From: Marinobacter qingdaonensis
Lineage (GTDB): Bacteria > Pseudomonadota > Gammaproteobacteria > Pseudomonadales > Oleiphilaceae
Length of the DNA stretch: 64,000 bases
NCBI RefSeq assembly: GCF_034555935.1
Contig: NZ_JAYDCJ010000003.1
Coordinates: 930,001-994,000 of the forward strand
Direction: 5' to 3'
Below the pieces are notes generated by a model, which saw only the letters and a list, made by a program, of their open reading frames with translations, had not been told where the DNA came from and did not search any database. The first letter of the stretch is position 1; each line of letters begins with the position of its first letter. Both the position numbers and the translations under genes were made by a program. Shown piece after piece: positions 1 through 64,000 of the stretch.

Positions 1-1
1 C

Positions 2-319
2 TTTGTCGAGTTGGCGGATTTCAACCGGGACATTCCGGAGGCGCGACTGGCGACCATCCGCAAATCGGTGACCTCCCGGTTCCCGGGCTGCGCCGACCTG
101 ATGGCGGCGGAGACCTGGACCGGTTTCCGGCCCATGACCCCGGACGGCCCGGCCATCATCGGCCGCGGGCCCCGGGACAATCTGTTTCTGAATACCGGTC
201 ACGGCACTTTCGGCTGGACCCTGTCCGCCGGCAGCGCCAGCGTGATTGCCCAGGTGATCGACGGCGAGGCACCGGCGGTGGAGCTGGACGCCTTCCGCCC
301 CGGCCGCTTCCAGGAGTAG
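2..319 (+). CDS. dadA: D-amino acid dehydrogenase, C-terminal part (partial)
   Basis: This is the 3' end of a FAD-dependent D-amino acid dehydrogenase, cut by the left edge of the window; the frame is open from base 2. About 105 residues remain. They carry the family's C-terminal signature: GFRPMTPDGPAIIG, then NTGHGTFGWTLSAGS near the end, the region that contacts FAD and substrate in DadA/glycine oxidase-like proteins. DadA oxidises D-amino acids, mainly D-alanine, to keto acids and passes electrons to the quinone pool at the inner membrane. The next gene converges on it after 15 bp. The alternative is another DAO-family oxidoreductase, but the GHGTFGWT block favours DadA. Confidence 0.8.
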   Translation, partial: FVELADFNRDIPEARLATIRKSVTSRFPGCADLMAAETWTGFRPMTPDGPAIIGRGPRDNLFLNTGHGTFGWTLSAGSASVIAQVIDGEAPAVELDAFRPGRFQE

Positions 320-334
320 CGACGGGCGCCGGCG

Positions 335-1024
335 TTACTTGCGCTTCAGGCGCCGCTCCAGGTTGCCGCACAGGGTGTGGACAAAGCCGATGTCCCGGTC
401 GCTGAGCAGTGGCAGTCGCTCGAACAGCCACTGCGACAGTTTGCCGTCTGCGGGGGCGTCCAGCGTCGGCAGCAACTGTTCAAGCCGGCTGCGCAGGGCG
501 CCCAGGCGGGCCGGGTTGGCGGTGGCCGGGGCGGTCTCGTCGGATTCCGACAGCCCTGACAGCTCCCAGGCGTAGAGCATGACCGACTGGGCCAGGTTCA
601 GGGACGGGTAGGTGACCTTCATGGGGATGCCGGTCAGGACATCGCACAGGGCCAACTCCTCGTTGGCCAGGCCCCGATCCTCCCGACCGAACACCAGTGC
701 CGCGGTGGCCACGGATTCGCCCTTGCTGGCCATCATCCGGCGCAGCTCGGACGGCGGGTGCCAGTGCTGGCGGTTGTGGCGGGGCTTGGCCGAGGTCCCC
801 ATCAGCAGGTCTACGGAGTTTCGCACCGCCGCCAGATCGGGGAAAATGCGCGCATTATCGAGGATGTGATCGCTGCCGTGGGCCAGCCAGTGGGCTTCCG
901 GCCGGCTGTGCAGGTCGGAATTGACCAGCCAGAGTTCGCCGAAGCCCATGGTGCACAGGGCACGGGCGGCGGCGCCGACGTTTTCAGGAACCTTGGGTTC
1001 AACGAGTACAAAGGCCAGTTGCAT
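335..1024 (-). CDS. SpoU-family RNA 2'-O-methyltransferase, LasT/YjtD-like
   Basis: A 229-residue SPOUT-class methyltransferase that would transfer a methyl group from SAM to a ribose 2'-OH of tRNA or rRNA. Visible family motifs are LVEPKVPENVGAAARA at the N terminus, ALVFGREDRGL in the middle and YPSLNLAQSVM near residue 150; the last two help form the knotted SAM site. The length and the WLAHGSDHILDN segment resemble E. coli LasT/YjtD (228 aa) more than TrmJ (about 246 aa), so the exact target is uncertain. Its start codon overlaps, on the other strand, the first ATG of the next gene. Confidence 0.8.
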   Translation of the reverse strand: MQLAFVLVEPKVPENVGAAARALCTMGFGELWLVNSDLHSRPEAHWLAHGSDHILDNARIFPDLAAVRNSVDLLMGTSAKPRHNRQHWHPPSELRRMMASKGESVATAALVFGREDRGLANEELALCDVLTGIPMKVTYPSLNLAQSVMLYAWELSGLSESDETAPATANPARLGALRSRLEQLLPTLDAPADGKLSQWLFERLPLLSDRDIGFVHTLCGNLERRLKRK

Positions 1025-2297
1025 GACATTACCTCCGGCCGGGAGTTTACACGAGCCCGCCGAATCTTTTTATAGCCGGTGGCGGGCGCTGAACGACTGG
1101 CTGCGCCAGCACCGCTCACTCTGGCAGTCGGCGCCATTCATGGAGCCGGTACCGGCCTGGACCCGCCAGTACCCGGACCTGGCCCGATCGGTCGCGGACC
1201 TGTCCGACCCGGATTGCCAGGCACTGGATGAACACCCGGACCGGCTGGCCACCCTGGCGGCACAACAGCTGCCGTCCCTGGCCGCCTACGCCGATCTGGT
1301 GGCCCTGCCGACCCTCGCCCCCGCCGCACAGGACATCGACCGGGCGACCCTGCCGGAAGTCCGCGCGGTGGACATGCCCGGGCGCAAGCGGCTGCAGTCC
1401 GGGGCGTTCGCCGCCTCGGTCCGGCCCCTGGAGCAGCCGGTGCTGGACTGGTGCTGTGGCAAGGGTCATCTGTCCCGAACCCTGGCGGCGGCGGGTGCAC
1501 CTTCGGTGCTGGGGCTGGAATGGGATGCCAGCCTGGTGCAGGACGGCAACCGCCTGGCCGCCCGGCTCGGGGACCCGGTCTCGGTGCGGGAGCAGGACGT
1601 GATGGCCGGCGACCTGGAACTGCCCGCGCAGGTCCACGGGGTCGCGTTGCACGCCTGCGGGGACCTGCACCGGCAGTTGCTGCGCCGGGCCGGCAGTGCC
1701 GGTCTGCCGCGCATCAGCCTGTCGCCTTGCTGTTACCACCTGACCGACACCGAGCGGTACCGGCCCCTGTCCTTGACCGCCGCCGGCCACCACCAGGCCC
1801 TGACCCTGAGCCGCAACGAGTTGCGCCTGGCGGTGCAGGAAACCGTGACCGCCCCGGCCCGGGTGCGCGAACAGACCCGCCTGGTGAGCCAGTGGCGGCT
1901 GGGATTCGATGGCCTGCAGCGGGAGTTGCGGGGGTGCGATGACTACCTGCCGGTGCCATCCCACCCGGCCCGGCTGGTGCATGAGGGGTTTGCGGCGTTC
2001 TGCCGCTGGGCCGCCGGGAAAAAAGGCCTGGCGCTGCCCGGGGACCTGGATTTCGACCACTGGCAGGCTGTTGGCGTCGAGCGCTGGCAGCAGGTGCGTC
2101 GGCACGAACTCGTGCGCCACCTGTTCCGGCGTCCGCTGGAGTTGTGGCTGGTGCTGGATTACGCCGTGTTCCTGGAGGAGCAGGGCTACCGGGTGCGGTT
2201 GGGCGAGTTCTGCGATCGCCGGCTGACCCCGCGCAATCTGCTACTCGACGGCGTCAGGGTTTCCGATACTCCACACTCTCCACGCAGCCATCCCTGA
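1023..2297 (+). CDS. SAM-dependent methyltransferase (Methyltransf_32-like)
   Basis: A class I methyltransferase of up to 424 residues and unknown substrate. The SAM-binding motif is DWCCGKGHLSRTLA, followed by LGLEWDASLVQDGN, and further on VALHACGDLH and SLSPCCYHLTD, a cysteine pair typical of this family. Homologues begin with a segment like FYSRWRALNDWLRQH, which here starts a few residues after the ATG at 1023, so I use that start; an ATG at 1140 is the main alternative. The ATG at 1023 overlaps the start codon of the divergent upstream gene, leaving no room for a promoter between them. The 3' end overlaps the convergent downstream gene by 44 bp. The biological target is not known to me. 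Confidence 0.7.
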   Translation: MTLPPAGSLHEPAESFYSRWRALNDWLRQHRSLWQSAPFMEPVPAWTRQYPDLARSVADLSDPDCQALDEHPDRLATLAAQQLPSLAAYADLVALPTLAPAAQDIDRATLPEVRAVDMPGRKRLQSGAFAASVRPLEQPVLDWCCGKGHLSRTLAAAGAPSVLGLEWDASLVQDGNRLAARLGDPVSVREQDVMAGDLELPAQVHGVALHACGDLHRQLLRRAGSAGLPRISLSPCCYHLTDTERYRPLSLTAAGHHQALTLSRNELRLAVQETVTAPARVREQTRLVSQWRLGFDGLQRELRGCDDYLPVPSHPARLVHEGFAAFCRWAAGKKGLALPGDLDFDHWQAVGVERWQQVRRHELVRHLFRRPLELWLVLDYAVFLEEQGYRVRLGEFCDRRLTPRNLLLDGVRVSDTPHSPRSHP

Positions 2298-2736
2298 AAT
2301 AAACATAGGTCAGCTCGTACAGGGCGCCGTAGTAGCGGCTCTGGTAGATCCACACCTCCTGGGGGCTGGCGTGGGTCTCCGGCGGCTCGCCAAAGGCGCG
2401 CCGGACATGGTCCCGGGTCATGCCCCGGACGACCTGTTCACGCACGATGTACCGGCGCAGGTCGGTGGAATTGATGAATCGGCAGGTTGAGGCGGCCTCA
2501 GGTGCCGGCGATGGTGAGGAAGGTTGGTGTTCGGAGTCGACGCCGGTCTCGGGGGGCAGGTTCTGGTCGAGGCGCCCGCCGACGCGGTTATCCCGGATAT
2601 CGACCGGTTCCGGATTGCTGCCGCAGGGCTGGTCGGAAAACACCACGCCGGTGTCGGTGTCGCAGCGGAACACCTGGGCGTATGAGAGTGGGGAAAGCGC
2701 TGCCAGCAGACACCCGGCAAGCACGGCACGGATCAT
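2254..2736 (-). CDS. DUF4124-domain exported protein
   Basis: A 160-residue secreted protein. It opens with a signal peptide (MIRAVLAGCLLAALSPLSYA, cleavage after about residue 20). A short DUF4124-like segment follows, FRCDTDTGVVFSDQPCG, which usually sits just after the signal peptide in periplasmic proteins. After a Pro/Ser-rich linker, the C-terminal part (VVRGMTRDHVRRAFGEPPE) resembles the BamE/SmpA fold, where a 'G-M-T-x-x-x-V' segment precedes a 'G-x-P' turn. This would place the protein in the envelope, but no catalytic function can be assigned. It converges with and overlaps the methyltransferase gene by 44 bp. Confidence 0.7.
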   Translation of the reverse strand: MIRAVLAGCLLAALSPLSYAQVFRCDTDTGVVFSDQPCGSNPEPVDIRDNRVGGRLDQNLPPETGVDSEHQPSSPSPAPEAASTCRFINSTDLRRYIVREQVVRGMTRDHVRRAFGEPPETHASPQEVWIYQSRYYGALYELTYVYFRDGCVESVEYRKP

Positions 2737-2805
2737 CCTACCTCCTGCACTCAGGCGCCCCTATTCGGGCGCCTGGCGTGGTGTACCGCTGGCGCGCTTA
2801 TCGCA

Positions 2806-3996
2806 TCAGCGTCTTACCTTGATTCGGGCTTCGACCCGGCGGTTGGCCGCGCGGCCTTCGGCGGTGTCGTTGGAAGCGATCGGCTGCACTTCACCGTAAC
2901 CGGTGGCGCTGACCCGCTCCGGATCGATGCCCAGGGCTTCGGTCAGGCGACTGGCCACGGACTCGGCCCGTTTCTGCGACAGGAACCGGTTGTACTCGGC
3001 GGCGCCCCGGCTGTCGGAGTGGCCGGCGATTTCGACGATGGTCTCCGGGTTGGCTTTCAGGAAATCTGCCACCCGGCGAATCTCGCCGTCGAAGCGGTTG
3101 CCGATGACCGCACTGTTGGTCGGGAATTGTACCTCAATTTCGAAGGTCTCGATGGTCTTGGTGATGCCCTCGCAGCCCTTGGCATCGACCTTGGCGCCGG
3201 CGGTGGTGTCCGGACACTCGTCCTTGCTGTTCACCACGCCGTCGTTGTCGCTGTCCAGCTCACAGCCGCGGCCGTCGACCTTGGCGCCCCGGGGCGTGTT
3301 GGGGCAGGCGTCACGGCCATCGACCACACCGTCGTCGTCGCCGTCGAGCTGGCAGCCCTGGGCGTCGACCTGGGCGCCGGCCGGAGTGCCGGGGCAGCGG
3401 TCAGAACCGTCGGCCACGCCGTCGTTGTCGGCGTCGAGCGGAGCCGGGGCGGCGTGCACGAACGCCAGGCTGATGCCCAGGGACACCTGGGTATCGAAGG
3501 TGCTCTCGTCGATGCCGTGGAATTCCCGCAGGTCCGCGCGCAGGGACAGGGCGTCGGTGATGTTGTAGCGCACGCCGGCACCCACGTTGACACGGGTCTC
3601 GTCGTGGTTGCTGCCGGCGGTGCGGGGCGCGGCGGCATCGGAGCCGAAATCGGCGTGGCCGGCGCCAGCGGACAGGTACGGGTTCCAGGTTTCTTCCGGT
3701 CCGGCGAAGTAGTAGATGCCGTCCAGGCGGATTTCATCGAAGTCAGACGAACCCAGCGCACCTTCGCGATCGGCGTCAGCGCGGGAGAACAGGGCTTCTA
3801 CGGCCCAGTGGGGGGTGAAACGGTATTCGGCACCAACGCCGAAGGTGCCGGTTTCACTGAGGTCGCGCTTGTCGTCGAAGATCTGATAGGCGGCAAACGG
3901 ATTGATGTAGGTGGTGGCTTGCCGTTCCTGGCCAAAGGCCGGGGCCGACAGGGTGGATGCGATGGCTGCAATCGCACAGGTTCGCATGATGGTCAT
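2806..3996 (-). CDS. OmpA-family outer-membrane protein with TSP3 repeats
   Basis: A 396-residue outer-membrane protein. Residues 1-22 are a signal peptide ending AFGQ. About 25-185 form an OmpA-like beta-barrel (TFGVGAEYRFTPHWAVEA; NVGAGVRYNITDALSLRAD). About 192-278 hold three thrombospondin type 3-like calcium-binding repeats of 28-30 residues, each starting with a D-x-D-x-D-G-V acidic loop and carrying a conserved Cys pair. The last 110 residues are the OmpA peptidoglycan-binding domain (IAGHSDSRGAAEYN, then LSQKRAESVASRL). It likely anchors the outer membrane to the cell wall, with the acidic repeats as a rigid spacer. It resembles OprF-type proteins but is not clearly OprF. Confidence 0.85.
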   Translation of the reverse strand: MTIMRTCAIAAIASTLSAPAFGQERQATTYINPFAAYQIFDDKRDLSETGTFGVGAEYRFTPHWAVEALFSRADADREGALGSSDFDEIRLDGIYYFAGPEETWNPYLSAGAGHADFGSDAAAPRTAGSNHDETRVNVGAGVRYNITDALSLRADLREFHGIDESTFDTQVSLGISLAFVHAAPAPLDADNDGVADGSDRCPGTPAGAQVDAQGCQLDGDDDGVVDGRDACPNTPRGAKVDGRGCELDSDNDGVVNSKDECPDTTAGAKVDAKGCEGITKTIETFEIEVQFPTNSAVIGNRFDGEIRRVADFLKANPETIVEIAGHSDSRGAAEYNRFLSQKRAESVASRLTEALGIDPERVSATGYGEVQPIASNDTAEGRAANRRVEARIKVRR

Positions 3997-4065
3997 GCAC
4001 TGACTCCTGGTTGGTTGGTGTATCTAGATCACTACGTAGTGAGCGGCCATAAGGTTCCAGTGAAT

Positions 4066-6339
4066 TCAGGCCAGAGGCGTGAAATACAGGTGCGCGCTCT
4101 TCTTGCTGAAGTTCAGGGTGTCGCCATTGTCGAACCGAACCTCGAACGAGCTCTCGTCCTCGGCCACCACCCGGCCCGGGCCAAAGATGGCGTGGCTCAG
4201 GCGTTCCCGGTGCCAGAGTACCTCGGTGGCGTCACAGACGCTGGCGACCTTGCCGTCCAGGCTGACGCCCTCACGCTGGGCATAGCGCTGGCTGACCGGG
4301 GTGATGGGGGCCTGCAGCCGGAGTTGCTGGCCCGGCTCATGGATCCGCTCATCCAGCCAGTGGCCGAGTTCGTTGGCCAGCGGGAAGCAGCATTCCTCGA
4401 CAAACCGGCTGGGGCCCTGGTCACCGTCGAGGTGTGGCTGGGTGCTGGCCGGCCGGCTGATCACGTGCAACTGCTGCCGGGTGCGGGTCATGGCCACGTA
4501 CAGCAGGCGCCGCTCGCTCTCGAGAAAGGCCCGGGCGTCGTCGTGGGGACGGGGACTGTAGGGCAGGTATTTTTCCTGCAAACCGGGAATGATCACCCGT
4601 GGCCATTCCAGCCCCTTGGTGCGGTGAATGGTGGACAGCAGCACGCCACTCTGACGGTTCTCGCCGGCCTGCTGCTTCAGGGTGTTCAGGTGCTCCAGGG
4701 CGCCGGCGGCGTCGATGTCCAGACTCTTCAGATACTCCCGGAAGCCGTGGATGGTGTCGATGCGCTCCTCGGCGCTCTCGTGGGTCAGCGCCAGGCTGCG
4801 CAGGCCCTCGTACAGGTCGGTATGCTCGGCGTACACGCTGATCAGCCCGGCCACCGGGCCGGAATAGCCGCGCAGCTGTCCGAGCACCTCGCCCAGCTTG
4901 CGCAGTTTGCGACCGGCCATGGGGGACAGGGCGTCGAAATCCATGGCCAGCAGGCGTTCGTGCCAGTCCGCGGAGAATCCGGACAGGAACCGGGCCAACT
5001 GCTCCAGTTCCGGCTCCTTCAGGCCAACGTGGGGAAACCGCAACAGCTGCCTGGCCACCTCCAGCCGATCGTTGTCGGGCAGGTTGGCCAGGCGCCCGGT
5101 CACCACCCGCAGCAGCGAGACAATGGCCTGCACTTCGCGGCTGAACAGGGCGCCCTTGCCGGCATCGATGCGATAGGGGATCTGGCGGGCCAGCAACTTG
5201 AGCTCGATCGGCACACTCTGGCTCCAGACCCGGAACAGGATGGCGGTGCCTTCCAGGGCGGTGGCGGGTCCCTGCTGCAGGATTTTCACCACCGCGTCGC
5301 TGTCGCTGTCGACCCGATGCAGGTGCACGTCGGTCGACGGTGTCGACGGGTGCGAGTGGCACAGCACGTCCTTGCGGCCGGTGTTGTGACAGATCAGGTG
5401 GTTGGCCAGCAGGGCCACCCGGTGGCCGTACCGGAAGGTGTAACTGAGGGTCTGTTCGAGCGGGCTCTCGAACTCATCGCTGAAACGTTTCAGGATGAAC
5501 TCCGGTTTCGCGCCCCGGAATTCATAGATGGTCTGGTCCGGGTCGCCGACCACGGTCACCCGGGCCCGGTCGCCGGCCACATAGCGCAGCAGCAGGTGCT
5601 GGATCTCGTTGGTGTCCTGGTATTCGTCCACCAGGATCAGGTCCATCTTGTTGCCCACCAGGCGTTGCAGTGGCGGATTCTGGTGGATCGCCATCACCGG
5701 CTCGTACAGCATGTCGGCGTAGCTGATCCGGGCCTGGCCCTTGCGCCATTGCTCGAAGGCGTGGAACAGGTCGATCAGGTACCGGTGCTTGTCGGCGTAG
5801 CCCAGCTCCTCAAACACCACCTCCGCCGGCGACAGGGTGGTTTTCACCAGGTCGATGAAGCCGGTGGCGGTTTCGACAAAATCCTTCTTGTTGCGCCGGA
5901 TCTCGTCCGCCAGGTCCTCCGGCGCAAGGCGCCGGGTCAGCTGCCAGGCCTGGAAGCTGATCTCCTGCTCGGTCAGGATCTTGTCGGAAAAGCCGGGCAG
6001 GTAGCCCTCGCGCACGAAGCGTTTGTACAGCCGCAGGCCCATGGCGTGGTAGGTGCGGATTTCCGGCAGCGCCAGTCCGCTTTGGCTGCACACCTCCTGC
6101 AGCTTGCGCTCGAAATCCACCCGGGCGCTGCGATTGAACATCAGCACCAGCATCCGGTCCGGGTCGTGGCCCTGTTGCAGCAGGTACCGAATGCGCCAGG
6201 CCAGGGTGGAGGTCTTGCCACTGCCGGCCACGGCGGTGATTACCGAGTGCTCGTAACCGGCCGTGATGATGGCCCGTTGTTCATCGGTGAGAAAATCCGG
6301 CAGCTGGACGGCGGTGGGGTGTTGGGGTTCGGTTGGCAT
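4066..6339 (-). CDS. UvrD/Rep-like superfamily I DNA helicase
   Basis: An ATP-dependent 3'-5' helicase of 757 residues, using the ATG at 6339 rather than one 48 bp upstream because LTDEQRAIITAGYEHS aligns with the family's Q-motif just after it. Walker A is AVAGSGKTS; Walker B and motif II are LILVDEYQDTN; motif III is VVGDPDQTIYEFRGA; motif V is STIHRTKGLEW; motif VI is RLLYVAMTRTRQQ. The C terminus (IFGPGRVVAEDESSFEVRFDNG) looks like the small Tudor-like tail of UvrD/PcrA that contacts RNA polymerase. It differs clearly from the canonical UvrD encoded at 17.5 kb, so this is a second, accessory enzyme. A repeat element lies about 100 bp upstream. Confidence 0.85.
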   Translation of the reverse strand: MPTEPQHPTAVQLPDFLTDEQRAIITAGYEHSVITAVAGSGKTSTLAWRIRYLLQQGHDPDRMLVLMFNRSARVDFERKLQEVCSQSGLALPEIRTYHAMGLRLYKRFVREGYLPGFSDKILTEQEISFQAWQLTRRLAPEDLADEIRRNKKDFVETATGFIDLVKTTLSPAEVVFEELGYADKHRYLIDLFHAFEQWRKGQARISYADMLYEPVMAIHQNPPLQRLVGNKMDLILVDEYQDTNEIQHLLLRYVAGDRARVTVVGDPDQTIYEFRGAKPEFILKRFSDEFESPLEQTLSYTFRYGHRVALLANHLICHNTGRKDVLCHSHPSTPSTDVHLHRVDSDSDAVVKILQQGPATALEGTAILFRVWSQSVPIELKLLARQIPYRIDAGKGALFSREVQAIVSLLRVVTGRLANLPDNDRLEVARQLLRFPHVGLKEPELEQLARFLSGFSADWHERLLAMDFDALSPMAGRKLRKLGEVLGQLRGYSGPVAGLISVYAEHTDLYEGLRSLALTHESAEERIDTIHGFREYLKSLDIDAAGALEHLNTLKQQAGENRQSGVLLSTIHRTKGLEWPRVIIPGLQEKYLPYSPRPHDDARAFLESERRLLYVAMTRTRQQLHVISRPASTQPHLDGDQGPSRFVEECCFPLANELGHWLDERIHEPGQQLRLQAPITPVSQRYAQREGVSLDGKVASVCDATEVLWHRERLSHAIFGPGRVVAEDESSFEVRFDNGDTLNFSKKSAHLYFTPLA

Positions 6340-6441
6340 AGCGCGTATTGTACTGGCCAACTGGCAGTGCGGGTACCTGTCCCGCATAATTGCAAAAACC
6401 TATTCAAACTCATCCAATTACCAGTCCTGAAGTGCCGCAGC

Positions 6442-6541
6442 CTTCTGGTCCGGCCTTCCAAAACCCGCTCAAGCACGTCCATGTGACGCTTGAGCTCCGC
6501 CATCCATGGCTCCGCACAGTTTTGGAAGGCCGGACCAGAAG
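6442..6541 (-). repeat. Fold-back element copy A (constant core, own stem)
   Basis: A perfect 23-bp inverted repeat (6442-6464 and 6519-6541) encloses a 54-nt core. On the minus strand the core shows GCC-ATGGAT-GGC and, inside a GCTCAAG/CTTGAGC stem, CAC-ATGGAC-GTG, so that a GGA sits in each hairpin loop. On the plus strand these are the TCC triplets at 6503-6505 and 6478-6480. The core is almost identical to copies C and D and aligned with copy B; the stem is related to copy D only near its inner end (CTTCCAAAAC). It lies between two divergent genes, 102 bp before the helicase start and 32 bp before the DUF2237 start, so it could be in either leader. There is no T-run, so it is not a standard terminator. 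Confidence 0.9.
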
Positions 6542-6573
6542 CCTGCTCACCTTGGGAGGCAGAGGATCCGGCA

Positions 6574-6951
6574 ATGCAAGTATCAGACTCCATCAATGTC
6601 CTGGGGGAAACCCTGGAAAGCTGTGGCAACGACCCGAAAACCGGTTTCTACCGGGACGGCTGCTGCAACACCGGCCCGGACGACCTGGGCTACCACACCG
6701 TGTGCGCGGTGGTGACCGACGACTTCCTGGAGTTTTCCAAAAGCCGGGGCAATGACTTGAGCACACCACGGCCGGATTTCGGCTTCCCCGGGCTCAAGGC
6801 CGGGGACAGCTGGTGCCTGTGTGCGGCCCGCTGGCAGGAAGCGTTTGAAGCCGGAAAGGCGCCCCGGGTCCGGCTGCGGGCCACCCATCGGGCCACCCTG
6901 GAAATGTGCGAGTTGGATGACCTGAAGCGGCATTCGGTGGACCTCAGCTGA
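6574..6951 (+). CDS. DUF2237 family protein
   Basis: A 125-residue cytoplasmic protein of the DUF2237 family, function unknown. Recognisable stretches are NVLGETLESCGNDPKTGFYR, DGCCNTGPDDLGYHTVCAV and PGLKAGDSWCLCAARW, with six conserved-looking cysteines that could bind a metal or form a redox pair. The start ATG at 6574 follows a GGGAGG ribosome-binding site. The stop codon overlaps the start of tmcA (TGATG), so the two are translationally coupled. Confidence 0.8.
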   Translation: MQVSDSINVLGETLESCGNDPKTGFYRDGCCNTGPDDLGYHTVCAVVTDDFLEFSKSRGNDLSTPRPDFGFPGLKAGDSWCLCAARWQEAFEAGKAPRVRLRATHRATLEMCELDDLKRHSVDLS

Positions 6952-9089
6952 TGACGGACCAGGGGCAGGCGGCCTGGCAGAATTTGCAGGGCCGGCTGCT
7001 TGAGCGCGGCGAGCGCCGGCTGGTGCTGGTCGAGGGCGACCGTGACCGGGCCCTGGCCTGGCTGCGGGCCCTGCTGCCGGCCCTGGCACTGGAGCCGGGG
7101 TTGTGGCTCGGGCCGGCGACCGACTGTCCCCATCAGGGACTGACACCCTTGGCGCCGGGCAAGGCCCGGCAATGGCTCGGGCGGGAAACCTCACTGGTGG
7201 TCTGGGACGGCTGGCAGGGCAATCCGCCCGACGGTTTTGCGGCCGTGTCCGGGACCCTGGCCGCGGGCGGGCTGCTGTTCTGGCTGATGCCGCCACTGTC
7301 GCGCTGGTCCGGGTTCGACGATCCGGATTACGCCCGGACCGGACTCGAACATCTGGACCAGCATCCGTTTGCCGCCCGCCTGGCGCGGGTCCTGGCGGAC
7401 GACCCCGGGGTGATTCGGATCAGCGCCGACCAACCCTCCGACACCCGCCTGCCGCACCCGCCGGCGCCTGCACAGCCCTTTTCGGTGGCCGGTACCGAGG
7501 ACCAACACCGACTGGTGCAACAGCTGGTTCGTTTCGGCCTGGGGCGCCGTCGGCGCCCGGTGGTGCTGACCGCGGATCGGGGCCGGGGCAAGTCCGCGGC
7601 CCTGGGCATGGCCGCCGCCGAGCTGTTGCGCCAGGGCCGCAAGCAGGTGCTGGTTACCGCACCCTCCGAGCTCAACGTTGACACCCTGTTCCGCCATGCC
7701 CGGGACGCCCTTGCGGACGCTATCGTCAGTGACACGGACGGCAGCCTCGAGATCCGCGGCGGCGGCCGATTGCGCTTCTTGCCGGTGCGGGCCTTGCTGT
7801 CGCAGCAGCCGGAGGCCGAGGTGGTCATGGTAGACGAAGCCGCGGCCATTCCCGCGCCCCTGCTGCAACGCATCCTGCTGGGATGGCCGCGGGTGGCCTT
7901 TTCCTCCACGGTGCATGGCTACGAAGGCGCCGGTCGCGGCTTTGCCATTCGCTTTCGGGAAGTGCTCGACCGGGAGACGCCGCACTGGCAAAACCTGAGT
8001 CTGACCACCCCGGTCCGATGGGCCAGCGCCGACCCGCTGGAGCCCTTGGTGGCCCGGCTGTTCCTGCTGGCTGCCGACGGTCCGGCCCCCCCGGTTCAGG
8101 CCTTCAGCGCCCAGGACATTCGAGTGGAACCCTTTGTCCCCGGGGATGCGAGCGATGCCGATCTGGCCGAGGCCTTTGGTCTGTTGGTGGCGGCCCATTA
8201 CCGCACCACGCCGGCGGATCTGCGCCAGTGGCTGGACGCCCCCGAGGCGCGCAGCTGGCGCGCGCGGGTAGGCGATACCACCGTGGGTCTGCTGTGGGGC
8301 GTGGTGGAAGGGGGACTGGCCGCGGATCTGGCCGAGCAAATCACCCTGGGCCAGCGCCGGGTTCGTGGTCATCTGCTGCCCCAGTCCCTGGCCAGTCACA
8401 GCGGTTTCCCCGAAGCGGCCAGCCAGAGCTGCCTGCGCGTGGTGCGGGTGGCGGTGGCCGACGGCGCCCGGCGCGCCGGGGTCGGACATCGCTTGGTGGC
8501 CGCGGCCGAGAGCGGGGCGATCGGGGAGGGGCTGGATGCCCTGGGCACCAGTTTCGGCGGCAGCGAACCGCTGTTGGCGTTCTGGCGCTGCTGCGGCTTG
8601 CGGCCGGTGCGCCTGGGCCTGAACCGGGAGGCGACCAGCGGTGAGTATCCGCTGCAAATGCTGCGCGGGCTGAGTCCGGCCGGTACCGCGCTGGTTGGCC
8701 GTTTGCAGGACCGACTGGCCGAGCACTGGCTGAGCCTGTTGCCCTTGGCCTGGCCGGAGCTGGAGCCCGGCCTGCTGGCGGCCCTGAGCGAGCAATTGCC
8801 GGCCACCGAGCGCCTGAGCGACGACGACCGTCGGGACCTGAACAGTTTTGCCCATGGCCATCGCGGGTTTCTGCTCAGCCTGCCGGTGTTGCGCAAGGCC
8901 AGCATGGCCTGTGCCGTGCCCGCCTGGCTTGGCACCCGGGCCGAGTTGCGTCTGTGGGTGGGGGCGGTGTTGCAGCAGCGTGGCTGGTCCGAGCTACAGG
9001 CCGAAGGGCTGTGCCTCGGTCAGCGGGATGGCGAAGACCGGTTGCGGGCGGTGATTCGCCAGCTGCTGCGTCAGGGGCCGGAGTTGTGA
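6951..9089 (+). CDS. tmcA: tRNA(Met) cytidine acetyltransferase TmcA
   Basis: A 712-residue enzyme that makes N4-acetylcytidine at the wobble position of elongator tRNA-Met, using acetyl-CoA and ATP, which guards against misreading of AUA codons. Domains in order: an N-terminal DUF1726-like region (1-150), an RNA-helicase-like ATPase with Walker A TADRGRGKSAALG (about 205) and Walker B VVMVDEAAAIP (about 295), then a GNAT acetyltransferase (about 400-550; RVVRVAVADGARRAGVGHRLV is the acetyl-CoA loop), and a C-terminal tRNA-binding region. The length matches the E. coli protein (671 aa) with a modest extension. It is coupled to the preceding DUF2237 gene by a 1-nt overlap. Confidence 0.92.
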   Translation: MTDQGQAAWQNLQGRLLERGERRLVLVEGDRDRALAWLRALLPALALEPGLWLGPATDCPHQGLTPLAPGKARQWLGRETSLVVWDGWQGNPPDGFAAVSGTLAAGGLLFWLMPPLSRWSGFDDPDYARTGLEHLDQHPFAARLARVLADDPGVIRISADQPSDTRLPHPPAPAQPFSVAGTEDQHRLVQQLVRFGLGRRRRPVVLTADRGRGKSAALGMAAAELLRQGRKQVLVTAPSELNVDTLFRHARDALADAIVSDTDGSLEIRGGGRLRFLPVRALLSQQPEAEVVMVDEAAAIPAPLLQRILLGWPRVAFSSTVHGYEGAGRGFAIRFREVLDRETPHWQNLSLTTPVRWASADPLEPLVARLFLLAADGPAPPVQAFSAQDIRVEPFVPGDASDADLAEAFGLLVAAHYRTTPADLRQWLDAPEARSWRARVGDTTVGLLWGVVEGGLAADLAEQITLGQRRVRGHLLPQSLASHSGFPEAASQSCLRVVRVAVADGARRAGVGHRLVAAAESGAIGEGLDALGTSFGGSEPLLAFWRCCGLRPVRLGLNREATSGEYPLQMLRGLSPAGTALVGRLQDRLAEHWLSLLPLAWPELEPGLLAALSEQLPATERLSDDDRRDLNSFAHGHRGFLLSLPVLRKASMACAVPAWLGTRAELRLWVGAVLQQRGWSELQAEGLCLGQRDGEDRLRAVIRQLLRQGPEL

Positions 9090-9160
9090 CCCGCTCGATT
9101 TAATTCGGCCGGGTCGGCCCGCAGAATAGGCCGAACTCACTTCGACCGGGAACCACGACC

Positions 9161-9856
9161 ATGGCCAAGGGAATCGGCTCTCCTCTCTGCCTGCTGCTAC
9201 TGGCACTGCTGGCGCTGCCCTCGATGAGCGGCTGCGCCGCCCGTACCGAACCCACCAACCTCACTCTCGACAGCGCCAGCGCGGCGAACACGCCTATGGT
9301 CGCGGCCGCCCGGGCCGGCGACCTTGACCGGGTGATGGCCTTGGCCGAGGCGGGTTCCTCGCTCAATACCCGGACCGAACAGGGCACGCCGCTGATGGCG
9401 GCGGTGCGGGCCGGGCAGGATCGGGTGGCCTGGTACCTGCTGACCGAAGGCGCCTCGCCGGATTTGGCCGGCGCGGAGGGGCAAACGCCACTGATGGTCG
9501 CCTCGGCCCAGGGCAGCCGCCGACTGGTGCAACTGCTGTTGTCCGCCGGGGCCCGGGTCAATGCCCGCGACGACCAGGGCTACACGCCGGTCATGCAGGC
9601 CGCTGGGCAGGGGCATCTGTCGGTGGTGAAAGTACTGCTGGCGGCGGGCGCCAACGTCAATGTCAGTCAGGGTGGCGAGTCATTGCTGATGAAAGTGGTG
9701 GCCAGCGGCGATCTGCTCACCGCCGAGATGCTGCTGGCCGCCGGTGCCTATGTGAACTATCGGAGCGCCAACGGCCGGACCGCCCTGGACGTGGCCCGGG
9801 CCCACCAGTTCCGGGACCTGGAGATGCTGCTGGTGCAGGCCGGCGCCACGCTCTAG
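9161..9856 (+). CDS. Ankyrin-repeat lipoprotein
   Basis: A 231-residue predicted lipoprotein. Residues 1-24 are a lipoprotein signal peptide with a lipobox ending SMSGC (Cys25). The rest is a stack of about five to six ankyrin repeats, recognisable by the recurring pattern TPLMxA...G....V..LL..GA (for example TPLMVASAQGSRRLVQLLLS and TPVMQAAGQGHLSVVKVLLA). Ankyrin stacks bind other proteins, so this is probably an envelope scaffold or inhibitor. A similar arrangement is seen next to periplasmic catalase in Pseudomonas (AnkB), but no catalase is present here. It is preceded by a 71-bp gap and is probably its own unit. Confidence 0.82.
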   Translation: MAKGIGSPLCLLLLALLALPSMSGCAARTEPTNLTLDSASAANTPMVAAARAGDLDRVMALAEAGSSLNTRTEQGTPLMAAVRAGQDRVAWYLLTEGASPDLAGAEGQTPLMVASAQGSRRLVQLLLSAGARVNARDDQGYTPVMQAAGQGHLSVVKVLLAAGANVNVSQGGESLLMKVVASGDLLTAEMLLAAGAYVNYRSANGRTALDVARAHQFRDLEMLLVQAGATL

Positions 9857-9883
9857 CCTCGAATTGCCGGGCCGAGCTGAGCC

Positions 9884-10987
9884 TCAGCCGAGCTGCATCG
9901 GATCGGTCTGGTCGTCCCACTCGGGCAGGAAATGCGCCTGCACCACCTCGTGCGGCACCTCGGCCACGCTGGCGAAACTCCACGCTGGCTGCTGGTCCTT
10001 GTCCACCAGTCGGGCCCGGATGCCCTCGGGCAAATCCGGTCGGCGGGTGCATTCCAGGGCCATGGCCAGCTCCATCCGGAACACATCCTTCAGCGACATC
10101 TGCTGGGCTTTCTGCAGCTGGCTCCAGACCAGCCAGGCGGTGACCGGGCAGCCCCCGCGCAAATTGGCCATGGCGGCATTCCACCACTCGCTGTCGACTT
10201 CCGCCGACAACAGCTGGTCGACAATCTCCGGCAACTCGTCGCCGGCGCACAGGCGGGCAATGCGTTGTTCGTGCTGCTCCAGCTGGCTGCGCTGGAGCGA
10301 ACGGTAGTCTGGCGCGTGCAGGTGATTCAGCAACCGGAACAGACGGTTGTCGTCGGCCGCCGGTTCGCCGGTCCAGCGCTGGTTGCGGAGCTGATCCAGC
10401 AGCGCGTCCCGGTCCTCGGGCAGAATCACCTGGTCGGCGAGGCCGATGCGGATGGTGTCGGTGATGTTCAAGCGCGCGCCGGTCAGTCCCATGAACAGGC
10501 CAATCCGTCCGGGCAGCCGGTTCAGGAACCAGCTGGCGCCGACATCCGGGAACAAACCAATGGAAATCTCGGGCATGGCCAGGGTCAGGTCGGGCGTCGC
10601 CAGCCGGTAGCGGCAGGCCGACAGCAGCCCGAGCCCGCCGCCCATGACCACGCCGTGGGCAAGGCCGATCACGGGTTTGGGGAAGCGATGCAGGCTGTAG
10701 TCGAGTCGGTACTCGCGGGTGAAAAAGCGGGCCGGGGCGTCGGGATCGTCACCACCGGTCATGGCGCTGTACAGATTGCGGATGTTGCCACCGGCACAGA
10801 AGGCGCGGTCGCCGGCGCCCTGCAGCAGCACCAGGCATATCCGGTCGTCCGCCGCCCAGCGATCCAGCGCCCCCTGCATGGTTTCAACCATGCCTTCCGA
10901 CAGGGCATTCAATGAGCCCGGGGCGTTCAGTGTCAGCAGGCCTAGTCGGCCTTCCAGGCAATCAATTTCCTGCACCTCTATGGACAT
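9884..10987 (-). CDS. Enoyl-CoA hydratase/isomerase family (3-hydroxyisobutyryl-CoA hydrolase-like)
   Basis: A 367-residue crotonase-fold protein, read from the ATG at 10987, which has a GGAG site upstream; an in-frame ATG 45 bp earlier adds a non-homologous tail. Oxyanion-hole and CoA motifs are AFCAGGNIRNLY (near 65), HGVVMGGGLGLLSACRYRLA (near 110) and PEISIGLFPDVGASWFLNRL (near 140). The last block and the long C-terminal half are typical of 3-hydroxyisobutyryl-CoA hydrolase (valine breakdown) and of related hydratases rather than of a 260-residue enoyl-CoA hydratase. Substrate cannot be fixed from sequence alone. Confidence 0.78.
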   Translation of the reverse strand: MSIEVQEIDCLEGRLGLLTLNAPGSLNALSEGMVETMQGALDRWAADDRICLVLLQGAGDRAFCAGGNIRNLYSAMTGGDDPDAPARFFTREYRLDYSLHRFPKPVIGLAHGVVMGGGLGLLSACRYRLATPDLTLAMPEISIGLFPDVGASWFLNRLPGRIGLFMGLTGARLNITDTIRIGLADQVILPEDRDALLDQLRNQRWTGEPAADDNRLFRLLNHLHAPDYRSLQRSQLEQHEQRIARLCAGDELPEIVDQLLSAEVDSEWWNAAMANLRGGCPVTAWLVWSQLQKAQQMSLKDVFRMELAMALECTRRPDLPEGIRARLVDKDQQPAWSFASVAEVPHEVVQAHFLPEWDDQTDPMQLG

Positions 10988-11105
10988 CGAGGGTATCTCC
11001 GGCGGTCTGGATTCATCGGGGCCACGTCGCATTACGTACGGTCTTGCTAATGGTCCCCACTATAAAGAGGACCAACGTCGAACAGAAGCCATGGGGCTAA
11101 CGCAT

Positions 11106-11133
11106 TTGGCTTCGTCCGGCTCTGTGTTATAAG
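11106..11133 (+). promoter_or_regulatory. Candidate promoter for the cytochrome c gene
   Basis: TTGGCT at 11106-11111 and TATAAG at 11128-11133 are separated by 16 bp. This is a fair sigma-70 match, about 60 bp before the cytochrome start codon. It lies in the 206-bp gap between two divergent genes, which otherwise shows nothing clear. Confidence 0.4.
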
Positions 11134-11193
11134 GACAGGACGGTATACAGTCCGGTAGGAAAACCCAAAAACGATGATGAGAGGGTAAACACG

Positions 11194-11529
11194 ATGACAT
11201 TGAAACACTATGCCGCGGCAAGCATCCTGGCGCTGACGACGGTGGTTCCGGCCCTGGCGAGTGCCGCCGATGCCGAGGCCGGCAAGGCCAAGGCAGCGGT
11301 CTGCGCGGCCTGTCACGGCCAGAACGGTCTGGCCCAGATCCCCACCTATCCGAACCTGGCGGGGCAGAATGAGCAGTACCTGGTGTCGGCCATCACGGCC
11401 TACAAGAACAAGCAGCGCACCGGCGGTCAGGCCGCCATCATGCAGGGCCAGGCGGCGGCCCTGAGTGACACCGACATCGCCAACCTGGCGGCCTATTACG
11501 CCAGCCTGCCGGCCGACGGCGGTAACTGA
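11194..11529 (+). CDS. Class I c-type cytochrome
   Basis: A 111-residue periplasmic monohaem cytochrome c. The signal peptide runs to about residue 24 (ending ALASA). The haem-binding motif CAACH is at 37-41, and the likely axial methionine is in AAIMQGQA near residue 84. The C-terminal helix [13 protein letters not shown] is the usual cytochrome c553/c5-type end. It would shuttle electrons between respiratory complexes, for example to a terminal oxidase. The gene stands alone, with a promoter-like pair upstream. Confidence 0.88.
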
Positions 11530-11555
11530 GGGACGTTGCCCGGACGCGAGGCGGC

Positions 11556-12938
11556 TCAGGCCGCCCCGCTGACAATCCGGTAGCTGGGCAAGTAGGTGTC
11601 GGAACCTGGCAGTTTCATCCGGTTCTGGGCCACAAACTGCTCCAGCATGGCTTCCAGGGGCTGGATCAGGGTCGGGTCGCCGGAAATCTCGAACGGGCCC
11701 TTGGCCTGAACCTGGCGAATGCCATCTTCCTTGACGTTGCCCGCCACGATACCGCTGAACGCCTTGCGCAGATTGGCGGCGATCAGGTGCACCGGCTGGT
11801 CGCGGTGCAGTTCCAGCGCCCGCATGTTCTCGTGGTTGGGGTGGAAGGGCAGCTGGAACACCGGATCGATCTTCAGCATCCAGTTGAAGTAGTAGGCGTC
11901 CTGCATGGCGCGCCGGAACGTCTCCACCTCTTTCATGCCTTTCTTCATGGTCTGAGCCACCCGCGCCGGATCGTCAATGATGATCTCGTACTTCTTGGCG
12001 GCGTCGTCCCCGAGGGCGTTGCGGATGAACTTGTCGATCATCTCGAAGTACTCCGCGTTTTCCTTCTTGCCGGTGAACACCACCGGGAACGGCAGGTCGG
12101 CGTTGTCCGGATGCAGCAGGATACCGAGCAGGTACAGGATCTCCTCGGCGGTGCCGACGCCGCCCGGGAACACGATCACGCCGTGGCCGCAGCGGATGAA
12201 GGCCTCCAGGCGCTTCTCGATGTCCGGCATGATCACCAGTTCGTTGACGATCGGATTCGGCGCCTCGGCACCGATGATGCCGGGCTCGGTGATGCCGATG
12301 TAACGGCCGTTCTTCACCCGCTGTTTGGCGTGGGCAATGGTCGCGCCCTTCATCGGACCCTTCATGGCGCCGGGACCGCAGCCGGTGATGATGCTCAGCG
12401 CGCGCAGGCCCAGTTGGTGGCCCACTTCCTTGCTGTACTGGTACTCGTCCTGGCTGATCGAGTGGCCACCCCAGCACACCACCAGGTCCGGTTGACGGCC
12501 CGCTTCCAGGACCCGGGCGTTGCGCAGGACATGGAACACCAGGTTGGTCAGATCCTCGGGATCGTCCCGGCGGAACCCCGCCGCGGATTGGGGGATGGAG
12601 TGCGAGTAGATGATGTCCCGCAGTACCGAGAACAGGTGCTCGCGGATACCGCGCAGCATCTCGCCGTCGACGAAGGCGTGGGCGGGGGCGTTGATCAGTT
12701 CCAGTTTCAGACCCCGGGGTTGGGGCACCAGTCGGACGTCAAAGTCGGCGTGGGACTCCATCAGGGTCTTACAGTCGTCGGTTTCCACGCCGGTGTTGAG
12801 GACCGCCAGGGCGCACTGGCGGAACAGCCGGTACAGGCCACCCTCGCTTCGGTCCTTGAGACGATTAACCTCATGATTGGAAAGGATTTCGAGACTGCCT
12901 TCCGGCGACACCAGAGCGTTGATGGTGGGTTCTTGCAT
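11556..12938 (-). CDS. ppnN: Nucleotide 5'-monophosphate nucleosidase PpnN
   Basis: A 460-residue LOG-family enzyme that hydrolyses purine and pyrimidine nucleoside monophosphates to base and ribose 5-phosphate; in E. coli (454 aa) it is stimulated by (p)ppGpp. The start at 12938 gives the conserved N terminus MQEPTINALVSPEGSLEILS. The central LOG motif is FPGGVGTAEEILYLLGI, preceded by TGCGPGAMKGPMKGA; these hold the phosphate and catalytic residues. N- and C-terminal domains flank the Rossmann core as in E. coli. It is transcribed away from thiI; the two starts are about 150 bp apart. Confidence 0.9.
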   Translation of the reverse strand: MQEPTINALVSPEGSLEILSNHEVNRLKDRSEGGLYRLFRQCALAVLNTGVETDDCKTLMESHADFDVRLVPQPRGLKLELINAPAHAFVDGEMLRGIREHLFSVLRDIIYSHSIPQSAAGFRRDDPEDLTNLVFHVLRNARVLEAGRQPDLVVCWGGHSISQDEYQYSKEVGHQLGLRALSIITGCGPGAMKGPMKGATIAHAKQRVKNGRYIGITEPGIIGAEAPNPIVNELVIMPDIEKRLEAFIRCGHGVIVFPGGVGTAEEILYLLGILLHPDNADLPFPVVFTGKKENAEYFEMIDKFIRNALGDDAAKKYEIIIDDPARVAQTMKKGMKEVETFRRAMQDAYYFNWMLKIDPVFQLPFHPNHENMRALELHRDQPVHLIAANLRKAFSGIVAGNVKEDGIRQVQAKGPFEISGDPTLIQPLEAMLEQFVAQNRMKLPGSDTYLPSYRIVSGAA

Positions 12939-13085
12939 GAACGAGAAAACTCCTGAATGTAACCGGGCGAGGGGCCGGTGGCCGGTCGGGCCCGGGATTT
13001 CGGCTATGCCTGATTTTATGGCATGGGTACAAAAAGGTAGACTAAGCGCTTTCAGACCACTACGCCACTCGACCATATTCGGATT

Positions 13086-14540
13086 ATGAAATTACTTATT
13101 CGCCCGGCGCCCGAAGTCGCCATCAAGAGCAAGCCAGTCCGTCGTCAGCAGATGCGGCATCTGCGCCAGAATATTCGCAAGCTGCTCGCTCGCCTGGATC
13201 ACGACATCGTGGTGGATGGCAGCTGGGACCGGGTCGACGTGTCCTTCCCGGATGACCGCGGGCTGTCCGGTCAGGTGCTGGATGAGCTGCTGCGGATTCC
13301 GGGCATCTCCACCATCGAGGAAATCGGTGTGTTTCCGTTTGTCGGCCTGGACGATGTGGCCGAGAAGGCGGTGGCGGCGTTTGCCGATCGCCTCGAGGGC
13401 AAGACTTTCGCGGTCCGGGCCCGGCGCCAGGGCGAGCACAAGTTCCGCTCGATCGACCTGGAGCGTACCGTGGGCTCGGCGCTGATGGCAGCGGCCAAGG
13501 CCCGGGGCGTGGACCTGAGCAATCCGGAAGTCGAGGTGCGGATCGCCGTTCAGGATGACCACTACCACATTGCCCACCGCAAGCATCGGGGCCAGGGCGG
13601 TTACCCGCTGGGCAGCGTCGAAACGGTCATGACCCTGATCTCCGGCGGCTACGACTCCTCCGTGGCGGCCTACCTGATGATGCGCCGGGGCCTGCGCAGT
13701 CACTTCCTGTTCTTCAACCTCGGTGGCACCGCCCACGAGGTCGGCGTGCGCCAGGTGGTGCACTACCTGTGGGACCGCTACGGCGCTTCCCATAGCGCCA
13801 AGTTCATCTCGGTGCCGTTCGACGGCGTGGTCGCGGAAATCATGCGCTCGGTCAATCACCGGCACTGGGGCGTGGTGCTCAAACGCCAGATGCTGAAAGC
13901 GGCGGCGGAGCTGGCGCGCAAGAACAACGCCATTGGCGTGGTCACCGGCGATGCCGTGGCCCAGGTGTCGAGCCAGACCCTGACCAACCTCAACGTCGTG
14001 GATCGGGCCAGCGATGAGGTGGTACTGCGACCGCTGATCTCCATGGACAAGGAAACCATCATCAACCTCGCCCGGGAGATTGGCACCGAGTCCTTTGCCC
14101 GCAACATGCCGGAGTACTGTGGGGTGATTTCCCAGAAGCCGGCGACCCGCGCCAAGCTGCACAGGGTCGAGGCCGATGAGGCGGAAATGGACGAGACGGT
14201 GCTGGCCGGCGCCATCGAGGCCCGGGAAGAAATCGCCATCAGCCGCCTGCTAGAGGCGACCAGCACGCCCGAGGACGTAGAGCTGGTGCAGACCCCGGGG
14301 GTCGACGACGTGATCATTGATGTGCGCCACCCGTCCGAGGGCGAGCGGGCGCCCCTGAAGCTGACCAACAACCAGGTGCTGGAGATTCCGTTCTACGAGC
14401 TGAACCAGCAGATGGGCGAGCTGCCGGAGGACCGGCAGTACCTGCTGTATTGTGACCGTGGCTCCATGAGCCGGATGCACGCCGGCCACCTGAAGGCGGA
14501 AGGGCACGACAACGTCAAGGTGTACGCGCCCGCCTCCTGA
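13086..14540 (+). CDS. thiI: tRNA 4-thiouridine synthase ThiI with rhodanese domain
   Basis: A 484-residue enzyme (E. coli 482) that adenylates and thiolates U8 of tRNA and supplies sulfur for the thiazole of thiamine. Domains: a ferredoxin-like NFLD region and THUMP domain (1-165), a PP-loop ATPase (SGGYDSSVAAYLMM near 187), and a C-terminal rhodanese domain whose persulfide cysteine is Cys456 in LLYCDRGS. A second conserved cysteine lies in MPEYCGVIS near 345. The sulfur donor is normally IscS, encoded elsewhere. The gene is preceded by a short AT-rich leader. Confidence 0.95.
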   Translation: MKLLIRPAPEVAIKSKPVRRQQMRHLRQNIRKLLARLDHDIVVDGSWDRVDVSFPDDRGLSGQVLDELLRIPGISTIEEIGVFPFVGLDDVAEKAVAAFADRLEGKTFAVRARRQGEHKFRSIDLERTVGSALMAAAKARGVDLSNPEVEVRIAVQDDHYHIAHRKHRGQGGYPLGSVETVMTLISGGYDSSVAAYLMMRRGLRSHFLFFNLGGTAHEVGVRQVVHYLWDRYGASHSAKFISVPFDGVVAEIMRSVNHRHWGVVLKRQMLKAAAELARKNNAIGVVTGDAVAQVSSQTLTNLNVVDRASDEVVLRPLISMDKETIINLAREIGTESFARNMPEYCGVISQKPATRAKLHRVEADEAEMDETVLAGAIEAREEIAISRLLEATSTPEDVELVQTPGVDDVIIDVRHPSEGERAPLKLTNNQVLEIPFYELNQQMGELPEDRQYLLYCDRGSMSRMHAGHLKAEGHDNVKVYAPAS

Positions 14541-14571
14541 ACAGTGCGCCTGGCCCCGCCGGCCTGGTCCG

Positions 14572-15585
14572 TCAGCCGGCCAGGCCCTTGAAGAACTGCT
14601 GGACGTTGGTGCTGAGCGCCTCCAGGTCGTAGCCGCCCTCCTGCACCACCAGCGTCGGCAGGCCGAGCTGGCGGATGTGGGTGCTCAGCCGGCAGAAGCC
14701 TTCCGAGGTCACCGATACCTTGGCCTGGGGGTCGTTCTGGTAGATGTCGAAGCCCAGCGCCAGCACCAGCGCATCCGGCTGGAACAGCTTGATGGCCGCC
14801 ATGGCCTCGTCCAGTTTGGCGAAGAAATCGTCCTCCGAGGCGCCATGGGGCATCGGCATGTTGATGTTGTAGCCAAATCCCTCGCCTTCACCGCGTTCGT
14901 TCTCGAAGCCGGTCACCACCGGGTAGAAGTTGGTGGGGTCGCCGTGGATCGAGATGTACAGCACGTCGCTGCGGTCGTAGAAAATCTCCTGGATGCCCTG
15001 GCCGTGGTGCATGTCGGTGTCCAGGATCACGATGCGCGGAAACCGGCTCTTCATGTGCTCGGCGGCAATGGCGGCGTTGTTCAGGTAGCAGAAACCACCG
15101 GCCGCGTCCCGGCGGGCATGGTGCCCCGGTGGCCGGCACACGGCGTAGCTGGTGCGGTCGCCGGCGATCAGCGCGTCGGCGGCACCGAGTGCGGTCTGGG
15201 CCGACCAGTAGGCGGCGTTCCAGGTGTTCTCGCCGATCGGACAGCTGCCGTCGGCCTGATACCGGGCGGCTTCCGCCAGAATGCCGGTGAGGTGGTTGGG
15301 TGAGCGCACGAAGATGTTGGAAATGACCTCGTCGCCCCAGTCGTCCATGGCACTCCAGCGCCGGTGGGCCGACTCCAGGAAACGTAGGTAGCCCAGGTCA
15401 TGGACCTTGGAAATCGGCCCGGCACCCTGGTCGGCCGGTTGCAGCACCGGAATCCCCATCTCCTTCAGGCCGTCCAGCATCTGACCGGTCCGATCCGGCA
15501 CTTCCTGGGGCTGGCGCATCTGGCCCCGGGTGAAGTAAGTCTTGGGAATGTGCTGGTCCTGCGCGGGATGGAAAAACGCTTTCAT
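14572..15585 (-). CDS. Histone deacetylase-family amidohydrolase (acetylpolyamine type)
   Basis: A 337-residue zinc-dependent deacetylase of the HDAC/AcuC/acetylpolyamine aminohydrolase superfamily. Zinc and catalytic signatures are RPPGHHARRDAAGGFCYLNN (His-His pair near 148), ILDTDMHHGQGIQEIFYD (Asp and His, near 185), and a late Asp in LALGFDIYQNDP; the C-terminal VVQEGGYD holds the usual Gly-Gly-Tyr. The N terminus (FFHPAQDQHIPKTYF) resembles acetylpolyamine amidohydrolases, so deacetylation of polyamines or other small amides is the likely role. It is divergent from the aldehyde dehydrogenase gene. Confidence 0.85.
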   Translation of the reverse strand: MKAFFHPAQDQHIPKTYFTRGQMRQPQEVPDRTGQMLDGLKEMGIPVLQPADQGAGPISKVHDLGYLRFLESAHRRWSAMDDWGDEVISNIFVRSPNHLTGILAEAARYQADGSCPIGENTWNAAYWSAQTALGAADALIAGDRTSYAVCRPPGHHARRDAAGGFCYLNNAAIAAEHMKSRFPRIVILDTDMHHGQGIQEIFYDRSDVLYISIHGDPTNFYPVVTGFENERGEGEGFGYNINMPMPHGASEDDFFAKLDEAMAAIKLFQPDALVLALGFDIYQNDPQAKVSVTSEGFCRLSTHIRQLGLPTLVVQEGGYDLEALSTNVQQFFKGLAG

Positions 15586-15756
15586 TATCCGGCCTCCGTG
15601 GGGATAGATGCTCCGAGTATAGGCACACTCGGAGGGCGATCAAAAGCCCGGGCGTCGACTTTACAGCCCGTGATTCAGCATCCACTATGGAAGACATATT
15701 CCACCTACGCAACCGTGTCCCCAACGGGATGCGGCCATGGACCAAGAGGAGCGGAG

Positions 15757-17208
15757 ATGATCGAGTCACCCCTGCTGACAAAGCTTACCGGCTACATCGG
15801 TGGTCGCTGGACCGACAATGCCGAGGGCAACACCTTCGACGTGTACAACCCGGCCACCGGGGCGGTCATTGCCCAGGTGGCGTCCATGTCCGAACAGGAA
15901 GTGACGGCGGCGGTCGAGGCCGGCAAATCGGCGCTGCGCCTGACCAATCCCTATTCCATCGAGACCCGCCGCAAGTGGCTGGAAGACATCCGGGACGCGC
16001 TGAAAGAACATCGCGAGGAAATCGGCCGCATCCTGTGCCTGGAGCATGGCAAGCCGCTGCAGGAAGCCCAGGGGGAAGTGGACTACGCCGCCGGCTTCTT
16101 CGATTACTGCTCCACCCACATCCAGGCCCTGGACGCGCACACCATCCCGGAAAAGCCCAAGAACTGCACCTGGACCGTCCATTACCGCCCGGTGGGTGTG
16201 ACCGGTCTCATTACCCCGTGGAACTTCCCAATCGGCATGATCGCCAAGAAGCTGTCCGCGGCCCTGGCGGCAGGCTGCCCGTCGGTGATCAAGCCGGCCA
16301 GCGAAACCCCGCTGACCATGATTGCCCTGTTCAGCCTGATGGACCAGCACACCGACCTGCCCGACGGCATGGTCAACCTGGTGATGGGCAAGGCCAGCGT
16401 CATCGGCAAGGTGCTGTGCGAAAGCCCGGACGTGCCCATGCTCAGCTTCACCGGTTCCACCGAGGTGGGACGCAAACTGGTGCTCGACACCGCTGAGCAG
16501 GTGAAAAAGCTGGCACTGGAGCTGGGTGGCAACGCCCCGTTCATCGTCTTTGACGACGCCGACCTTGATGCGGCGGCCGACAACCTGATCGCCAACAAAT
16601 TCCGGGGTGGCGGCCAGACCTGCGTCTGCGCCAACCGGATCTTTGTGCACGAGAAAGTGGCCGACGCCTTCGGAGACAAGCTGGCGGAACGGGTCAACAA
16701 GATGACCGTGGGCGATGGCATCAACGGCGATGTCGACATCGGGCCGCTGATCAACAAAGCCGGGTTCGACAAGGTCAAACGGCATCTGGAGGACGCGCTG
16801 GAGAAGGGCGCCAAGCTGGTGGCCGGCAAGCAGCCGGGCGAGCTGGGCGAGGGTTTGTTCTTCCCGCCGACGGTGATCACGGAGGTTACCCGTGACATGT
16901 GCTGCTACCGGGAAGAGACCTTCGGCCCGCTGGTCCCCATGGCGCTGTTCCGCACCGAGGACGAAGTCATCGAGGCGGGTAACGACACCGAATTCGGTCT
17001 GGCCTCCTACGTGTTCACCGGCGACGCCGAGCGTGCCCAGCGTGTGGCCGCCGGCCTGCGCTTTGGTCACTGTGGCTGGAACACCGGCACCGGCCCCACC
17101 CCGGAGGCGCCGTTTGGCGGCATGAAGGCTTCCGGCATCGGCCGCGAAGGTGGTCTGGAAGGCCTGTTCGAGTTCGTCGAACCCCAGACCGTGCCGCGCG
17201 GTTTCTAA
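15757..17208 (+). CDS. NAD(P)-dependent aldehyde dehydrogenase, succinate-semialdehyde type
   Basis: A 483-residue aldehyde dehydrogenase, closest by eye to GabD (succinate semialdehyde to succinate). The start at 15757 follows a GCGGAG site. Motifs: the cofactor site TPWNFPIGMIAKKLSAALAAG (near 150) and FTGSTEVGRKL (near 230), the catalytic glutamate in LELGGNAPFIVFDDADLD (near 253), and the nucleophilic cysteine in RGGGQTCVCANRI (near 287). GabD proteins share the T-C-V-C-A-N pattern. A fold-back repeat lies 40 bp after the stop. Confidence 0.82.
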   Translation: MIESPLLTKLTGYIGGRWTDNAEGNTFDVYNPATGAVIAQVASMSEQEVTAAVEAGKSALRLTNPYSIETRRKWLEDIRDALKEHREEIGRILCLEHGKPLQEAQGEVDYAAGFFDYCSTHIQALDAHTIPEKPKNCTWTVHYRPVGVTGLITPWNFPIGMIAKKLSAALAAGCPSVIKPASETPLTMIALFSLMDQHTDLPDGMVNLVMGKASVIGKVLCESPDVPMLSFTGSTEVGRKLVLDTAEQVKKLALELGGNAPFIVFDDADLDAAADNLIANKFRGGGQTCVCANRIFVHEKVADAFGDKLAERVNKMTVGDGINGDVDIGPLINKAGFDKVKRHLEDALEKGAKLVAGKQPGELGEGLFFPPTVITEVTRDMCCYREETFGPLVPMALFRTEDEVIEAGNDTEFGLASYVFTGDAERAQRVAAGLRFGHCGWNTGTGPTPEAPFGGMKASGIGREGGLEGLFEFVEPQTVPRGF

Positions 17209-17248
17209 CCGAGTCGACAACCGACATGTCCTCGCCCACGGGGGCATC

Positions 17249-17354
17249 GCGCGGGGGAGCCTCTGCTTCAGGACACGCTACAAGCACATCCGTGTGCGCT
17301 TGGGTGTGGCCATCCCTGGCCACACACAGTCCTGAAGCAGAGGCTCCCCCGCGC
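17249..17354 (-). repeat. Fold-back element copy B (constant core, own stem)
   Basis: A perfect 26-bp inverted repeat (17249-17274 and 17329-17354) encloses a 54-nt core. The stem sequence is unrelated to the other copies. On the minus strand the core folds into GTGTGGCC-AGGGAT-GGCCACAC and CACA-CGGA-TGTG. Although the flanking bases differ from copies A, C and D, both loops keep GGA (plus-strand TCC at 17313-17315 and 17289-17291). The first hairpin has a longer, self-consistent stem, a sign that structure is kept. It lies between the co-directional aldehyde dehydrogenase and uvrD genes, before the uvrD promoter. Confidence 0.9.
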
Positions 17355-17416
17355 TTGTTCGGGTTTCCCGGGCGTGCCAAGCCATCCCCGCCTGCGCGCA
17401 AAACGACCGACTCACC

Positions 17417-17425
17417 TGTTATACT
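17417..17425 (+). promoter_or_regulatory. Extended -10 promoter candidate for uvrD
   Basis: TG-T-TATACT (TG at 17417-17418, TATACT at 17420-17425) is a good extended -10 about 40 bp before the uvrD start. No clear -35 is seen, and no LexA operator is visible. Confidence 0.4.
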
Positions 17426-17465
17426 CTCACGCCTGTTTATTTAACCAGTAGCGAACGTGTTCCCT

Positions 17466-19631
<2,166 letters not shown>

Positions 19632-19653
19632 ATTTCGAGCCTTGAGTTCCGCA

Positions 19654-19752
19654 GGATGAAGGGGCGTATTTAAAACTCGCCTCAAGACGTCCTGTTCGGC
19701 TTGGGCTCCGCCATCCATGGCTCCGCACAGTTTTAAATACGCCCCTCCATCC
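19654..19752 (-). repeat. Fold-back element copy C (constant core, own stem)
   Basis: A 23-bp inverted repeat with one mismatch (19654-19676 and 19730-19752) encloses a 53-nt core. The stem (GGGGCGTATTTAAAAC inner part) is AT-rich inside and differs from other copies except for the final AAAAC/GTTTT. On the minus strand the core holds GCC-ATGGAT-GGC and AACAGGACGT between CAAG and CTTG arms (plus-strand TCC at 19714-19716 and 19690-19692). It starts 23 bp after the uvrD stop, in the 307-bp gap before uppP, and faces copy D head-on. Confidence 0.88.
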
Positions 19753-19815
19753 CGCGCCCGAACTTGGGCAGTGGTTTCGCAATCATTTGGTGTTCGAACG
19801 TGGTCGGGGCGGGGG

Positions 19816-19911
19816 TCGGGACAGGTCTTCCAAAACTGTGCGGAGCCATGGATGGCGGAGCTCAAGCGCCACAGGGATGTGCTTGAGCGGGTTTTGGAAG
19901 ACCTGTCCCGA
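19816..19911 (+). repeat. Fold-back element copy D (constant core, own stem)
   Basis: A perfect 21-bp inverted repeat (19816-19836 and 19891-19911) encloses a 54-nt core in the opposite orientation to copies A-C. On the plus strand it reads GCC-ATGGAT-GGC (GGA 19850-19852) and, inside a GCTCAAG/CTTGAGC stem, CACA-GGGA-TGTG (GGA 19875-19877). ACAGGGATGT is a full match to the CsrA/RsmA consensus ACANGGANGT. It lies 27 bp past the uppP stop on the other strand. The 63 bp between copies C and D show nothing I recognise. Confidence 0.9.
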
Positions 19912-19938
19912 GCGCCGCATCTACCCCAAGGTCGACAG

Positions 19939-20736
19939 CTACATCAGAACCCAATAAATAACGCCCGCCAAAACGATCCGGTAAATCACATAGGGCCACA
20001 TGCCAACCGTGTTCAGCCACTTCAGGAAGAAGTGGATGGCGGTAATGGCCATGATAAAGGATGTGACCCCGCCGATCAGGAAGCCGCTCCAGTCCACCAG
20101 GATGTCCGAGGTCGCCGCCTCCAGCAGTTTGACCGCCGAGGCCAGGGCGATGATGGGAATGGCCAGCAGGAAGGAAAAACGCGAGGCGGTCTCGCGGGTC
20201 ATGCCCAGAAACAGGCCGGCGGTGATGGTGACGCCGGAGCGGGAGGTGCCGGGCACCAGGGCCAGGGCCTGGGCGATACCGACCAGTACCGCGTCTTTCC
20301 AGTTCAGCTGGTCCAGGGTGCGCTGACGTTTCGGAATCCAGTCGGCAACGCCCAGCAGCAGGCCGAACACCAGGGTGGTGGTGAAGATCACTTCCACCGC
20401 CCGCAATTCATTGTCGATCAGATCCAGCAGTGCCAGGCCTGCCAGTCCCGCCGGGATGGTACCGATCACCAGATAGAAGGCGAGGGCGCCCTGGCCGATC
20501 AGCTTGCGCTGGCCAATCGAGGCCAGTCCGTCCCGGGCGATGCCGAAGACGTCGGTGCGGAAGTAGAGCACCACCGCGAGCAACGTGCCCAGATGCACCG
20601 ACAGGTCGAAGCCAACGCCCTGATCGGTCCAGCCGAAAAAGGCGGGGGTCAGGATCAGGTGGGCCGAGCTGGAGATGGGCAGAAATTCCGTCAGCCCCTG
20701 AAGAAGACCAAGGAATAGGGCCTGAAAAAAATCCAT
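19939..20736 (-). CDS. uppP: Undecaprenyl-diphosphate phosphatase UppP (BacA)
   Basis: A 265-residue polytopic inner-membrane enzyme that dephosphorylates undecaprenyl diphosphate, recycling the lipid carrier for peptidoglycan and other wall polymers. The start at 20736 gives the typical MDFFQALFLGLLQGLTEFLP; an upstream in-frame ATG adds 30 unrelated residues. Catalytic signatures are the E-F-L-P-I-S-S-S-A-H block (near residue 20) and PGTSRSGVTI (near 165). About seven to eight membrane segments are visible. It converges with uvrD across copies C and D of the repeat. Confidence 0.95.
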   Translation of the reverse strand: MDFFQALFLGLLQGLTEFLPISSSAHLILTPAFFGWTDQGVGFDLSVHLGTLLAVVLYFRTDVFGIARDGLASIGQRKLIGQGALAFYLVIGTIPAGLAGLALLDLIDNELRAVEVIFTTTLVFGLLLGVADWIPKRQRTLDQLNWKDAVLVGIAQALALVPGTSRSGVTITAGLFLGMTRETASRFSFLLAIPIIALASAVKLLEAATSDILVDWSGFLIGGVTSFIMAITAIHFFLKWLNTVGMWPYVIYRIVLAGVIYWVLM

Positions 20737-20914
20737 ATCAATAATCCGTTTGCGGGCGGGTGCAGGTGTTGGAAATTGGCACGGATAGTAGCAGGGCGAC
20801 CCAGTGCTGAACAGATTGTGTGACAACCATTAGCAACCAACGTAGGATTTTCTCCACACCGATTGGCAACCATACTGACCCTTTCCATCCGATGGACTCA
20901 GGCCGCCGATAACA

Positions 20915-22102
20915 ATGATTGCACTGCTGCGCCGTAACCCCCTGCCCGTCATTGTCCTTGCTCAGCTGTTCGGGACCTCGCTCTGGTTCAGTGTGAACGG
21001 AGTCTGGCTGTCGTTTTCCCAGGAGCTCGGTCTGACCGAGACCGATCTCGGGCAGATGACCATTGCCGTGCAGGCCGGGTTCATTGTTGGCACCCTGGTG
21101 CTGGCGGTGACGGCGCTGGCCGACCGGTTTGGTGCCAGCCACATCTTTGCCACTGCCAGCCTGGTCGGGGCCCTGGTCAACGCCGGGTTTGTGCTGGTGG
21201 CCGGGGCCACCCCCTTCGATCTGCTGCTGCGTTTTGTGACCGGGCTCTGCCTGGCCGGCATTTACCCGCTCGGGATGAAACTGGTCATTGCCTGGACGCC
21301 CCGATACGCCGGTGCGGCCCTGGCCTGGCTGGTGGGCATGCTGACCCTGGGGACCGCCCTGCCGCACCTGATGCGTGGCGCCACCCTGGGGCTGGCCTGG
21401 GAGTGGCCCCTGTATGGCGCATCAACCCTGGCGCTGATGGGCGGTGCCCTGGTGTACCTGCTGGGTGATGGCCCGCACCTGCCCAAATCCGGCCCCGTGC
21501 CCCTGCAGCAGGGCCTGACGGCCCTGCGTATGCCGGAGTTCCGGGCCGTGGTGGGCGGCTACCTGGGGCACATGTGGGAGCTGTACGCGTTCTGGATGCT
21601 GGTGCCACTGCTCATTGGCCGGGAGTTGAGCCGGCTCGGGCAGGGGGACACGTTGATTCCCTGGCTGGCGTTTGCCGTCATTGCCTCCGGCGCCCTGGGC
21701 TGCGTCGGGGGTGGGTGGCTCAGTCGCCAGCGTGGCAGTGCCTGGGTCGCCCGCCGGGCGCTGGCAACGTCCGGGTTGGTGTGCTTGGTCTATCCCTTCG
21801 TGTCGGGGTTCTCGCCCTTGCTCCTGCTGGCGCTGCTGCTGGTCTGGGGGGTGGCCGTGGTGGCCGACTCGCCCCAGTTTTCCGCCCTCGCGGCCGCGAC
21901 CGCGCCGCCCCGGTTCGTGGGTTCGTCGCTGGCGGTGATGAACGCGCTGGGCTTTGGCCTGACCTTGCCGGCCATCTGGCTGACCAGTGCACTCTGGGAA
22001 TGGCAGGGAGTCTGGGTGGTGTCGCTGTTGCTGCCAGGGCCGATCCTTGGCTTGTGGGTCTTCCGTGGGGTCCGGCGTGCGCCGGCGAGTGAGACGGCTT
22101 AG
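20915..22102 (+). CDS. MFS transporter
   Basis: A 395-residue protein with about 12 hydrophobic segments, typical of the major facilitator superfamily. The N terminus (QLFGTSLWFSVNGVW) and the loop after helix 2 (VTALADRFGASHIFA, a variant of the MFS motif A) support this. A cytoplasmic central loop of about 25 residues (GDGPHLPKSGPVPLQQGL) separates two halves. The substrate cannot be told; NNP-type or small-organic-acid efflux are possible. Its stop overlaps the convergent thioesterase gene by 4 bp. Confidence 0.8.
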   Translation: MIALLRRNPLPVIVLAQLFGTSLWFSVNGVWLSFSQELGLTETDLGQMTIAVQAGFIVGTLVLAVTALADRFGASHIFATASLVGALVNAGFVLVAGATPFDLLLRFVTGLCLAGIYPLGMKLVIAWTPRYAGAALAWLVGMLTLGTALPHLMRGATLGLAWEWPLYGASTLALMGGALVYLLGDGPHLPKSGPVPLQQGLTALRMPEFRAVVGGYLGHMWELYAFWMLVPLLIGRELSRLGQGDTLIPWLAFAVIASGALGCVGGGWLSRQRGSAWVARRALATSGLVCLVYPFVSGFSPLLLLALLLVWGVAVVADSPQFSALAAATAPPRFVGSSLAVMNALGFGLTLPAIWLTSALWEWQGVWVVSLLLPGPILGLWVFRGVRRAPASETA

Positions 22103-22503
22103 CGGCTCTGTTCCGGAACCTCCCGGATGCGGCCGTGCTCGTCGATGGCCACGTAGACAAACAGGCCTTCGGTAACCTTGCGCGGGGTCCGGGCGGTGCG
22201 GTCCAGGGTCCACACTTCCACCTGAATCTTCATTGAACTGCGGCCGATGTCCACCAGCTCGCAGTAGCAACCCACCTGGGAGCCAACCCGCAGGGGCGAC
22301 AGGAATTCCATTCGATCCATGGCCACCGTGGCGTTCCGGCCCAGGGAAATCCGTCCGGCCATGGTCGCTGCCGCTATGTCCATCTGCTTGACCAACCAGC
22401 CTGCGAACACGTCGCCGTTGGGGTTGGTGTCGGAGGGGAGGGGCACGATCTGGAGCGTCAGCTCGCCCCGGGGTGTGGGTTTGTCATCGTCAAAAGCCGT
22501 CAT
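22099..22503 (-). CDS. YciA-type acyl-CoA thioesterase
   Basis: A 134-residue hot-dog-fold thioesterase that hydrolyses acyl-CoA to free acid and CoA. The start at 22503 gives the YciA-like MTAFDDDKPTPRGELTLQIV. The family motif PSDTNPNGDVFAGWLVKQMDIAAA (catalytic Asp in the GD-x-F region) and a following AMDRMEFLSPLRVG are clear. Length equals E. coli YciA (132 aa). It overlaps the MFS gene at its 3' end and is divergent from pstS, with the Pho box in between. Confidence 0.85.
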   Translation of the reverse strand: MTAFDDDKPTPRGELTLQIVPLPSDTNPNGDVFAGWLVKQMDIAAATMAGRISLGRNATVAMDRMEFLSPLRVGSQVGCYCELVDIGRSSMKIQVEVWTLDRTARTPRKVTEGLFVYVAIDEHGRIREVPEQSR

Positions 22504-22606
22504 TGAGTCTGCCTTATTATTAGTGGTGAACTGCGATACCCCGCATGGTAACCGGGTTTGCCGGCGCTGCAAGCAGAATTCGATCTTTGCGACTATATTT
22601 CAGGGG

Positions 22607-22640
22607 CTGTAACAAAGTTGTCACAGAGTGACTTTAGTCT
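22607..22640 (+). promoter_or_regulatory. Pho box and -10 of the pstS promoter
   Basis: CTGTAACAAAGTTGTCAC (22607-22624) matches the PhoB-binding consensus of two direct 7-mers (CTGTCAT) separated by 4 bp. A TAGTCT -10 at 22635-22640 lies 10 bp further on, the usual spacing where the Pho box replaces the -35. The pstS start is 62 bp after the -10. Confidence 0.85.
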
Positions 22641-22702
22641 GCACTCATCGGTTAAAGACATCCGACTAATAACGTCCAAACTGGAAATGGAGACTTGACG
22701 TG

Positions 22703-23743
22703 ATGAAACTCAACAAAGCAGTTGCTGCTGTTGCATTGGCCGGCTCCGTTGCCGCCATGTCCGCACCTGCCATGGCTCGTGACACCATCAGCATCGTGGG
22801 CTCTTCCACCGTTTACCCGTTCGCTACCGTCGTGGCTGAGCGCTTTGGTACCAAAACCGATTTCAACACCCCGAAGCTGGAATCCACCGGCTCCGGTGGC
22901 GGCATGAAGCTGTTCTGTCAGGGCATTGGCACCCAGCACCCGGACATCACCAACGCTTCCCGTCGCATGAAGACCTCCGAGTTTGAGATGTGCCAGAAGA
23001 ACGGCGTCACCGACATCACCGAGTTCCGCATCGGTTCCGACGGCATCGTGATCGCCAGCTCCAAGGACGCCGAGAACCTGGACATCACCCTGGAGCAGCT
23101 GTTCCTGGCCCTGGGTTCGAAAGTGCCGGTTAACGGTGAGTGGGTGGCCAACCCGAACAAGACCTGGAGCGACGTTGATTCCAGCCTGCCGAACAAGCCG
23201 ATCCGGGTAATGGGTCCGCCGCCGACGTCCGGTACCCGTGACTCCTTCAACGAGCTGGCCCTGGCCGCTGGCTGTGACGAGCTGCCGGAAGCCGAGAGCC
23301 TGAGCAAGGATCAGCACAAGGCCATCTGCGAAAGCGTGCGTGAAGACGGCGCCTTCATCGAAGCCGGTGAGAACGACAACCTGATCGTTCAGAAACTGAT
23401 CGGCGATACGGACATGTACGGTGTGTTTGGCTACAGCTTCCTGGAAGAGAATGCCGACCGCCTGCAGGCCGCCACCCTGAATGGCATGGTGCCGACCGCC
23501 GAGGACATCGCGGCCGACAAGTACCCGGTTGCCCGGTCCCTGTTCTTCTACGTGAAGAAGGCACACGTTGGCGTGATTCCTGGCATCCAGGAGTATGTTG
23601 AGGAATTCACCAGCAACGCCGCCATGGGCCAGAACGGTTACCTGAAGAACGTCGGCCTGATCGTGCCGCCGCGCGACCAGCTGATGAACCTGATGGACAA
23701 GTCGGAGAATCTGCCGAACCTGGCTCTGGAAGAGCTGAAGTAA
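22703..23743 (+). CDS. pstS: Phosphate ABC transporter substrate-binding protein PstS
   Basis: A 346-residue periplasmic phosphate-binding protein. Signal peptide about 1-25 (ending AMA-RD). Phosphate-binding loops: GSSTVYPFA (near 34), ESTGSGGGMKLF (near 62) and PPTSGTRDSF (near 177). The ATG at 22703 is preferred; a GTG directly before it would add one residue. It is the first gene of pstSCAB-phoU and sits behind a Pho box, so it is induced when phosphate is scarce. It is longer than the simplest PstS proteins and belongs to the type paired with enlarged PstC/PstA. Confidence 0.93.
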   Translation: MKLNKAVAAVALAGSVAAMSAPAMARDTISIVGSSTVYPFATVVAERFGTKTDFNTPKLESTGSGGGMKLFCQGIGTQHPDITNASRRMKTSEFEMCQKNGVTDITEFRIGSDGIVIASSKDAENLDITLEQLFLALGSKVPVNGEWVANPNKTWSDVDSSLPNKPIRVMGPPPTSGTRDSFNELALAAGCDELPEAESLSKDQHKAICESVREDGAFIEAGENDNLIVQKLIGDTDMYGVFGYSFLEENADRLQAATLNGMVPTAEDIAADKYPVARSLFFYVKKAHVGVIPGIQEYVEEFTSNAAMGQNGYLKNVGLIVPPRDQLMNLMDKSENLPNLALEELK

Positions 23744-23799
23744 CCCGAAGATCTTCGGGAATCCAAAGGGTGCGGGCCTGTTGCGGGCACGCGCCCTTT
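23744..23799 (+). terminator. Hairpins between pstS and pstC (possible attenuator)
   Basis: Directly after the pstS stop lies the perfect 16-bp palindrome CCCGAAGATCTTCGGG (23744-23759). A second hairpin follows with a 10-bp stem (AAAGGGTGCG at 23765-23774 with CGCGCCCTTT at 23790-23799, one G-U pair). Neither is followed by a long T-run. Such hairpins often protect or partly terminate the message so that the binding protein is made in excess over the permease. Confidence 0.5.
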
Positions 23800-23885
23800 C
23801 GCACGTTTAGAAGGACGATCCGGTGCCATGGACCTCTGTAATCTGTAAAATGGGCGCCCACTTGAAGTCGTAGACAGGATTATTC

Positions 23886-25274
23886 ATGCAACCGGCCAAT
23901 TTGTTTTTGCTCATCCTCGCGCTCGCCGTCGTGGCCTATGGCTTGGGGTATGCGCGTTCCCGGTCCCTGGCCATGCCGCTGGGCGGCATTCGTCACCTCA
24001 AGTCACTGCCGTTCTATTACGGCGCCCGCGCCGCCCTGTGGGCCGGTATTCCGGCGCTGCTGGTGCTCGGCCTCTGGGCCGCGTTCCAGGGCAAGGTCAT
24101 TCAGCTGATCGTGGTCGGCGGCCTGCCGCCGGAGCTGATGCCCGCCAACGAAGGCCAGGCCAGCCTGCTGCTCAGCAAGATCAGCAACGTCGCCAGTGGG
24201 GCGCTGCCGGCGGGCTTCGTTGAGCCTCCCATTGCTGCCGCGGCGGAACGGCTCGAGGCCCTGCGCGCGCAAAGCCGGCTGCTGATGTCAGCGCTGGTGG
24301 TGTCGGTGGCGGTGCTGGCCGGTTTCCTCGGCTGGCTCCGGATTCGGCCTCGGCTCAACGCCCGCTCCCAGGTTGAGGCCATCCTGAAGTGGCTGTTCTT
24401 TGCCTGCGCCGCGCTGGCGATCCTGACCACCGTGGGCATCATCTTCTCGGTGGCGTTCGAGACCTTCCGGTTCTTCGGCAAGGTGCCGTTCACCGAATTC
24501 TTCTTCGGGACCCAGTGGAGTCCGCAGACCGCCCTGCGCGCCGATCAGGTGGCGGCCCAGGGTGCCTTCGGCATGATTCCGCTGTTTACCGGTACCCTGC
24601 TGATTTCCGCCATCGCCATGGTGGTGGCGGTGCCGGTCGGCCTGCTGTCGGCGATCTACCTGTCCGAATACGCCAACAAGAAGGTGCGCGGCGTGGTCAA
24701 GCCGCTGCTGGAGATGCTGGCCGGTATTCCGACCGTGGTTTACGGCTTCTTCGCCGCCCTCACGGTGGCGCCGTTCATCGGCGACCTGGCCGATTCCCTG
24801 GGCATCGAGGCCTCCTCCCAGAGCGCCCTGGCCGCCGGCGGGGTCATGGGCATCATGATCATCCCGTTCGTGTCGTCCCTGTCCGACGACGTCATCAACG
24901 CGGTGCCCCAGTCCCTGCGGGACGGCTCCCTGGCCCTCGGCGCGACCCAGTCGGAGACCATGAAGAAGGTCATTTTCCCGGCCGCGCTGCCGGGCATCAT
25001 GGGCGGTGTCCTGCTGGCGGTGTCCCGGGCCATCGGTGAGACCATGATCGTGGTCATGGCCGCGGGCCTGGCGGCCAACCTGACCGCCAACCCGCTGGAG
25101 ACGGTGACCACCGTAACCGTGCAGATCGTGACCCTGCTGACCGGGGACCAGGAATTCGACAGCGCCAAGACCTTGGCGGCCTTCGCCCTGGGCGCCATGC
25201 TCTTCCTGGCGACCCTGCTGCTCAACGTTATCGCTCTCAAAATCGTGCGCAAGTATCGGGAACAGTATGACTGA
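23886..25274 (+). CDS. pstC: Phosphate ABC transporter permease PstC
   Basis: A 462-residue inner-membrane permease, half of the phosphate channel. It is longer than E. coli PstC (319 aa) because of an N-terminal extension: one membrane segment at 4-24, a second near 50-75, then a soluble stretch and a third near 135-160. The core permease holds about six segments, with the ABC-interaction EAA-type loop at SLRDGSLALGATQSETMKKVIFPAALPG in part (near 345-375). Its end overlaps the pstA start by 8 bp, so translation is coupled. Confidence 0.92.
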   Translation: MQPANLFLLILALAVVAYGLGYARSRSLAMPLGGIRHLKSLPFYYGARAALWAGIPALLVLGLWAAFQGKVIQLIVVGGLPPELMPANEGQASLLLSKISNVASGALPAGFVEPPIAAAAERLEALRAQSRLLMSALVVSVAVLAGFLGWLRIRPRLNARSQVEAILKWLFFACAALAILTTVGIIFSVAFETFRFFGKVPFTEFFFGTQWSPQTALRADQVAAQGAFGMIPLFTGTLLISAIAMVVAVPVGLLSAIYLSEYANKKVRGVVKPLLEMLAGIPTVVYGFFAALTVAPFIGDLADSLGIEASSQSALAAGGVMGIMIIPFVSSLSDDVINAVPQSLRDGSLALGATQSETMKKVIFPAALPGIMGGVLLAVSRAIGETMIVVMAAGLAANLTANPLETVTTVTVQIVTLLTGDQEFDSAKTLAAFALGAMLFLATLLLNVIALKIVRKYREQYD

Positions 25275-26541
25275 CCAACGTTCACAGGCGGAGATTGTCC
25301 GCCAGTCGCTCAAACGCCGTTATCGCAAGGAGCGTCGCTTCCGCGCCTACGGCATCCTCGCCATCGCCGTGGCCCTGTCGGCGCTGGTCATCCTGTTCAC
25401 GGATATCATCGGCAAGGGCTACACCGGATTCATGAAAACCACCATCACCATGGAAGTGGCGCTGGATGGTGAGATGATGTACCTGGACGACGCCACCGAC
25501 GAGCGTCAGCTCAAGATGGCGGATTTTGTCGAGCCGCTGATCCAGGCCCTGTACAAGCAGATTCCGGAGGCCACGGAAGAGGATCGCAGTGCCGTCCGCG
25601 ACCTGATCAATCCGTACGCCTCGGTGGCCCTGCGGGATGCCCTGAAGGCCAATCCGGACTGGCTCGGGACCACCCGGACCATGACCTTCCTGTCGCACAC
25701 CGACGTCGATGTTTACGTCAAGCACGCCGGCGACGAGGGCTACTCGATCAAGCTGGACGACCAGCAGCAGGCGTGGGTGGACCAGCTGGTGGAGCGCGGC
25801 GTCGTCGACACCTCGTTCAACGATGTGTTCTTCAGCGGCGGCGATTCCCGGGATCCGTCCAAGGCCGGCATTCTCGGCGCCGTGGTTGGCTCCCTGCTGA
25901 CCATGTTCGTGACCCTGGTGCTGTCCTTCCCGATCGGGGTGGCCGCGGCCATCTACCTGGAAGAGTTTGCCCCCCAGAACAAGTTCACCGACTTCATTGA
26001 GGTGAACATCAACAACCTGGCGGCGGTACCGTCGATCATTTTCGGTCTGCTGGGTCTGGCGGTGTTCATCAACCTGTTCGGCATGCCCCGGTCGGTGCCG
26101 GTGGTGGGTGGTCTGGTGCTGACCCTGATGACCCTGCCGACCATCATCATTTCCAGCCGGGCCGCCATCAAGAGTGTGCCGCCCTCGATCCGGGAAGCGG
26201 CCGAAGGCATCGGCGCCTCCAAGATGCAGGTGGTCCTGCACCATGTGCTGCCGCTGGCGATGCCGGGCATGCTGACCGGTTCCATCATCGGTATGGCCCA
26301 GGCCCTCGGCGAGACCGCGCCGCTGCTGTTGATCGGCATGGTGGCGTTCATTGTCGACGTGCCCGACGGGTTCCTGGATTCGGCCACGGTGCTGCCCGTA
26401 CAGGTGTTCCTGTGGGCCGGCAGCCCGGAATTGGCCTTTATCGAACGCGCGTCAGCGGCCATTATGGTGCTGTTGACCTTCCTGATCAGTATGAATGCAT
26501 TGGCCATCTGGATGCGTAAACGCCTCGAGCGCCGGTGGTAA
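25267..26541 (+). CDS. pstA: Phosphate ABC transporter permease PstA
   Basis: A 424-residue permease, partner of PstC, also longer than E. coli PstA (296 aa). The extra part is a soluble, presumably periplasmic, insert of about 150 residues between the first membrane segment (near 30-50) and the core (from about 195). The EAA-type loop is at [30 protein letters not shown] in part (near 305-330). It overlaps pstC at its 5' end and precedes pstB by 11 bp. Confidence 0.92.
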
Positions 26542-26552
26542 GGAGAATCACG

Positions 26553-27443
<891 letters not shown>

Positions 27444-27475
27444 TTGCGCAGCCGGGGACATTGGAGAAACACAGT

Positions 27476-28198
27476 ATGCCTACCAAGAAAGACGACGTTT
27501 ACGGGGATCACATCTCCCACAAGTTCAATGACGAACTGATGGAGCTGAAGACCGAATTTCTGAAGATGGGTGGAATGGTGGAAGCCCAGGTGGAAAGTGC
27601 GGTTCAGGCCCTGATGGACGGTGATGGCCACCTGGCGGAGGAAATCCGGGTCCGGGACAAGCGCGTCGACAAGATGGAAGTGGACATCGACGAGGAGGCG
27701 ACCCTGATCATCGCCCGCCGTCAGCCCACCGCCCGCGACCTGCGCCTGGTGATTTCGGTGATCAAGATGGTCGCAGACCTGGAGCGGGTCGGCGACGAGG
27801 CCAAGAAGATCGCCAAGCTGGCCATCAAACTGGCGGAAGAGGGTCAGGCCCCGCGCGGCTACGTCGAGGTCCGGCACATTGCCACCCACGTGCTGAGCAT
27901 GCTGCACGACGCCCTGGACGCTTTCGCACGTCTGGATTCCGAGCAGGCGCTGCGGATCATGAAGGAGGACAAGCGGGTCGATGAGGAGTATCAGGCGGCC
28001 GCGCGTACCCTGCTGACCTTCATGATGGAAGACACCCGGAACATTTCCCGGTGCATGTCGGTGATGTGGGTCCTGCGTGCCCTGGAGCGCGTCGGTGACC
28101 ACGCCTGCAACATTGCCGAGAACGTGATCTTCATGGTCAAGGGTGAGGACGTGCGCCACACCCCGGTGGAGGAAGCCGAACGGGTGGTGGGGCGCTGA
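27476..28198 (+). CDS. phoU: Phosphate-signalling protein PhoU
   Basis: A 240-residue all-helical protein that represses the PhoR-PhoB pathway when phosphate is plentiful and restrains uptake by Pst. Two PhoU repeats are visible; metal-binding E/DxxxD motifs appear at RVDKMEVDIDEEA and RVDEEYQAA, and LERVGDEAKKIAK and LERVGDHACNIAE are the matching motifs of the two halves. A GGAGAA ribosome-binding site precedes the ATG at 27476. It closes the pst operon; no T-rich terminator is seen after it. Confidence 0.95.
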   Translation: MPTKKDDVYGDHISHKFNDELMELKTEFLKMGGMVEAQVESAVQALMDGDGHLAEEIRVRDKRVDKMEVDIDEEATLIIARRQPTARDLRLVISVIKMVADLERVGDEAKKIAKLAIKLAEEGQAPRGYVEVRHIATHVLSMLHDALDAFARLDSEQALRIMKEDKRVDEEYQAAARTLLTFMMEDTRNISRCMSVMWVLRALERVGDHACNIAENVIFMVKGEDVRHTPVEEAERVVGR

Positions 28199-28220
28199 AC
28201 CCCACCCAGGCCCGGTTGCC

Positions 28221-28586
28221 CTACGCCTGCTTCATCCGGTCGGTGTAGGGCGGCCAGCCAAACGGTTTGCCGGCCAGTACGTGCAGGTGGATGTGAAACA
28301 CCGTCTGGCCCGAGTTCTCCCCGCAGTTCATTACCGTGCGATAGCCATCCTCGGCAAAGCCCATCTCCTTCGCCAGCTTGCTGGCCACCCAGTACAGATG
28401 CCCAAGCAGCTCCCGGTCGTCCTCCGTCATGTCGTTGATGGTGGCGATGGCTTTTTTCGGGATCACCAGCAGGTGCACCGGCGCCTGCGGGTTGATGTCC
28501 CGGAACGCGAGGCTGATGTCGTCCTCGTACACGATGTCGGCGGGAATCTCCCGATTGATGATCTTGGTGAAAATAGTCTCTGACAT
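28221..28586 (-). CDS. hinT: HIT-family nucleotide hydrolase HinT
   Basis: A 121-residue cytoplasmic purine-nucleoside phosphoramidase. The histidine triad HIHLH is at residues 98-102, and the N terminus (TIFTKIINREIPADIVYED) is typical of the Hint branch (E. coli HinT 119 aa). It removes AMP from lysyl- or other aminoacyl-AMP and phosphoramidate substrates. It lies last in a run of leftward genes, 40 bp after the Ubi hydroxylase stop. Confidence 0.93.
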   Translation of the reverse strand: MSETIFTKIINREIPADIVYEDDISLAFRDINPQAPVHLLVIPKKAIATINDMTEDDRELLGHLYWVASKLAKEMGFAEDGYRTVMNCGENSGQTVFHIHLHVLAGKPFGWPPYTDRMKQA

Positions 28587-28626
28587 GCTCGCTCCTGCGT
28601 TGGGGTGGTGGGTACAGCCAATCGGG

Positions 28627-29922
28627 TTACAGCCGGCCGAGACCGGGTAACCGTTCCGTCAGTTTCTTCAGGGCCGCGGGCAACTGGTCGTCCAGGCCCA
28701 TGGCGTACCGGGTCACCTGGTTGCGGGCCAGGGGCAGGGCGCGGGCGGCGCCAAGACCCAGGTTGCGCAGCAGGTGGACCGGCGGGATGCGGTTGCTGAA
28801 CAGATGGTAGAACAGGTCCATGGCCAGCATCATGCGCCGGTTGGCGGGCCGCCGCAGCTGCTCGTAGCGCCGCAGCCAGGGTTCCGAGGCCAGGTCCAGG
28901 CCGGCGCGCCGGGCCTCCCGCAGCTGGTCCTGCAGGCATTGGGCGTCCTGGAAACCGAGGTTGACGCCCTGGCCGGCCAGGGGGTTGATGGTGTGGGCGG
29001 CGTCGCCGGCCAGCACTACCCGGCCGGAGAAATACCGTGTGGCGTGCTGGCGTGCGATGGGGAAACTGGCCCGGGCTTCGATGTGGGTCAGCGCCGGCAA
29101 CTGTGGCGGGAACGAACGCTGGATTTCCGCCAGCAGTTCGGTGTTGGTCAGCGCCTTCAGGCGTGCCAGTTCGGCGGGCGCGTCGTACCACACCAGGGAG
29201 GCCCAGCTTTCGTCCGGGTATTGTTCGCCGGCACTGTGCAGGGGCAGGAACGCCCGGGGCCCGCTGGGGTAGAAGCCCTGCCAGGTAATGTCGGCCACCG
29301 GGCCCCGATAACGGGCGGAGATGACCATGGCCTGCTGTTGGTACTGGTTGCGGGCAATGCCGATGCCGGCCAGCTCGCGCACCCGGGACTGGCCGCCGTC
29401 GGCGCCCACCACCAGCTGGGCCTGCAGCCGTTGACCGTCGTCGAGGGTCAGGGTGGCGATGTCCGGGTCTTGCTCCAGCGCGCTTACGCCCCGGCCGGCC
29501 AGCACCGTGACCCCCGGCTCGGCCTCCGCCGCCTGCCACAGCGCCCGTTGGGTCACCGAGTTCTCGACGATGTGGCCCAGATGGGCGCAGTCCAGGTTGG
29601 CGGCGTCGAATTCCACTTCGGTCAGCTGGCGCGGCAGCAGGGTGCTGAGCGGGTGCCGGGTTTCATCCCAGACCGCAAGGCGTCGGTAGCGGGTGCTGCG
29701 CATGGCGCTGATCTGGGGCCAGGCGCCCAGACGCTGGAGGTAGCGCTCGGTGCCGGCGCTGAGGGCGGAGACCCGGATGTCCGGGGCCGTGTCGGGGTCG
29801 AATCCGGGCGCCGGGGCCCGATCCACCACCGCGACCCGGAAGCCATCCTGGCCCAGGCCGGTTGCGAGGGCGGCGCCGACCATGCCGGCACCGACCACAA
29901 CGATGTCATAAGCTTGCGTCAT
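28627..29922 (-). CDS. FAD-dependent ubiquinone-biosynthesis hydroxylase (UbiH/UbiF family)
   Basis: A 431-residue flavoprotein monooxygenase of the UbiH/UbiF/UbiI/VisC group, which hydroxylates the ring of ubiquinone precursors. FAD motifs: IVVVGAGMVGAALATGL (near 7), DG motif VVGADGGQSRVRELAG (near 172), and the C-terminal GDAAHTINPLAGQGVNLG (near 300), where ...NPLAGQG... is the ubiquinone-hydroxylase signature. Which ring position is modified cannot be read from this; sequence style suggests UbiF-like (C6). Membrane or quinone-complex association is expected. Confidence 0.85.
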   Translation of the reverse strand: MTQAYDIVVVGAGMVGAALATGLGQDGFRVAVVDRAPAPGFDPDTAPDIRVSALSAGTERYLQRLGAWPQISAMRSTRYRRLAVWDETRHPLSTLLPRQLTEVEFDAANLDCAHLGHIVENSVTQRALWQAAEAEPGVTVLAGRGVSALEQDPDIATLTLDDGQRLQAQLVVGADGGQSRVRELAGIGIARNQYQQQAMVISARYRGPVADITWQGFYPSGPRAFLPLHSAGEQYPDESWASLVWYDAPAELARLKALTNTELLAEIQRSFPPQLPALTHIEARASFPIARQHATRYFSGRVVLAGDAAHTINPLAGQGVNLGFQDAQCLQDQLREARRAGLDLASEPWLRRYEQLRRPANRRMMLAMDLFYHLFSNRIPPVHLLRNLGLGAARALPLARNQVTRYAMGLDDQLPAALKKLTERLPGLGRL

Positions 29923-29985
29923 ATCGGGTTCCTGTCTGAGGCCACCAGTTTACGCGATGGTACGGCTCAGACAAGCGGCCCGGAT

Positions 29986-30558
29986 CTAGCCGGAACGCAG
30001 CCCCCGATAGCCCGGGGCGTCCGCGTCGGCGGAACGCAGTTCGTCCGGTTGCCGGCGGCCTTTCGCCAGCCAGGCCGGTTTTTGGGCCCCGGGTTTGGTG
30101 AAGCCCTGGTTCAGCACCATCGGCTGCACCAGGTGCAGGAAATCCGCGGTCTTCATGTGCAACGATTCGGTGTGGCTGCCGGCGGCGAATGCCAATTCCG
30201 GCTGTTCGGTCAGGGTCTCACAGCAGTAGATGGACATGCCGAACAGGTTGCCGAAGGGCGGCATGGCGCCGACCTCACAGTCGGGAAAACGGTCCTTGAA
30301 TTCCTGCTCGTCGGCCAGGTCGATGAAGTCGGTGTCGAGAATCCGGGACAGTCGGTCCCAGCGGATGCGCCAGGTGGCGGGCATGACCAGCATGGCCATC
30401 TTGCCATCCAGTTCCACGATCACGGTCTTGACCACGCGATCGCCGGCAATCTTGACGTGGTGAGCCAGTTCCTGGGCCGTAAACGCCGGAGGGTGGGAGA
30501 GGCACATGTACTCCACACCTGCCTCGTCGAGAAAGTCCTTCAACTGCTGTACCGGCAT
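29986..30558 (-). CDS. YbaK/EbsC-type aminoacyl-tRNA deacylase
   Basis: A 190-residue protein whose first ~155 residues form the YbaK/ProX-type editing domain: HPPAFTAQELAHHV, VVKTVIVELDGKMAMLVMPA and VGAMPPFGNLFGMSIYC, including the G-x-M-x-P-F-G loop of the tRNA deacylases. Such proteins hydrolyse mischarged tRNAs in trans. The C-terminal 35 residues are basic and look disordered. Substrate (Cys/Ala/Pro-type) is not clear. Confidence 0.8.
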   Translation of the reverse strand: MPVQQLKDFLDEAGVEYMCLSHPPAFTAQELAHHVKIAGDRVVKTVIVELDGKMAMLVMPATWRIRWDRLSRILDTDFIDLADEQEFKDRFPDCEVGAMPPFGNLFGMSIYCCETLTEQPELAFAAGSHTESLHMKTADFLHLVQPMVLNQGFTKPGAQKPAWLAKGRRQPDELRSADADAPGYRGLRSG

Positions 30559-30631
30559 AGTGACAACCTCCTACCAGCAATGACAGCGTTTCGGAGCCGA
30601 ACATTGATGGTGTGGCGGGCCCCGACGGCCT

Positions 30632-30653
30632 GGCGAAGCCATTTGGCTCCGCC
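30632..30653. other. Small hairpin between the mscS-like and ybaK-like genes
   Basis: GGCGAAGCC-ATTT-GGCTCCGCC forms a 9-bp stem with one G-T pair and a 4-nt loop. It is about 75 bp past the mscS stop and has no T-run. It may stabilise or weakly terminate the transcript. It is not a copy of the fold-back family. Confidence 0.4.
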
Positions 30654-30729
30654 ATTACCCGTCAGCTTAGTTGAGGATACGCAGTTTGCGAGTTACCGGA
30701 TGTTGCAATGAGAAACCGGTCCCACGGAT

Positions 30730-31563
30730 TCACTCGGTTTTGTACATGTGCACGTCGCGCTGCGGGAACGGAATCGTGATGTCTTCGGCGTCGAACGCCT
30801 TCTTCACTTTTTCCTGCATGTCCCAGTAGAACGGCCACAGGTCGTCCGTGGGTACCCAGACCCGGAACATCAGGTTGACCGAGCTGTCGCCCAGGCTGCC
30901 GACACAAATGCGTGGCGCCGGCTCGGTCAGTGAGCGCTCGTCCTCTTCCATCAGGCGCTTGAGGATCGCCTTGGCCTTGTCGATGTCATCGTCATAGCTG
31001 ATGCCGAAGGTCATGTCGCAGCGACGCTTGTCGTAGATGCTGACGTTGACCAGGGTGGCATTGGACAGGCTGCCGTTGGGGATCACGATGCGGCGGTTAT
31101 CGAAAGTGTTGACGATGGTGTAGAGGATGCTGATTTCGTCAACGGCGCCGAGGAAGCCCTGGGCTTCGATGGTGTCGCCTACCTTGAACGGCTTGAAGAT
31201 CAGGATCAATACGCCGCCGGCAAAGTTGGCCAGGCTGCCCTGCAGGGCAAAACCGATGGCCAGACCCGCGGCACCGATGATGGCCACGAACGAGGTGGTG
31301 GCAATGCCGACCATGGAGGCCACGGAGATCAGCAGCAGGATTTTCAGGACGGCGCCGATCAGGCCGCACAGGAACTTGTTCAGGGTCGGATCTTTCTTGC
31401 CCAGCTTGGTGTCGAGGACCCCAACGAAACGGTTGATCAGCCACAGGCCGACAATCAGCGTTACGATGGCCAGCACGACCTTGGGTGCGTAGGTCATGGT
31501 CAGGGCAAGGGCCTGATCAATCAATTCTGAAGCCTTTCCGTCCGCTCCAAACAGGTCTTCCAT
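30730..31563 (-). CDS. Small-conductance mechanosensitive channel (MscS)
   Basis: A 277-residue inner-membrane channel that opens under membrane tension to release solutes on hypo-osmotic shock. Three transmembrane helices occupy about residues 20-115; the pore-lining TM3 is IIGAAGLAIGFALQGSLANFAGG, glycine- and alanine-rich as in E. coli MscS. A beta domain follows (FKVGDTIEAQGFLGAVDEI) and an alpha/beta C-terminal cage. Length (277) is near E. coli MscS (286). A GAGGAG site precedes the start. It lies 48 bp after selU on the same strand. Confidence 0.92.
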   Translation of the reverse strand: MEDLFGADGKASELIDQALALTMTYAPKVVLAIVTLIVGLWLINRFVGVLDTKLGKKDPTLNKFLCGLIGAVLKILLLISVASMVGIATTSFVAIIGAAGLAIGFALQGSLANFAGGVLILIFKPFKVGDTIEAQGFLGAVDEISILYTIVNTFDNRRIVIPNGSLSNATLVNVSIYDKRRCDMTFGISYDDDIDKAKAILKRLMEEDERSLTEPAPRICVGSLGDSSVNLMFRVWVPTDDLWPFYWDMQEKVKKAFDAEDITIPFPQRDVHMYKTE

Positions 31564-31611
31564 AGAGGCACTCCTCGTCTTCTGGTTGGTTGTATTGCGT
31601 ATGGGCGAAGT

Positions 31612-32715
31612 CTACGCGGGTTGGCCCTGATTGGCCCACTCGACGATCTGCTCGGGGCCGCCCCGGACCAGAATCCGCCCTTGTTTCTGGCTGAGCTGGT
31701 AGTCGTACATCGGGTCGTAGTAGTCCTGCAACAAAGCCTGAATCCAGGCGTCGTGGCCGCCCAGGTCGTTCTGATGGGCCTGGCGATCCAGCGCCTGTTC
31801 CATTAACACGCGTAACTGGCGATGACGTTCCCCACCCAGGCGTTTTCGGATGCGATCCAGTGCGCTCAGCAGGTAATCCCGGAAGTTGTCCCAGCCGGCC
31901 TGCTCGCCGTCCCGGCGGACGTAGTCGGCACACATGCCTTCCACGTAATCCGCCCGGATGATCCGGATTCGCTGCTCCAGCGGTTGTTCCAACACCAGCA
32001 GCGGCGCCGCCGCCATCCGGTCGCGCAGGGTCTCGGGCAGGGCACAGCGACCGACCAGGCGGCTCTCATCTTCCAGGTAAATCGGGCCGCCGACCTGGTG
32101 ATGGGCCTTGAGCATGGCCACCGCCAGGCGGTTCTCGAAATCGATCTGGGACGGTTGCGGGCTGACCTGACGACCGAAACTGGAGCCACGGTGGTTGGCC
32201 AGGCCCTCGAGATCGACCGGGTTGGGCAGCCGGTGCAGTACCCGGGTCTTGCCGGTACCGGTGCGGCCGCTGAGGATCCGGAATTCGCCCTGGGCGATGC
32301 GTTCCTCCAGGCTGTCGATCAGGAAGCGTCGCAGCGCCTTGTAACCGCCCTTGATCAGGGGGTAATCGATGCCCGCTTCGCTGATCCACTGCTGGGTCAG
32401 TCGGGACCGCAGACCGCCCCGGAAACAGAACAGATAGCCGTCCGGGTGCTGGGCCACGAACCGCTTCCAGGCTTCGATGCGCTGGGCCTTGATGTCGCCG
32501 GACACCAGTTGGTGGCCAAGCTCGATGGCCCGGTCCTGGCCCTTCTCCTTGTAGCAGATGCCGACCCGATGCCGCTCCTCGTCGTTCATCAACGGGGCAT
32601 TGTCGGCGCAGGGGAAGCTGCCCTTGGCGAACTCCACCGGCGCCCGGACGTCCATCAGTGGCACGTCGTTCAGGAACAGAGACAGGTAATCGTCGGTGTC
32701 GGGTCTGGAGGCCAT
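31612..32715 (-). CDS. selU: tRNA 2-selenouridine synthase SelU (MnmH)
   Basis: A 367-residue enzyme that replaces sulfur by selenium in the 2-thiouridine at the wobble position of some tRNAs, via a geranylated intermediate. The start at 32715 gives MASRPDTDDYLSLFLND. The N-terminal rhodanese domain (1-130) holds the catalytic Cys97 in YLFCFRGGLRS; a P-loop GRTGTGKTRVL follows near 150 and a long C-terminal domain. Its presence implies a selenophosphate synthetase (SelD) elsewhere in the genome. The gene is divergent from the methyltransferase gene at 32.9 kb. Confidence 0.93.
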   Translation of the reverse strand: MASRPDTDDYLSLFLNDVPLMDVRAPVEFAKGSFPCADNAPLMNDEERHRVGICYKEKGQDRAIELGHQLVSGDIKAQRIEAWKRFVAQHPDGYLFCFRGGLRSRLTQQWISEAGIDYPLIKGGYKALRRFLIDSLEERIAQGEFRILSGRTGTGKTRVLHRLPNPVDLEGLANHRGSSFGRQVSPQPSQIDFENRLAVAMLKAHHQVGGPIYLEDESRLVGRCALPETLRDRMAAAPLLVLEQPLEQRIRIIRADYVEGMCADYVRRDGEQAGWDNFRDYLLSALDRIRKRLGGERHRQLRVLMEQALDRQAHQNDLGGHDAWIQALLQDYYDPMYDYQLSQKQGRILVRGGPEQIVEWANQGQPA

Positions 32716-32853
32716 TTCAGCGTGAAACCGGTCAGTCAAGTGAGGCGGCAGTATAGCCGAAATGAGGTGTTTCTGCTCGCCGGGCGCTGCACCCGCCGGG
32801 GTGGGCGGGTACAATGGCAGCCCCGTTGGCCACCGGATTTCGCTATCGCCGTC

Positions 32854-33519
32854 ATGTCCCCAAGTCGTTTGAACCAGCATTTGCGCAAGACCCTGAGTCG
32901 GGGCCGGGTGGCCGTGTCTCGGCCGGCGGGCTGTCCCGACATTGCCCTGCACCTGTTTGATCCGTCCGTGCTGGAGGGGCCGCTCAGTCACGACGAGGCC
33001 CAGGCGGTGGTGGCCGAGCCGGCGTACTGGTCGTTCTGCTGGGCGAGTGGCCAGGTTCTGGCCAGCTGGATTCTGGCCCATCCGGAGTCGGTGGCGGGCC
33101 GGTCGGTGCTGGATTTCGGCTCGGGCTCGGGCATCGTTGCCATAGCTGCGGCGATGGCCGGCGCCCGGGAGGTGATCGCCTGCGATCTGGATCCGGCCGC
33201 GCTCGACGCCGTGGCCGCCAATGCCCACCTGAACGGCGTGTCGGTAACCCTGTGCGATGACTGGGCGGCCCGGCCGCCGGGAATCGAGGTGGTGGCCGCC
33301 GCGGATGTGCTCTACGACCCGGACAACCGGCCGCTGTTGGGGGTGTTTCGCGCCGCCGCGCCGCGGGTGCTGCTGGCGGACTCCCGGGTGCGTGACCTGG
33401 GGGATGACGCCTACCGATTGCGGACGATGGTCGAGGCCCGGACCTGGCCGGATCTGAATGAGTTCGAGGAGTTCAACCGGGTCCGTGTCTACGTCGCCGG
33501 GCAGTGTGGGGAGGCCTAA
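32854..33519 (+). CDS. SAM-dependent methyltransferase, PrmA/ETFB-lysine type
   Basis: A 221-residue class I methyltransferase. The SAM motif is SVLDFGSGSGIVAIAAAMAGA (first ten residues carry the G-x-G-x-G), followed by EVIACDLDPAALDAVAANAHLNG and VVAAADVLYDPDN, the pattern of L11-methyltransferase/ETFB-lysine methyltransferase and nicotinamide N-methylase-like proteins. It may therefore methylate a protein lysine; the target is unproven. I take the ATG at 32854. Its stop codon (33517-33519) overlaps the 3' end of the Csr-type RNA on the other strand. Confidence 0.75.
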   Translation: MSPSRLNQHLRKTLSRGRVAVSRPAGCPDIALHLFDPSVLEGPLSHDEAQAVVAEPAYWSFCWASGQVLASWILAHPESVAGRSVLDFGSGSGIVAIAAAMAGAREVIACDLDPAALDAVAANAHLNGVSVTLCDDWAARPPGIEVVAAADVLYDPDNRPLLGVFRAAAPRVLLADSRVRDLGDDAYRLRTMVEARTWPDLNEFEEFNRVRVYVAGQCGEA

Positions 33520-33550
33520 AAAATAAAGGGCAACCAACTGGTTACCCTTT
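33518..33550 (-). terminator. Intrinsic terminator of the Csr-type sRNA
   Basis: On the minus strand AAAGGGTAACC and GGTTGCCCTTT (33525-33550) form an 11-bp stem with one G-U pair and a 4-nt loop, followed by ATTTTTT. The plus strand has no T-run after the hairpin, so it terminates leftward transcription. The T-run overlaps the stop codon of the methyltransferase gene. Confidence 0.88.
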
Positions 33551-33748
33551 GTCGAAACAGGTCGGCGCGTCCTTGCGCTAGGGGCAACAACCCTGTTGCG
33601 AGTCCCTGAGCCACTCCCTGGTGCCGGCTTCCTAGCCAGCGTTCCGAATATTATCCTTCAAGCGAGGCGTCCCTGTGTCCCTGCCTCTCCCTGCAATCCG
33701 TGCCGGGGTGCGTCCGATGCGTCGTCCTTTTCCCTGTCGTCCTTGATG
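33518..33748 (-). ncRNA. CsrB/RsmZ-type CsrA-sequestering sRNA
   Basis: The minus strand carries 14 GGA triplets in about 230 nt (each a plus-strand TCC between 33570 and 33743). Six are in CAGGGA and others in AAGGA or AGGA, many in short stem-loops. This is the hallmark of CsrB/RsmZ RNAs, which bind many copies of CsrA/RsmA and relieve mRNAs from it. The transcript would start near 33747, downstream of a TATAGT -10, and end at an intrinsic terminator (33518-33550). A GacA/UvrY-type palindrome lies upstream. No protein-like frame is needed to explain the region. The exact 5' end and whether it is closer to csrB or rsmZ are not determined. Confidence 0.85.
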
Positions 33749-33753
33749 TAAAC

Positions 33754-33782
33754 ACTATAGCAATCGGCGCATGACAAACCTG
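33754..33782 (-). promoter_or_regulatory. Core promoter of the Csr-type sRNA
   Basis: The minus strand has TATAGT (plus 33754-33759) placed about 7 bp before the inferred start. The -35 position (plus 33777-33782, minus CAGGTT) is a poor match, consistent with a promoter that depends on an activator. Confidence 0.6.
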
Positions 33783-33917
33783 TGACCGGGTGCCGGGGAA
33801 AACCGCCCGGGGAAACGACGGGTTTTGAGTTTTTCATATAAAACAGTGACTTGGTCTCTGGTTGTGGTGCTTTTCTAACTGTTGCGTACGTGACATAGCT
33901 GAAAGATCGCACGCGCG

Positions 33918-33935
33918 TGTAAGATATTTCCTACA
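33918..33935. promoter_or_regulatory. GacA/UvrY-type upstream activating sequence
   Basis: TGTAAGATATTTCCTACA (plus strand; minus TGTAGGAAATATCTTACA) matches the 18-bp GacA consensus TGTAAGNNATNNCTTACA at all but one specified position. Its centre is about 180 bp upstream of the inferred sRNA start, a long distance like that reported for E. coli csrB. Between it and the promoter is an A/T-rich stretch (33826-33846) that could bend DNA. It overlaps the last codon and stop of the VanZ-like gene. Confidence 0.8.
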
Positions 33936-34335
33936 CGGAGTCGGGGGATTTTCTCAAATCCGGATTTGTCAGCCGGTTCAGCCCCGGCCAGGGCAGCAGG
34001 CCCAGCAGGATGCCGGCGCCATCGGCGACCATATCCGCGATCGAAAAGTCCCGATGCGGCAGGGTCGCCTGCAGCAGTTCGATGGCCACGCCGAACCCCA
34101 GCAGGGCCGGGACGTACTGGAGCGCCCGGGCCTCGGGCCAGGCCAGGCGGGTCAGCAGGGTCAGTTCCAGGAAGGCAATCAGGTGGTTGAGCTTGTCGCT
34201 GGCCGACGCCGGCACCGGGTAGGGATTGGGCGTGGTCGCCAGGTACAGGATGGCCAGCACCGAGATCGCCAGGGCCAGGCGCCACAGCGGGCGATATCGC
34301 ATCAGGTTGAGAACGCGCTGTTTGATGGCTGCCAT
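33931..34335 (-). CDS. VanZ-like membrane protein
   Basis: A 134-residue protein with four hydrophobic segments (about 20-35, 50-62, 72-90, 103-116), typical of the small VanZ-like family. The pattern SASDKLNHLIAFLELTLL and LLQATLPHRDFSIADMVADGAGILLG (the D-x-x-x-D-x-x-x-N/D loop) is characteristic. VanZ itself affects teicoplanin resistance in enterococci, but the function of the many proteobacterial relatives is unknown. It is transcribed toward the sRNA, whose upstream site overlaps its 3' end. Confidence 0.75.
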   Translation of the reverse strand: MAAIKQRVLNLMRYRPLWRLALAISVLAILYLATTPNPYPVPASASDKLNHLIAFLELTLLTRLAWPEARALQYVPALLGFGVAIELLQATLPHRDFSIADMVADGAGILLGLLPWPGLNRLTNPDLRKSPDSV

Positions 34336-34432
34336 GGGGGATAGTCCCTAGGTGTCTGCGGGCTGTGGGAGCGAGAGCAACATGATATGCTTTGCGCCCC
34401 GTCATTGTCATTGAAGCGGAGGGCCGGCCGGA

Positions 34433-35182
34433 ATGCTCAAGGGTAATTTTTTTCGAGGACTGGGCTATCTGGGCGAAGGCTTCCGCCTGATTCGGCAACC
34501 CGGTCTGCGGTTGTTCGTGATTATTCCCCTGGTGATCAACGTGCTGCTGTTCGGCCTGCTGTTCTATTTTCTGGCTGAGTTGTTTGCCGGTCTGATCGCC
34601 GCGGCCATGGCCTGGCTGCCGGACTGGGCTTGGCTTCAGGCCCTCGACTGGCTGTTCTGGCTGCTGTACGGCGCGGTCATTCTGCTGATGCTGGCCTACG
34701 GCTTCGTGATTGTGGCCAACCTGATTGGCGCGCCCTTCTACGGTTTCCTGGCCGAGCTCACCGAAAAGCACCTGACCGGACAGGAGGTCAGTACCGACGA
34801 CAGCTGGGCCGCCCTGGTCAAGGACGTGCCCCGCGCCCTCTGGCGCGAAGTCCAGAAGATCACCTACTACCTGCCCAGGGCCCTGGGGCTGTTCGTCATC
34901 GGCCTGATCCCGGTGGTCAACCTGGTTGCCGCGGTGCTCTGGTTCCTGTTCAACAGCTGGATGATGGCGCTGCAGTACGTGGATTACCCGGCCGACAACC
35001 ACAAGGTCAGTTTCCGGGAGCTGCGCGGTCTGCTTGGGGCGACCCGGTTGTCGGCGTTCGGCTTCGGCCTGCCCGTGGCCCTGGCGGCCATGGTGCCGGT
35101 CCTCAATCTGGTGGTGGTACCGGCGGCAGTGTGTGGCGCCACCGCCTACTGGGTGCGCGAACGGGGCGCCACCCGCACTTAA
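34433..35182 (+). CDS. cysZ: CysZ-type sulfate transporter
   Basis: A 249-residue inner-membrane protein of the EI24/CysZ family (E. coli CysZ 253 aa), which takes up sulfate for cysteine synthesis. Family blocks: GLGYLGEGFRLIRQPGLRLFVIIPLVINVLL in part at the N terminus, VANLIGAPFYGFLAELTEKHLTG in the middle, and FRELRGLLGATRLSAFGFG near 195. About four long hydrophobic helices are seen. It is followed after 17 bp by rapA, so the two may be co-transcribed although their jobs are unrelated. Confidence 0.88.
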   Translation: MLKGNFFRGLGYLGEGFRLIRQPGLRLFVIIPLVINVLLFGLLFYFLAELFAGLIAAAMAWLPDWAWLQALDWLFWLLYGAVILLMLAYGFVIVANLIGAPFYGFLAELTEKHLTGQEVSTDDSWAALVKDVPRALWREVQKITYYLPRALGLFVIGLIPVVNLVAAVLWFLFNSWMMALQYVDYPADNHKVSFRELRGLLGATRLSAFGFGLPVALAAMVPVLNLVVVPAAVCGATAYWVRERGATRT

Positions 35183-35199
35183 TTCTGTCTGGAGGTTTC

Positions 35200-38058
<2,859 letters not shown>

Positions 38059-38182
38059 TCCAGGGTGTGATCGGGATAACTGACTGAAAACAGCCGCTTC
38101 TCAGCCATCATCTGATGCGGTACTGTGGGCGTACCTACTTTCGTCTAAGAACTTCCCGAACCATGGATGACTGAGAGAACCT

Positions 38183-40633
38183 ATGATGACTTTCCTTCTG
38201 TTGGTAGTGGCGCTGGCTGGCCTGCTGGTCGTGATGCGCCGTGAAGCCGGCGCCATGCCGGCCATTGGCGTGATGGTAGTGGTGGGTTTGCTTTCCTGGC
38301 TGTTTGCCTCCGGCTGGCTGGCCCTGGTGCTGTTCATCGGTGCTGGTATCACCGCGGCGGCCGGGTTGCCCGGTTTCCGTCAGGGCTGGCTGACCCCGCG
38401 CATCTTCGCCACCTTCAAGAAAGTGGCGCCGAAGGTGTCCGACACCGAGAAGGTGGCCCTGGAAGCGGGCACCGTTGGCTGGGACGGCGAGCTGTTCACC
38501 GGCCAGCCCGACTGGCACAACCTGCTGATCAACCGCCACACCGGCCTGAGCGAGGACGAACAGGCCTTCGTTGACAACCAGTGCACCCAGGCCATCTCCA
38601 TGTGCAACGCCTGGGACCTGGCGGTCGAGCGCGCGGATCTGCCGAAGGAACTCTGGGACTTCCTGAAGAAGGAAAAATTCTTCGGGATGATCATCCCGAA
38701 GGAATACGGCGGCCTGGAATTTTCCGCCAAGGCGCAGACCGCGGTGCTACAGAAGCTGGCGGCCAACGAAATGCTGATGGTCTCGGTGGGCGTGCCCAAC
38801 TCCCTCGGCCCGGGCGAGCTGCTGGTCAAATACGGCACCGATGAGCAGAAGAACCACTATCTGCCGCGCTTGGCCGACGGCCGGGAAATTCCCTGCTTTG
38901 GCCTGACCGGTCCCCGCGCCGGCTCCGACGCCACCTCCCTGCCGGACACCGGTATCGTCTGCAAGGGCGAGTTTGACGGCAAGGAAGTGGTCGGCATCAA
39001 GCTGAACTTCGAGAAGCGCTGGATCACCCTGGCGCCCATCGCCACCGTGGTCGGTCTGGCGTTCCGCATGTTCGATCCGGACGGCCTGCTCGGCGACACC
39101 AAGGATTACGGCATCACCTGCGCGCTGATCCCCCGTGACACCAAGGGCATGGAAATCGGTCGCCGGCACTGCCCGATCGGGACCCCGTTCATGAACGGGC
39201 CGATCAAGGGCAAGGACGTGTTCATTCCCCTCGATTACATCATCGGTGGCCAGGAAATGGCGGGCCAGGGCTGGCGCATGCTGGTCGAGTGTCTGTCGGT
39301 CGGCCGCTGCATCACCCTGCCGTCCGGCGCCGCTGGCGCGGCGGCCTACGCGGTCGGTACCGCCGGTGGCTTCACTCGCATCCGGCGCCAGTTCAATACC
39401 CCGGTCGCGGACATGGAAGGGGTGCAGGAGCCCCTGGCCCGGATTGCCGGCAAGGCCTACATCTCCCAGGCGGCGGTGAATCACACCGCCAACATGATCG
39501 ACCGCGGCGAGAAGCCGGCGGTACCCTCGGCCATCCTCAAGTACCACCTGACCGAGTTCCAGCGTGGCGTGCTGTCTGACGCCATGGACGTGCACGGTGG
39601 CAAGACTGTCACCCTCGGCCCGCGCAACTACCTGGGCATTGGCTTCAGTGGCGCGCCGGTGTCGATCACGGTGGAAGGCGCCAACATCATGACCCGCAGC
39701 CTGATGATCTTCGGCCAGGGTGCGATCCGCTGCCATCCGTACGTGCTGAAAGAGCTGGCGGCGAAGGACAACGACGACATCGACGCCTTCGACGACGCCT
39801 TCTTCGGCCATGCCGGCCTGATCTTTGGCAACGCCGCCCGAGCCTTCACCCAGGCGCTGGGTCTGGGTCGCGCCGATGTGCCGTTTGATAGCGCCAGCCG
39901 CCGTTACGCCCAGGCCGTGGCGCGATTCAGCGCCGCCTTCGGTCTGTGCTCGGACGCCGCCATGACCACCCTGGGCAGCGAGCTGAAGATGCGCGAGCTG
40001 ATTTCGGCGCGCCTGGGCGACATGCTTGCCAACCTCTACCTGGCCTCCATGGTGCTGAAGAACTGGCACGAGGGTCAGCCGGTGGAGGGCGAGCGCGAGG
40101 TCATGGAGTACAGCCTCAGCCTGTTGCTGCACCGGACCGAAAACGCCTTGGACGAATTCCTGCAGAACCTGCCGGGCCGGGCCGTGGCACTGGCGCTGCG
40201 GGCCATCACCATGCCCCTGGGACGGCGCTGGGATGCGCCCCACGACGATCTGTCCCGCAAGTTGGCACGGGCCATCTCCACCGACACGCCGATCCGCAGC
40301 AAGCTGATCGCCGGCGCCTGGACCACCGAGGGCGACGCCGGAGTGGACAACCCGCTGGCCCGCTACAATGGCCTGCTGAAGGACTACGACAAGGCCGAGC
40401 AGCTGTACCGCAAGGTCACCAAGGCCTACGCCAAGGGTGAGTTGCCGATGACCGCATTGCATCCGGAGGAGCGCTTTGAGGCGGCTCTGGAGGCCGGTCT
40501 CTTCACCAAGGAAGAGGCCGAGTTCATGCGCGAGTACGAGGCTTTGGTGCTGGAAATGCTGACCGTGGACGATTTCGCGTTCGACGAATTCGCCCGTAAC
40601 AAGGACACGCTGATCGACCACAACCCGGCCTGA
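38183..40633 (+). CDS. fadE: Acyl-CoA dehydrogenase FadE
   Basis: An 816-residue flavoenzyme (E. coli FadE 814) that performs the first step of beta-oxidation, acyl-CoA to trans-2-enoyl-CoA. The N terminus has three hydrophobic segments (2-18, 25-45, 48-65) that tether it to the membrane. The FAD/substrate region includes FGLTGPRAGSDATSLPD (near 235) and DAMDVHGGKTVTLGPRNYLG (near 465). The C-terminal DUF1974 domain completes it. It ends at a good terminator. No FadR or PsrA operator was recognised upstream. Confidence 0.94.
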   Translation: MMTFLLLVVALAGLLVVMRREAGAMPAIGVMVVVGLLSWLFASGWLALVLFIGAGITAAAGLPGFRQGWLTPRIFATFKKVAPKVSDTEKVALEAGTVGWDGELFTGQPDWHNLLINRHTGLSEDEQAFVDNQCTQAISMCNAWDLAVERADLPKELWDFLKKEKFFGMIIPKEYGGLEFSAKAQTAVLQKLAANEMLMVSVGVPNSLGPGELLVKYGTDEQKNHYLPRLADGREIPCFGLTGPRAGSDATSLPDTGIVCKGEFDGKEVVGIKLNFEKRWITLAPIATVVGLAFRMFDPDGLLGDTKDYGITCALIPRDTKGMEIGRRHCPIGTPFMNGPIKGKDVFIPLDYIIGGQEMAGQGWRMLVECLSVGRCITLPSGAAGAAAYAVGTAGGFTRIRRQFNTPVADMEGVQEPLARIAGKAYISQAAVNHTANMIDRGEKPAVPSAILKYHLTEFQRGVLSDAMDVHGGKTVTLGPRNYLGIGFSGAPVSITVEGANIMTRSLMIFGQGAIRCHPYVLKELAAKDNDDIDAFDDAFFGHAGLIFGNAARAFTQALGLGRADVPFDSASRRYAQAVARFSAAFGLCSDAAMTTLGSELKMRELISARLGDMLANLYLASMVLKNWHEGQPVEGEREVMEYSLSLLLHRTENALDEFLQNLPGRAVALALRAITMPLGRRWDAPHDDLSRKLARAISTDTPIRSKLIAGAWTTEGDAGVDNPLARYNGLLKDYDKAEQLYRKVTKAYAKGELPMTALHPEERFEAALEAGLFTKEEAEFMREYEALVLEMLTVDDFAFDEFARNKDTLIDHNPA

Positions 40634-40662
40634 CCCGGTCGGTGTTGCCGAACCGGAACCGC

Positions 40663-40688
40663 AAGGGCACCCTCGGGTGCCCTTTTTT
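40663..40688 (+). terminator. Intrinsic terminator after fadE
   Basis: AAGGGCACC-CTC-GGGTGCCCTT (stem about 9-10 bp, tight loop) is followed by TTTT, 30 bp past the fadE stop. Confidence 0.9.
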
Positions 40689-40797
40689 GTGCCCGGTTAT
40701 AAGGCCTTAACTTGCCTGCGTAATATCGGCATACTCAGGAGCAGTGCCCGGACCGGGCATGCGCCCACCCGACAGAGGATCAGGAGCCCCAAGCAGG

Positions 40798-41178
40798 ATG
40801 TGGCTATCGGTATTGGCAGTGAGCACGGGCGCCGTGATCGGCGCAAACCTGAGATGGCTGCTGGGGCTCTGGCTCAACAGCAGCTACCACGCCATCCCCT
40901 ATGGCACCCTGGTGGCCAACCTGAGTGGCGGCTGGCTGATCGGTCTGCTGATTGGCTACTTCAGTCATGGCAGCTCGCTGGCGCCGGAATGGCGGCTGTT
41001 CGCCATCACCGGCCTGTGCGGTGCGCTGACCACCTTCTCGACTTTTTCCCTGGAAATGCTGGCGGCGTTCCAGGCCGGCAAGTGGGCCATGGCGATCGGA
41101 GGCATCCTGGCGCATGTGATCGGATCGTTGCTGATGACGGCGTTGGGGATTTACACCTTCGGGCTGGTGCGTGGTTGA
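40798..41178 (+). CDS. crcB: Fluoride ion channel CrcB/FluC
   Basis: A 126-residue four-helix membrane protein (E. coli CrcB 127 aa) that exports fluoride as a dual-topology dimer. The start at 40798 follows CAGGAG. Signatures: GANLRWLLGLWLN (near 14), PYGTLVANLSGGWLIG (near 35; conserved Asn), and GLCGALTTFSTFSLEML (near 70; the Phe-box and sodium site GxxTTFSTF). I looked for a fluoride riboswitch in the leader and saw none, only a short TGCCCG-GAC-CGGGCA hairpin. Confidence 0.93.
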   Translation: MWLSVLAVSTGAVIGANLRWLLGLWLNSSYHAIPYGTLVANLSGGWLIGLLIGYFSHGSSLAPEWRLFAITGLCGALTTFSTFSLEMLAAFQAGKWAMAIGGILAHVIGSLLMTALGIYTFGLVRG

Positions 41179-41237
41179 GGGCTTGGGTCGGGCTCGAGGA
41201 TGGGTATGATCACCTACTTAAATTATTGAAAATCCAC

Positions 41238-41266
41238 TTGGCAAGCCACAAATTCCAGAGTAGAGT
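41238..41266 (+). promoter_or_regulatory. Promoter of the cold-shock gene
   Basis: TTGGCA (41238-41243), a 17-bp spacer and TAGAGT (41261-41266) form a reasonable sigma-70 promoter. It predicts a leader of about 160 nt, close to the long cspA leader in E. coli. GACGTAC at 41308-41314 resembles the core of the E. coli cold box, though it sits about 35 nt into the leader. Confidence 0.5.
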
Positions 41267-41436
41267 GACTCGCGTAGGAAAGATTCAGTAAAGCATTTCA
41301 TGAATAAGACGTACCTCCGTAGTTAGTAGTGACCGTCCTGTTTTTGATTCCGCGAGTTCTGTATTTCCGCAAGCGCAAGCCTACGCCATGAAGGCGCACG
41401 GCAGCAGATTATTGATTGATTTCAGGAAGTTTAAGT

Positions 41437-41643
41437 ATGTCTACTACTACCGGTACTGTTAAGTTCTTCAACGAAGCAAAAGGCTTTGGCTTTATCACTC
41501 GTGAAGGCGGCCCGGACGTATTCGTTCACTACAGCGCTATTCAGGGCAGCGGTTTCAAGACTCTGGCAGAAGGCCAGCAGGTCGAGTTCACCGTTACCCA
41601 GGGCCAGAAAGGTCCTCAGGCGGAGAACGTTGTTGCTCTGTAA
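41437..41643 (+). CDS. Cold-shock protein, CspA family
   Basis: A 68-residue single cold-shock domain that binds single-stranded RNA and DNA and melts secondary structure. RNP1 is KGFGFITR (15-22) and RNP2 is VFVHYSAI (about 28-35). The ATG at 41437 follows AGGAAG; an upstream ATG would add seven residues not seen in the family. It has a long leader and a strong terminator. CspA/CspD-type subgrouping is not attempted. Confidence 0.95.
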
Positions 41644-41670
41644 TCCTTGATGGATTCGGCAATAACCGCC

Positions 41671-41698
41671 AAAAAGGCAGCTTCGGCTGCCTTTTTTT
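41671..41698 (+). terminator. Intrinsic terminator after the cold-shock gene
   Basis: AAAAAGGCAGC-TTCG-GCTGCC and seven T residues: an 11-bp stem (with the A/T flanks) capped by a stable TTCG tetraloop. Confidence 0.95.
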
Positions 41699-41808
41699 GT
41701 GCCTGGTTGTCGCTAACAGCTGGTACGCTTTGTGATTTTTGCACCTCTGTGTAATCTTAGTGCCCCTGCAGCTCGTGAAAACGGACGTCGAGACCTCAGG
41801 ACCCATTC

Positions 41809-42504
41809 ATGCTCAAGACCCTCAAGGCCATCTGGATCTTCTTCTGGGCCATATTGCTGACCCTCCTCCTGTTTTTACCCATCGTGATTGCCGCGCTCGC
41901 GGGCAAACGCGGCGATGCTGCCTTCCACGGCACTCAAATTTTTGCCTGGGTCATCCTGAAGGTGTGTGGTATTCGCCTGGTGGTACGTGGGCGCGAGCAT
42001 ATCCAGCCCAGCCAGCGCTACGTCATCCTGAGCAACCACGCGTCCTATTTCGACCCACCGGCCCTGGTGCTGGCCCTGGGCCTGCAGTATCGCTGGGTGA
42101 TCAAGAAGGAACTGCGCAAGGTGCCGCTGTTCGGACTGGCCCTGGAAACCTCCCGCAACCTGTTCATCGACCGCGCCCGCGGCAGTGATGCCCTGGAGAG
42201 CATCAAGCACGGGGTGGCGCAGTTGCCCGATGGCACCGGCATTCTGATGTTCCCGGAAGGAACCCGGTCCTGGGACGGTCAGTTGCTGCCGTTCAAGAAG
42301 GGGGGCTTTGTCATTGCTCGGGATGGTCAGCTGCCGATTCTGCCCATCACCGTACGCGGCTCCCACGACCGGCTGCCCAAGGGCCAGGCGGCGTTCACCC
42401 CGGGAGTCATCGAGATCGTGATCCACCCGCCGGTGGCAACCGCCGATCGCGACCTCGACAGCCTGCGGGACCAGGTGCGGGGCACCATTGCCGCCGCCCT
42501 CTGA
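41809..42504 (+). CDS. 1-acylglycerol-3-phosphate acyltransferase (PlsC-like)
   Basis: A 231-residue membrane acyltransferase that adds the second acyl chain to make phosphatidic acid, or a close paralogue acting on other lysolipids. The catalytic HX4D motif is NHASYFD (near 75), the glycerol-phosphate motif is ETSRNLFIDRARGSDA (near 117) and FPEGTRSWDG (near 148). One or two N-terminal membrane helices (8-30) anchor it. It converges with the dienelactone hydrolase gene 13 bp downstream. Confidence 0.88.
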   Translation: MLKTLKAIWIFFWAILLTLLLFLPIVIAALAGKRGDAAFHGTQIFAWVILKVCGIRLVVRGREHIQPSQRYVILSNHASYFDPPALVLALGLQYRWVIKKELRKVPLFGLALETSRNLFIDRARGSDALESIKHGVAQLPDGTGILMFPEGTRSWDGQLLPFKKGGFVIARDGQLPILPITVRGSHDRLPKGQAAFTPGVIEIVIHPPVATADRDLDSLRDQVRGTIAAAL

Positions 42505-42517
42505 TCGCACTGGCCGG

Positions 42518-43318
42518 TTACTGGCCGAAAATCTCCCGGTAGAACCGCAGGGTGCCGTCCCAGGACCGGGTGGCGGCGGCCTCGTCGTAGCCCACCGGCA
42601 TGCCGAACTCCTCGGCGAAGCGGTCCGCGCCCGGGTTGGTGAAGGAGTGCAGTACCCCCGGGAAGGTGACCAGGGTCAGATCGACACCGGCATCCTGCAT
42701 TTCCTGCACCAGTCCGGCGACCTGGTCTGACGGCACCATCTGGTCGGCACCGCCGGTGTAGACCTGGATCCGCGCCGACACCTGCCCGGGCTCTGCCTTC
42801 AGGGGGCTGCCCAGGGCGCCGTGGTAGCTGACCACGCCGTCCAGATCCACGCCCAGGCGCGCCATGTTCAGCACCACCGCGCCGCCAAAACAGTAACCCT
42901 GGGCGGCAATGCGGTCGCCGTCCACGGTGTCGTGCTCGGCCAGCAGCGTCTTCGCCGTCATGAATCGGGCCTTGATCTGCTCCATGTCCCGGGTGGCTTC
43001 CTGCATGAACTGTTTGGCGGTGTCCGGGTGCTCCGCCAGCTTGCCGCTGCCGTACATGTCCAGGGCAAAGGCGGTGTAACCGGCGGCGGCCAGTTTCTCG
43101 GCCTGGTCCCGGGCGAAGTCGTTGTGGCCCCACCATTCGTGGACCACCAGTACCCCGGGTCGCTCGCCGTCGACGGCGTCGTCCCAGGCCAGGTAGCCGG
43201 TGAAGGTCTGGTCATCGATCTGGTATTCAACGGTTTCGGTTTGCATGGCGGCGCCTGCCTGCGTGCTGGCAAAGGTGAATAGGATCCCGGCGAATGCCGA
43301 AAATGTGAGTCGCGTCAT
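42518..43318 (-). CDS. Secreted dienelactone hydrolase-family protein
   Basis: A 266-residue alpha/beta-hydrolase with a signal peptide (1-23, ending QAGA). The start at 43318 is chosen because an earlier ATG would bury the signal. DLH motifs: VLVVHEWWGHNDFARDQAEKL (near 55), the nucleophile GYCFGGAVVLNMA (cysteine, as in dienelactone hydrolase, near 140), the acid Asp in YTGGADQMV (near 192) and the His in FPGVLHSFTNP (near 225). Its substrate is unknown; export makes a role in chlorocatechol breakdown unlikely. Confidence 0.85.
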   Translation of the reverse strand: MTRLTFSAFAGILFTFASTQAGAAMQTETVEYQIDDQTFTGYLAWDDAVDGERPGVLVVHEWWGHNDFARDQAEKLAAAGYTAFALDMYGSGKLAEHPDTAKQFMQEATRDMEQIKARFMTAKTLLAEHDTVDGDRIAAQGYCFGGAVVLNMARLGVDLDGVVSYHGALGSPLKAEPGQVSARIQVYTGGADQMVPSDQVAGLVQEMQDAGVDLTLVTFPGVLHSFTNPGADRFAEEFGMPVGYDEAAATRSWDGTLRFYREIFGQ

Positions 43319-43461
43319 CGTGCTTTCTCCTTGCTGAGGTCGATATGCCCTGTACGTTGCGGCCATCGGGAACGATCTGTTTGGGCCTGTTCGGGGCGCA
43401 AAGGGTTTGACTACACTGCTTCAAGATAGCCGTCATTTGCGTACCAGTGGGGAGGTTGTCC

Positions 43462-44580
43462 ATGAAAATCGGGGTACCCAGGGAAATCAAGAACCGCGAA
43501 TACCGGGTCGGCATGACCCCCGCCGCGGTGCACGAGCTGGCCGGCCATGGCCACGAGGTCTTCGTCGAAACCCAGGCCGGGGCCGCCATCGGGTTTTCCG
43601 ACCAGGACTACCGGCAGGCGGGGGCGCAGATTCTGGACCAGGCGTCCGAGGTGTTTGAGGCCGCCGAGTTGATCGTCAAGGTCAAGGAGCCCCAGGCCCA
43701 GGAGCGGGCCCTGCTGACGCCCGGGCACACCCTGTTCACATACCTGCACCTGGCGCCGGACCAGGCTCAGACCGATGAGCTGGTAGCGTCCGGGGCGACC
43801 TGCATCGCCTACGAGACGGTGACCGACCGCTCCGGCCGGTTGCCCCTGCTGGCGCCCATGTCGGAGGTGGCCGGGCGGATGTCGATCCAGGCCGGCGCCC
43901 ACTGCCTGGAAAAGGCGGCCGGCGGTCGTGGCGTGCTGCTGGGCGGTGTGCCCGGGGTCAGCGCCGCCCGGGTGACCATCATCGGCGCGGGCGTGGTGGG
44001 CCAGAATGCCCTGGCCATGGCGGTGGGGCTGGGCGCCCAGGTCACCGTGCTGGACCGCGACATGGCGGTGCTGCGCAGCCTGGACCAGCGCTATGGCAAT
44101 CGCATCACCACGCTGTTTTCCACCGCCCAGACCCTCGATCAGGCGGTCACCGAATCGGACCTGGTCATCGGCGGTGTGCTGATTCCGGGCGCCTCGGCGC
44201 CCAAGCTGGTGACCCGGGACATGATTCGCCGGATGCCCGAGGGCAGTGTGCTGGTGGACGTGGCCATTGACCAGGGCGGCTGCGCCGAAACCTCCCGGGC
44301 GACCACCCATGACGATCCCACGTATCTGGTCGACGGTGTGGTACATTACTGCGTGGCCAACATGCCCGGTGCCGTGGCGCGCACCGCCACCCTGGCCCTG
44401 AACAACGTCACCCTGCCGTTCGTGGCGGCCCTGGCCAACAATGGCCCGGTCCAGGCCATGAAGGACGACCCGCATCTGCTGGCGGGCCTGAATGTGGCGG
44501 GCGGCAAGGTGACTTACCGGGAGGTGGCAGAGGCCACCGGCCACCCATACACCAAAGCGGAATCCCTGTTGGGATCCTGA
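43462..44580 (+). CDS. ald: Alanine dehydrogenase
   Basis: A 372-residue NAD-dependent enzyme that interconverts L-alanine and pyruvate plus ammonia. The start at 43462 gives [21 protein letters not shown], including the substrate arginine and the PREIK-N-x-E block. K-V-K-E-P (near 73) carries the conserved lysine; the NAD-binding motif is [17 protein letters not shown] (near 172); [15 protein letters not shown] motif is [15 protein letters not shown] (near 270). Length matches the family (about 371). It and dadA at the window start are both alanine-catabolic but are far apart. Confidence 0.94.
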
Positions 44581-44603
44581 GCAGTGAGACACTCGGAGTA
44601 ACC

Positions 44604-45176
44604 ATGAAGCTGATTGGATCGACCACTTCCCCCTATGTCCGGCGAATTCGCATCCTGCTGGGGGAAGAACCCTACGAATTCGTCAACCTCAACATCTACG
44701 GTGAAGGCCGGGACGAGCTGCGCAAGAACAACCCGACCCTGAAGATCCCGGTGTTGGAGGACGACGGTCAGCAGATCTTCGATTCCCGCATCATCGCCCG
44801 CTACGTCAGCGCCAAGCAGGGTCGCGATCCACTGACCTGGGACCAGCAGAACCAGCTGACCATGATCGACGGCGCCAACGACTCGGCGGTGACCCTGCTG
44901 CTGTCGGCCAAGTCCGGCATCGACACCAGTCAGGACCTGATGTTCTACAACCTGCAGCGGGAGCGGATCAGCACCACGCTGCACACCCTCGCGGACATGG
45001 TGGACGAGGGTCAGTTCAACAGCTGGGATTACCCGGCCATCTGCCTGTACTGCCTGATCGACTGGCTGGAATTCCGGGAGCTGGTGGACTGGTCCGGGCT
45101 GGACAGCCTGCTGGCGTTCCGGGATCGCCGCAAGACCAAGAAGTGGGTGGAAACCACCGACCCGCGCCTGGCCTGA
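44604..45176 (+). CDS. Glutathione S-transferase family protein
   Basis: A 190-residue protein with a thioredoxin-like N-terminal domain (MKLIGSTTSPYVRRIRILLGEE; S-P-Y-V-R is the usual GST start) and IPVLEDDGQQIFDSRIIARYV, the cis-proline and glutathione-binding D-S pair. The all-helical C-terminal half is short, so it is smaller than most GSTs (about 200-220). Substrate unknown. It follows ald by 23 bp and may share its transcript. A GC-rich hairpin (45183-45207) follows without a T-run. Confidence 0.82.
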   Translation: MKLIGSTTSPYVRRIRILLGEEPYEFVNLNIYGEGRDELRKNNPTLKIPVLEDDGQQIFDSRIIARYVSAKQGRDPLTWDQQNQLTMIDGANDSAVTLLLSAKSGIDTSQDLMFYNLQRERISTTLHTLADMVDEGQFNSWDYPAICLYCLIDWLEFRELVDWSGLDSLLAFRDRRKTKKWVETTDPRLA

Positions 45177-45362
45177 AGCCAAGCGGCCGCCCGCCCGGGG
45201 CGGCCGCGTCGGTTTGGTTGCAAACCGGCACAATTTTTCACCAATTCGACTTCCCCATTGGCGGTTCTTGACTATAGTTAGGAAGAGGCGCGGTTGCAGA
45301 TCCGACTCGGGTCCGTGGCCGTAGCTGATAATTCCAACAACAGAGAATCTAGGGGGTCGTCC

Positions 45363-45974
45363 ATGCTCCTGTCCCATGCCTTTGGCCTCTTTACCCATCC
45401 GGATGAAGAGTGGGCTTCCATTCGAAAAGAACACCACACCCCGCGTCGGCTGTACGTGGCCTACGTGGTCATCCTCGCCGCCATCGGGCCCATTTGCGCC
45501 TACATCTCCACGGCCTATTTTGGCTGGACCGTCGGCAATGACCGGCTGATCAAACTGACGGAAATCAGCGCCCTGCAACTGAGCGTGCTGACCTACCTGG
45601 CCATGCTGGTCGGGGTTTTTGCCCTGGGTTACGCGGTCAACTGGATGGCCAAAACCTACGGCGCGCGCGAGGAACACGTGCCCTCCAACGGCATCGCCCT
45701 GGCGGCCTACTCCTGCACCCCGCTGTTCCTGGCCGGATTTGCCCTGTTGTACCCGGTGCCCTGGTTCAACGCCATCGTGTTCCTGGTGGCCGCCTGCTAC
45801 GGCGCCTGGCTGATGTACGACGGCCTGCCCATCGTCATGGGCATTGAGAAAGACCGGGCGGTGTTCTATGGCGGCGCCCTGCTGACCGTGGCGCTGGTGA
45901 TCCTGGTGTCGACCCGGGTCGGCTCGGTGATCCTCTGGAACTTGGGCGTGGGACCGGTGTTCGTCAGCGGCTGA
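45363..45974 (+). CDS. YIP1-family membrane protein
   Basis: A 203-residue protein with about five hydrophobic segments (near 33-52, 75-95, 115-135, 140-158, 165-185). The N-terminal block FGLFTHPDEEWASIRKEH is typical of bacterial YIP1-domain proteins, where a proline/tryptophan motif precedes the membrane part. Function in bacteria is unknown. An ATG at 45363 after AGGGGGT is the best start. An intrinsic terminator follows. Confidence 0.8.
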   Translation: MLLSHAFGLFTHPDEEWASIRKEHHTPRRLYVAYVVILAAIGPICAYISTAYFGWTVGNDRLIKLTEISALQLSVLTYLAMLVGVFALGYAVNWMAKTYGAREEHVPSNGIALAAYSCTPLFLAGFALLYPVPWFNAIVFLVAACYGAWLMYDGLPIVMGIEKDRAVFYGGALLTVALVILVSTRVGSVILWNLGVGPVFVSG

Positions 45975-46001
45975 CGACACTCGGGCACCGCATGTAAGAG
46001 G

Positions 46002-46027
46002 AGGGGAAGCTACGGCTTCCCCTTTTT
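46002..46027 (+). terminator. Intrinsic terminator after the YIP1-family gene
   Basis: AGGGGAAGC-TACG-GCTTCCCCT forms a 9-bp stem and is followed by five T residues in all, 28 bp past the stop. Confidence 0.92.
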
Positions 46028-46137
46028 GGTTGCCGGGGGTGGGATCGCCGCCAGGCCGAAACGCGGGCGCAACCATTGCCCGCATCCGGTGATTCTGCCA
46101 GCCTGAACCCACAATCAGAGTAACGGGAGGGACAACC

Positions 46138-47817
46138 ATGACTCAGGACAAACGGCGCCGCCACTCCTCGACGGTCGTCGACGGTGTCGGCAAATCCGCC
46201 AGCCGGGCGATGCTGCGAGCCGTGGGCTTCACCGACGAGGATTTCCGCAAACCCCAGGTCGGCATTGCCTCGACCTGGAGCAATCTCACGCCCTGCAACA
46301 TGCACATCAACGGGCTGGCCGAGGAAGCGGCCGCCGGGGCCGATGGCGCCGGTGGCAAGTCCCTGATCTTCAATACCATCACGGTCTCGGACGGCATCGC
46401 CAATGGCACCGAGGGCATGAAGTACTCACTGGTGTCGCGGGAGGTGATCGCCGATTCCATCGAGACCGTGGCCGGGTGCGAGGGCTTCGACGGCCTGGTC
46501 GCCATCGGTGGCTGCGACAAGAACATGCCCGGGTGCATGATGGGACTGGCGCGGCTGGATCGGCCATCGGTCTTTGTCTACGGCGGCACCATCCTGCCGG
46601 GCGACAACCACACCGACATCATTTCGGTGTTCGAGGCCGTGGGCGCTCACGCCCGGGGCGATCTGGACCTGATCGAGGTCAAGCAGATCGAGGAAACCGC
46701 CATCCCCGGCCCCGGCTCCTGCGGGGGTATGTACACCGCCAACACCATGGCGTCCGCCATCGAGGCCATGGGCATGAGCTTGCCCGGCAGTTCCGCCCAG
46801 AACGCCGTGTCCGACACCAAGACCGCCGACTGCCGGGCCGCCGGCGCCGCCGTGCTGGCATTGCTGGAGCGCGACATCAAGCCATCCGACATCATGACCC
46901 GGGAGGCCTTCGAAAACGCCATCACCGTGGTGATTGCCCTCGGCGGCTCCACCAACGCGGTGCTGCATCTGCTGGCCATGGCCAGCACAATCGGCGTGCG
47001 CCTGGATCTGGAGGACTTTGTCGAGATCGGCAAGCGGGTCCCGGTACTGGCGGACCTGCGCCCCAGCGGCCACTACATGATGTCGGAGCTGGTGGCCATC
47101 GGCGGTATCCAGCCGTTGATGAAAATGCTGCTCGAGCGTGGCCTGTTGCACGGCGACTGCCTGACCGTGACCGGCCAGACCCTGGCGCAGAACCTGGCCG
47201 GGGTTGAGGCTTACCCGGAAGGCCAGGACATCATTCACGCCTTCGACAACCCGATCAAGGCCGACAGCCATCTGCGCATTCTCTACGGCAACCTGGCGCC
47301 GACCGGCGCGGTGGCCAAGATCACCGGCAAGGAGGGCACCCACTTTACCGGCCGTGCCCGGGTCTTCCATTCCGAGGAAGAGGCCCAGGCCCGGATTCTG
47401 GACGGTACCGTGGTCGCCGGCGATGTCCTGGTCATCCGTTACGAGGGCCCCAAGGGCGGGCCCGGCATGCGGGAGATGCTGAGTCCGACCTCTGCGATCA
47501 TGGGCAAGGGCCTGGGCAATGACGTGGCCCTGATTACCGATGGCCGCTTCTCCGGCGGCAGCCACGGCTTCGTGGTCGGGCACATCACCCCGGAAGCGGC
47601 CGAAGGTGGCCCCATCGCCCTGGTGGAGGACGGCGACACCATCACCATCGACGCGGTCAGCAACCGCATCGAGCTGGACGTGCCCGAGGCCGAACTGAAT
47701 CGTCGGCGCCAGCAATGGCTGCAACCGCCGCTGCGGGTCCAGCGCGGGGTGCTGGCCAAGTACGCGCGCGCGGTCGGGTCGGCGTCGCAGGGGGCAGTGA
47801 CCGATCTGCCCGAGTGA
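46138..47817 (+). CDS. ilvD: Dihydroxy-acid dehydratase IlvD
   Basis: A 559-residue Fe-S enzyme of branched-chain amino acid synthesis that dehydrates 2,3-dihydroxy-isovalerate and its homologue. Cluster-binding cysteines appear in [13 protein letters not shown] (near 60), [13 protein letters not shown] (near 125) and [16 protein letters not shown] (near 200). [20 protein letters not shown] near the C terminus is a family signature. Its length (559, against 616 in E. coli) places it in the shorter IlvD class found widely in bacteria and archaea. A GGGAGGG site precedes the ATG. Confidence 0.95.
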
Positions 47818-47941
47818 CGGGCAGCGGTGTCACGGTTGCCGTTTTCCGCAGGGCATTTACAATCGACAGCAGTCCAGGCCTGGCTGGCCGCCTTATGGGC
47901 GGCGGCGGGGCCTGCCATTTGCTGAGCATAGGATTGTTTTC

Positions 47942-48880
47942 ATGAGACTGCGTGGTTTCGTCCCGTTACTGCTAATGGCCCTCTGGGCGCTGTCCGGGAC
48001 GGTGGCCGGTCATCAGGCGACCGCAGCGGCACCGACGGCGGCGGCCGGGCCCAATCTGGCGTCGGTCAACGCCGCCGTGGCCAAGGCCGGTGAGCCGGAG
48101 CTCCTGTTTGGCAAAAACGCCGAGCGTTCGGTGCCCATCGCATCCCTGACCAAGGTGATGACGGCCCTGGTGGTGCTGGAGTCCGGGCAACCCCTGGACG
48201 AGTGGCTGACCTTCCGCGAGCGCCACACCCCGGCGGCGGCCAACGCCTACAGCCGGATCCGGATCGATTCGACCCTGCGTCGCGCCGACGTCCTGCGTCT
48301 GGCACTGATGTCGTCCGAGAACTTTGCCGCCTACACCCTGGCGCGCAGCCATCCAGGCGGTTTTGACGCGTTTATTGACGCCATGAACGACAAAGCCCGG
48401 GAACTGGGCATGACCGGGGCCCGGTTTGTCGACCCCACGGGCCTGTCGGTGGACAACGTGGCCAGCGCCGCCGACCTGGTCAAGCTGGTGAACGCCGCGG
48501 CCCGGCATCCGGAGCTGCAGGCGTACTCCACCACCGGTTATTTTCGCGCGCATTTCCGCAATCCCCGTTACAGCCTGTCCTATGGCAATACCAACGCGCT
48601 GGTGCACCGGGACAGCTGGGGCGTGACCCTGAGCAAGACCGGTTACCTGAAGGACGCGGGCCGATGCCTGGTGATGATCTCCGAGATGAACGGCGAGCAG
48701 GTGGTCACCGTGCTGCTGGATTCCCTGGGCACCCGCTCGCCCATGGGCGATGCCGGACGGATCAAGCGCTGGCTGGATACCGGGGCCCCGGGCCAGGTGG
48801 CCAGGGCGGCCCGGCGTTACGAGCAGTCCAAGAACGCGGCTTACGCGGCCGCCGACAAACAATCGGTCAGCACTCACTAA
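47942..48880 (+). CDS. pbpG: D-alanyl-D-alanine endopeptidase (PBP7/PbpG-like)
   Basis: A 312-residue periplasmic serine peptidase that cleaves peptidoglycan cross-links. Signal peptide about 1-29. The catalytic SxxK is SLTK (68-71), the SxN is SEN (125-127), and the KTG triad is at 232-234. The N-terminal active-site context (VPIASLTKVMTALVVL) matches PBP7 rather than PBP5, and the length is close to E. coli PBP7 (310 aa). It lacks the amphipathic C-terminal anchor of PBP5. The end is Ala-rich. Confidence 0.9.
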   Translation: MRLRGFVPLLLMALWALSGTVAGHQATAAAPTAAAGPNLASVNAAVAKAGEPELLFGKNAERSVPIASLTKVMTALVVLESGQPLDEWLTFRERHTPAAANAYSRIRIDSTLRRADVLRLALMSSENFAAYTLARSHPGGFDAFIDAMNDKARELGMTGARFVDPTGLSVDNVASAADLVKLVNAAARHPELQAYSTTGYFRAHFRNPRYSLSYGNTNALVHRDSWGVTLSKTGYLKDAGRCLVMISEMNGEQVVTVLLDSLGTRSPMGDAGRIKRWLDTGAPGQVARAARRYEQSKNAAYAAADKQSVSTH

Positions 48881-48942
48881 CCCCTGAGCGCTGATCCAAC
48901 GCTCTGACCTGACGTTTTGAGCCATAGGGAGCCCGAGTCGAC

Positions 48943-49422
48943 ATGATCCAGATCTTCACCACCGGCGGCACCATCGACAAGGTGTATTTCGACGCCAACA
49001 GCCAGTTCGAAGTGGGCCCGTCCCTGCTGCCGGAATTGCTGCCCGAGTCCAACATTCACGAGGGCTACCAGGTGCAGGAGCTGCTGCGCAAGGACAGCCT
49101 GGAGATGACCGACGCCGACCGGCAGGCGGTGTTGCAGGCGGCCACGGATTGCGACTGCGACCGGATCCTGATCACCCACGGCACCGATACCATGGCCGAC
49201 ACAGCCGCAGTGCTGTCGGCCCTGACCGACAAGACTATCGTGCTGACCGGGGCCATGCAGCCGGCGCGGATGCGCAAGACCGATGCCCTGTTCAATATCG
49301 GCTTTGCCTGGTCCGCGGTGCAGCTGTTGCCACCCGGGGTCTACATCGCCATGAATGGCGAGGTCTTCGAAGCCGGCGCGGTGAAAAAGAATCTCAAGGC
49401 CCAACGCTTCGAGCGCTCCTGA
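48943..49422 (+). CDS. Short asparaginase-domain protein
   Basis: A 159-residue protein that corresponds to the N-terminal domain of type I/II L-asparaginases only. The two catalytic threonine blocks are present: TTGGTIDKVYF (Thr near residue 7-10) and THGTDTMADTA (near 80). Full asparaginases are about 330 residues and their active site is completed by the second domain of a neighbour, so this short form may have altered or no activity. The frame is clean and ends with a normal stop, so it is not an obvious pseudogene; single-domain relatives exist in other marine gammaproteobacteria as far as I recall. Confidence 0.78.
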   Translation: MIQIFTTGGTIDKVYFDANSQFEVGPSLLPELLPESNIHEGYQVQELLRKDSLEMTDADRQAVLQAATDCDCDRILITHGTDTMADTAAVLSALTDKTIVLTGAMQPARMRKTDALFNIGFAWSAVQLLPPGVYIAMNGEVFEAGAVKKNLKAQRFERS

Positions 49423-49424
49423 GC

Positions 49425-50120
49425 CTAGCCGACGCTGGCGATTTCCTCCGCGGTCAGGGCCCGGTACTGGCCAGGCGCCAGTTCGGGGTCCAGGGCAATC
49501 GCCCCAATCGACAGCCGATGCAGACCGGTCACATGGTTGCCCACCGCTGCCAGCATGCGTTTGACCTGGTGGTAGCGTCCTTCCGAGATGGTTAGCTCGA
49601 TCTGCCGCTCCGACACCACCCGTACCTGGGCCGGACGTGTCGGCGTCGGATCGTTGCGCAGCTCCACCCCCGCCTGCAAGTCCTGCACGGCCTGGTCAGC
49701 AAGGGCCTCACTCAGGGTCACCCGGTAGGTTTTCGGGCAGGCAATCCGGGGGGCCGTGACCCGGTGTGACCACTGGCCATCGGTGGTCAGCAAGAGCAAA
49801 CCGGTGGTGTCGGCATCCAGTCGACCGGCGATGTGCAGGTCCCGGGTCAGTTCCGCCGGCAGCAAATCCAGGGCCGTGGGGTGATCGCTGTCCCGGGTCG
49901 CGCTGACCACGCCAGCGGGCTTGTTGAGCATCAGGTAACGGTCACCGGGCAGGGCGCAGCGCTGGTTGTCCAGCATCACCTCGGCGTTGTCGGCGATGTG
50001 GGTGTTGGCGAGCTTGCACACCTGGCCGTCGACTCGTACCCGGCCGGTGCCGATCGCCCGCTTGGCGTCCTTGCGCGACAACACCGTGCTGGCGGCAATG
50101 AACTGGTCCAGCCGGGGCAT
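49425..50120 (-). CDS. rsuA: 16S rRNA pseudouridine(516) synthase RsuA
   Basis: A 231-residue enzyme, the same length as E. coli RsuA, that isomerises U516 of 16S rRNA. An S4 RNA-binding domain (1-60; MPRLDQFIAASTVLSRKDAKRAI in part) precedes the catalytic domain with AGRLDADTTGLLLLTTDG, whose Asp is the nucleophile (near 104). The tail EGRYHQVKRMLAAVGNHV is conserved in the RsuA/RluB/RluE/RluF group. It starts 3 bp after the stop of the YdjM-like gene, so they share a transcript. Confidence 0.9.
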   Translation of the reverse strand: MPRLDQFIAASTVLSRKDAKRAIGTGRVRVDGQVCKLANTHIADNAEVMLDNQRCALPGDRYLMLNKPAGVVSATRDSDHPTALDLLPAELTRDLHIAGRLDADTTGLLLLTTDGQWSHRVTAPRIACPKTYRVTLSEALADQAVQDLQAGVELRNDPTPTRPAQVRVVSERQIELTISEGRYHQVKRMLAAVGNHVTGLHRLSIGAIALDPELAPGQYRALTAEEIASVG

Positions 50121-50122
50121 GG

Positions 50123-51151
50123 TCAGCAGCGCTGTCCGGGCGCCGGTGTGGCCAGGCTGGCCAGGCACAGCGCCGGGGTTGCGCCGGTCAGGCGGGACCA
50201 CAGCAGTCCCAGGGCTTCCGGGTTGACCGGGGGCCGGGCGGTCCGTTCGCTGGTCACCGGTTGCAGCCGGCCGTTGCGTTCCTCGGCCAGGACAAAGGTG
50301 AACGGGTGGGCGCCGGGGATCCCCAGGCGGATGTCGGTGGCCATCACCTCGCCGTTGTTCAGGCGGTAGTTGAGAAAGCCCCGGGTAAACCAGTCCAGGC
50401 GTTGTGCTTCCGGAAACCCGGACACGGCCCGGGCCAGGTCCGGATCGCGGGGCAGAAACTCCAGGCTCAGGGGCGTGTCGCCCTCGAACACCCCGGTCAC
50501 GATCTCGACGTGCTGGTCCTCGGTCAGTGCCGTTGCCCGCCACAGTACGGTGTTGAAGGGCATGGGCTGGACCAGGAGCCGGGGCGCCTCGAGTCCGGCC
50601 TCAACCAGCGCCGGCTTGATGCGCTCGGTGACCACCTGCTGGGCGCTGAGGGTCCAGCCCAGGTACAGGGTCGACAGGGCCAGACCGGTGACCAGTGCCC
50701 GCCGGGCCGGCGGCCGCACCAGGAACACGAGGCAGCCGACGATCAGTGGCAGGGTGTAGAGCGGATCGATGATGAAGATGCTGCTGAGCGCCACCGGCGG
50801 ACCGAGCGGCCAGAACAGCTGGGTGCCATAGGTGGTGAAGGAATCCAGCAGCGGGTGGGTCACCAGGACCAGGGCCGTGAGGGTGAGCCAGCGCGGGAAC
50901 GACAACTGGGGTCGCCAGCGCCAGAGCAGCCAGGCCAGCAGGACCGCCAGCGGCACCAGGATGAACAGCGAATGGCTGAAGCCCCGGTGCTGGGTGAAAT
51001 TGGCCACCGCCGAACCATAGTCGATGATCACATCCAGGTCGGGCAGGGTGCCGAGACCGGCGCCGATCACCAGGGCGGTTCGGCCCAGGGTCTTACCGGC
51101 GACGGCGCCGGCCAGGGAGGCGCCGAGCGCCACTTGGGTAATCGAGTCCAT
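50123..51151 (-). CDS. YdjM-family membrane-bound metal-dependent hydrolase
   Basis: A 342-residue inner-membrane protein of the YdjM (DUF457) family. The N terminus MDSITQVALGASLAGAVAG and the motifs LGTLPDLDVIIDYG, NFTQHRGFSHSLF and VTHPLLDSFTTYGTQLFWPL carry the His/Asp residues proposed to bind metal. About five hydrophobic segments lie in the first 190 residues, and a soluble C-terminal domain follows. E. coli ydjM is SOS-regulated, but here the gene is internal to an operon (6 bp after the transglycosylase) and no LexA box is seen. Confidence 0.85.
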   Translation of the reverse strand: MDSITQVALGASLAGAVAGKTLGRTALVIGAGLGTLPDLDVIIDYGSAVANFTQHRGFSHSLFILVPLAVLLAWLLWRWRPQLSFPRWLTLTALVLVTHPLLDSFTTYGTQLFWPLGPPVALSSIFIIDPLYTLPLIVGCLVFLVRPPARRALVTGLALSTLYLGWTLSAQQVVTERIKPALVEAGLEAPRLLVQPMPFNTVLWRATALTEDQHVEIVTGVFEGDTPLSLEFLPRDPDLARAVSGFPEAQRLDWFTRGFLNYRLNNGEVMATDIRLGIPGAHPFTFVLAEERNGRLQPVTSERTARPPVNPEALGLLWSRLTGATPALCLASLATPAPGQRC

Positions 51152-51157
51152 GGTCGC

Positions 51158-52411
51158 TTACTGTCCGGGGCTCACGCCCAGCCGGTCGAGCACGCCCTCA
51201 CCCGGGTAGCCATCGGCTACCAGGCCGGCGGAGGCCTGGAACTGGCGAATCGCCGAGCGGGTGCCCGGTCCCATGATGCCGTCGGGCTTGCCGCTGTCGT
51301 AGCCGCGCTGGTTCAGAGTCTGCTGCAATTGCAGAATCGCGGCGCGGGACAGCGCCGGTACGTCCTCGGGTGGCGGATTCTGCAAGCCGCCGGCGCCGGC
51401 CACCCGGTCGGCCAGGTGGCCCACGGCGATGGCGTAGAATTCCGACCGGTTCCAGCCCATGATCACCTTGAAATTGTCGTAGGCCAGGAAGGCCGGCCCC
51501 TGGTGCCCGGCCGGGACCACCAGCGCGGCGTCAATGGGTTCGTCCGCCAGTTCTTTGCCAAAGGCATCGGTGATGCCCAGCTCCCGCCACTCGCTCAGGG
51601 GCAGGCGCCGGCCGTCTGCCAGGGCGTAATTGAAACCGTCCGGCAGCAGCACCTCCCGGCCCCAGCGGTAATCCGGGTCCCAGCCCATGGATTCCAGGAA
51701 CTTGCCCGCCGACATCATGGCGTCCGGCAGGCTGTTCCACAGGTCACGGCGGCCATCGCCGTCGGCGTCCACTGCGTGTTTCAGGAACACCGTGGGCATG
51801 AACTGGACGTGGCCCATGGCGCCGGCCCAGGAGCCTTCCATCTGGTCGGCGGGAATGGCGCCTTCATCAATGATGCGCAGGGCGGCAACCAGCTGCTCGG
51901 TGAAGAACCCGCTGCGGCGCGGGTCGCAGGCCAGGGTGGTCAGGGCGCTGGGCACCGACATCTTGCCGAAGTAACTGCCAAAGTTGGTTTCCAGGCCCCA
52001 GAAGGCAACCAGGTAGGGGGCGGGCACCCCGGTTTCGGCGGTGACCCGGGCCAGCAGCTCCTCATGCTGCTGCAGCAACGCCCGACCCATGAAAATGCGC
52101 GGGATGTTGACGCGGCGATTGAGGTAGTCGGCGAAGGTGGTGGTGAATTCCGGCTGACGCCGGTCCAGCTCGATGACCCGGTCCAGATGCTCGACACTGG
52201 CCATCACGGTGCTGGCGGTCTCGGCGCTGACGCCGGCGTTGACGGCGCGCTCCTGCAGCCGGATCTTGCACTCCTGGAACGCCTCGCTGTCGGTGGTCGC
52301 AGCGGACTCTTGCGCCAGGACGGGCAGCGACAGCGTGGTCAGCAGGCAGGTGAACGACAGGCGGAAGGCAGTGCTCCGACGGGGCAGAATCCATGCAAAT
52401 CTAGTCAGCAC
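51158..52411 (-). CDS. Lytic murein transglycosylase, MltB family
   Basis: A 417-residue exported enzyme that cleaves peptidoglycan glycan strands to 1,6-anhydro ends. Signal peptide about 1-33 (ending VLAQ; no lipobox cysteine at the site, so probably soluble periplasmic). The catalytic glutamate is Glu141 in AFWGLETNFG. MGHVQFMPTVFLKHAVDADGDG is the family's substrate cleft. A C-terminal peptidoglycan-binding domain (LNQRGYDSGKPDGIMGPGTR, near 360-380) follows. It heads a leftward group with the YdjM-like gene and rsuA. Confidence 0.9.
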   Translation of the reverse strand: MLTRFAWILPRRSTAFRLSFTCLLTTLSLPVLAQESAATTDSEAFQECKIRLQERAVNAGVSAETASTVMASVEHLDRVIELDRRQPEFTTTFADYLNRRVNIPRIFMGRALLQQHEELLARVTAETGVPAPYLVAFWGLETNFGSYFGKMSVPSALTTLACDPRRSGFFTEQLVAALRIIDEGAIPADQMEGSWAGAMGHVQFMPTVFLKHAVDADGDGRRDLWNSLPDAMMSAGKFLESMGWDPDYRWGREVLLPDGFNYALADGRRLPLSEWRELGITDAFGKELADEPIDAALVVPAGHQGPAFLAYDNFKVIMGWNRSEFYAIAVGHLADRVAGAGGLQNPPPEDVPALSRAAILQLQQTLNQRGYDSGKPDGIMGPGTRSAIRQFQASAGLVADGYPGEGVLDRLGVSPGQ

Positions 52412-52663
52412 GCAGAACCTCGGTACGGTAACGGTGGTGTGAAAATCCCGGAGCCCATGGTAGCGCGTTTTGTCGCGGCAGAAATACCGTCTCGGGCCAT
52501 CCCGAGTGACAATTGTTTAACCTCCAGGTTCCGCATCACCCTGATGTTTGCCGGAATTGTGGTCTTTTTGTAGTCGCGGGGTTTCCGGTCCGGGCCTTTG
52601 TTTTATAGTGGGGCAAAAAACAACACGGCACAGAAGATGCCAGACCTTCACAAGGGCTGAGAC

Positions 52664-53542
52664 ATGGCAACGCTGAAAGCGCTGGTGGTGGATGACGCCA
52701 GCTTTGTACGGGATCTGGTGAAGCGCACCGTGCGCCAGCGCTTCCCGGTGATTGAAACGACCGACGCCCAGAATGGCCGGCGCGCCCAGTCGCTGATGTC
52801 GCGGACTGCCTTCGACCTGGTGCTGTGCGACTGGGAGATGCCGGAAATGTCCGGGCTGGAACTGCTGCGCTGGATGCGTCAGCAACCCCAGTACCAGAAG
52901 GTGCCTTTCATCATGATCACCAGCCGGGGCGACAAGGACCACGTCATTGAAGCGGTTCAGGAGGGGGTCTCGGAATACCTGGGCAAGCCCTTCAGCCCCG
53001 AGGGTCTGAGCAAGAAAATCATCAAGGTGATGGGGGCTCGGCTCAAGCAGGCCATGGATCGCAGTGGCAAGTCCCTGGCCAGCCCGGCGGAGGCGTTCAA
53101 GGAGTCGGCGGCGCTGCTGACCCAGAAGCGCGAGCCGGCCGCAGAGCCCAGCGCCCGTCCGGAACCGGCCTCGCCAGGGGTGGCCAGGGCCGCCAAACCG
53201 GCGCGGTCGGCGGCGGGGCGACCGGCCCCGACCCTGGCGTCGGTGCGTTTTGCCGACAGTACCCTGAAATCGGTGATCAAGGACATCAACCTGACCGAGG
53301 TCCGGGTGCTGGCCAAGCGGGATCAGGCGTTTCCGGGCATTCTCGACCAGGCGGTGATCGACATTGAGATCGGTGACGGTCAGATGGCGCGGCTCAATGG
53401 CTACGTGCACCAGTTGCAGGCGGTCGACAAACGCCAGGACACCGATTTTGTCAGTGTCACCATCCGCTTCGTCGACGAGGATCCGCAGAAACTGGAAGAT
53501 CTGTCCCGCTTCGTGGCCCGGTTCCGGGCCAGCAATCGCTAG
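52664..53542 (+). CDS. CheY-like response regulator with uncharacterised C-terminal domain
   Basis: A 292-residue protein. Residues 1-125 are a receiver domain: Asp10 and Asp11, phospho-acceptor Asp56 (LVLCDWEMPEMSG), Thr86 and Lys108 (LGKPFSP) are all present, and the block resembles CheY and chemotaxis-type regulators. Residues 126-190 are an Ala/Pro-rich linker. Residues 195-292 form a small domain (IKDINLTEVRVLAKRDQAF; SVTIRFVDEDPQKLEDLSRFV) that I cannot assign; it is of the size of a PilZ-like fold but lacks a clear RxxxR motif. It converges with phoR. Confidence 0.78.
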   Translation: MATLKALVVDDASFVRDLVKRTVRQRFPVIETTDAQNGRRAQSLMSRTAFDLVLCDWEMPEMSGLELLRWMRQQPQYQKVPFIMITSRGDKDHVIEAVQEGVSEYLGKPFSPEGLSKKIIKVMGARLKQAMDRSGKSLASPAEAFKESAALLTQKREPAAEPSARPEPASPGVARAAKPARSAAGRPAPTLASVRFADSTLKSVIKDINLTEVRVLAKRDQAFPGILDQAVIDIEIGDGQMARLNGYVHQLQAVDKRQDTDFVSVTIRFVDEDPQKLEDLSRFVARFRASNR

Positions 53543-54864
53543 CCTTCCGCCTCGGTTCGTTCCGGCACCCGCTCGACCAGGCGTTCGCGCGGGAAATGAC
53601 AGATGAACTCGCTGCCCTCGCCAATGTGGCTGCGAATCTCCAGGGTGCCGTCGTGGTTCAGCAGCACGTGCTTGACGATGGCCAGGCCCAGGCCGGTGCC
53701 GCCGGTGTCCTTGTGCCGGCTCGGATCGGCCCGGTAGAAGCGCTCGGTCAGCCGGGGAATGTGGATGGGGTCGATGCCGATGCCGGTGTCCTTGACCGAC
53801 AGGTGCGCGCCCTCCCGGTTGGTGCTCCAGGTCACGGTGATGCGGCCCCGGGCCGGGGTGTATTTCACCGCGTTAAACACCAGGTTGGAGAAGGCGCTGC
53901 GCAACTGGCTCTCGTCGCCCCGCAGCAACCGGTGGTCGTTCACCTGAATGCTCAGTTCGTGCTGCTGGTCGCCGCTCAGGGCGCGGGCGTCGTGGCAGAT
54001 CTGGCCGAGCAGGGTTTCGACATCGGTGGGGTTGTCATGGACCGTCTGCTCGCCGGTCTCGATCCGGGATAACAGGATCAGGTCGGTAATCAGCGCCTCC
54101 ATCCGTGACGACTGGGCCGACATGGTGTTGATCGCCCGGCGCCATTTGGCTGGCAGCTCGTCGGCGTTGTCGACCAGGGTTTCCAGGTAACCGCTGATCA
54201 CCGTCAGGGGCGTGCGCATCTCGTGTGACACGTTGCCGACAAAGTCCCGCCGCATCTGTTCCAACTGGTACAACCGGGTCACGTCTTTGGCCACGATCAG
54301 ACGGTCGTCATCGCCGAACAGGCTGATCTGGATCTGCAGGCGGAGGTGGGGCTTGGCCGGTGAGTGCAGCTCCAGCGGCTCGCGGTAGTCCCGGGAGTCG
54401 AAGTAGTGTTTGAACGCCGGAGTCCGGATCAGGTTGTGGATGTACTGGCCCCGGTCGGTGTTGCGCCGGAATCCGAGCAGGTGTTCGGCGGAGCCGTTCC
54501 ACCACTCCATGGCGCCCTTGCTGTCGGTCATGATCACGCCATCGCGCATGGCGTTGGTGGATTCCTGGACCCGGTTGATCTGGGCCCGCAGCCGGTCCTG
54601 GGTGTGCAGATGGGTCTGGTGCAGCTTGTGCAGGTTGTCGAAGATGTCGCCCCACAGGCCCACGCTCTGGGGCGCCTCATCCGGGGCGCTGGGGTTGGCC
54701 AGCCACTTGTACAGGCGGCGGGCCTGCACCAGGGTCCACCAGAGGTAGATCACCAGCCCCAGGGTGAGCCCGTACAGGGGCTCGCCAAAATAGAGGCCGA
54801 CGACCGTGAAGCCGATCAGGCCACCAATGATGATGCGGAGGTACCGCGACCAGTTGTGCTGCAT
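53539..54864 (-). CDS. phoR: Phosphate-regulon sensor kinase PhoR
   Basis: A 441-residue histidine kinase that phosphorylates PhoB when phosphate is low. Two membrane segments near 10-45, a linker, then a PAS domain (about 100-195; MRDGVIMTDSKGAMEWWNG). The H-box is VSHEMRTPLT with His214. The ATPase domain has an N-box in SAFSNLVFNAVKYT and G-boxes in KDTGIGID and GGTGLGLAIVKHV. It lies 46 bp after phoB on the same strand and overlaps the end of the convergent response-regulator gene by 4 bp. Confidence 0.94.
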   Translation of the reverse strand: MQHNWSRYLRIIIGGLIGFTVVGLYFGEPLYGLTLGLVIYLWWTLVQARRLYKWLANPSAPDEAPQSVGLWGDIFDNLHKLHQTHLHTQDRLRAQINRVQESTNAMRDGVIMTDSKGAMEWWNGSAEHLLGFRRNTDRGQYIHNLIRTPAFKHYFDSRDYREPLELHSPAKPHLRLQIQISLFGDDDRLIVAKDVTRLYQLEQMRRDFVGNVSHEMRTPLTVISGYLETLVDNADELPAKWRRAINTMSAQSSRMEALITDLILLSRIETGEQTVHDNPTDVETLLGQICHDARALSGDQQHELSIQVNDHRLLRGDESQLRSAFSNLVFNAVKYTPARGRITVTWSTNREGAHLSVKDTGIGIDPIHIPRLTERFYRADPSRHKDTGGTGLGLAIVKHVLLNHDGTLEIRSHIGEGSEFICHFPRERLVERVPERTEAEG

Positions 54865-54910
54865 CCAACGCTGCCTTGTTCTGTGTGCGGAGCCGATGCC
54901 CGGGCCGCGG

Positions 54911-55603
54911 TTAGGCGGCCTTCGTTGAGAACCGGTAGCCGGTACCCCTCACCGTCTGGATCAGGTGATCGTAGTGCTCACCCAGGGCCTTACGCAGCCG
55001 GCGGATATGGACATCAACGGTACGCTCTTCTACGTAAACGTTGCCGCCCCAGACCTGATCCAGGAGCTGGGAGCGAGTATAGACCCGTTCCTGGTGGGTC
55101 ATGAAGAACTGGAGCAGCCGGTATTCGGTCGGCCCCATGTTCAGTGCCCCGTCCTTGGTGGTGACCCGGTGGCCGATCGGATCCAGGGTCAGGCCGTCGA
55201 CCTCGATCGGGGTGTCGACCCCCGGCGGTGTGGCCCGGCGCAGGACCGCTTTCAGCCGGGCGACCAGTTCCCGCGGGCTGAACGGCTTGGTGATGTAGTC
55301 GTCCGCGCCCACTTCCAGTCCCTGGATCTTGTTGTCTTCCTCCACCTTGGCGGTGAGCATGATGATCGGGATATCGGCGGTGGACTCTTCCTTCTTCAGA
55401 CGCCGGGCCAGCTCCACGCCGCTGGTGCCGGGCAGCATCCAGTCGAGCAGGACCAGGTCGGGTTGCTTGTCGACAATCAGGGCATGGGCTTCTCGGGCAT
55501 CCGCTGCCTCCAGATAGTCGTAATCCGCCATTTCGAGGGCCACCGCGATCATTTCCCGGATGGGTGCCTCGTCATCGACGATCAGGACAGTTTTTCCAGA
55601 CAT
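54911..55603 (-). CDS. phoB: Phosphate-regulon response regulator PhoB
   Basis: A 230-residue OmpR-type regulator. The receiver domain holds Asp10, Asp11, phospho-acceptor Asp54 ([11 protein letters not shown]) and the KPFSPREL lysine near 105. The winged-helix DNA-binding domain occupies about 135-228 ([26 protein letters not shown] in part; [12 protein letters not shown] is the recognition helix). Length matches E. coli PhoB (229). It activates pstS and its own operon by Pho boxes; one lies directly upstream. Confidence 0.96.
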
Positions 55604-55642
55604 ACGCTAAACCTGTGTCAGACCTTGTTTTGTTGCTGCCTC

Positions 55643-55676
55643 ATTACAACGCCCAAGTATGACAAGTATATGACAG
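55643..55676 (-). promoter_or_regulatory. Pho box and -10 of the phoB promoter
   Basis: On the minus strand CTGTCATATACTTGTCAT (plus 55659-55676) is a near-ideal Pho box, and TGTAAT (plus 55643-55648) lies 10 bp downstream. The start codon is 39 bp after the -10. The box ends 2 bp before the ubiA stop codon, so phoBR has its own phosphate-controlled promoter in addition to any ubiA read-through. Confidence 0.87.
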
Positions 55677-55678
55677 GC

Positions 55679-56566
55679 TCAGGCAAACATCAGGTCCAGG
55701 AACAGGCCGGCGAACACCGCCAGGCCGGCCCAGTTGTTGTTGAGAAACGCCTTGAAACACCCCTCCCGTGCCCGGTCCCGAGCCAGGAACTGCTGGTAGA
55801 TGAACAGGCAGGCCATGACCAGCAGGCCCAGGTGGTACAGGGTGCCCAGCTCGGCCTGATGGCCGACCATGACCAGGATCGCCAGCACCATGGCCTGGAG
55901 TATGGCGATGATGACCCGGTCAGCGTCACCGAACAGGATGGCGGTCGATTTGATGCCCACCTTGAGGTCGTCGTCGCGGTCGACCATGGCGTAGAAGGTG
56001 TCGTAGGCCACGGTCCAGAGCACGTTGGCGGTGAACAGCAGCCAGGCCAGCTGGCTGATGTCGCCGGCCTGGGCGGCCCACGCCATGGGGATGGCCCAGG
56101 AGAAGGCGGCGCCCAGGAACAGCTGGGGCAGGTGGGTGTAGCGCTTCATGAACGGGTAGATGAACGCCAGCACCGCCCCGCCAAAGGACAGGTACAGGGT
56201 CAGCGGGTTGGTGAACAGCACCACCATCAGGAAGGACACCAGGCACAGTCCGCCGAACAGGGCCAGGGCTTCCCAGGGTTGGATGCGACCGGCGGTCAGG
56301 GGCCGGTCCTGGGTGCGTTTGACGTGGCGGTCCCAGTCGCGGTCGGCGTAATCGTTGATGGCGCAGCCGGCCGCCCGCATGAAGAACACACCCAGGGTGA
56401 AGACGACGAGGTTGCCCAGGTCCGGGATGCCGTCCGCGGCCAGCCAGAGCGCCCAGAAGGTGGGCCAGAGCAGCAGCAGGCTGCCGATGGGGCGGTCGAT
56501 GCGCAACAGTTTTGCGTAATCGGCAAGCCGGCTCTGAACGTGGTCGGGCATGGCGTCAAGCAGCAT
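55679..56566 (-). CDS. ubiA: 4-hydroxybenzoate polyprenyltransferase UbiA
   Basis: A 295-residue integral membrane enzyme (E. coli 290) that attaches the polyprenyl tail to 4-hydroxybenzoate in ubiquinone synthesis. The start is the ATG at 56566. Two Asp-rich prenyl-diphosphate motifs are [15 protein letters not shown] (near 73) and [17 protein letters not shown] (near 195). About eight hydrophobic helices are visible. It follows ubiC by 68 bp, and UbiC makes its substrate. Confidence 0.95.
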
Positions 56567-56634
56567 GGAGCGGGTCCCTTTGGTGGTGCAAACAAGCGTG
56601 GCAGTGGCGATTATAGCCAGCGGCGGGGGCCGGG

Positions 56635-57231
56635 TTAAAGCGCAGGTGCCTGGCGGTACAACTCGGGAAGCAGGTACTCGCCCACCAGCAGGGCGCGGGG
56701 CCCGAACCGGAACACCGAGCGTCGGGCCAGTTCCGGCTGGCCCGGTTGGGTCCGGTGGCACAGTCCGGTTTCCAGGGGGCCGCGCAACCAGTCCGGGTTG
56801 CTGAACAGGTAGGCGCCCAGTGGGCGGTTGCCCAGGTGGCGCAGGCGTCGGCCACGCCCTTCCAGGCAGGCCAGGGGAATGATGGTGCGGGCCAGGACCC
56901 AGGGCTGACCGTCGCCGCACAGGCGCACCTCGCGAATCCACGCCACCTGACGGGCCGGAATGGCCAGGTGCCGGGCCTCCTCCCGGGTCGGCCGGGCAAA
57001 GCCCTCGTGCTGGACCTCAACGTGAAACGACCGGCTGCACTGACTTTGCAGCGCCCGGGTGAACGAGCCCTCGACCTGCAGCCAGTATCGGGCCGGGCCG
57101 TGCACCTGCGGGTTGCGCAGTCCAGCGGCGGCCAGCGAACGGTACCACTCGGTCGCGGGAATGGTCAGGGTGGCGGCCCGGGTGTGGTCGTTAGTGGGTG
57201 GCTGCCCGATGTCAGAGTCCCTTGACGGCAT
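56635..57231 (-). CDS. ubiC: Chorismate pyruvate-lyase UbiC
   Basis: A 198-residue enzyme that splits chorismate to 4-hydroxybenzoate and pyruvate, the first committed ubiquinone step. The pattern [18 protein letters not shown] (first part), VLARTIIPL (near 112), LGAYLFSNP (near 137) and [23 protein letters not shown] (first part, near 170) fits the family; the Arg and the Glu of GEYLLP are active-site residues. E. coli UbiC is 165 aa, so an N-terminal extension of about 25-30 residues is present. The start overlaps the 3' end of hpt by 20 bp. Confidence 0.85.
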
Positions 57232-57769
57232 AGATCCCGGGCGCGTTGCGCCAGTAGCCCTTGTAATCCATGCCGAAGCCGAACAGGAACCGGTCTTCCA
57301 CGTCCAGGCCGGTGAAATCGGCTTTCAGGCCGGGCTTGGCCTTACGGTCGTGCTGCTTGTCGACCAGCACTGCGGTCAGCACCTCGGCGGCGCCCTGGGC
57401 ACGGCAGTAGTCGGCGATGGCGCACAGGGTGGTGCCCTCATCGAGGATGTCATCGACAATCAGGATGGTGCGCCCCTGCATGTCGACGTCGGGCCGCAGC
57501 TTCCATTCCAGGATGCCGCCGGTGGTCTCCTGCCGATACCGGGTCGCGTGCAGGTACTCGGCCTGGACCGGGAATTTCAGTTGGGTCAGCAACTGGCCGG
57601 TCAGGATCAGCCCCCCATTCATGACGCAGAACAGCAGCGGATTGCTGTCCTTCAGACGGTCGGTGATGGCTTCGCCCAGGTTACGAATGGCGGCCTGCAC
57701 CTGCTGTTCGTTGACCAGGCAGTCGGCTTCGGCCAGTACCTGGTTCATGTCGGCGACGGTGTCGGTCAT
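57212..57769 (-). CDS. hpt: Hypoxanthine phosphoribosyltransferase
   Basis: A 185-residue salvage enzyme converting hypoxanthine or guanine plus PRPP to IMP or GMP. The start at 57769 gives [19 protein letters not shown]. The PRPP-binding motif is [15 protein letters not shown] (near 107), and [15 protein letters not shown] (near 47) is the first loop; [13 protein letters not shown] (near 165) completes the purine site. It precedes ubiC and overlaps it by 20 bp. It is divergent from rubA. Confidence 0.92.
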
Positions 57770-57797
57770 AACGGTCGGTCCTGTCGTAAAACGGCCG

Positions 57798-57803
57798 ATT
57801 ATA
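57798..57803 (-). promoter_or_regulatory. Candidate -10 box for the hpt-ubiC-ubiA run
   Basis: A perfect TATAAT on the minus strand, 28 bp before the hpt start. The -35 region is weak (TCCCTT at 17-bp spacing). Confidence 0.45.
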
Positions 57804-57971
57804 CCGGAGAGGGCGCGGGTAAGGGAGGGGCAGACCGTCGGGCCATCGTCTGTATTTATGGCTATTGGCACAAAACCCGGGGCCCGGGCGTCGGCTCCGG
57901 CATTGGTCAAATCTGGGGGGATGGGTATGATGGCATCCGGACTGACTGCGACTACAACCGGGAGAGACAGT

Positions 57972-58139
57972 ATGAAGAAATGGCAGTGTGTGGTGTGTGG
58001 CCTGATTTACGATGAGGCGGAAGGCTGGCCGGAAGACGGCATCGAGCCGGGCACCAAGTGGGAAGACGTACCGGAAGACTGGGTCTGTCCGGATTGCGGC
58101 GTCGGCAAGGAAGACTTCGAAATGATCGAGATTGGCTAA
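57972..58139 (+). CDS. rubA: Rubredoxin
   Basis: A 55-residue iron protein with the two metal-binding CxxC knuckles, CVVCG (6-9) and CPDCG (39-42), binding one Fe in a Cys4 site. It passes electrons from rubredoxin reductase to an acceptor, classically the AlkB alkane hydroxylase. The AlkB-type rubredoxin spacing and the adjacent reductase support this role, although alkB is not in the window. It precedes the reductase by 18 bp and is co-transcribed. Confidence 0.96.
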
Positions 58140-58157
58140 TTCCTCCGGAGCACAGAT

Positions 58158-59312
58158 ATGACTGAACAGGCCCCCATCGTTATCGTCGGCACCGGACTGT
58201 CCGGCTACTCGCTGGCGCGGGAAATGCGCAAGCTGGACAAGGACACGCCGATCGTCATGGTCACCGCCGACGACGGCGTCAGCTACTCCAAACCCATGCT
58301 CTCCACCGGTTTCACCAAGGGCAAGGACGCCGATGGCCTGGCCCAAGCGTCCACCGAAACCATGGCTGAGCAGCTCAACATCCAGCTGCGCACCTTCGCC
58401 ACCGTGACCGGTATCGATCCGGCCGCCAAGGCACTGATCCTGGGCGACGAGCGGCTGGCTTACAGCAAGCTGGTGCTGGCCTGGGGCGCGGACGTGATTC
58501 GCCTGTCCCTGGACGGTGATGGCCTGGAGCATGTGTTCTCGATCAACGACCTGATGGACTACCGCGCGTTTCGCAAGGCCCTCGGCGGCGGCAAGCGGGT
58601 GGCCATCATGGGGGCCGGCCTGATCGGCTGCGAATTTGCCAATGACCTGCGTAACGGCGACTACGAGGTCGATGTGATCGCGCCCTCCGACGCGGTCATG
58701 CCCGGTCTGCTGCCGCGCCCGGCCGCCGACGCGGTGCAGGGCGAACTGCAGAACCTGGGCGTGCGTTTCCACCTGGAAACGGTGGTCGAGCGGGTCGATC
58801 AGGCCGATCAGGGCGTGACCCTGACCCTGGCCAATGGCGACACCCTGGCGGCCGACCTGGTGATCTCGGCGGTGGGTCTGCGGCCCCGGATCGAGCTGGC
58901 CAAGGCGGCGGGCATTGCCACCGGACGGGGCATCACCGTCAACCGCGCCCTGGAAACCTCGGTGCCCGACGTCTATGCCCTGGGCGATTGCGCCGAGGTG
59001 GACGGCCATGTCCTGCTCTACGTGCTGCCCCTGATGGCCTGCGCCCGGGCCCTGGCCAAGACCCTGGCCGGCGAGCGTACCGAAGTGAGCTACGGCACCA
59101 TGCCGGTGATGATCAAGACGCCCTGCTGCCCGACCGCGGTCTGCCCGCCGCCCGCCGATGCCGAGGGTGAATGGCAGGTGGAGCAGGTCGGGTCCGACGT
59201 CAAGGCCCTGTTTCAGGCCCCGGACGGGCAGGTGCTCGGGTTTGCCGTGACCGGCCGGTTTGCCATGGAAAAACAGGCGCTGGCGAAAGAAGTGCCGCCC
59301 CTGCACGACTGA
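58158..59312 (+). CDS. rubB: Rubredoxin-NAD(+) reductase
   Basis: A 384-residue FAD/NAD flavoprotein that reduces rubredoxin with NADH. The FAD dinucleotide motif is IVGTGLSGYSLAREM (near 8), the NAD motif is VAIMGAGLIGCEFANDL (near 148), and the C-terminal FAD motif is VPDVYALGDCAEVDG (near 272). Length is like Pseudomonas RubB/AlkT (about 385). It is in a two-gene unit with rubA. Confidence 0.92.
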   Translation: MTEQAPIVIVGTGLSGYSLAREMRKLDKDTPIVMVTADDGVSYSKPMLSTGFTKGKDADGLAQASTETMAEQLNIQLRTFATVTGIDPAAKALILGDERLAYSKLVLAWGADVIRLSLDGDGLEHVFSINDLMDYRAFRKALGGGKRVAIMGAGLIGCEFANDLRNGDYEVDVIAPSDAVMPGLLPRPAADAVQGELQNLGVRFHLETVVERVDQADQGVTLTLANGDTLAADLVISAVGLRPRIELAKAAGIATGRGITVNRALETSVPDVYALGDCAEVDGHVLLYVLPLMACARALAKTLAGERTEVSYGTMPVMIKTPCCPTAVCPPPADAEGEWQVEQVGSDVKALFQAPDGQVLGFAVTGRFAMEKQALAKEVPPLHD

Positions 59313-59383
59313 CGGGCCGTTGCCAAATCCGGCCACTTGGGGTAGAAAACTAAGTCGTGTGCTAACGATTGACAGGAGCAGGC

Positions 59384-60238
59384 ATGCTTGAGGTGACCAA
59401 GAAGCTGGTGGATCTGCTGGATCTGGCCCCCATCGGCGATGACCATTTCCAGGGCGACAGCGAAGACCTGGGCTTTCCCAACGTGTTTGGTGGCCAGGTC
59501 CTCGGGCAGGCCCTGATGGCGGCGAGCCGGACCGTCGAGGGCCGCCTGTGTCACTCCCTGCACGCCTATTTCCTGCGTCCGGGCAACCACAGCATGCCCA
59601 TCGACTACGAGGTCCAGCGGGTTCGGGACGGTGGCAGCTTCTCCGTGCGCCGGGTCATCGCCCGCCAGGGCGGCAAGGAAATCCTGACCGGCTCCATGTC
59701 CTTCCAGGTGGCGGAGCAGGGCTTCGAGCATCAGCTGGACATGCCCAAGGCGCCGGCGCCTGAAGACCTGAAATCCGAGCAGGAATGGGGCCAGCTGCTG
59801 GCGCCCCAGGTGCCGGAGAAAATGCGGCCCTCGCTGCTGCGGGACCGCCCCATCGAGATTCGCCCGGTCAATCCGGTCAATCCCCTGAAGCCGGAGGTGC
59901 GCCCGCCCCACAAGCAGAGCTGGTTCCGCGCCCAGGGCCAGCTGCCGGACGACCCGGTGCTGCACCGTTGCCTGCTGACCTACGCCTCTGACTTTCACTT
60001 CCTGGGCACCTCGCTCAACCCCCACGGGGTCACCTTCATGAGCAAGAACATGCAGGTGGCGAGCTTGGACCACGCGATCTGGTTCCACCGGGACTTCCGC
60101 ATGGACGAATGGCTGCTGTACGACAAGGACAGCCCCAGCGCCTGCGCCGGCCGTGGTTTCAATCGTGGTAATTTCTTCAATCGCCAGGGGGTGCTGGTCG
60201 CCTCCACGACCCAGGAAGCGCTGATCCGCCAGCGCTGA
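59384..60238 (+). CDS. tesB: Acyl-CoA thioesterase II TesB
   Basis: A 284-residue double-hot-dog enzyme (E. coli TesB 286) that hydrolyses medium- and long-chain acyl-CoAs. Family blocks are NVFGGQVLGQALMAASRTV (near 30; catalytic Asp-Gln region is conserved later), HSLHAYFLRPGNHSMPIDYE in part, and LDHAIWFHRDFRMDEWLLYD in part near 225, which holds the conserved Asp. The start is the ATG at 59384 after AGGAG. It converges with the phosphodiesterase gene 8 bp away. Confidence 0.94.
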   Translation: MLEVTKKLVDLLDLAPIGDDHFQGDSEDLGFPNVFGGQVLGQALMAASRTVEGRLCHSLHAYFLRPGNHSMPIDYEVQRVRDGGSFSVRRVIARQGGKEILTGSMSFQVAEQGFEHQLDMPKAPAPEDLKSEQEWGQLLAPQVPEKMRPSLLRDRPIEIRPVNPVNPLKPEVRPPHKQSWFRAQGQLPDDPVLHRCLLTYASDFHFLGTSLNPHGVTFMSKNMQVASLDHAIWFHRDFRMDEWLLYDKDSPSACAGRGFNRGNFFNRQGVLVASTTQEALIRQR

Positions 60239-60246
60239 GGGGGGGC

Positions 60247-62811
60247 TCAGCCCAGCTGCTGGCGCTCGCTGCCAGCCTGGCTGAGCCAGCCCAGCAACTC
60301 GTCAAACGGCAGCGGCGGGGTCAGCAGGTAGCCCTGAATCATGTCGCAGCCCATGTCCCGCAACAGATCCGCCGTGATGTCGTCTTCCACCCCTTCCGCC
60401 ACGACCCGGTAGCCCAGGCTGTGGCACATATCGATGGTGGTCTGGACGATCACCCGATCCTCCGCCCGGGCCGCCAGGTCGGAAATCAGTGACCGGTCGA
60501 TCTTGATCTCGCTGGCGGGCAACTGCTTGATGTAGGACAGCGACGAGTAGCCGGAGCCGAAGTCGTCGATGGAAATCGGGATGCCGGTGTCGTTGAGCAG
60601 GCGCAGCGCGCTCAGGGAATTGGTCGGGTCTTGCATCATCGAGGTTTCGGTGACCTCGAAGGTGATCGTGCCCTGGTGCTTCTGCAACTTGCTCATCAGG
60701 CGCTGGACGTAGAGCGGAAAATCCGGCTCGCGCAGGTTGTTGGGGGAAATGTTCACCGACAGGTTCAGCGCCCAGCCATGATCCAGCAGCCGACTGCGGA
60801 CCACCAGGGTCTGCTCCAGGACCCAGCGGGTCAGGGGTTTGATCAGGCCGGTCTGCTCGGCCAGGTCGACGATCTCGTCCGGGCGCAGCTGGTCCTGTTT
60901 CTCCGGCCAGCGGATCAGTGCCTCCAGCCCCACCACCTCGTTGCTGGCCAGCGCCACCTTGGGTTGCAGATGCAGGGCCAGACGGTTGTCGATCAAAGCC
61001 TGGCGCAATTCGGAGACGATGGTCAGGCGGTCGGCGCTGAACGAGTCCCGGGACGGCTTGTAGTAGGCCATGCCCCGCTCCCGCGCCCGATCCGAGCCCT
61101 CGGCGATAATGGCGCGGCGGATCAGGGTGTTGGCATCGGTGCCATGGTCCGGGAACACGGCCACGCCGAGCCGGGCATCCAGCGGCACCTGCATGCCCAG
61201 GTAATCCACCGGAAAGCGGACGTCCTCCAGGGCCTTGACCACTGAGCGGGCGGCGGCTTCGGCCATGCTGGCGTCGACCACGAAGGCAAAGGTCTGCGGG
61301 TCGAGGGAGGTCAGGTAATAGCTGCGCTGATCGGTCTGCTCGGCGGGAATGGCGCCGGGCAGCTCCCGGATCACCGCGTTGTAGTGCTTGGCGGCCCGCT
61401 CCAGAATCAGGTCGCTGTTGCGATGGCCCAGGGTCTTGGTGACCGAATCCAGGTTGTTGAGCCGGATCACGGTGATGCCCAGGCGTTTTTCCGGGCTGCG
61501 CATCATCAGGTCGTTCAGCATCATCTCGAAACTGCTGCGGTTGGGCAGGCCGGTCAGCGGATTGTGCAGGGCGTGATCCATGAGCTTGAGTTCGGCCGAG
61601 CGGCGGGCCGCCATGGCGCGCAGCTCCGCCTCCCGGGCCTCGACCTTGTCCTGGCGCTCCTGGAAGATCCGGACCGCCAGGGCCATGGCCAGCAGCACGG
61701 CCTGCAGGGCCGAACCGATCTGCATGCCATAGACGGTGACGAAATTGTTGGGCAGCAGGCCGTACTTGTTGGCGGCGGTGACGGCGCTGCCCAGGGTGAG
61801 CGCGCCCCAGGCCAGGGTGTAGTAGGCGGCCTGGCGGTTGCCCCGCAACCACTGCTGGGGCCCGATCAGGGTCAGCAGCAGGCTACAGGGAATGGACAGG
61901 GCCACCACCAGGCGAATGGCGATGCTGTAGTCGGTCACGAAGGTGGCCAGCGCCGCCAGGGCATTGAGGGCGATGGCCAGGAGGACCACCCGATTGAGCG
62001 CGACGCTGCTGCGGCCCAGGTTGAGGAAGACCTGGGAGAACCAGAGGGTGAAGATCAGCGCCGTGGGAATGCTCAGCAGCATGGCCCGGTTCTGGATCTC
62101 GGGGCTGGTGGGCCAGAGCACCTGGAAAGTAATGCCGTTCAGGGTGCCGATCAACAGCAGGTAGCCCAGGGTCGACAGCACGTACAGCAGATAGACCCGC
62201 TCGCGCAGGGCGACAAACACGAACAGGTTGAAGAAGATCGCGGTAATCAGGATGCCGTAGTAGACCGCGTGAATCTGGTCCTCGATGAAGGAGCTCTCGA
62301 AAAAGGACTTGTCGTTCCAGAGCGCCAGGGGCACCTGCATGGCGCCGGTGGTGCTCACGTCCAGCAGGATTTCGTACTCGGCGGTGGGCTGGCGCTCGAA
62401 CGGGAACAGGAAATGCCGGTGCAGGATCGGCCGCTGCTGGAACGGGAAATCGTCCCCGGTGGTGACGGTGTGGGTGACCTGGCCGTTCTCCACGAGATGG
62501 AAGCGGATCTGGTTCAGGTGCGAATAGGCGATTTCGAGCAGGTTCAGGTCGGTCTGCTCGGGCACCGGAAACCGGAGCCACAGGCGCTCCTGGATGTAGC
62601 CGAAATTGGGGCTCTCGCCTTCCAGGCTCTGCCAGTCGTTCGAGGCCAGCAACTGCTCGGGACTGACCGGGTCGTCCGCCGGTACGGTCAGGTAGCGGGC
62701 CTGCGGACTGACATAGCCTTCGGTCGCCCAGCAGAGCTGAGCGAACGCCAACAACAACAGAAATGCTGGGAGTGTTCGGGGCAAGAAATTGTGAATCACG
62801 ACATGCCGCAT
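60247..62811 (-). CDS. 7TM-DISM membrane c-di-GMP phosphodiesterase with degenerate GGDEF
   Basis: An 854-residue signalling protein. Signal peptide about 1-29, periplasmic 7TMR-DISMED2 sensor (about 30-170), seven membrane helices (about 185-385), a coiled linker, a GGDEF-like domain (about 415-580) and an EAL domain (about 595-850). The GGDEF signature is replaced by LDPQTFAF, and the first catalytic block is RLNNLDSVTKTLGH, so cyclase activity is unlikely. The EAL block GLEALIRWPEK and the later DDFGSGYSSLSYIKQLP are intact, so it most likely degrades c-di-GMP in response to a periplasmic ligand. The ATG at 62811 fits the signal peptide. Confidence 0.88.
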   Translation of the reverse strand: MRHVVIHNFLPRTLPAFLLLLAFAQLCWATEGYVSPQARYLTVPADDPVSPEQLLASNDWQSLEGESPNFGYIQERLWLRFPVPEQTDLNLLEIAYSHLNQIRFHLVENGQVTHTVTTGDDFPFQQRPILHRHFLFPFERQPTAEYEILLDVSTTGAMQVPLALWNDKSFFESSFIEDQIHAVYYGILITAIFFNLFVFVALRERVYLLYVLSTLGYLLLIGTLNGITFQVLWPTSPEIQNRAMLLSIPTALIFTLWFSQVFLNLGRSSVALNRVVLLAIALNALAALATFVTDYSIAIRLVVALSIPCSLLLTLIGPQQWLRGNRQAAYYTLAWGALTLGSAVTAANKYGLLPNNFVTVYGMQIGSALQAVLLAMALAVRIFQERQDKVEAREAELRAMAARRSAELKLMDHALHNPLTGLPNRSSFEMMLNDLMMRSPEKRLGITVIRLNNLDSVTKTLGHRNSDLILERAAKHYNAVIRELPGAIPAEQTDQRSYYLTSLDPQTFAFVVDASMAEAAARSVVKALEDVRFPVDYLGMQVPLDARLGVAVFPDHGTDANTLIRRAIIAEGSDRARERGMAYYKPSRDSFSADRLTIVSELRQALIDNRLALHLQPKVALASNEVVGLEALIRWPEKQDQLRPDEIVDLAEQTGLIKPLTRWVLEQTLVVRSRLLDHGWALNLSVNISPNNLREPDFPLYVQRLMSKLQKHQGTITFEVTETSMMQDPTNSLSALRLLNDTGIPISIDDFGSGYSSLSYIKQLPASEIKIDRSLISDLAARAEDRVIVQTTIDMCHSLGYRVVAEGVEDDITADLLRDMGCDMIQGYLLTPPLPFDELLGWLSQAGSERQQLG

Positions 62812-62901
62812 GTAGGTCTTGTTATGGCTCCGAGTATGGCCGCTCGCGGGCGGCGGCTCAAGCCTCATTGGCGGCGAATGCCCCGTTTTACCGACCAGGA
62901 C

Positions 62902-63348
62902 TCACAATTTCTGGATCCAGTCCCGAACCCAGGGCAGGGCTTCGGCTTCCGGTTCGGTGGTTTCCAGGGCGTCGATGCGCAGGGTGTCGCCGATTTTCCG
63001 GGCCGCGGTCTCGTACAACGCCTCCTCGAGCAGCTCGCCGGCGCCGCAGAAGGTGTCACCGTAGGAACTGTCGCCCAGCACAATCACGCCAAACGGCCGG
63101 CCGGGCTGTTGCGGCAATTGATCGCGCAGGTCGGCGTAGAACGGCAGCAGGTTGGCCGGGACTTCGCCCTGGCCGGTGGTGGAGGTGCACACCAGCAGCG
63201 CGTCGTCGTTGTCGGTGATGTCGGTCAGGGCGGGATTTTCCAGCACCGAAACCTGATGGCCCTCGGCGTCCAGGGTCTTCTTGATTTCCCGGGCGGTCAT
63301 GAGCGCGCCACCGTAGACGCTGCCCACCAGAATGCGAATGGCGGTCAT
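62902..63348 (-). CDS. MioC-like flavodoxin
   Basis: A 148-residue flavodoxin-domain protein. FMN phosphate loop: RILVGSVYGGALMTA (residues 4-18); further FMN contacts in CTSTTGQGEVPANLLPF (near 53) and GDSSYGDTFCGAGELLEEAL (near 91). Resembles E. coli MioC (147 aa), which takes part in biotin synthesis and FMN electron transfer. It lies 90 bp upstream of the phosphodiesterase start and on the same strand. Confidence 0.88.
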   Translation of the reverse strand: MTAIRILVGSVYGGALMTAREIKKTLDAEGHQVSVLENPALTDITDNDDALLVCTSTTGQGEVPANLLPFYADLRDQLPQQPGRPFGVIVLGDSSYGDTFCGAGELLEEALYETAARKIGDTLRIDALETTEPEAEALPWVRDWIQKL

Positions 63349-63424
63349 GGGAGCTCCTGTCAGTTGCCACTGGGCAATGGAATTGTGGGTTGGCGGCCGA
63401 TCATAATCCCAGCGCCGGGGACAC

Positions 63425-64000
63425 TCAAGCGCTGGTGGTGGTGCCGTTCTGGGTCCGGACCCGGGGGGCGATCCGGTTGCGGCCAGACGCCTTGGCGCTG
63501 TAGAGCTGGACGTCGGCCTGCTTCAGCAGTTCGTCAATGGAGGTGGCCTTGGCGATGGAGCAGACCCCGGCGCTGATGGTGACCGGCAGGTCGGCGCCCC
63601 GGAACCGGAAGCGCATGGCGGCCACCTCCGCGCGCAGGCGTTCGGCCAGGGTCAGGGCCTGCAACAGCGAGGTGTCGGGCAGCAACAGCAGGAATTCCTC
63701 GCCGCCCCAGCGGGCCGCGACATCGGTCTGGCGAATGATGGTTTGCACGGTGGCGGCGAATTCCCGCAGCACCTGATCGCCGGCGTCGTGGCCGAAGCGG
63801 TCGTTGATGCCCTTGAACAGGTCCAGGTCGATCAGGGCAATGGAGAAGTGGTGCCCGGCGCGCTGGTAGCGGGAGAATTCCGCCATCAGCCGGTTGTGCA
63901 TCTCGCGACGGTTGGCCAGGCCGGTCAGTTCGTCGGTCTTGGCCGCCCGTTCGTGGCTTTCCGCCAGCGCCACCAGCTCATTGCGGGCCTTGAGACGGCT
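63425..64000 (-). CDS. Diguanylate cyclase, C-terminal GGDEF domain (partial)
   Basis: The frame stays open to the right edge, so the N terminus is cut; at least 190 residues are seen. The GGDEF domain is complete and active-looking: the signature is GGEEF in AARWGGEEFLLLL, with D-L-D-x-F-K in IALIDLDLFKGINDRFGHDAGD for metal and GTP. No RxxD inhibitory site is seen just before the signature (TDVAARW). It would make c-di-GMP, opposite to the neighbouring phosphodiesterase. The sensor part lies outside the window. Confidence 0.92.
   Translation of the reverse strand, partial: SRLKARNELVALAESHERAAKTDELTGLANRREMHNRLMAEFSRYQRAGHHFSIALIDLDLFKGINDRFGHDAGDQVLREFAATVQTIIRQTDVAARWGGEEFLLLLPDTSLLQALTLAERLRAEVAAMRFRFRGADLPVTISAGVCSIAKATSIDELLKQADVQLYSAKASGRNRIAPRVRTQNGTTTSA

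What the first reader, a model, noticed from the sequence alone, without database searches (positions are those of the whole stretch)
6442..19911. A repeat family with constant core and copy-specific stems
Four elements (6442-6541, 17249-17354, 19654-19752, 19816-19911) share a 53-54-nt core but sit on inverted repeats of 21-26 bp that differ between copies and are 22/23 to 26/26 complementary within each copy. Simple copying would give equal arms, so the arms are either made at each site (fold-back or template-switch) or held complementary by selection. I know no named family like this.
Basis: seen in the sequence. Interest (0 to 1): 0.85.

Follow-up and report, generated by a model that had tools for sequence, protein, structure and literature searches.

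The report
Dispersed RNA hairpins with CsrA-type loops
Many small repeats scattered between this bacterium's genes carry two hairpin loops shaped like docking sites for the regulator protein CsrA on a long stem whose letters change but stay paired, and related repeats, known in Yersinia under other names, occur in many other Gammaproteobacteria.

Summary
The four elements are real; the genome holds about 45 (44 collected, none inside a predicted gene). Each is a 51-58 nt core of two hairpins on a stem of about 28 bp whose sequence differs between copies.

The stem looks selected on one strand. On that strand (the 'GGA strand') stem mismatches are G.U and rarely A.C: 92 to 13 over 192 elements, whichever way neighbouring genes run. 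At two orthologous sites, 6 of 26 and 12 of 24 stem pairs changed on both sides.

On the GGA strand both loops read A(N)GGA, the CsrA/RsmA site, in 39 of 40 own copies. A model of these copies finds relatives in 48 of 273 other gammaproteobacterial genomes and matches Yersinia YPAL/RU-2 (Rfam Ysr224). Rfam TwoAYGGAY, already predicted to bind CsrA, scores just under its cut-off on own copies.

So it is not nameless: a variant of a known kind. New here: the links between these names, the strand evidence, free but co-varying stems, and a rule for close pairs (GGA strands pointing apart, 14 of 15). CsrA binding is inferred, not tested.

The parts
6437..6546 (-). Element 1 (GGA strand = minus): stem 6437-6464/6519-6546, core 6465-6518; between the starts of a UvrD-family helicase gene (minus) and a DUF2237 gene (plus)
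6502..6507 (-). Element 1 hairpin A loop AUGGAU (CsrA-type ANGGAN)
   Evidence: read from sequence; alignment A1
6477..6482 (-). Element 1 hairpin B loop AUGGAC (ANGGAN)
   Evidence: read from sequence; alignment A1
17249..17354 (-). Element 2 (GGA strand = minus): perfect 26-bp stem, core 17275-17328; between an aldehyde dehydrogenase gene and a UvrD-family helicase gene; at this site 27 of the 29 loci that could be anchored (own included) carry an element, in one orientation or the other
17312..17317 (-). Element 2 hairpin A loop AGGGAU
   Evidence: read from sequence
17288..17293 (-). Element 2 hairpin B loop ACGGAU
   Evidence: read from sequence
19650..19756 (-). Element 3 (GGA strand = minus): left member of a pair with GGA strands pointing apart, between the 3' ends of the UvrD-family gene (plus) and a BacA-family gene (minus)
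19713..19718 (-). Element 3 hairpin A loop AUGGAU
   Evidence: read from sequence
19689..19693 (-). Element 3 hairpin B loop AGGAC (one base short: A-GGA-C)
   Evidence: read from sequence
19809..19918 (+). Element 4 (GGA strand = plus): right member of the pair, core 19837-19890
19848..19853 (+). Element 4 hairpin A loop AUGGAU
   Evidence: read from sequence
19873..19878 (+). Element 4 hairpin B loop AGGGAU
   Evidence: read from sequence

Best explanation
Each element is a structured RNA module read from its GGA strand: a long double-stranded stem carrying two short hairpins, each showing an A-N-GGA-N loop. The two loops are most likely a paired binding site for one CsrA/RsmA dimer. The stem needs only to pair, so its letters drift with compensation, while the loops are fixed. 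The modules are dispersed, MITE-like repeats of the YPAL/RU-2/Ysr224 kind that sit in untranslated regions, often just behind stop codons. They most likely act as scattered CsrA docking or decoy sites and as stable ends of the RNAs that carry them. Shown: the fold, the strand asymmetry, the covariation, the loop conservation, the spread, the relation to YPAL. Inferred: that CsrA binds, that the GGA strand is transcribed here, and what binding does.
For: Strand: with a finder that scores all mismatches alike, G.U vs A.C on the GGA strand is 26:0 in 39 own copies, 49:7 in 104 congener copies, 17:6 in 49 distant ones; by gene context 37:1, 30:4, 25:1, 10:1 for the four main classes, 136 of 143 elements; in own copies G.G and G.A also exceed C.C and T.C. 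Covariation: 31 of 40 pairs changed on both sides over 40 own copies, covariation score 0.653 vs 0.167 shuffled and at most 0.142 when slid; at one orthologous site 6 of 26 stem pairs (11 rows), at another 12 of 24 (9 distinct rows). Loops: A(N)GGA in both hairpins in 39 of 40 own copies and in 19 of 22, 29 of 35 and 63 of 72 distinct rows of the distant sets, which overlap in part. The common hairpin B, GUACAGGGAUGU, fits RUACARGGAUGU, which I recall as the CsrA consensus; 17 papers hold that string together with CsrA (listing only). CsrA is a dimer binding paired GGA hairpins (passages). The own genome has csrA. TwoAYGGAY has been predicted to be CsrA-binding (PMC4333381 passages). YPAL/RU-2 carries the same core; Yersinia and Pectobacterium copies score 46-59 bits with R1 (12 loci hit of the 13 I gave) and the five tested score 82-134 bits with Ysr224. 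Ysr224 is reported as expressed, in several copies in one species (passages).
Against: No binding or expression data for this genome. Orientation to genes is random (tandem sites: 41 sense, 39 antisense), and a simple scan saw no own promoter, so how the GGA strand is transcribed at antisense sites is unexplained. Rfam draws Ysr224 on the opposite (UCC) strand. CsrA presence is only weakly linked to element presence: 45 of 49 element-bearing genomes vs 190 of 225 others (compared by handle). One 98%-complete element-bearing genome (G315) shows no CsrA match, yet its two fetched copies keep both loops. A folded single DNA strand would also prefer G.T to A.C. Model R1 includes the loop letters, so the distant loop counts are biased upwards. 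At the second orthologous site one of five covariation measures, the number of further pair types, does not exceed the shuffles (17 vs 17.0).
Confidence: 0.6

Rival explanations
1. A selfish DNA element: the GGA strand folds as single-stranded DNA and is recognised by a transposase or other mobility protein, as in REP/RAYT systems. The loops are that protein's mark and the structure is kept because copies must move.
For: Multi-copy, intergenic, MITE-like; orientation random to genes; YPAL is described as mobile with target duplications (PMC2229807 passages); G.T is also the more stable mismatch in DNA (established knowledge).
Against: Stems stay paired at orthologous sites. The two loops share the CsrA motif with free N positions. 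One distant BLAST query of 68 bases from one relative found no match in phages, plasmids or E. coli genomes. No partner gene was looked for.
Confidence: 0.2
2. The arms are kept identical by copying, not by selection: template switching during replication corrects one arm from the other (quasipalindrome correction), and may also have made the arms at insertion.
For: Arms nearly perfect; arms of paralogues largely unrelated, even for the 7 pairs with an identical core, which are only somewhat more alike (outer 16 nt about 49% vs 40%, inner 8 nt 89% vs 69%); one congener (G016) kept the arms after losing the core.
Against: Copying gives no reason for G.U over A.C on one strand (92:13) or for intermediate states at one site. 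Two congeners (G023, G009) with a short second site show neither arm there (sequence), though these could be losses.
Confidence: 0.12
3. Plain mRNA 3'-end stabiliser or terminator hairpins; the loops are incidental.
For: In tandem sites copies sit close behind a stop codon (median 33 nt when in sense, 34 nt when antisense). YPAL is reported as possibly influencing the stability of upstream transcripts (PMC2229807 passage).
Against: A simple hairpin would not need two fixed A(N)GGA loops nor a fixed strand; a run of 5 or more T within 15 nt follows the stem in 0 (GGA strand) and 2 (other strand) of 143 copies.
Confidence: 0.08

Closest known systems
YPAL / RU-2 (Yersinia palindromic sequence), Rfam Ysr224 (RF02770)
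   Same: Same two-hairpin core; intergenic, tens of copies (60 intergenic regions in Y. pestis). The model built from this genome hits Yersinia and Pectobacterium copies, which Rfam calls Ysr224 (five tested).
   Different: The Yersinia copies printed share one stem, in a body of about 168 bp; here each copy has its own stem. Ysr224 is filed on the opposite strand and in no clan. None of the four YPAL papers held (found) mentions CsrA, RsmA or 'carbon storage'; the original YPAL paper is not held. I ran no search that paired YPAL with CsrA over the whole library.
TwoAYGGAY RNA (Rfam RF01731, clan CL00106)
   Same: Two hairpins with GGA loops side by side on a poorly conserved outer stem; a CsrA-binding prediction exists. 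Copies in 5 congeneric genomes and in one genome of another genus pass the curated cut-off (6 of 58 genomes).
   Different: The window's own copies stay under the cut-off (0 hits; best in own genome 41.7 of 43 bits); loop position 2 is G or A in many copies, not only Y.
CsrB/CsrC, RsmX/Y/Z decoy RNAs
   Same: GGA hairpins that dock CsrA/RsmA; works like these, if CsrA is the ligand.
   Different: Those are one to a few genes with own promoters and many GGA sites each (recalled); here are dozens of two-site copies and no promoter signal in a simple scan. In an E <= 5 scan of 10 loci the only hit of that group besides TwoAYGGAY was RsmY at 17.2 of 57 bits.
REP/BIME repeats
   Same: Short intergenic palindromic repeats in many copies, some in pairs.
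   Different: REPs are 20-40 bp with a GTAG or CGTC tag (PMC3733652, abstract and passages); these are about 110 bp with a constant inside and a free stem.

Membership tests
YPAL/RU-2 (Ysr224) | the internal core with its two hairpins | tested here: met
   R1 hits Yersinia and Pectobacterium copies, best 58.7 bits, E 1.7e-10; the printed RU-2 sequence holds the core
YPAL/RU-2 (Ysr224) | full 168-bp body with a stem shared between copies | tested here: not met
   stems differ between the own copies
YPAL/RU-2 (Ysr224) | target-site duplications, insertion at dyad symmetry | not tested
   stated for YPAL in PMC2229807; no clean filled/empty pair was available here
YPAL/RU-2 (Ysr224) | Rfam Ysr224 gathering score of 70 bits | tested here: not met
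   0 gathering hits in the window; the 19 distant loci reach 31.6 bits at most
TwoAYGGAY RF01731 | curated score cut-off of 43 bits | tested here: not met
   window 0 hits; own genome best 41.7 bits; 6 of 58 genomes over the cut-off: G005, G013, G024, G028, G035 of the genus and G055 of another
TwoAYGGAY RF01731 | two hairpins with GGA loops on an outer stem | tested here: met
   alignment to the model
CsrA/RsmA-binding RNA | paired hairpins with A(N)GGA loops | tested here: met
   39 of 40 own copies
CsrA/RsmA-binding RNA | binds CsrA | not testable with these tools
   needs a binding assay
CsrB/RsmZ-type sRNA gene | own promoter upstream | tested here: inconclusive
   -10-like sites in the 20 nt before the stem: 3 on the GGA strand (142 copies), 5 on the other (143 copies)
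REP | 20-40 bp palindrome with GTAG or CGTC tag | tested here: not met
   element is about 110 bp with another architecture
REP | RAYT transposase partner | not tested
   no partner gene was looked for

The most novel reading that the evidence does not exclude
Gammaproteobacteria carry a genome-wide, dispersed CsrA network: dozens of two-site docking modules per genome, spread as MITE-like repeats and then kept by selection on their RNA, which titrate CsrA and mark transcript ends. YPAL, Ysr224, TwoAYGGAY and this family are faces of one such system. Pairs laid GGA-outwards would make every crossing transcript, from either side, end with a CsrA site.
Probability: 0.4. Interest if true: 0.88.

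Novelty: new variant of a known kind. Interest (0 to 1): 0.66.

Why it matters
If true, a class of repeats usually filed as mobile elements would be a distributed part of one of the main post-transcriptional regulators of bacteria. It would explain why separately named features (YPAL/RU-2, Ysr224, TwoAYGGAY) look alike, question the strand of a much-annotated Rfam family, and give a natural experiment: dozens of copies per genome in which the stem is free to drift while two loops are fixed.

Tried and rejected
Rejected: chance palindromes (shuffles). Integron attC sites were considered from memory and dropped; not tested by a model. Intrinsic terminators: almost no T-runs. Replication-strand bias: not significant; own genome, GGA strand with the fork 15, against 19, p 0.61 (34 of 44 copies used), congener G028 14 against 26, p 0.08 (40 of 41 copies listed); terminus assumed opposite dnaA. 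Own promoter: none seen in a simple scan of flanks, nor a shared motif in the 16 pair spacers by eye. CsrA co-occurrence: too weak to decide. I first took the orientation differences at the helicase locus for inversions; one congener (G105) carries both orientations there, and three genomes carry both at the other site, so differential loss of a pair explains them as well. Core searched in plasmids, phages and E. coli genomes with one distant query: no match. One core string in papers: 0. A CsrA paper on Alteromonas (passages) concerns three sRNA genes. The main YPAL paper (De Gregorio 2006) is not held; what I say of YPAL comes from other papers (passages) and from the loci.

Rows dropped: one search kept 40 copies (motif and stem score required) of the 44; one search keeps 192 of 231 finds after removing copies with identical inner stem and core; leave out the distant loci; one search used 78 of the 100 loci L178-L277; one search used 11 of the 15 copies in that orientation (G005, G069, G105 with other arms, and G106, left out); one search used 10 loci with one alignable copy (the loci with two copies, G000, G005 and G059, and G106 with an insert, left out). 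At the first site my finder found a copy at 25 of 30 loci (own included): of the rest two have a long insert in the core (G088, G097), one lost the core (G016), one has none (G012) and one could not be anchored (G104).
Full report
What is there. The four elements exist as described, slightly longer than stated. Each is a core of 51-54 nt (51-58 over all own copies) between arms that are 86-100% complementary. All fold far better than shuffled sequence on either strand. A BLAST of element 1 against the window's own genome gives 42 matches (two of them self-matches of its arms). From the fetched stretches I collected 44 elements, 40 of them also found by a motif-and-stem finder. The genome probably belongs to Marinobacter: named Marinobacter records carry a core of this kind, but the genome's name is not shown, so this is a guess.

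Anatomy. On the strand I call the GGA strand, a copy reads: 5' arm of about 28 nt (median 28, range 24-35 in 39 own copies); typically UGUGCGGA; hairpin A with loop ANGGAN; a short linker; hairpin B with loop ANGGAN; AGCG; 3' arm. In the outer stem 23 of the 24 aligned pairs changed on both sides over 40 copies, with 98.5% of cells paired. These copies were chosen with a stem score and the GGA motif, so the percentage is partly circular. Of the four copies added from BLAST, the L018 copy has lost the GGA of hairpin B and the L038 one is a remnant (read).

Which strand. A mismatch that is G.U in one RNA is A.C in the RNA of the other strand. With a finder that scores all mismatches alike, G.U against A.C on the GGA strand is 26:0, 49:7 and 17:6 in own, congener and distant copies (39, 104 and 49 elements; sign test for 26:0, p 3e-8). 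Within 28 fixed pairs of the 40 own copies it is 49:3, with G.G 12 against C.C 1 and A.G/G.A 16 against none. Congener copies include orthologues and are not independent. The bias is present when the GGA strand runs with both neighbours (37:1), against both (30:4), between converging genes (25:1) and between diverging genes (10:1) (the 7 elements with one neighbour give 3:2). So the constraint seems to belong to the element, not to the neighbouring transcripts. Selection on a folded GGA strand, RNA or single-stranded DNA, fits; arm-to-arm copying alone does not.

Evolution in place. Loci from 30 genomes (own included) around elements 2-4 were compared. At the helicase-gene 5' side, 11 of 15 copies in one orientation were aligned: 100% of stem cells pair, 6 of 26 stem pairs changed on both sides and one on one side only (G.U). 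At the 3' side, 12 of 24 stem pairs changed on both sides over 9 distinct rows, and 99.1% of stem cells pair; there one of the five measures, further pair types, does not exceed the shuffles. Paralogous stems in the own genome are on the whole no more alike in their outer 16 positions than shuffled ones; the 7 pairs with identical cores are somewhat more alike, which I did not test. So stems change in place with compensation, but the birth of a new copy's arms is not explained.

The loops. Both loops hold A(N)GGA in 39 of 40 own copies, with the N positions varying. In the distant sets the numbers are 19 of 22, 29 of 35 and 63 of 72 distinct rows (found with a model that knows the loops, and the sets overlap in part). 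The stems under the two loops differ, so what they share is the loop motif. CsrA is a dimer that binds paired GGA hairpins (passages of PMC4333381 and PMC4383904). The widespread hairpin B GUACAGGGAUGU fits RUACARGGAUGU, recalled as the CsrA consensus (17 papers hold it with CsrA, listing only). This is the main ground for naming CsrA.

Spread. A pattern of the two loops occurs in 98 of 100 sampled genomes of the genus, 1 to 109 copies where present, against 0-2 for the reversed pattern. The covariance model R1, built from the 40 own copies, finds 48 of 273 other genomes of the class at E <= 0.001; with the own, 44 of 222 genera. At most 14 candidates per genome were scored, so copy numbers there, and perhaps absences, are lower bounds.

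Relation to known things. The Yersinia copies are YPAL/RU-2: the published RU-2 sequence (PMC2759123, table passage) carries the core seen in the loci. Five Yersinia and Pectobacterium loci score 82-134 bits with Rfam Ysr224. With R1, 12 of the 13 such loci I gave are hit at 46-59 bits; L272, whose match lies at the locus edge, is not. Ysr224 is listed among the most prevalent bacterial sRNAs and as temperature-responsive (PMC9029176 passages); several copies differ in expression in Y. ruckeri (PMC12112432 passage). Rfam files it on the strand opposite to the one that selection appears to read. TwoAYGGAY hits own copies at up to 41.7 bits against a cut-off of 43, and passes it in five congeneric genomes and one of another genus. 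None of the papers I opened links these names; literature searches were made, and four YPAL papers hold no mention of CsrA or RsmA. This is not proof that no such paper exists.

Where they sit. None of the 44 own elements lies inside a gene predicted by a simple codon-usage finder, nor do the 143 of own genome and genus used later. Contexts: converging 36, tandem in sense 41, tandem antisense 39, diverging 20, one neighbour only 7. In tandem sites the near side is the stop codon (33-34 nt median) rather than the next start (69-111). Close pairs (under 400 bp apart, in the loci at hand) are laid with GGA strands pointing apart in 14 of 15 cases in own genome and genus, and in 16 of 19 with distant genomes. 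A quarter is expected if both orientations are free (p 4e-8 for 14 of 15), but some pairs are orthologues and not independent. A transcript that crosses such a pair from either side ends with the GGA copy. I saw no shared promoter motif between them.

Against this reading. Nothing here shows binding or expression in this organism. Random orientation leaves open how the GGA RNA arises at antisense sites. CsrA presence (45 of 49 element-bearing genomes against 190 of 225) does not decide; the four without are G128, G189, G220 and G315, the last read from its absence in the list of matches. Copies fetched from G315 and G128 keep both loops. A mobility protein reading folded DNA is the best rival.

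Verdict. Real, widespread, conserved, and a variant of a known but scattered kind. The CsrA reading can be tested with one gel shift.

Noticed in passing
loci L086 and L089 (helicase 5' site, genomes G088, G097) and L097 (3' site, G106): An insert of about 85 nt with its own palindromes sits in the loop region of hairpin B of three elements at two different sites, at the same place: another repeat that may target this hairpin.
   Followed up: no
L075 (genome G016): The core is gone but both arms remain with a 7-nt loop: a relic hairpin.
   Followed up: no
window 19650-19918 and 13 other close pairs of own genome and genus: Close pairs nearly always have GGA strands pointing apart; the two cores are then complementary along one strand.
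   Followed up: partly
genomes G070 and G093 (0 exact pattern matches), G010 (109): Copy number varies from 0 to 109 within the genus; what drives loss or growth is unknown.
   Followed up: no
L004:2537-2718 (minus): 6S RNA gene about 1 kb from an element of the own genome.
   Followed up: no
L158-L165 (genome G187): Near-identical elements with near-identical stems lie inside a larger repeated unit with shared flanks, unlike in the window's genome.
   Followed up: no
Rfam RF02770: Ysr224 appears to be drawn on the strand opposite to the one under structural constraint, and is in no clan.
   Followed up: partly
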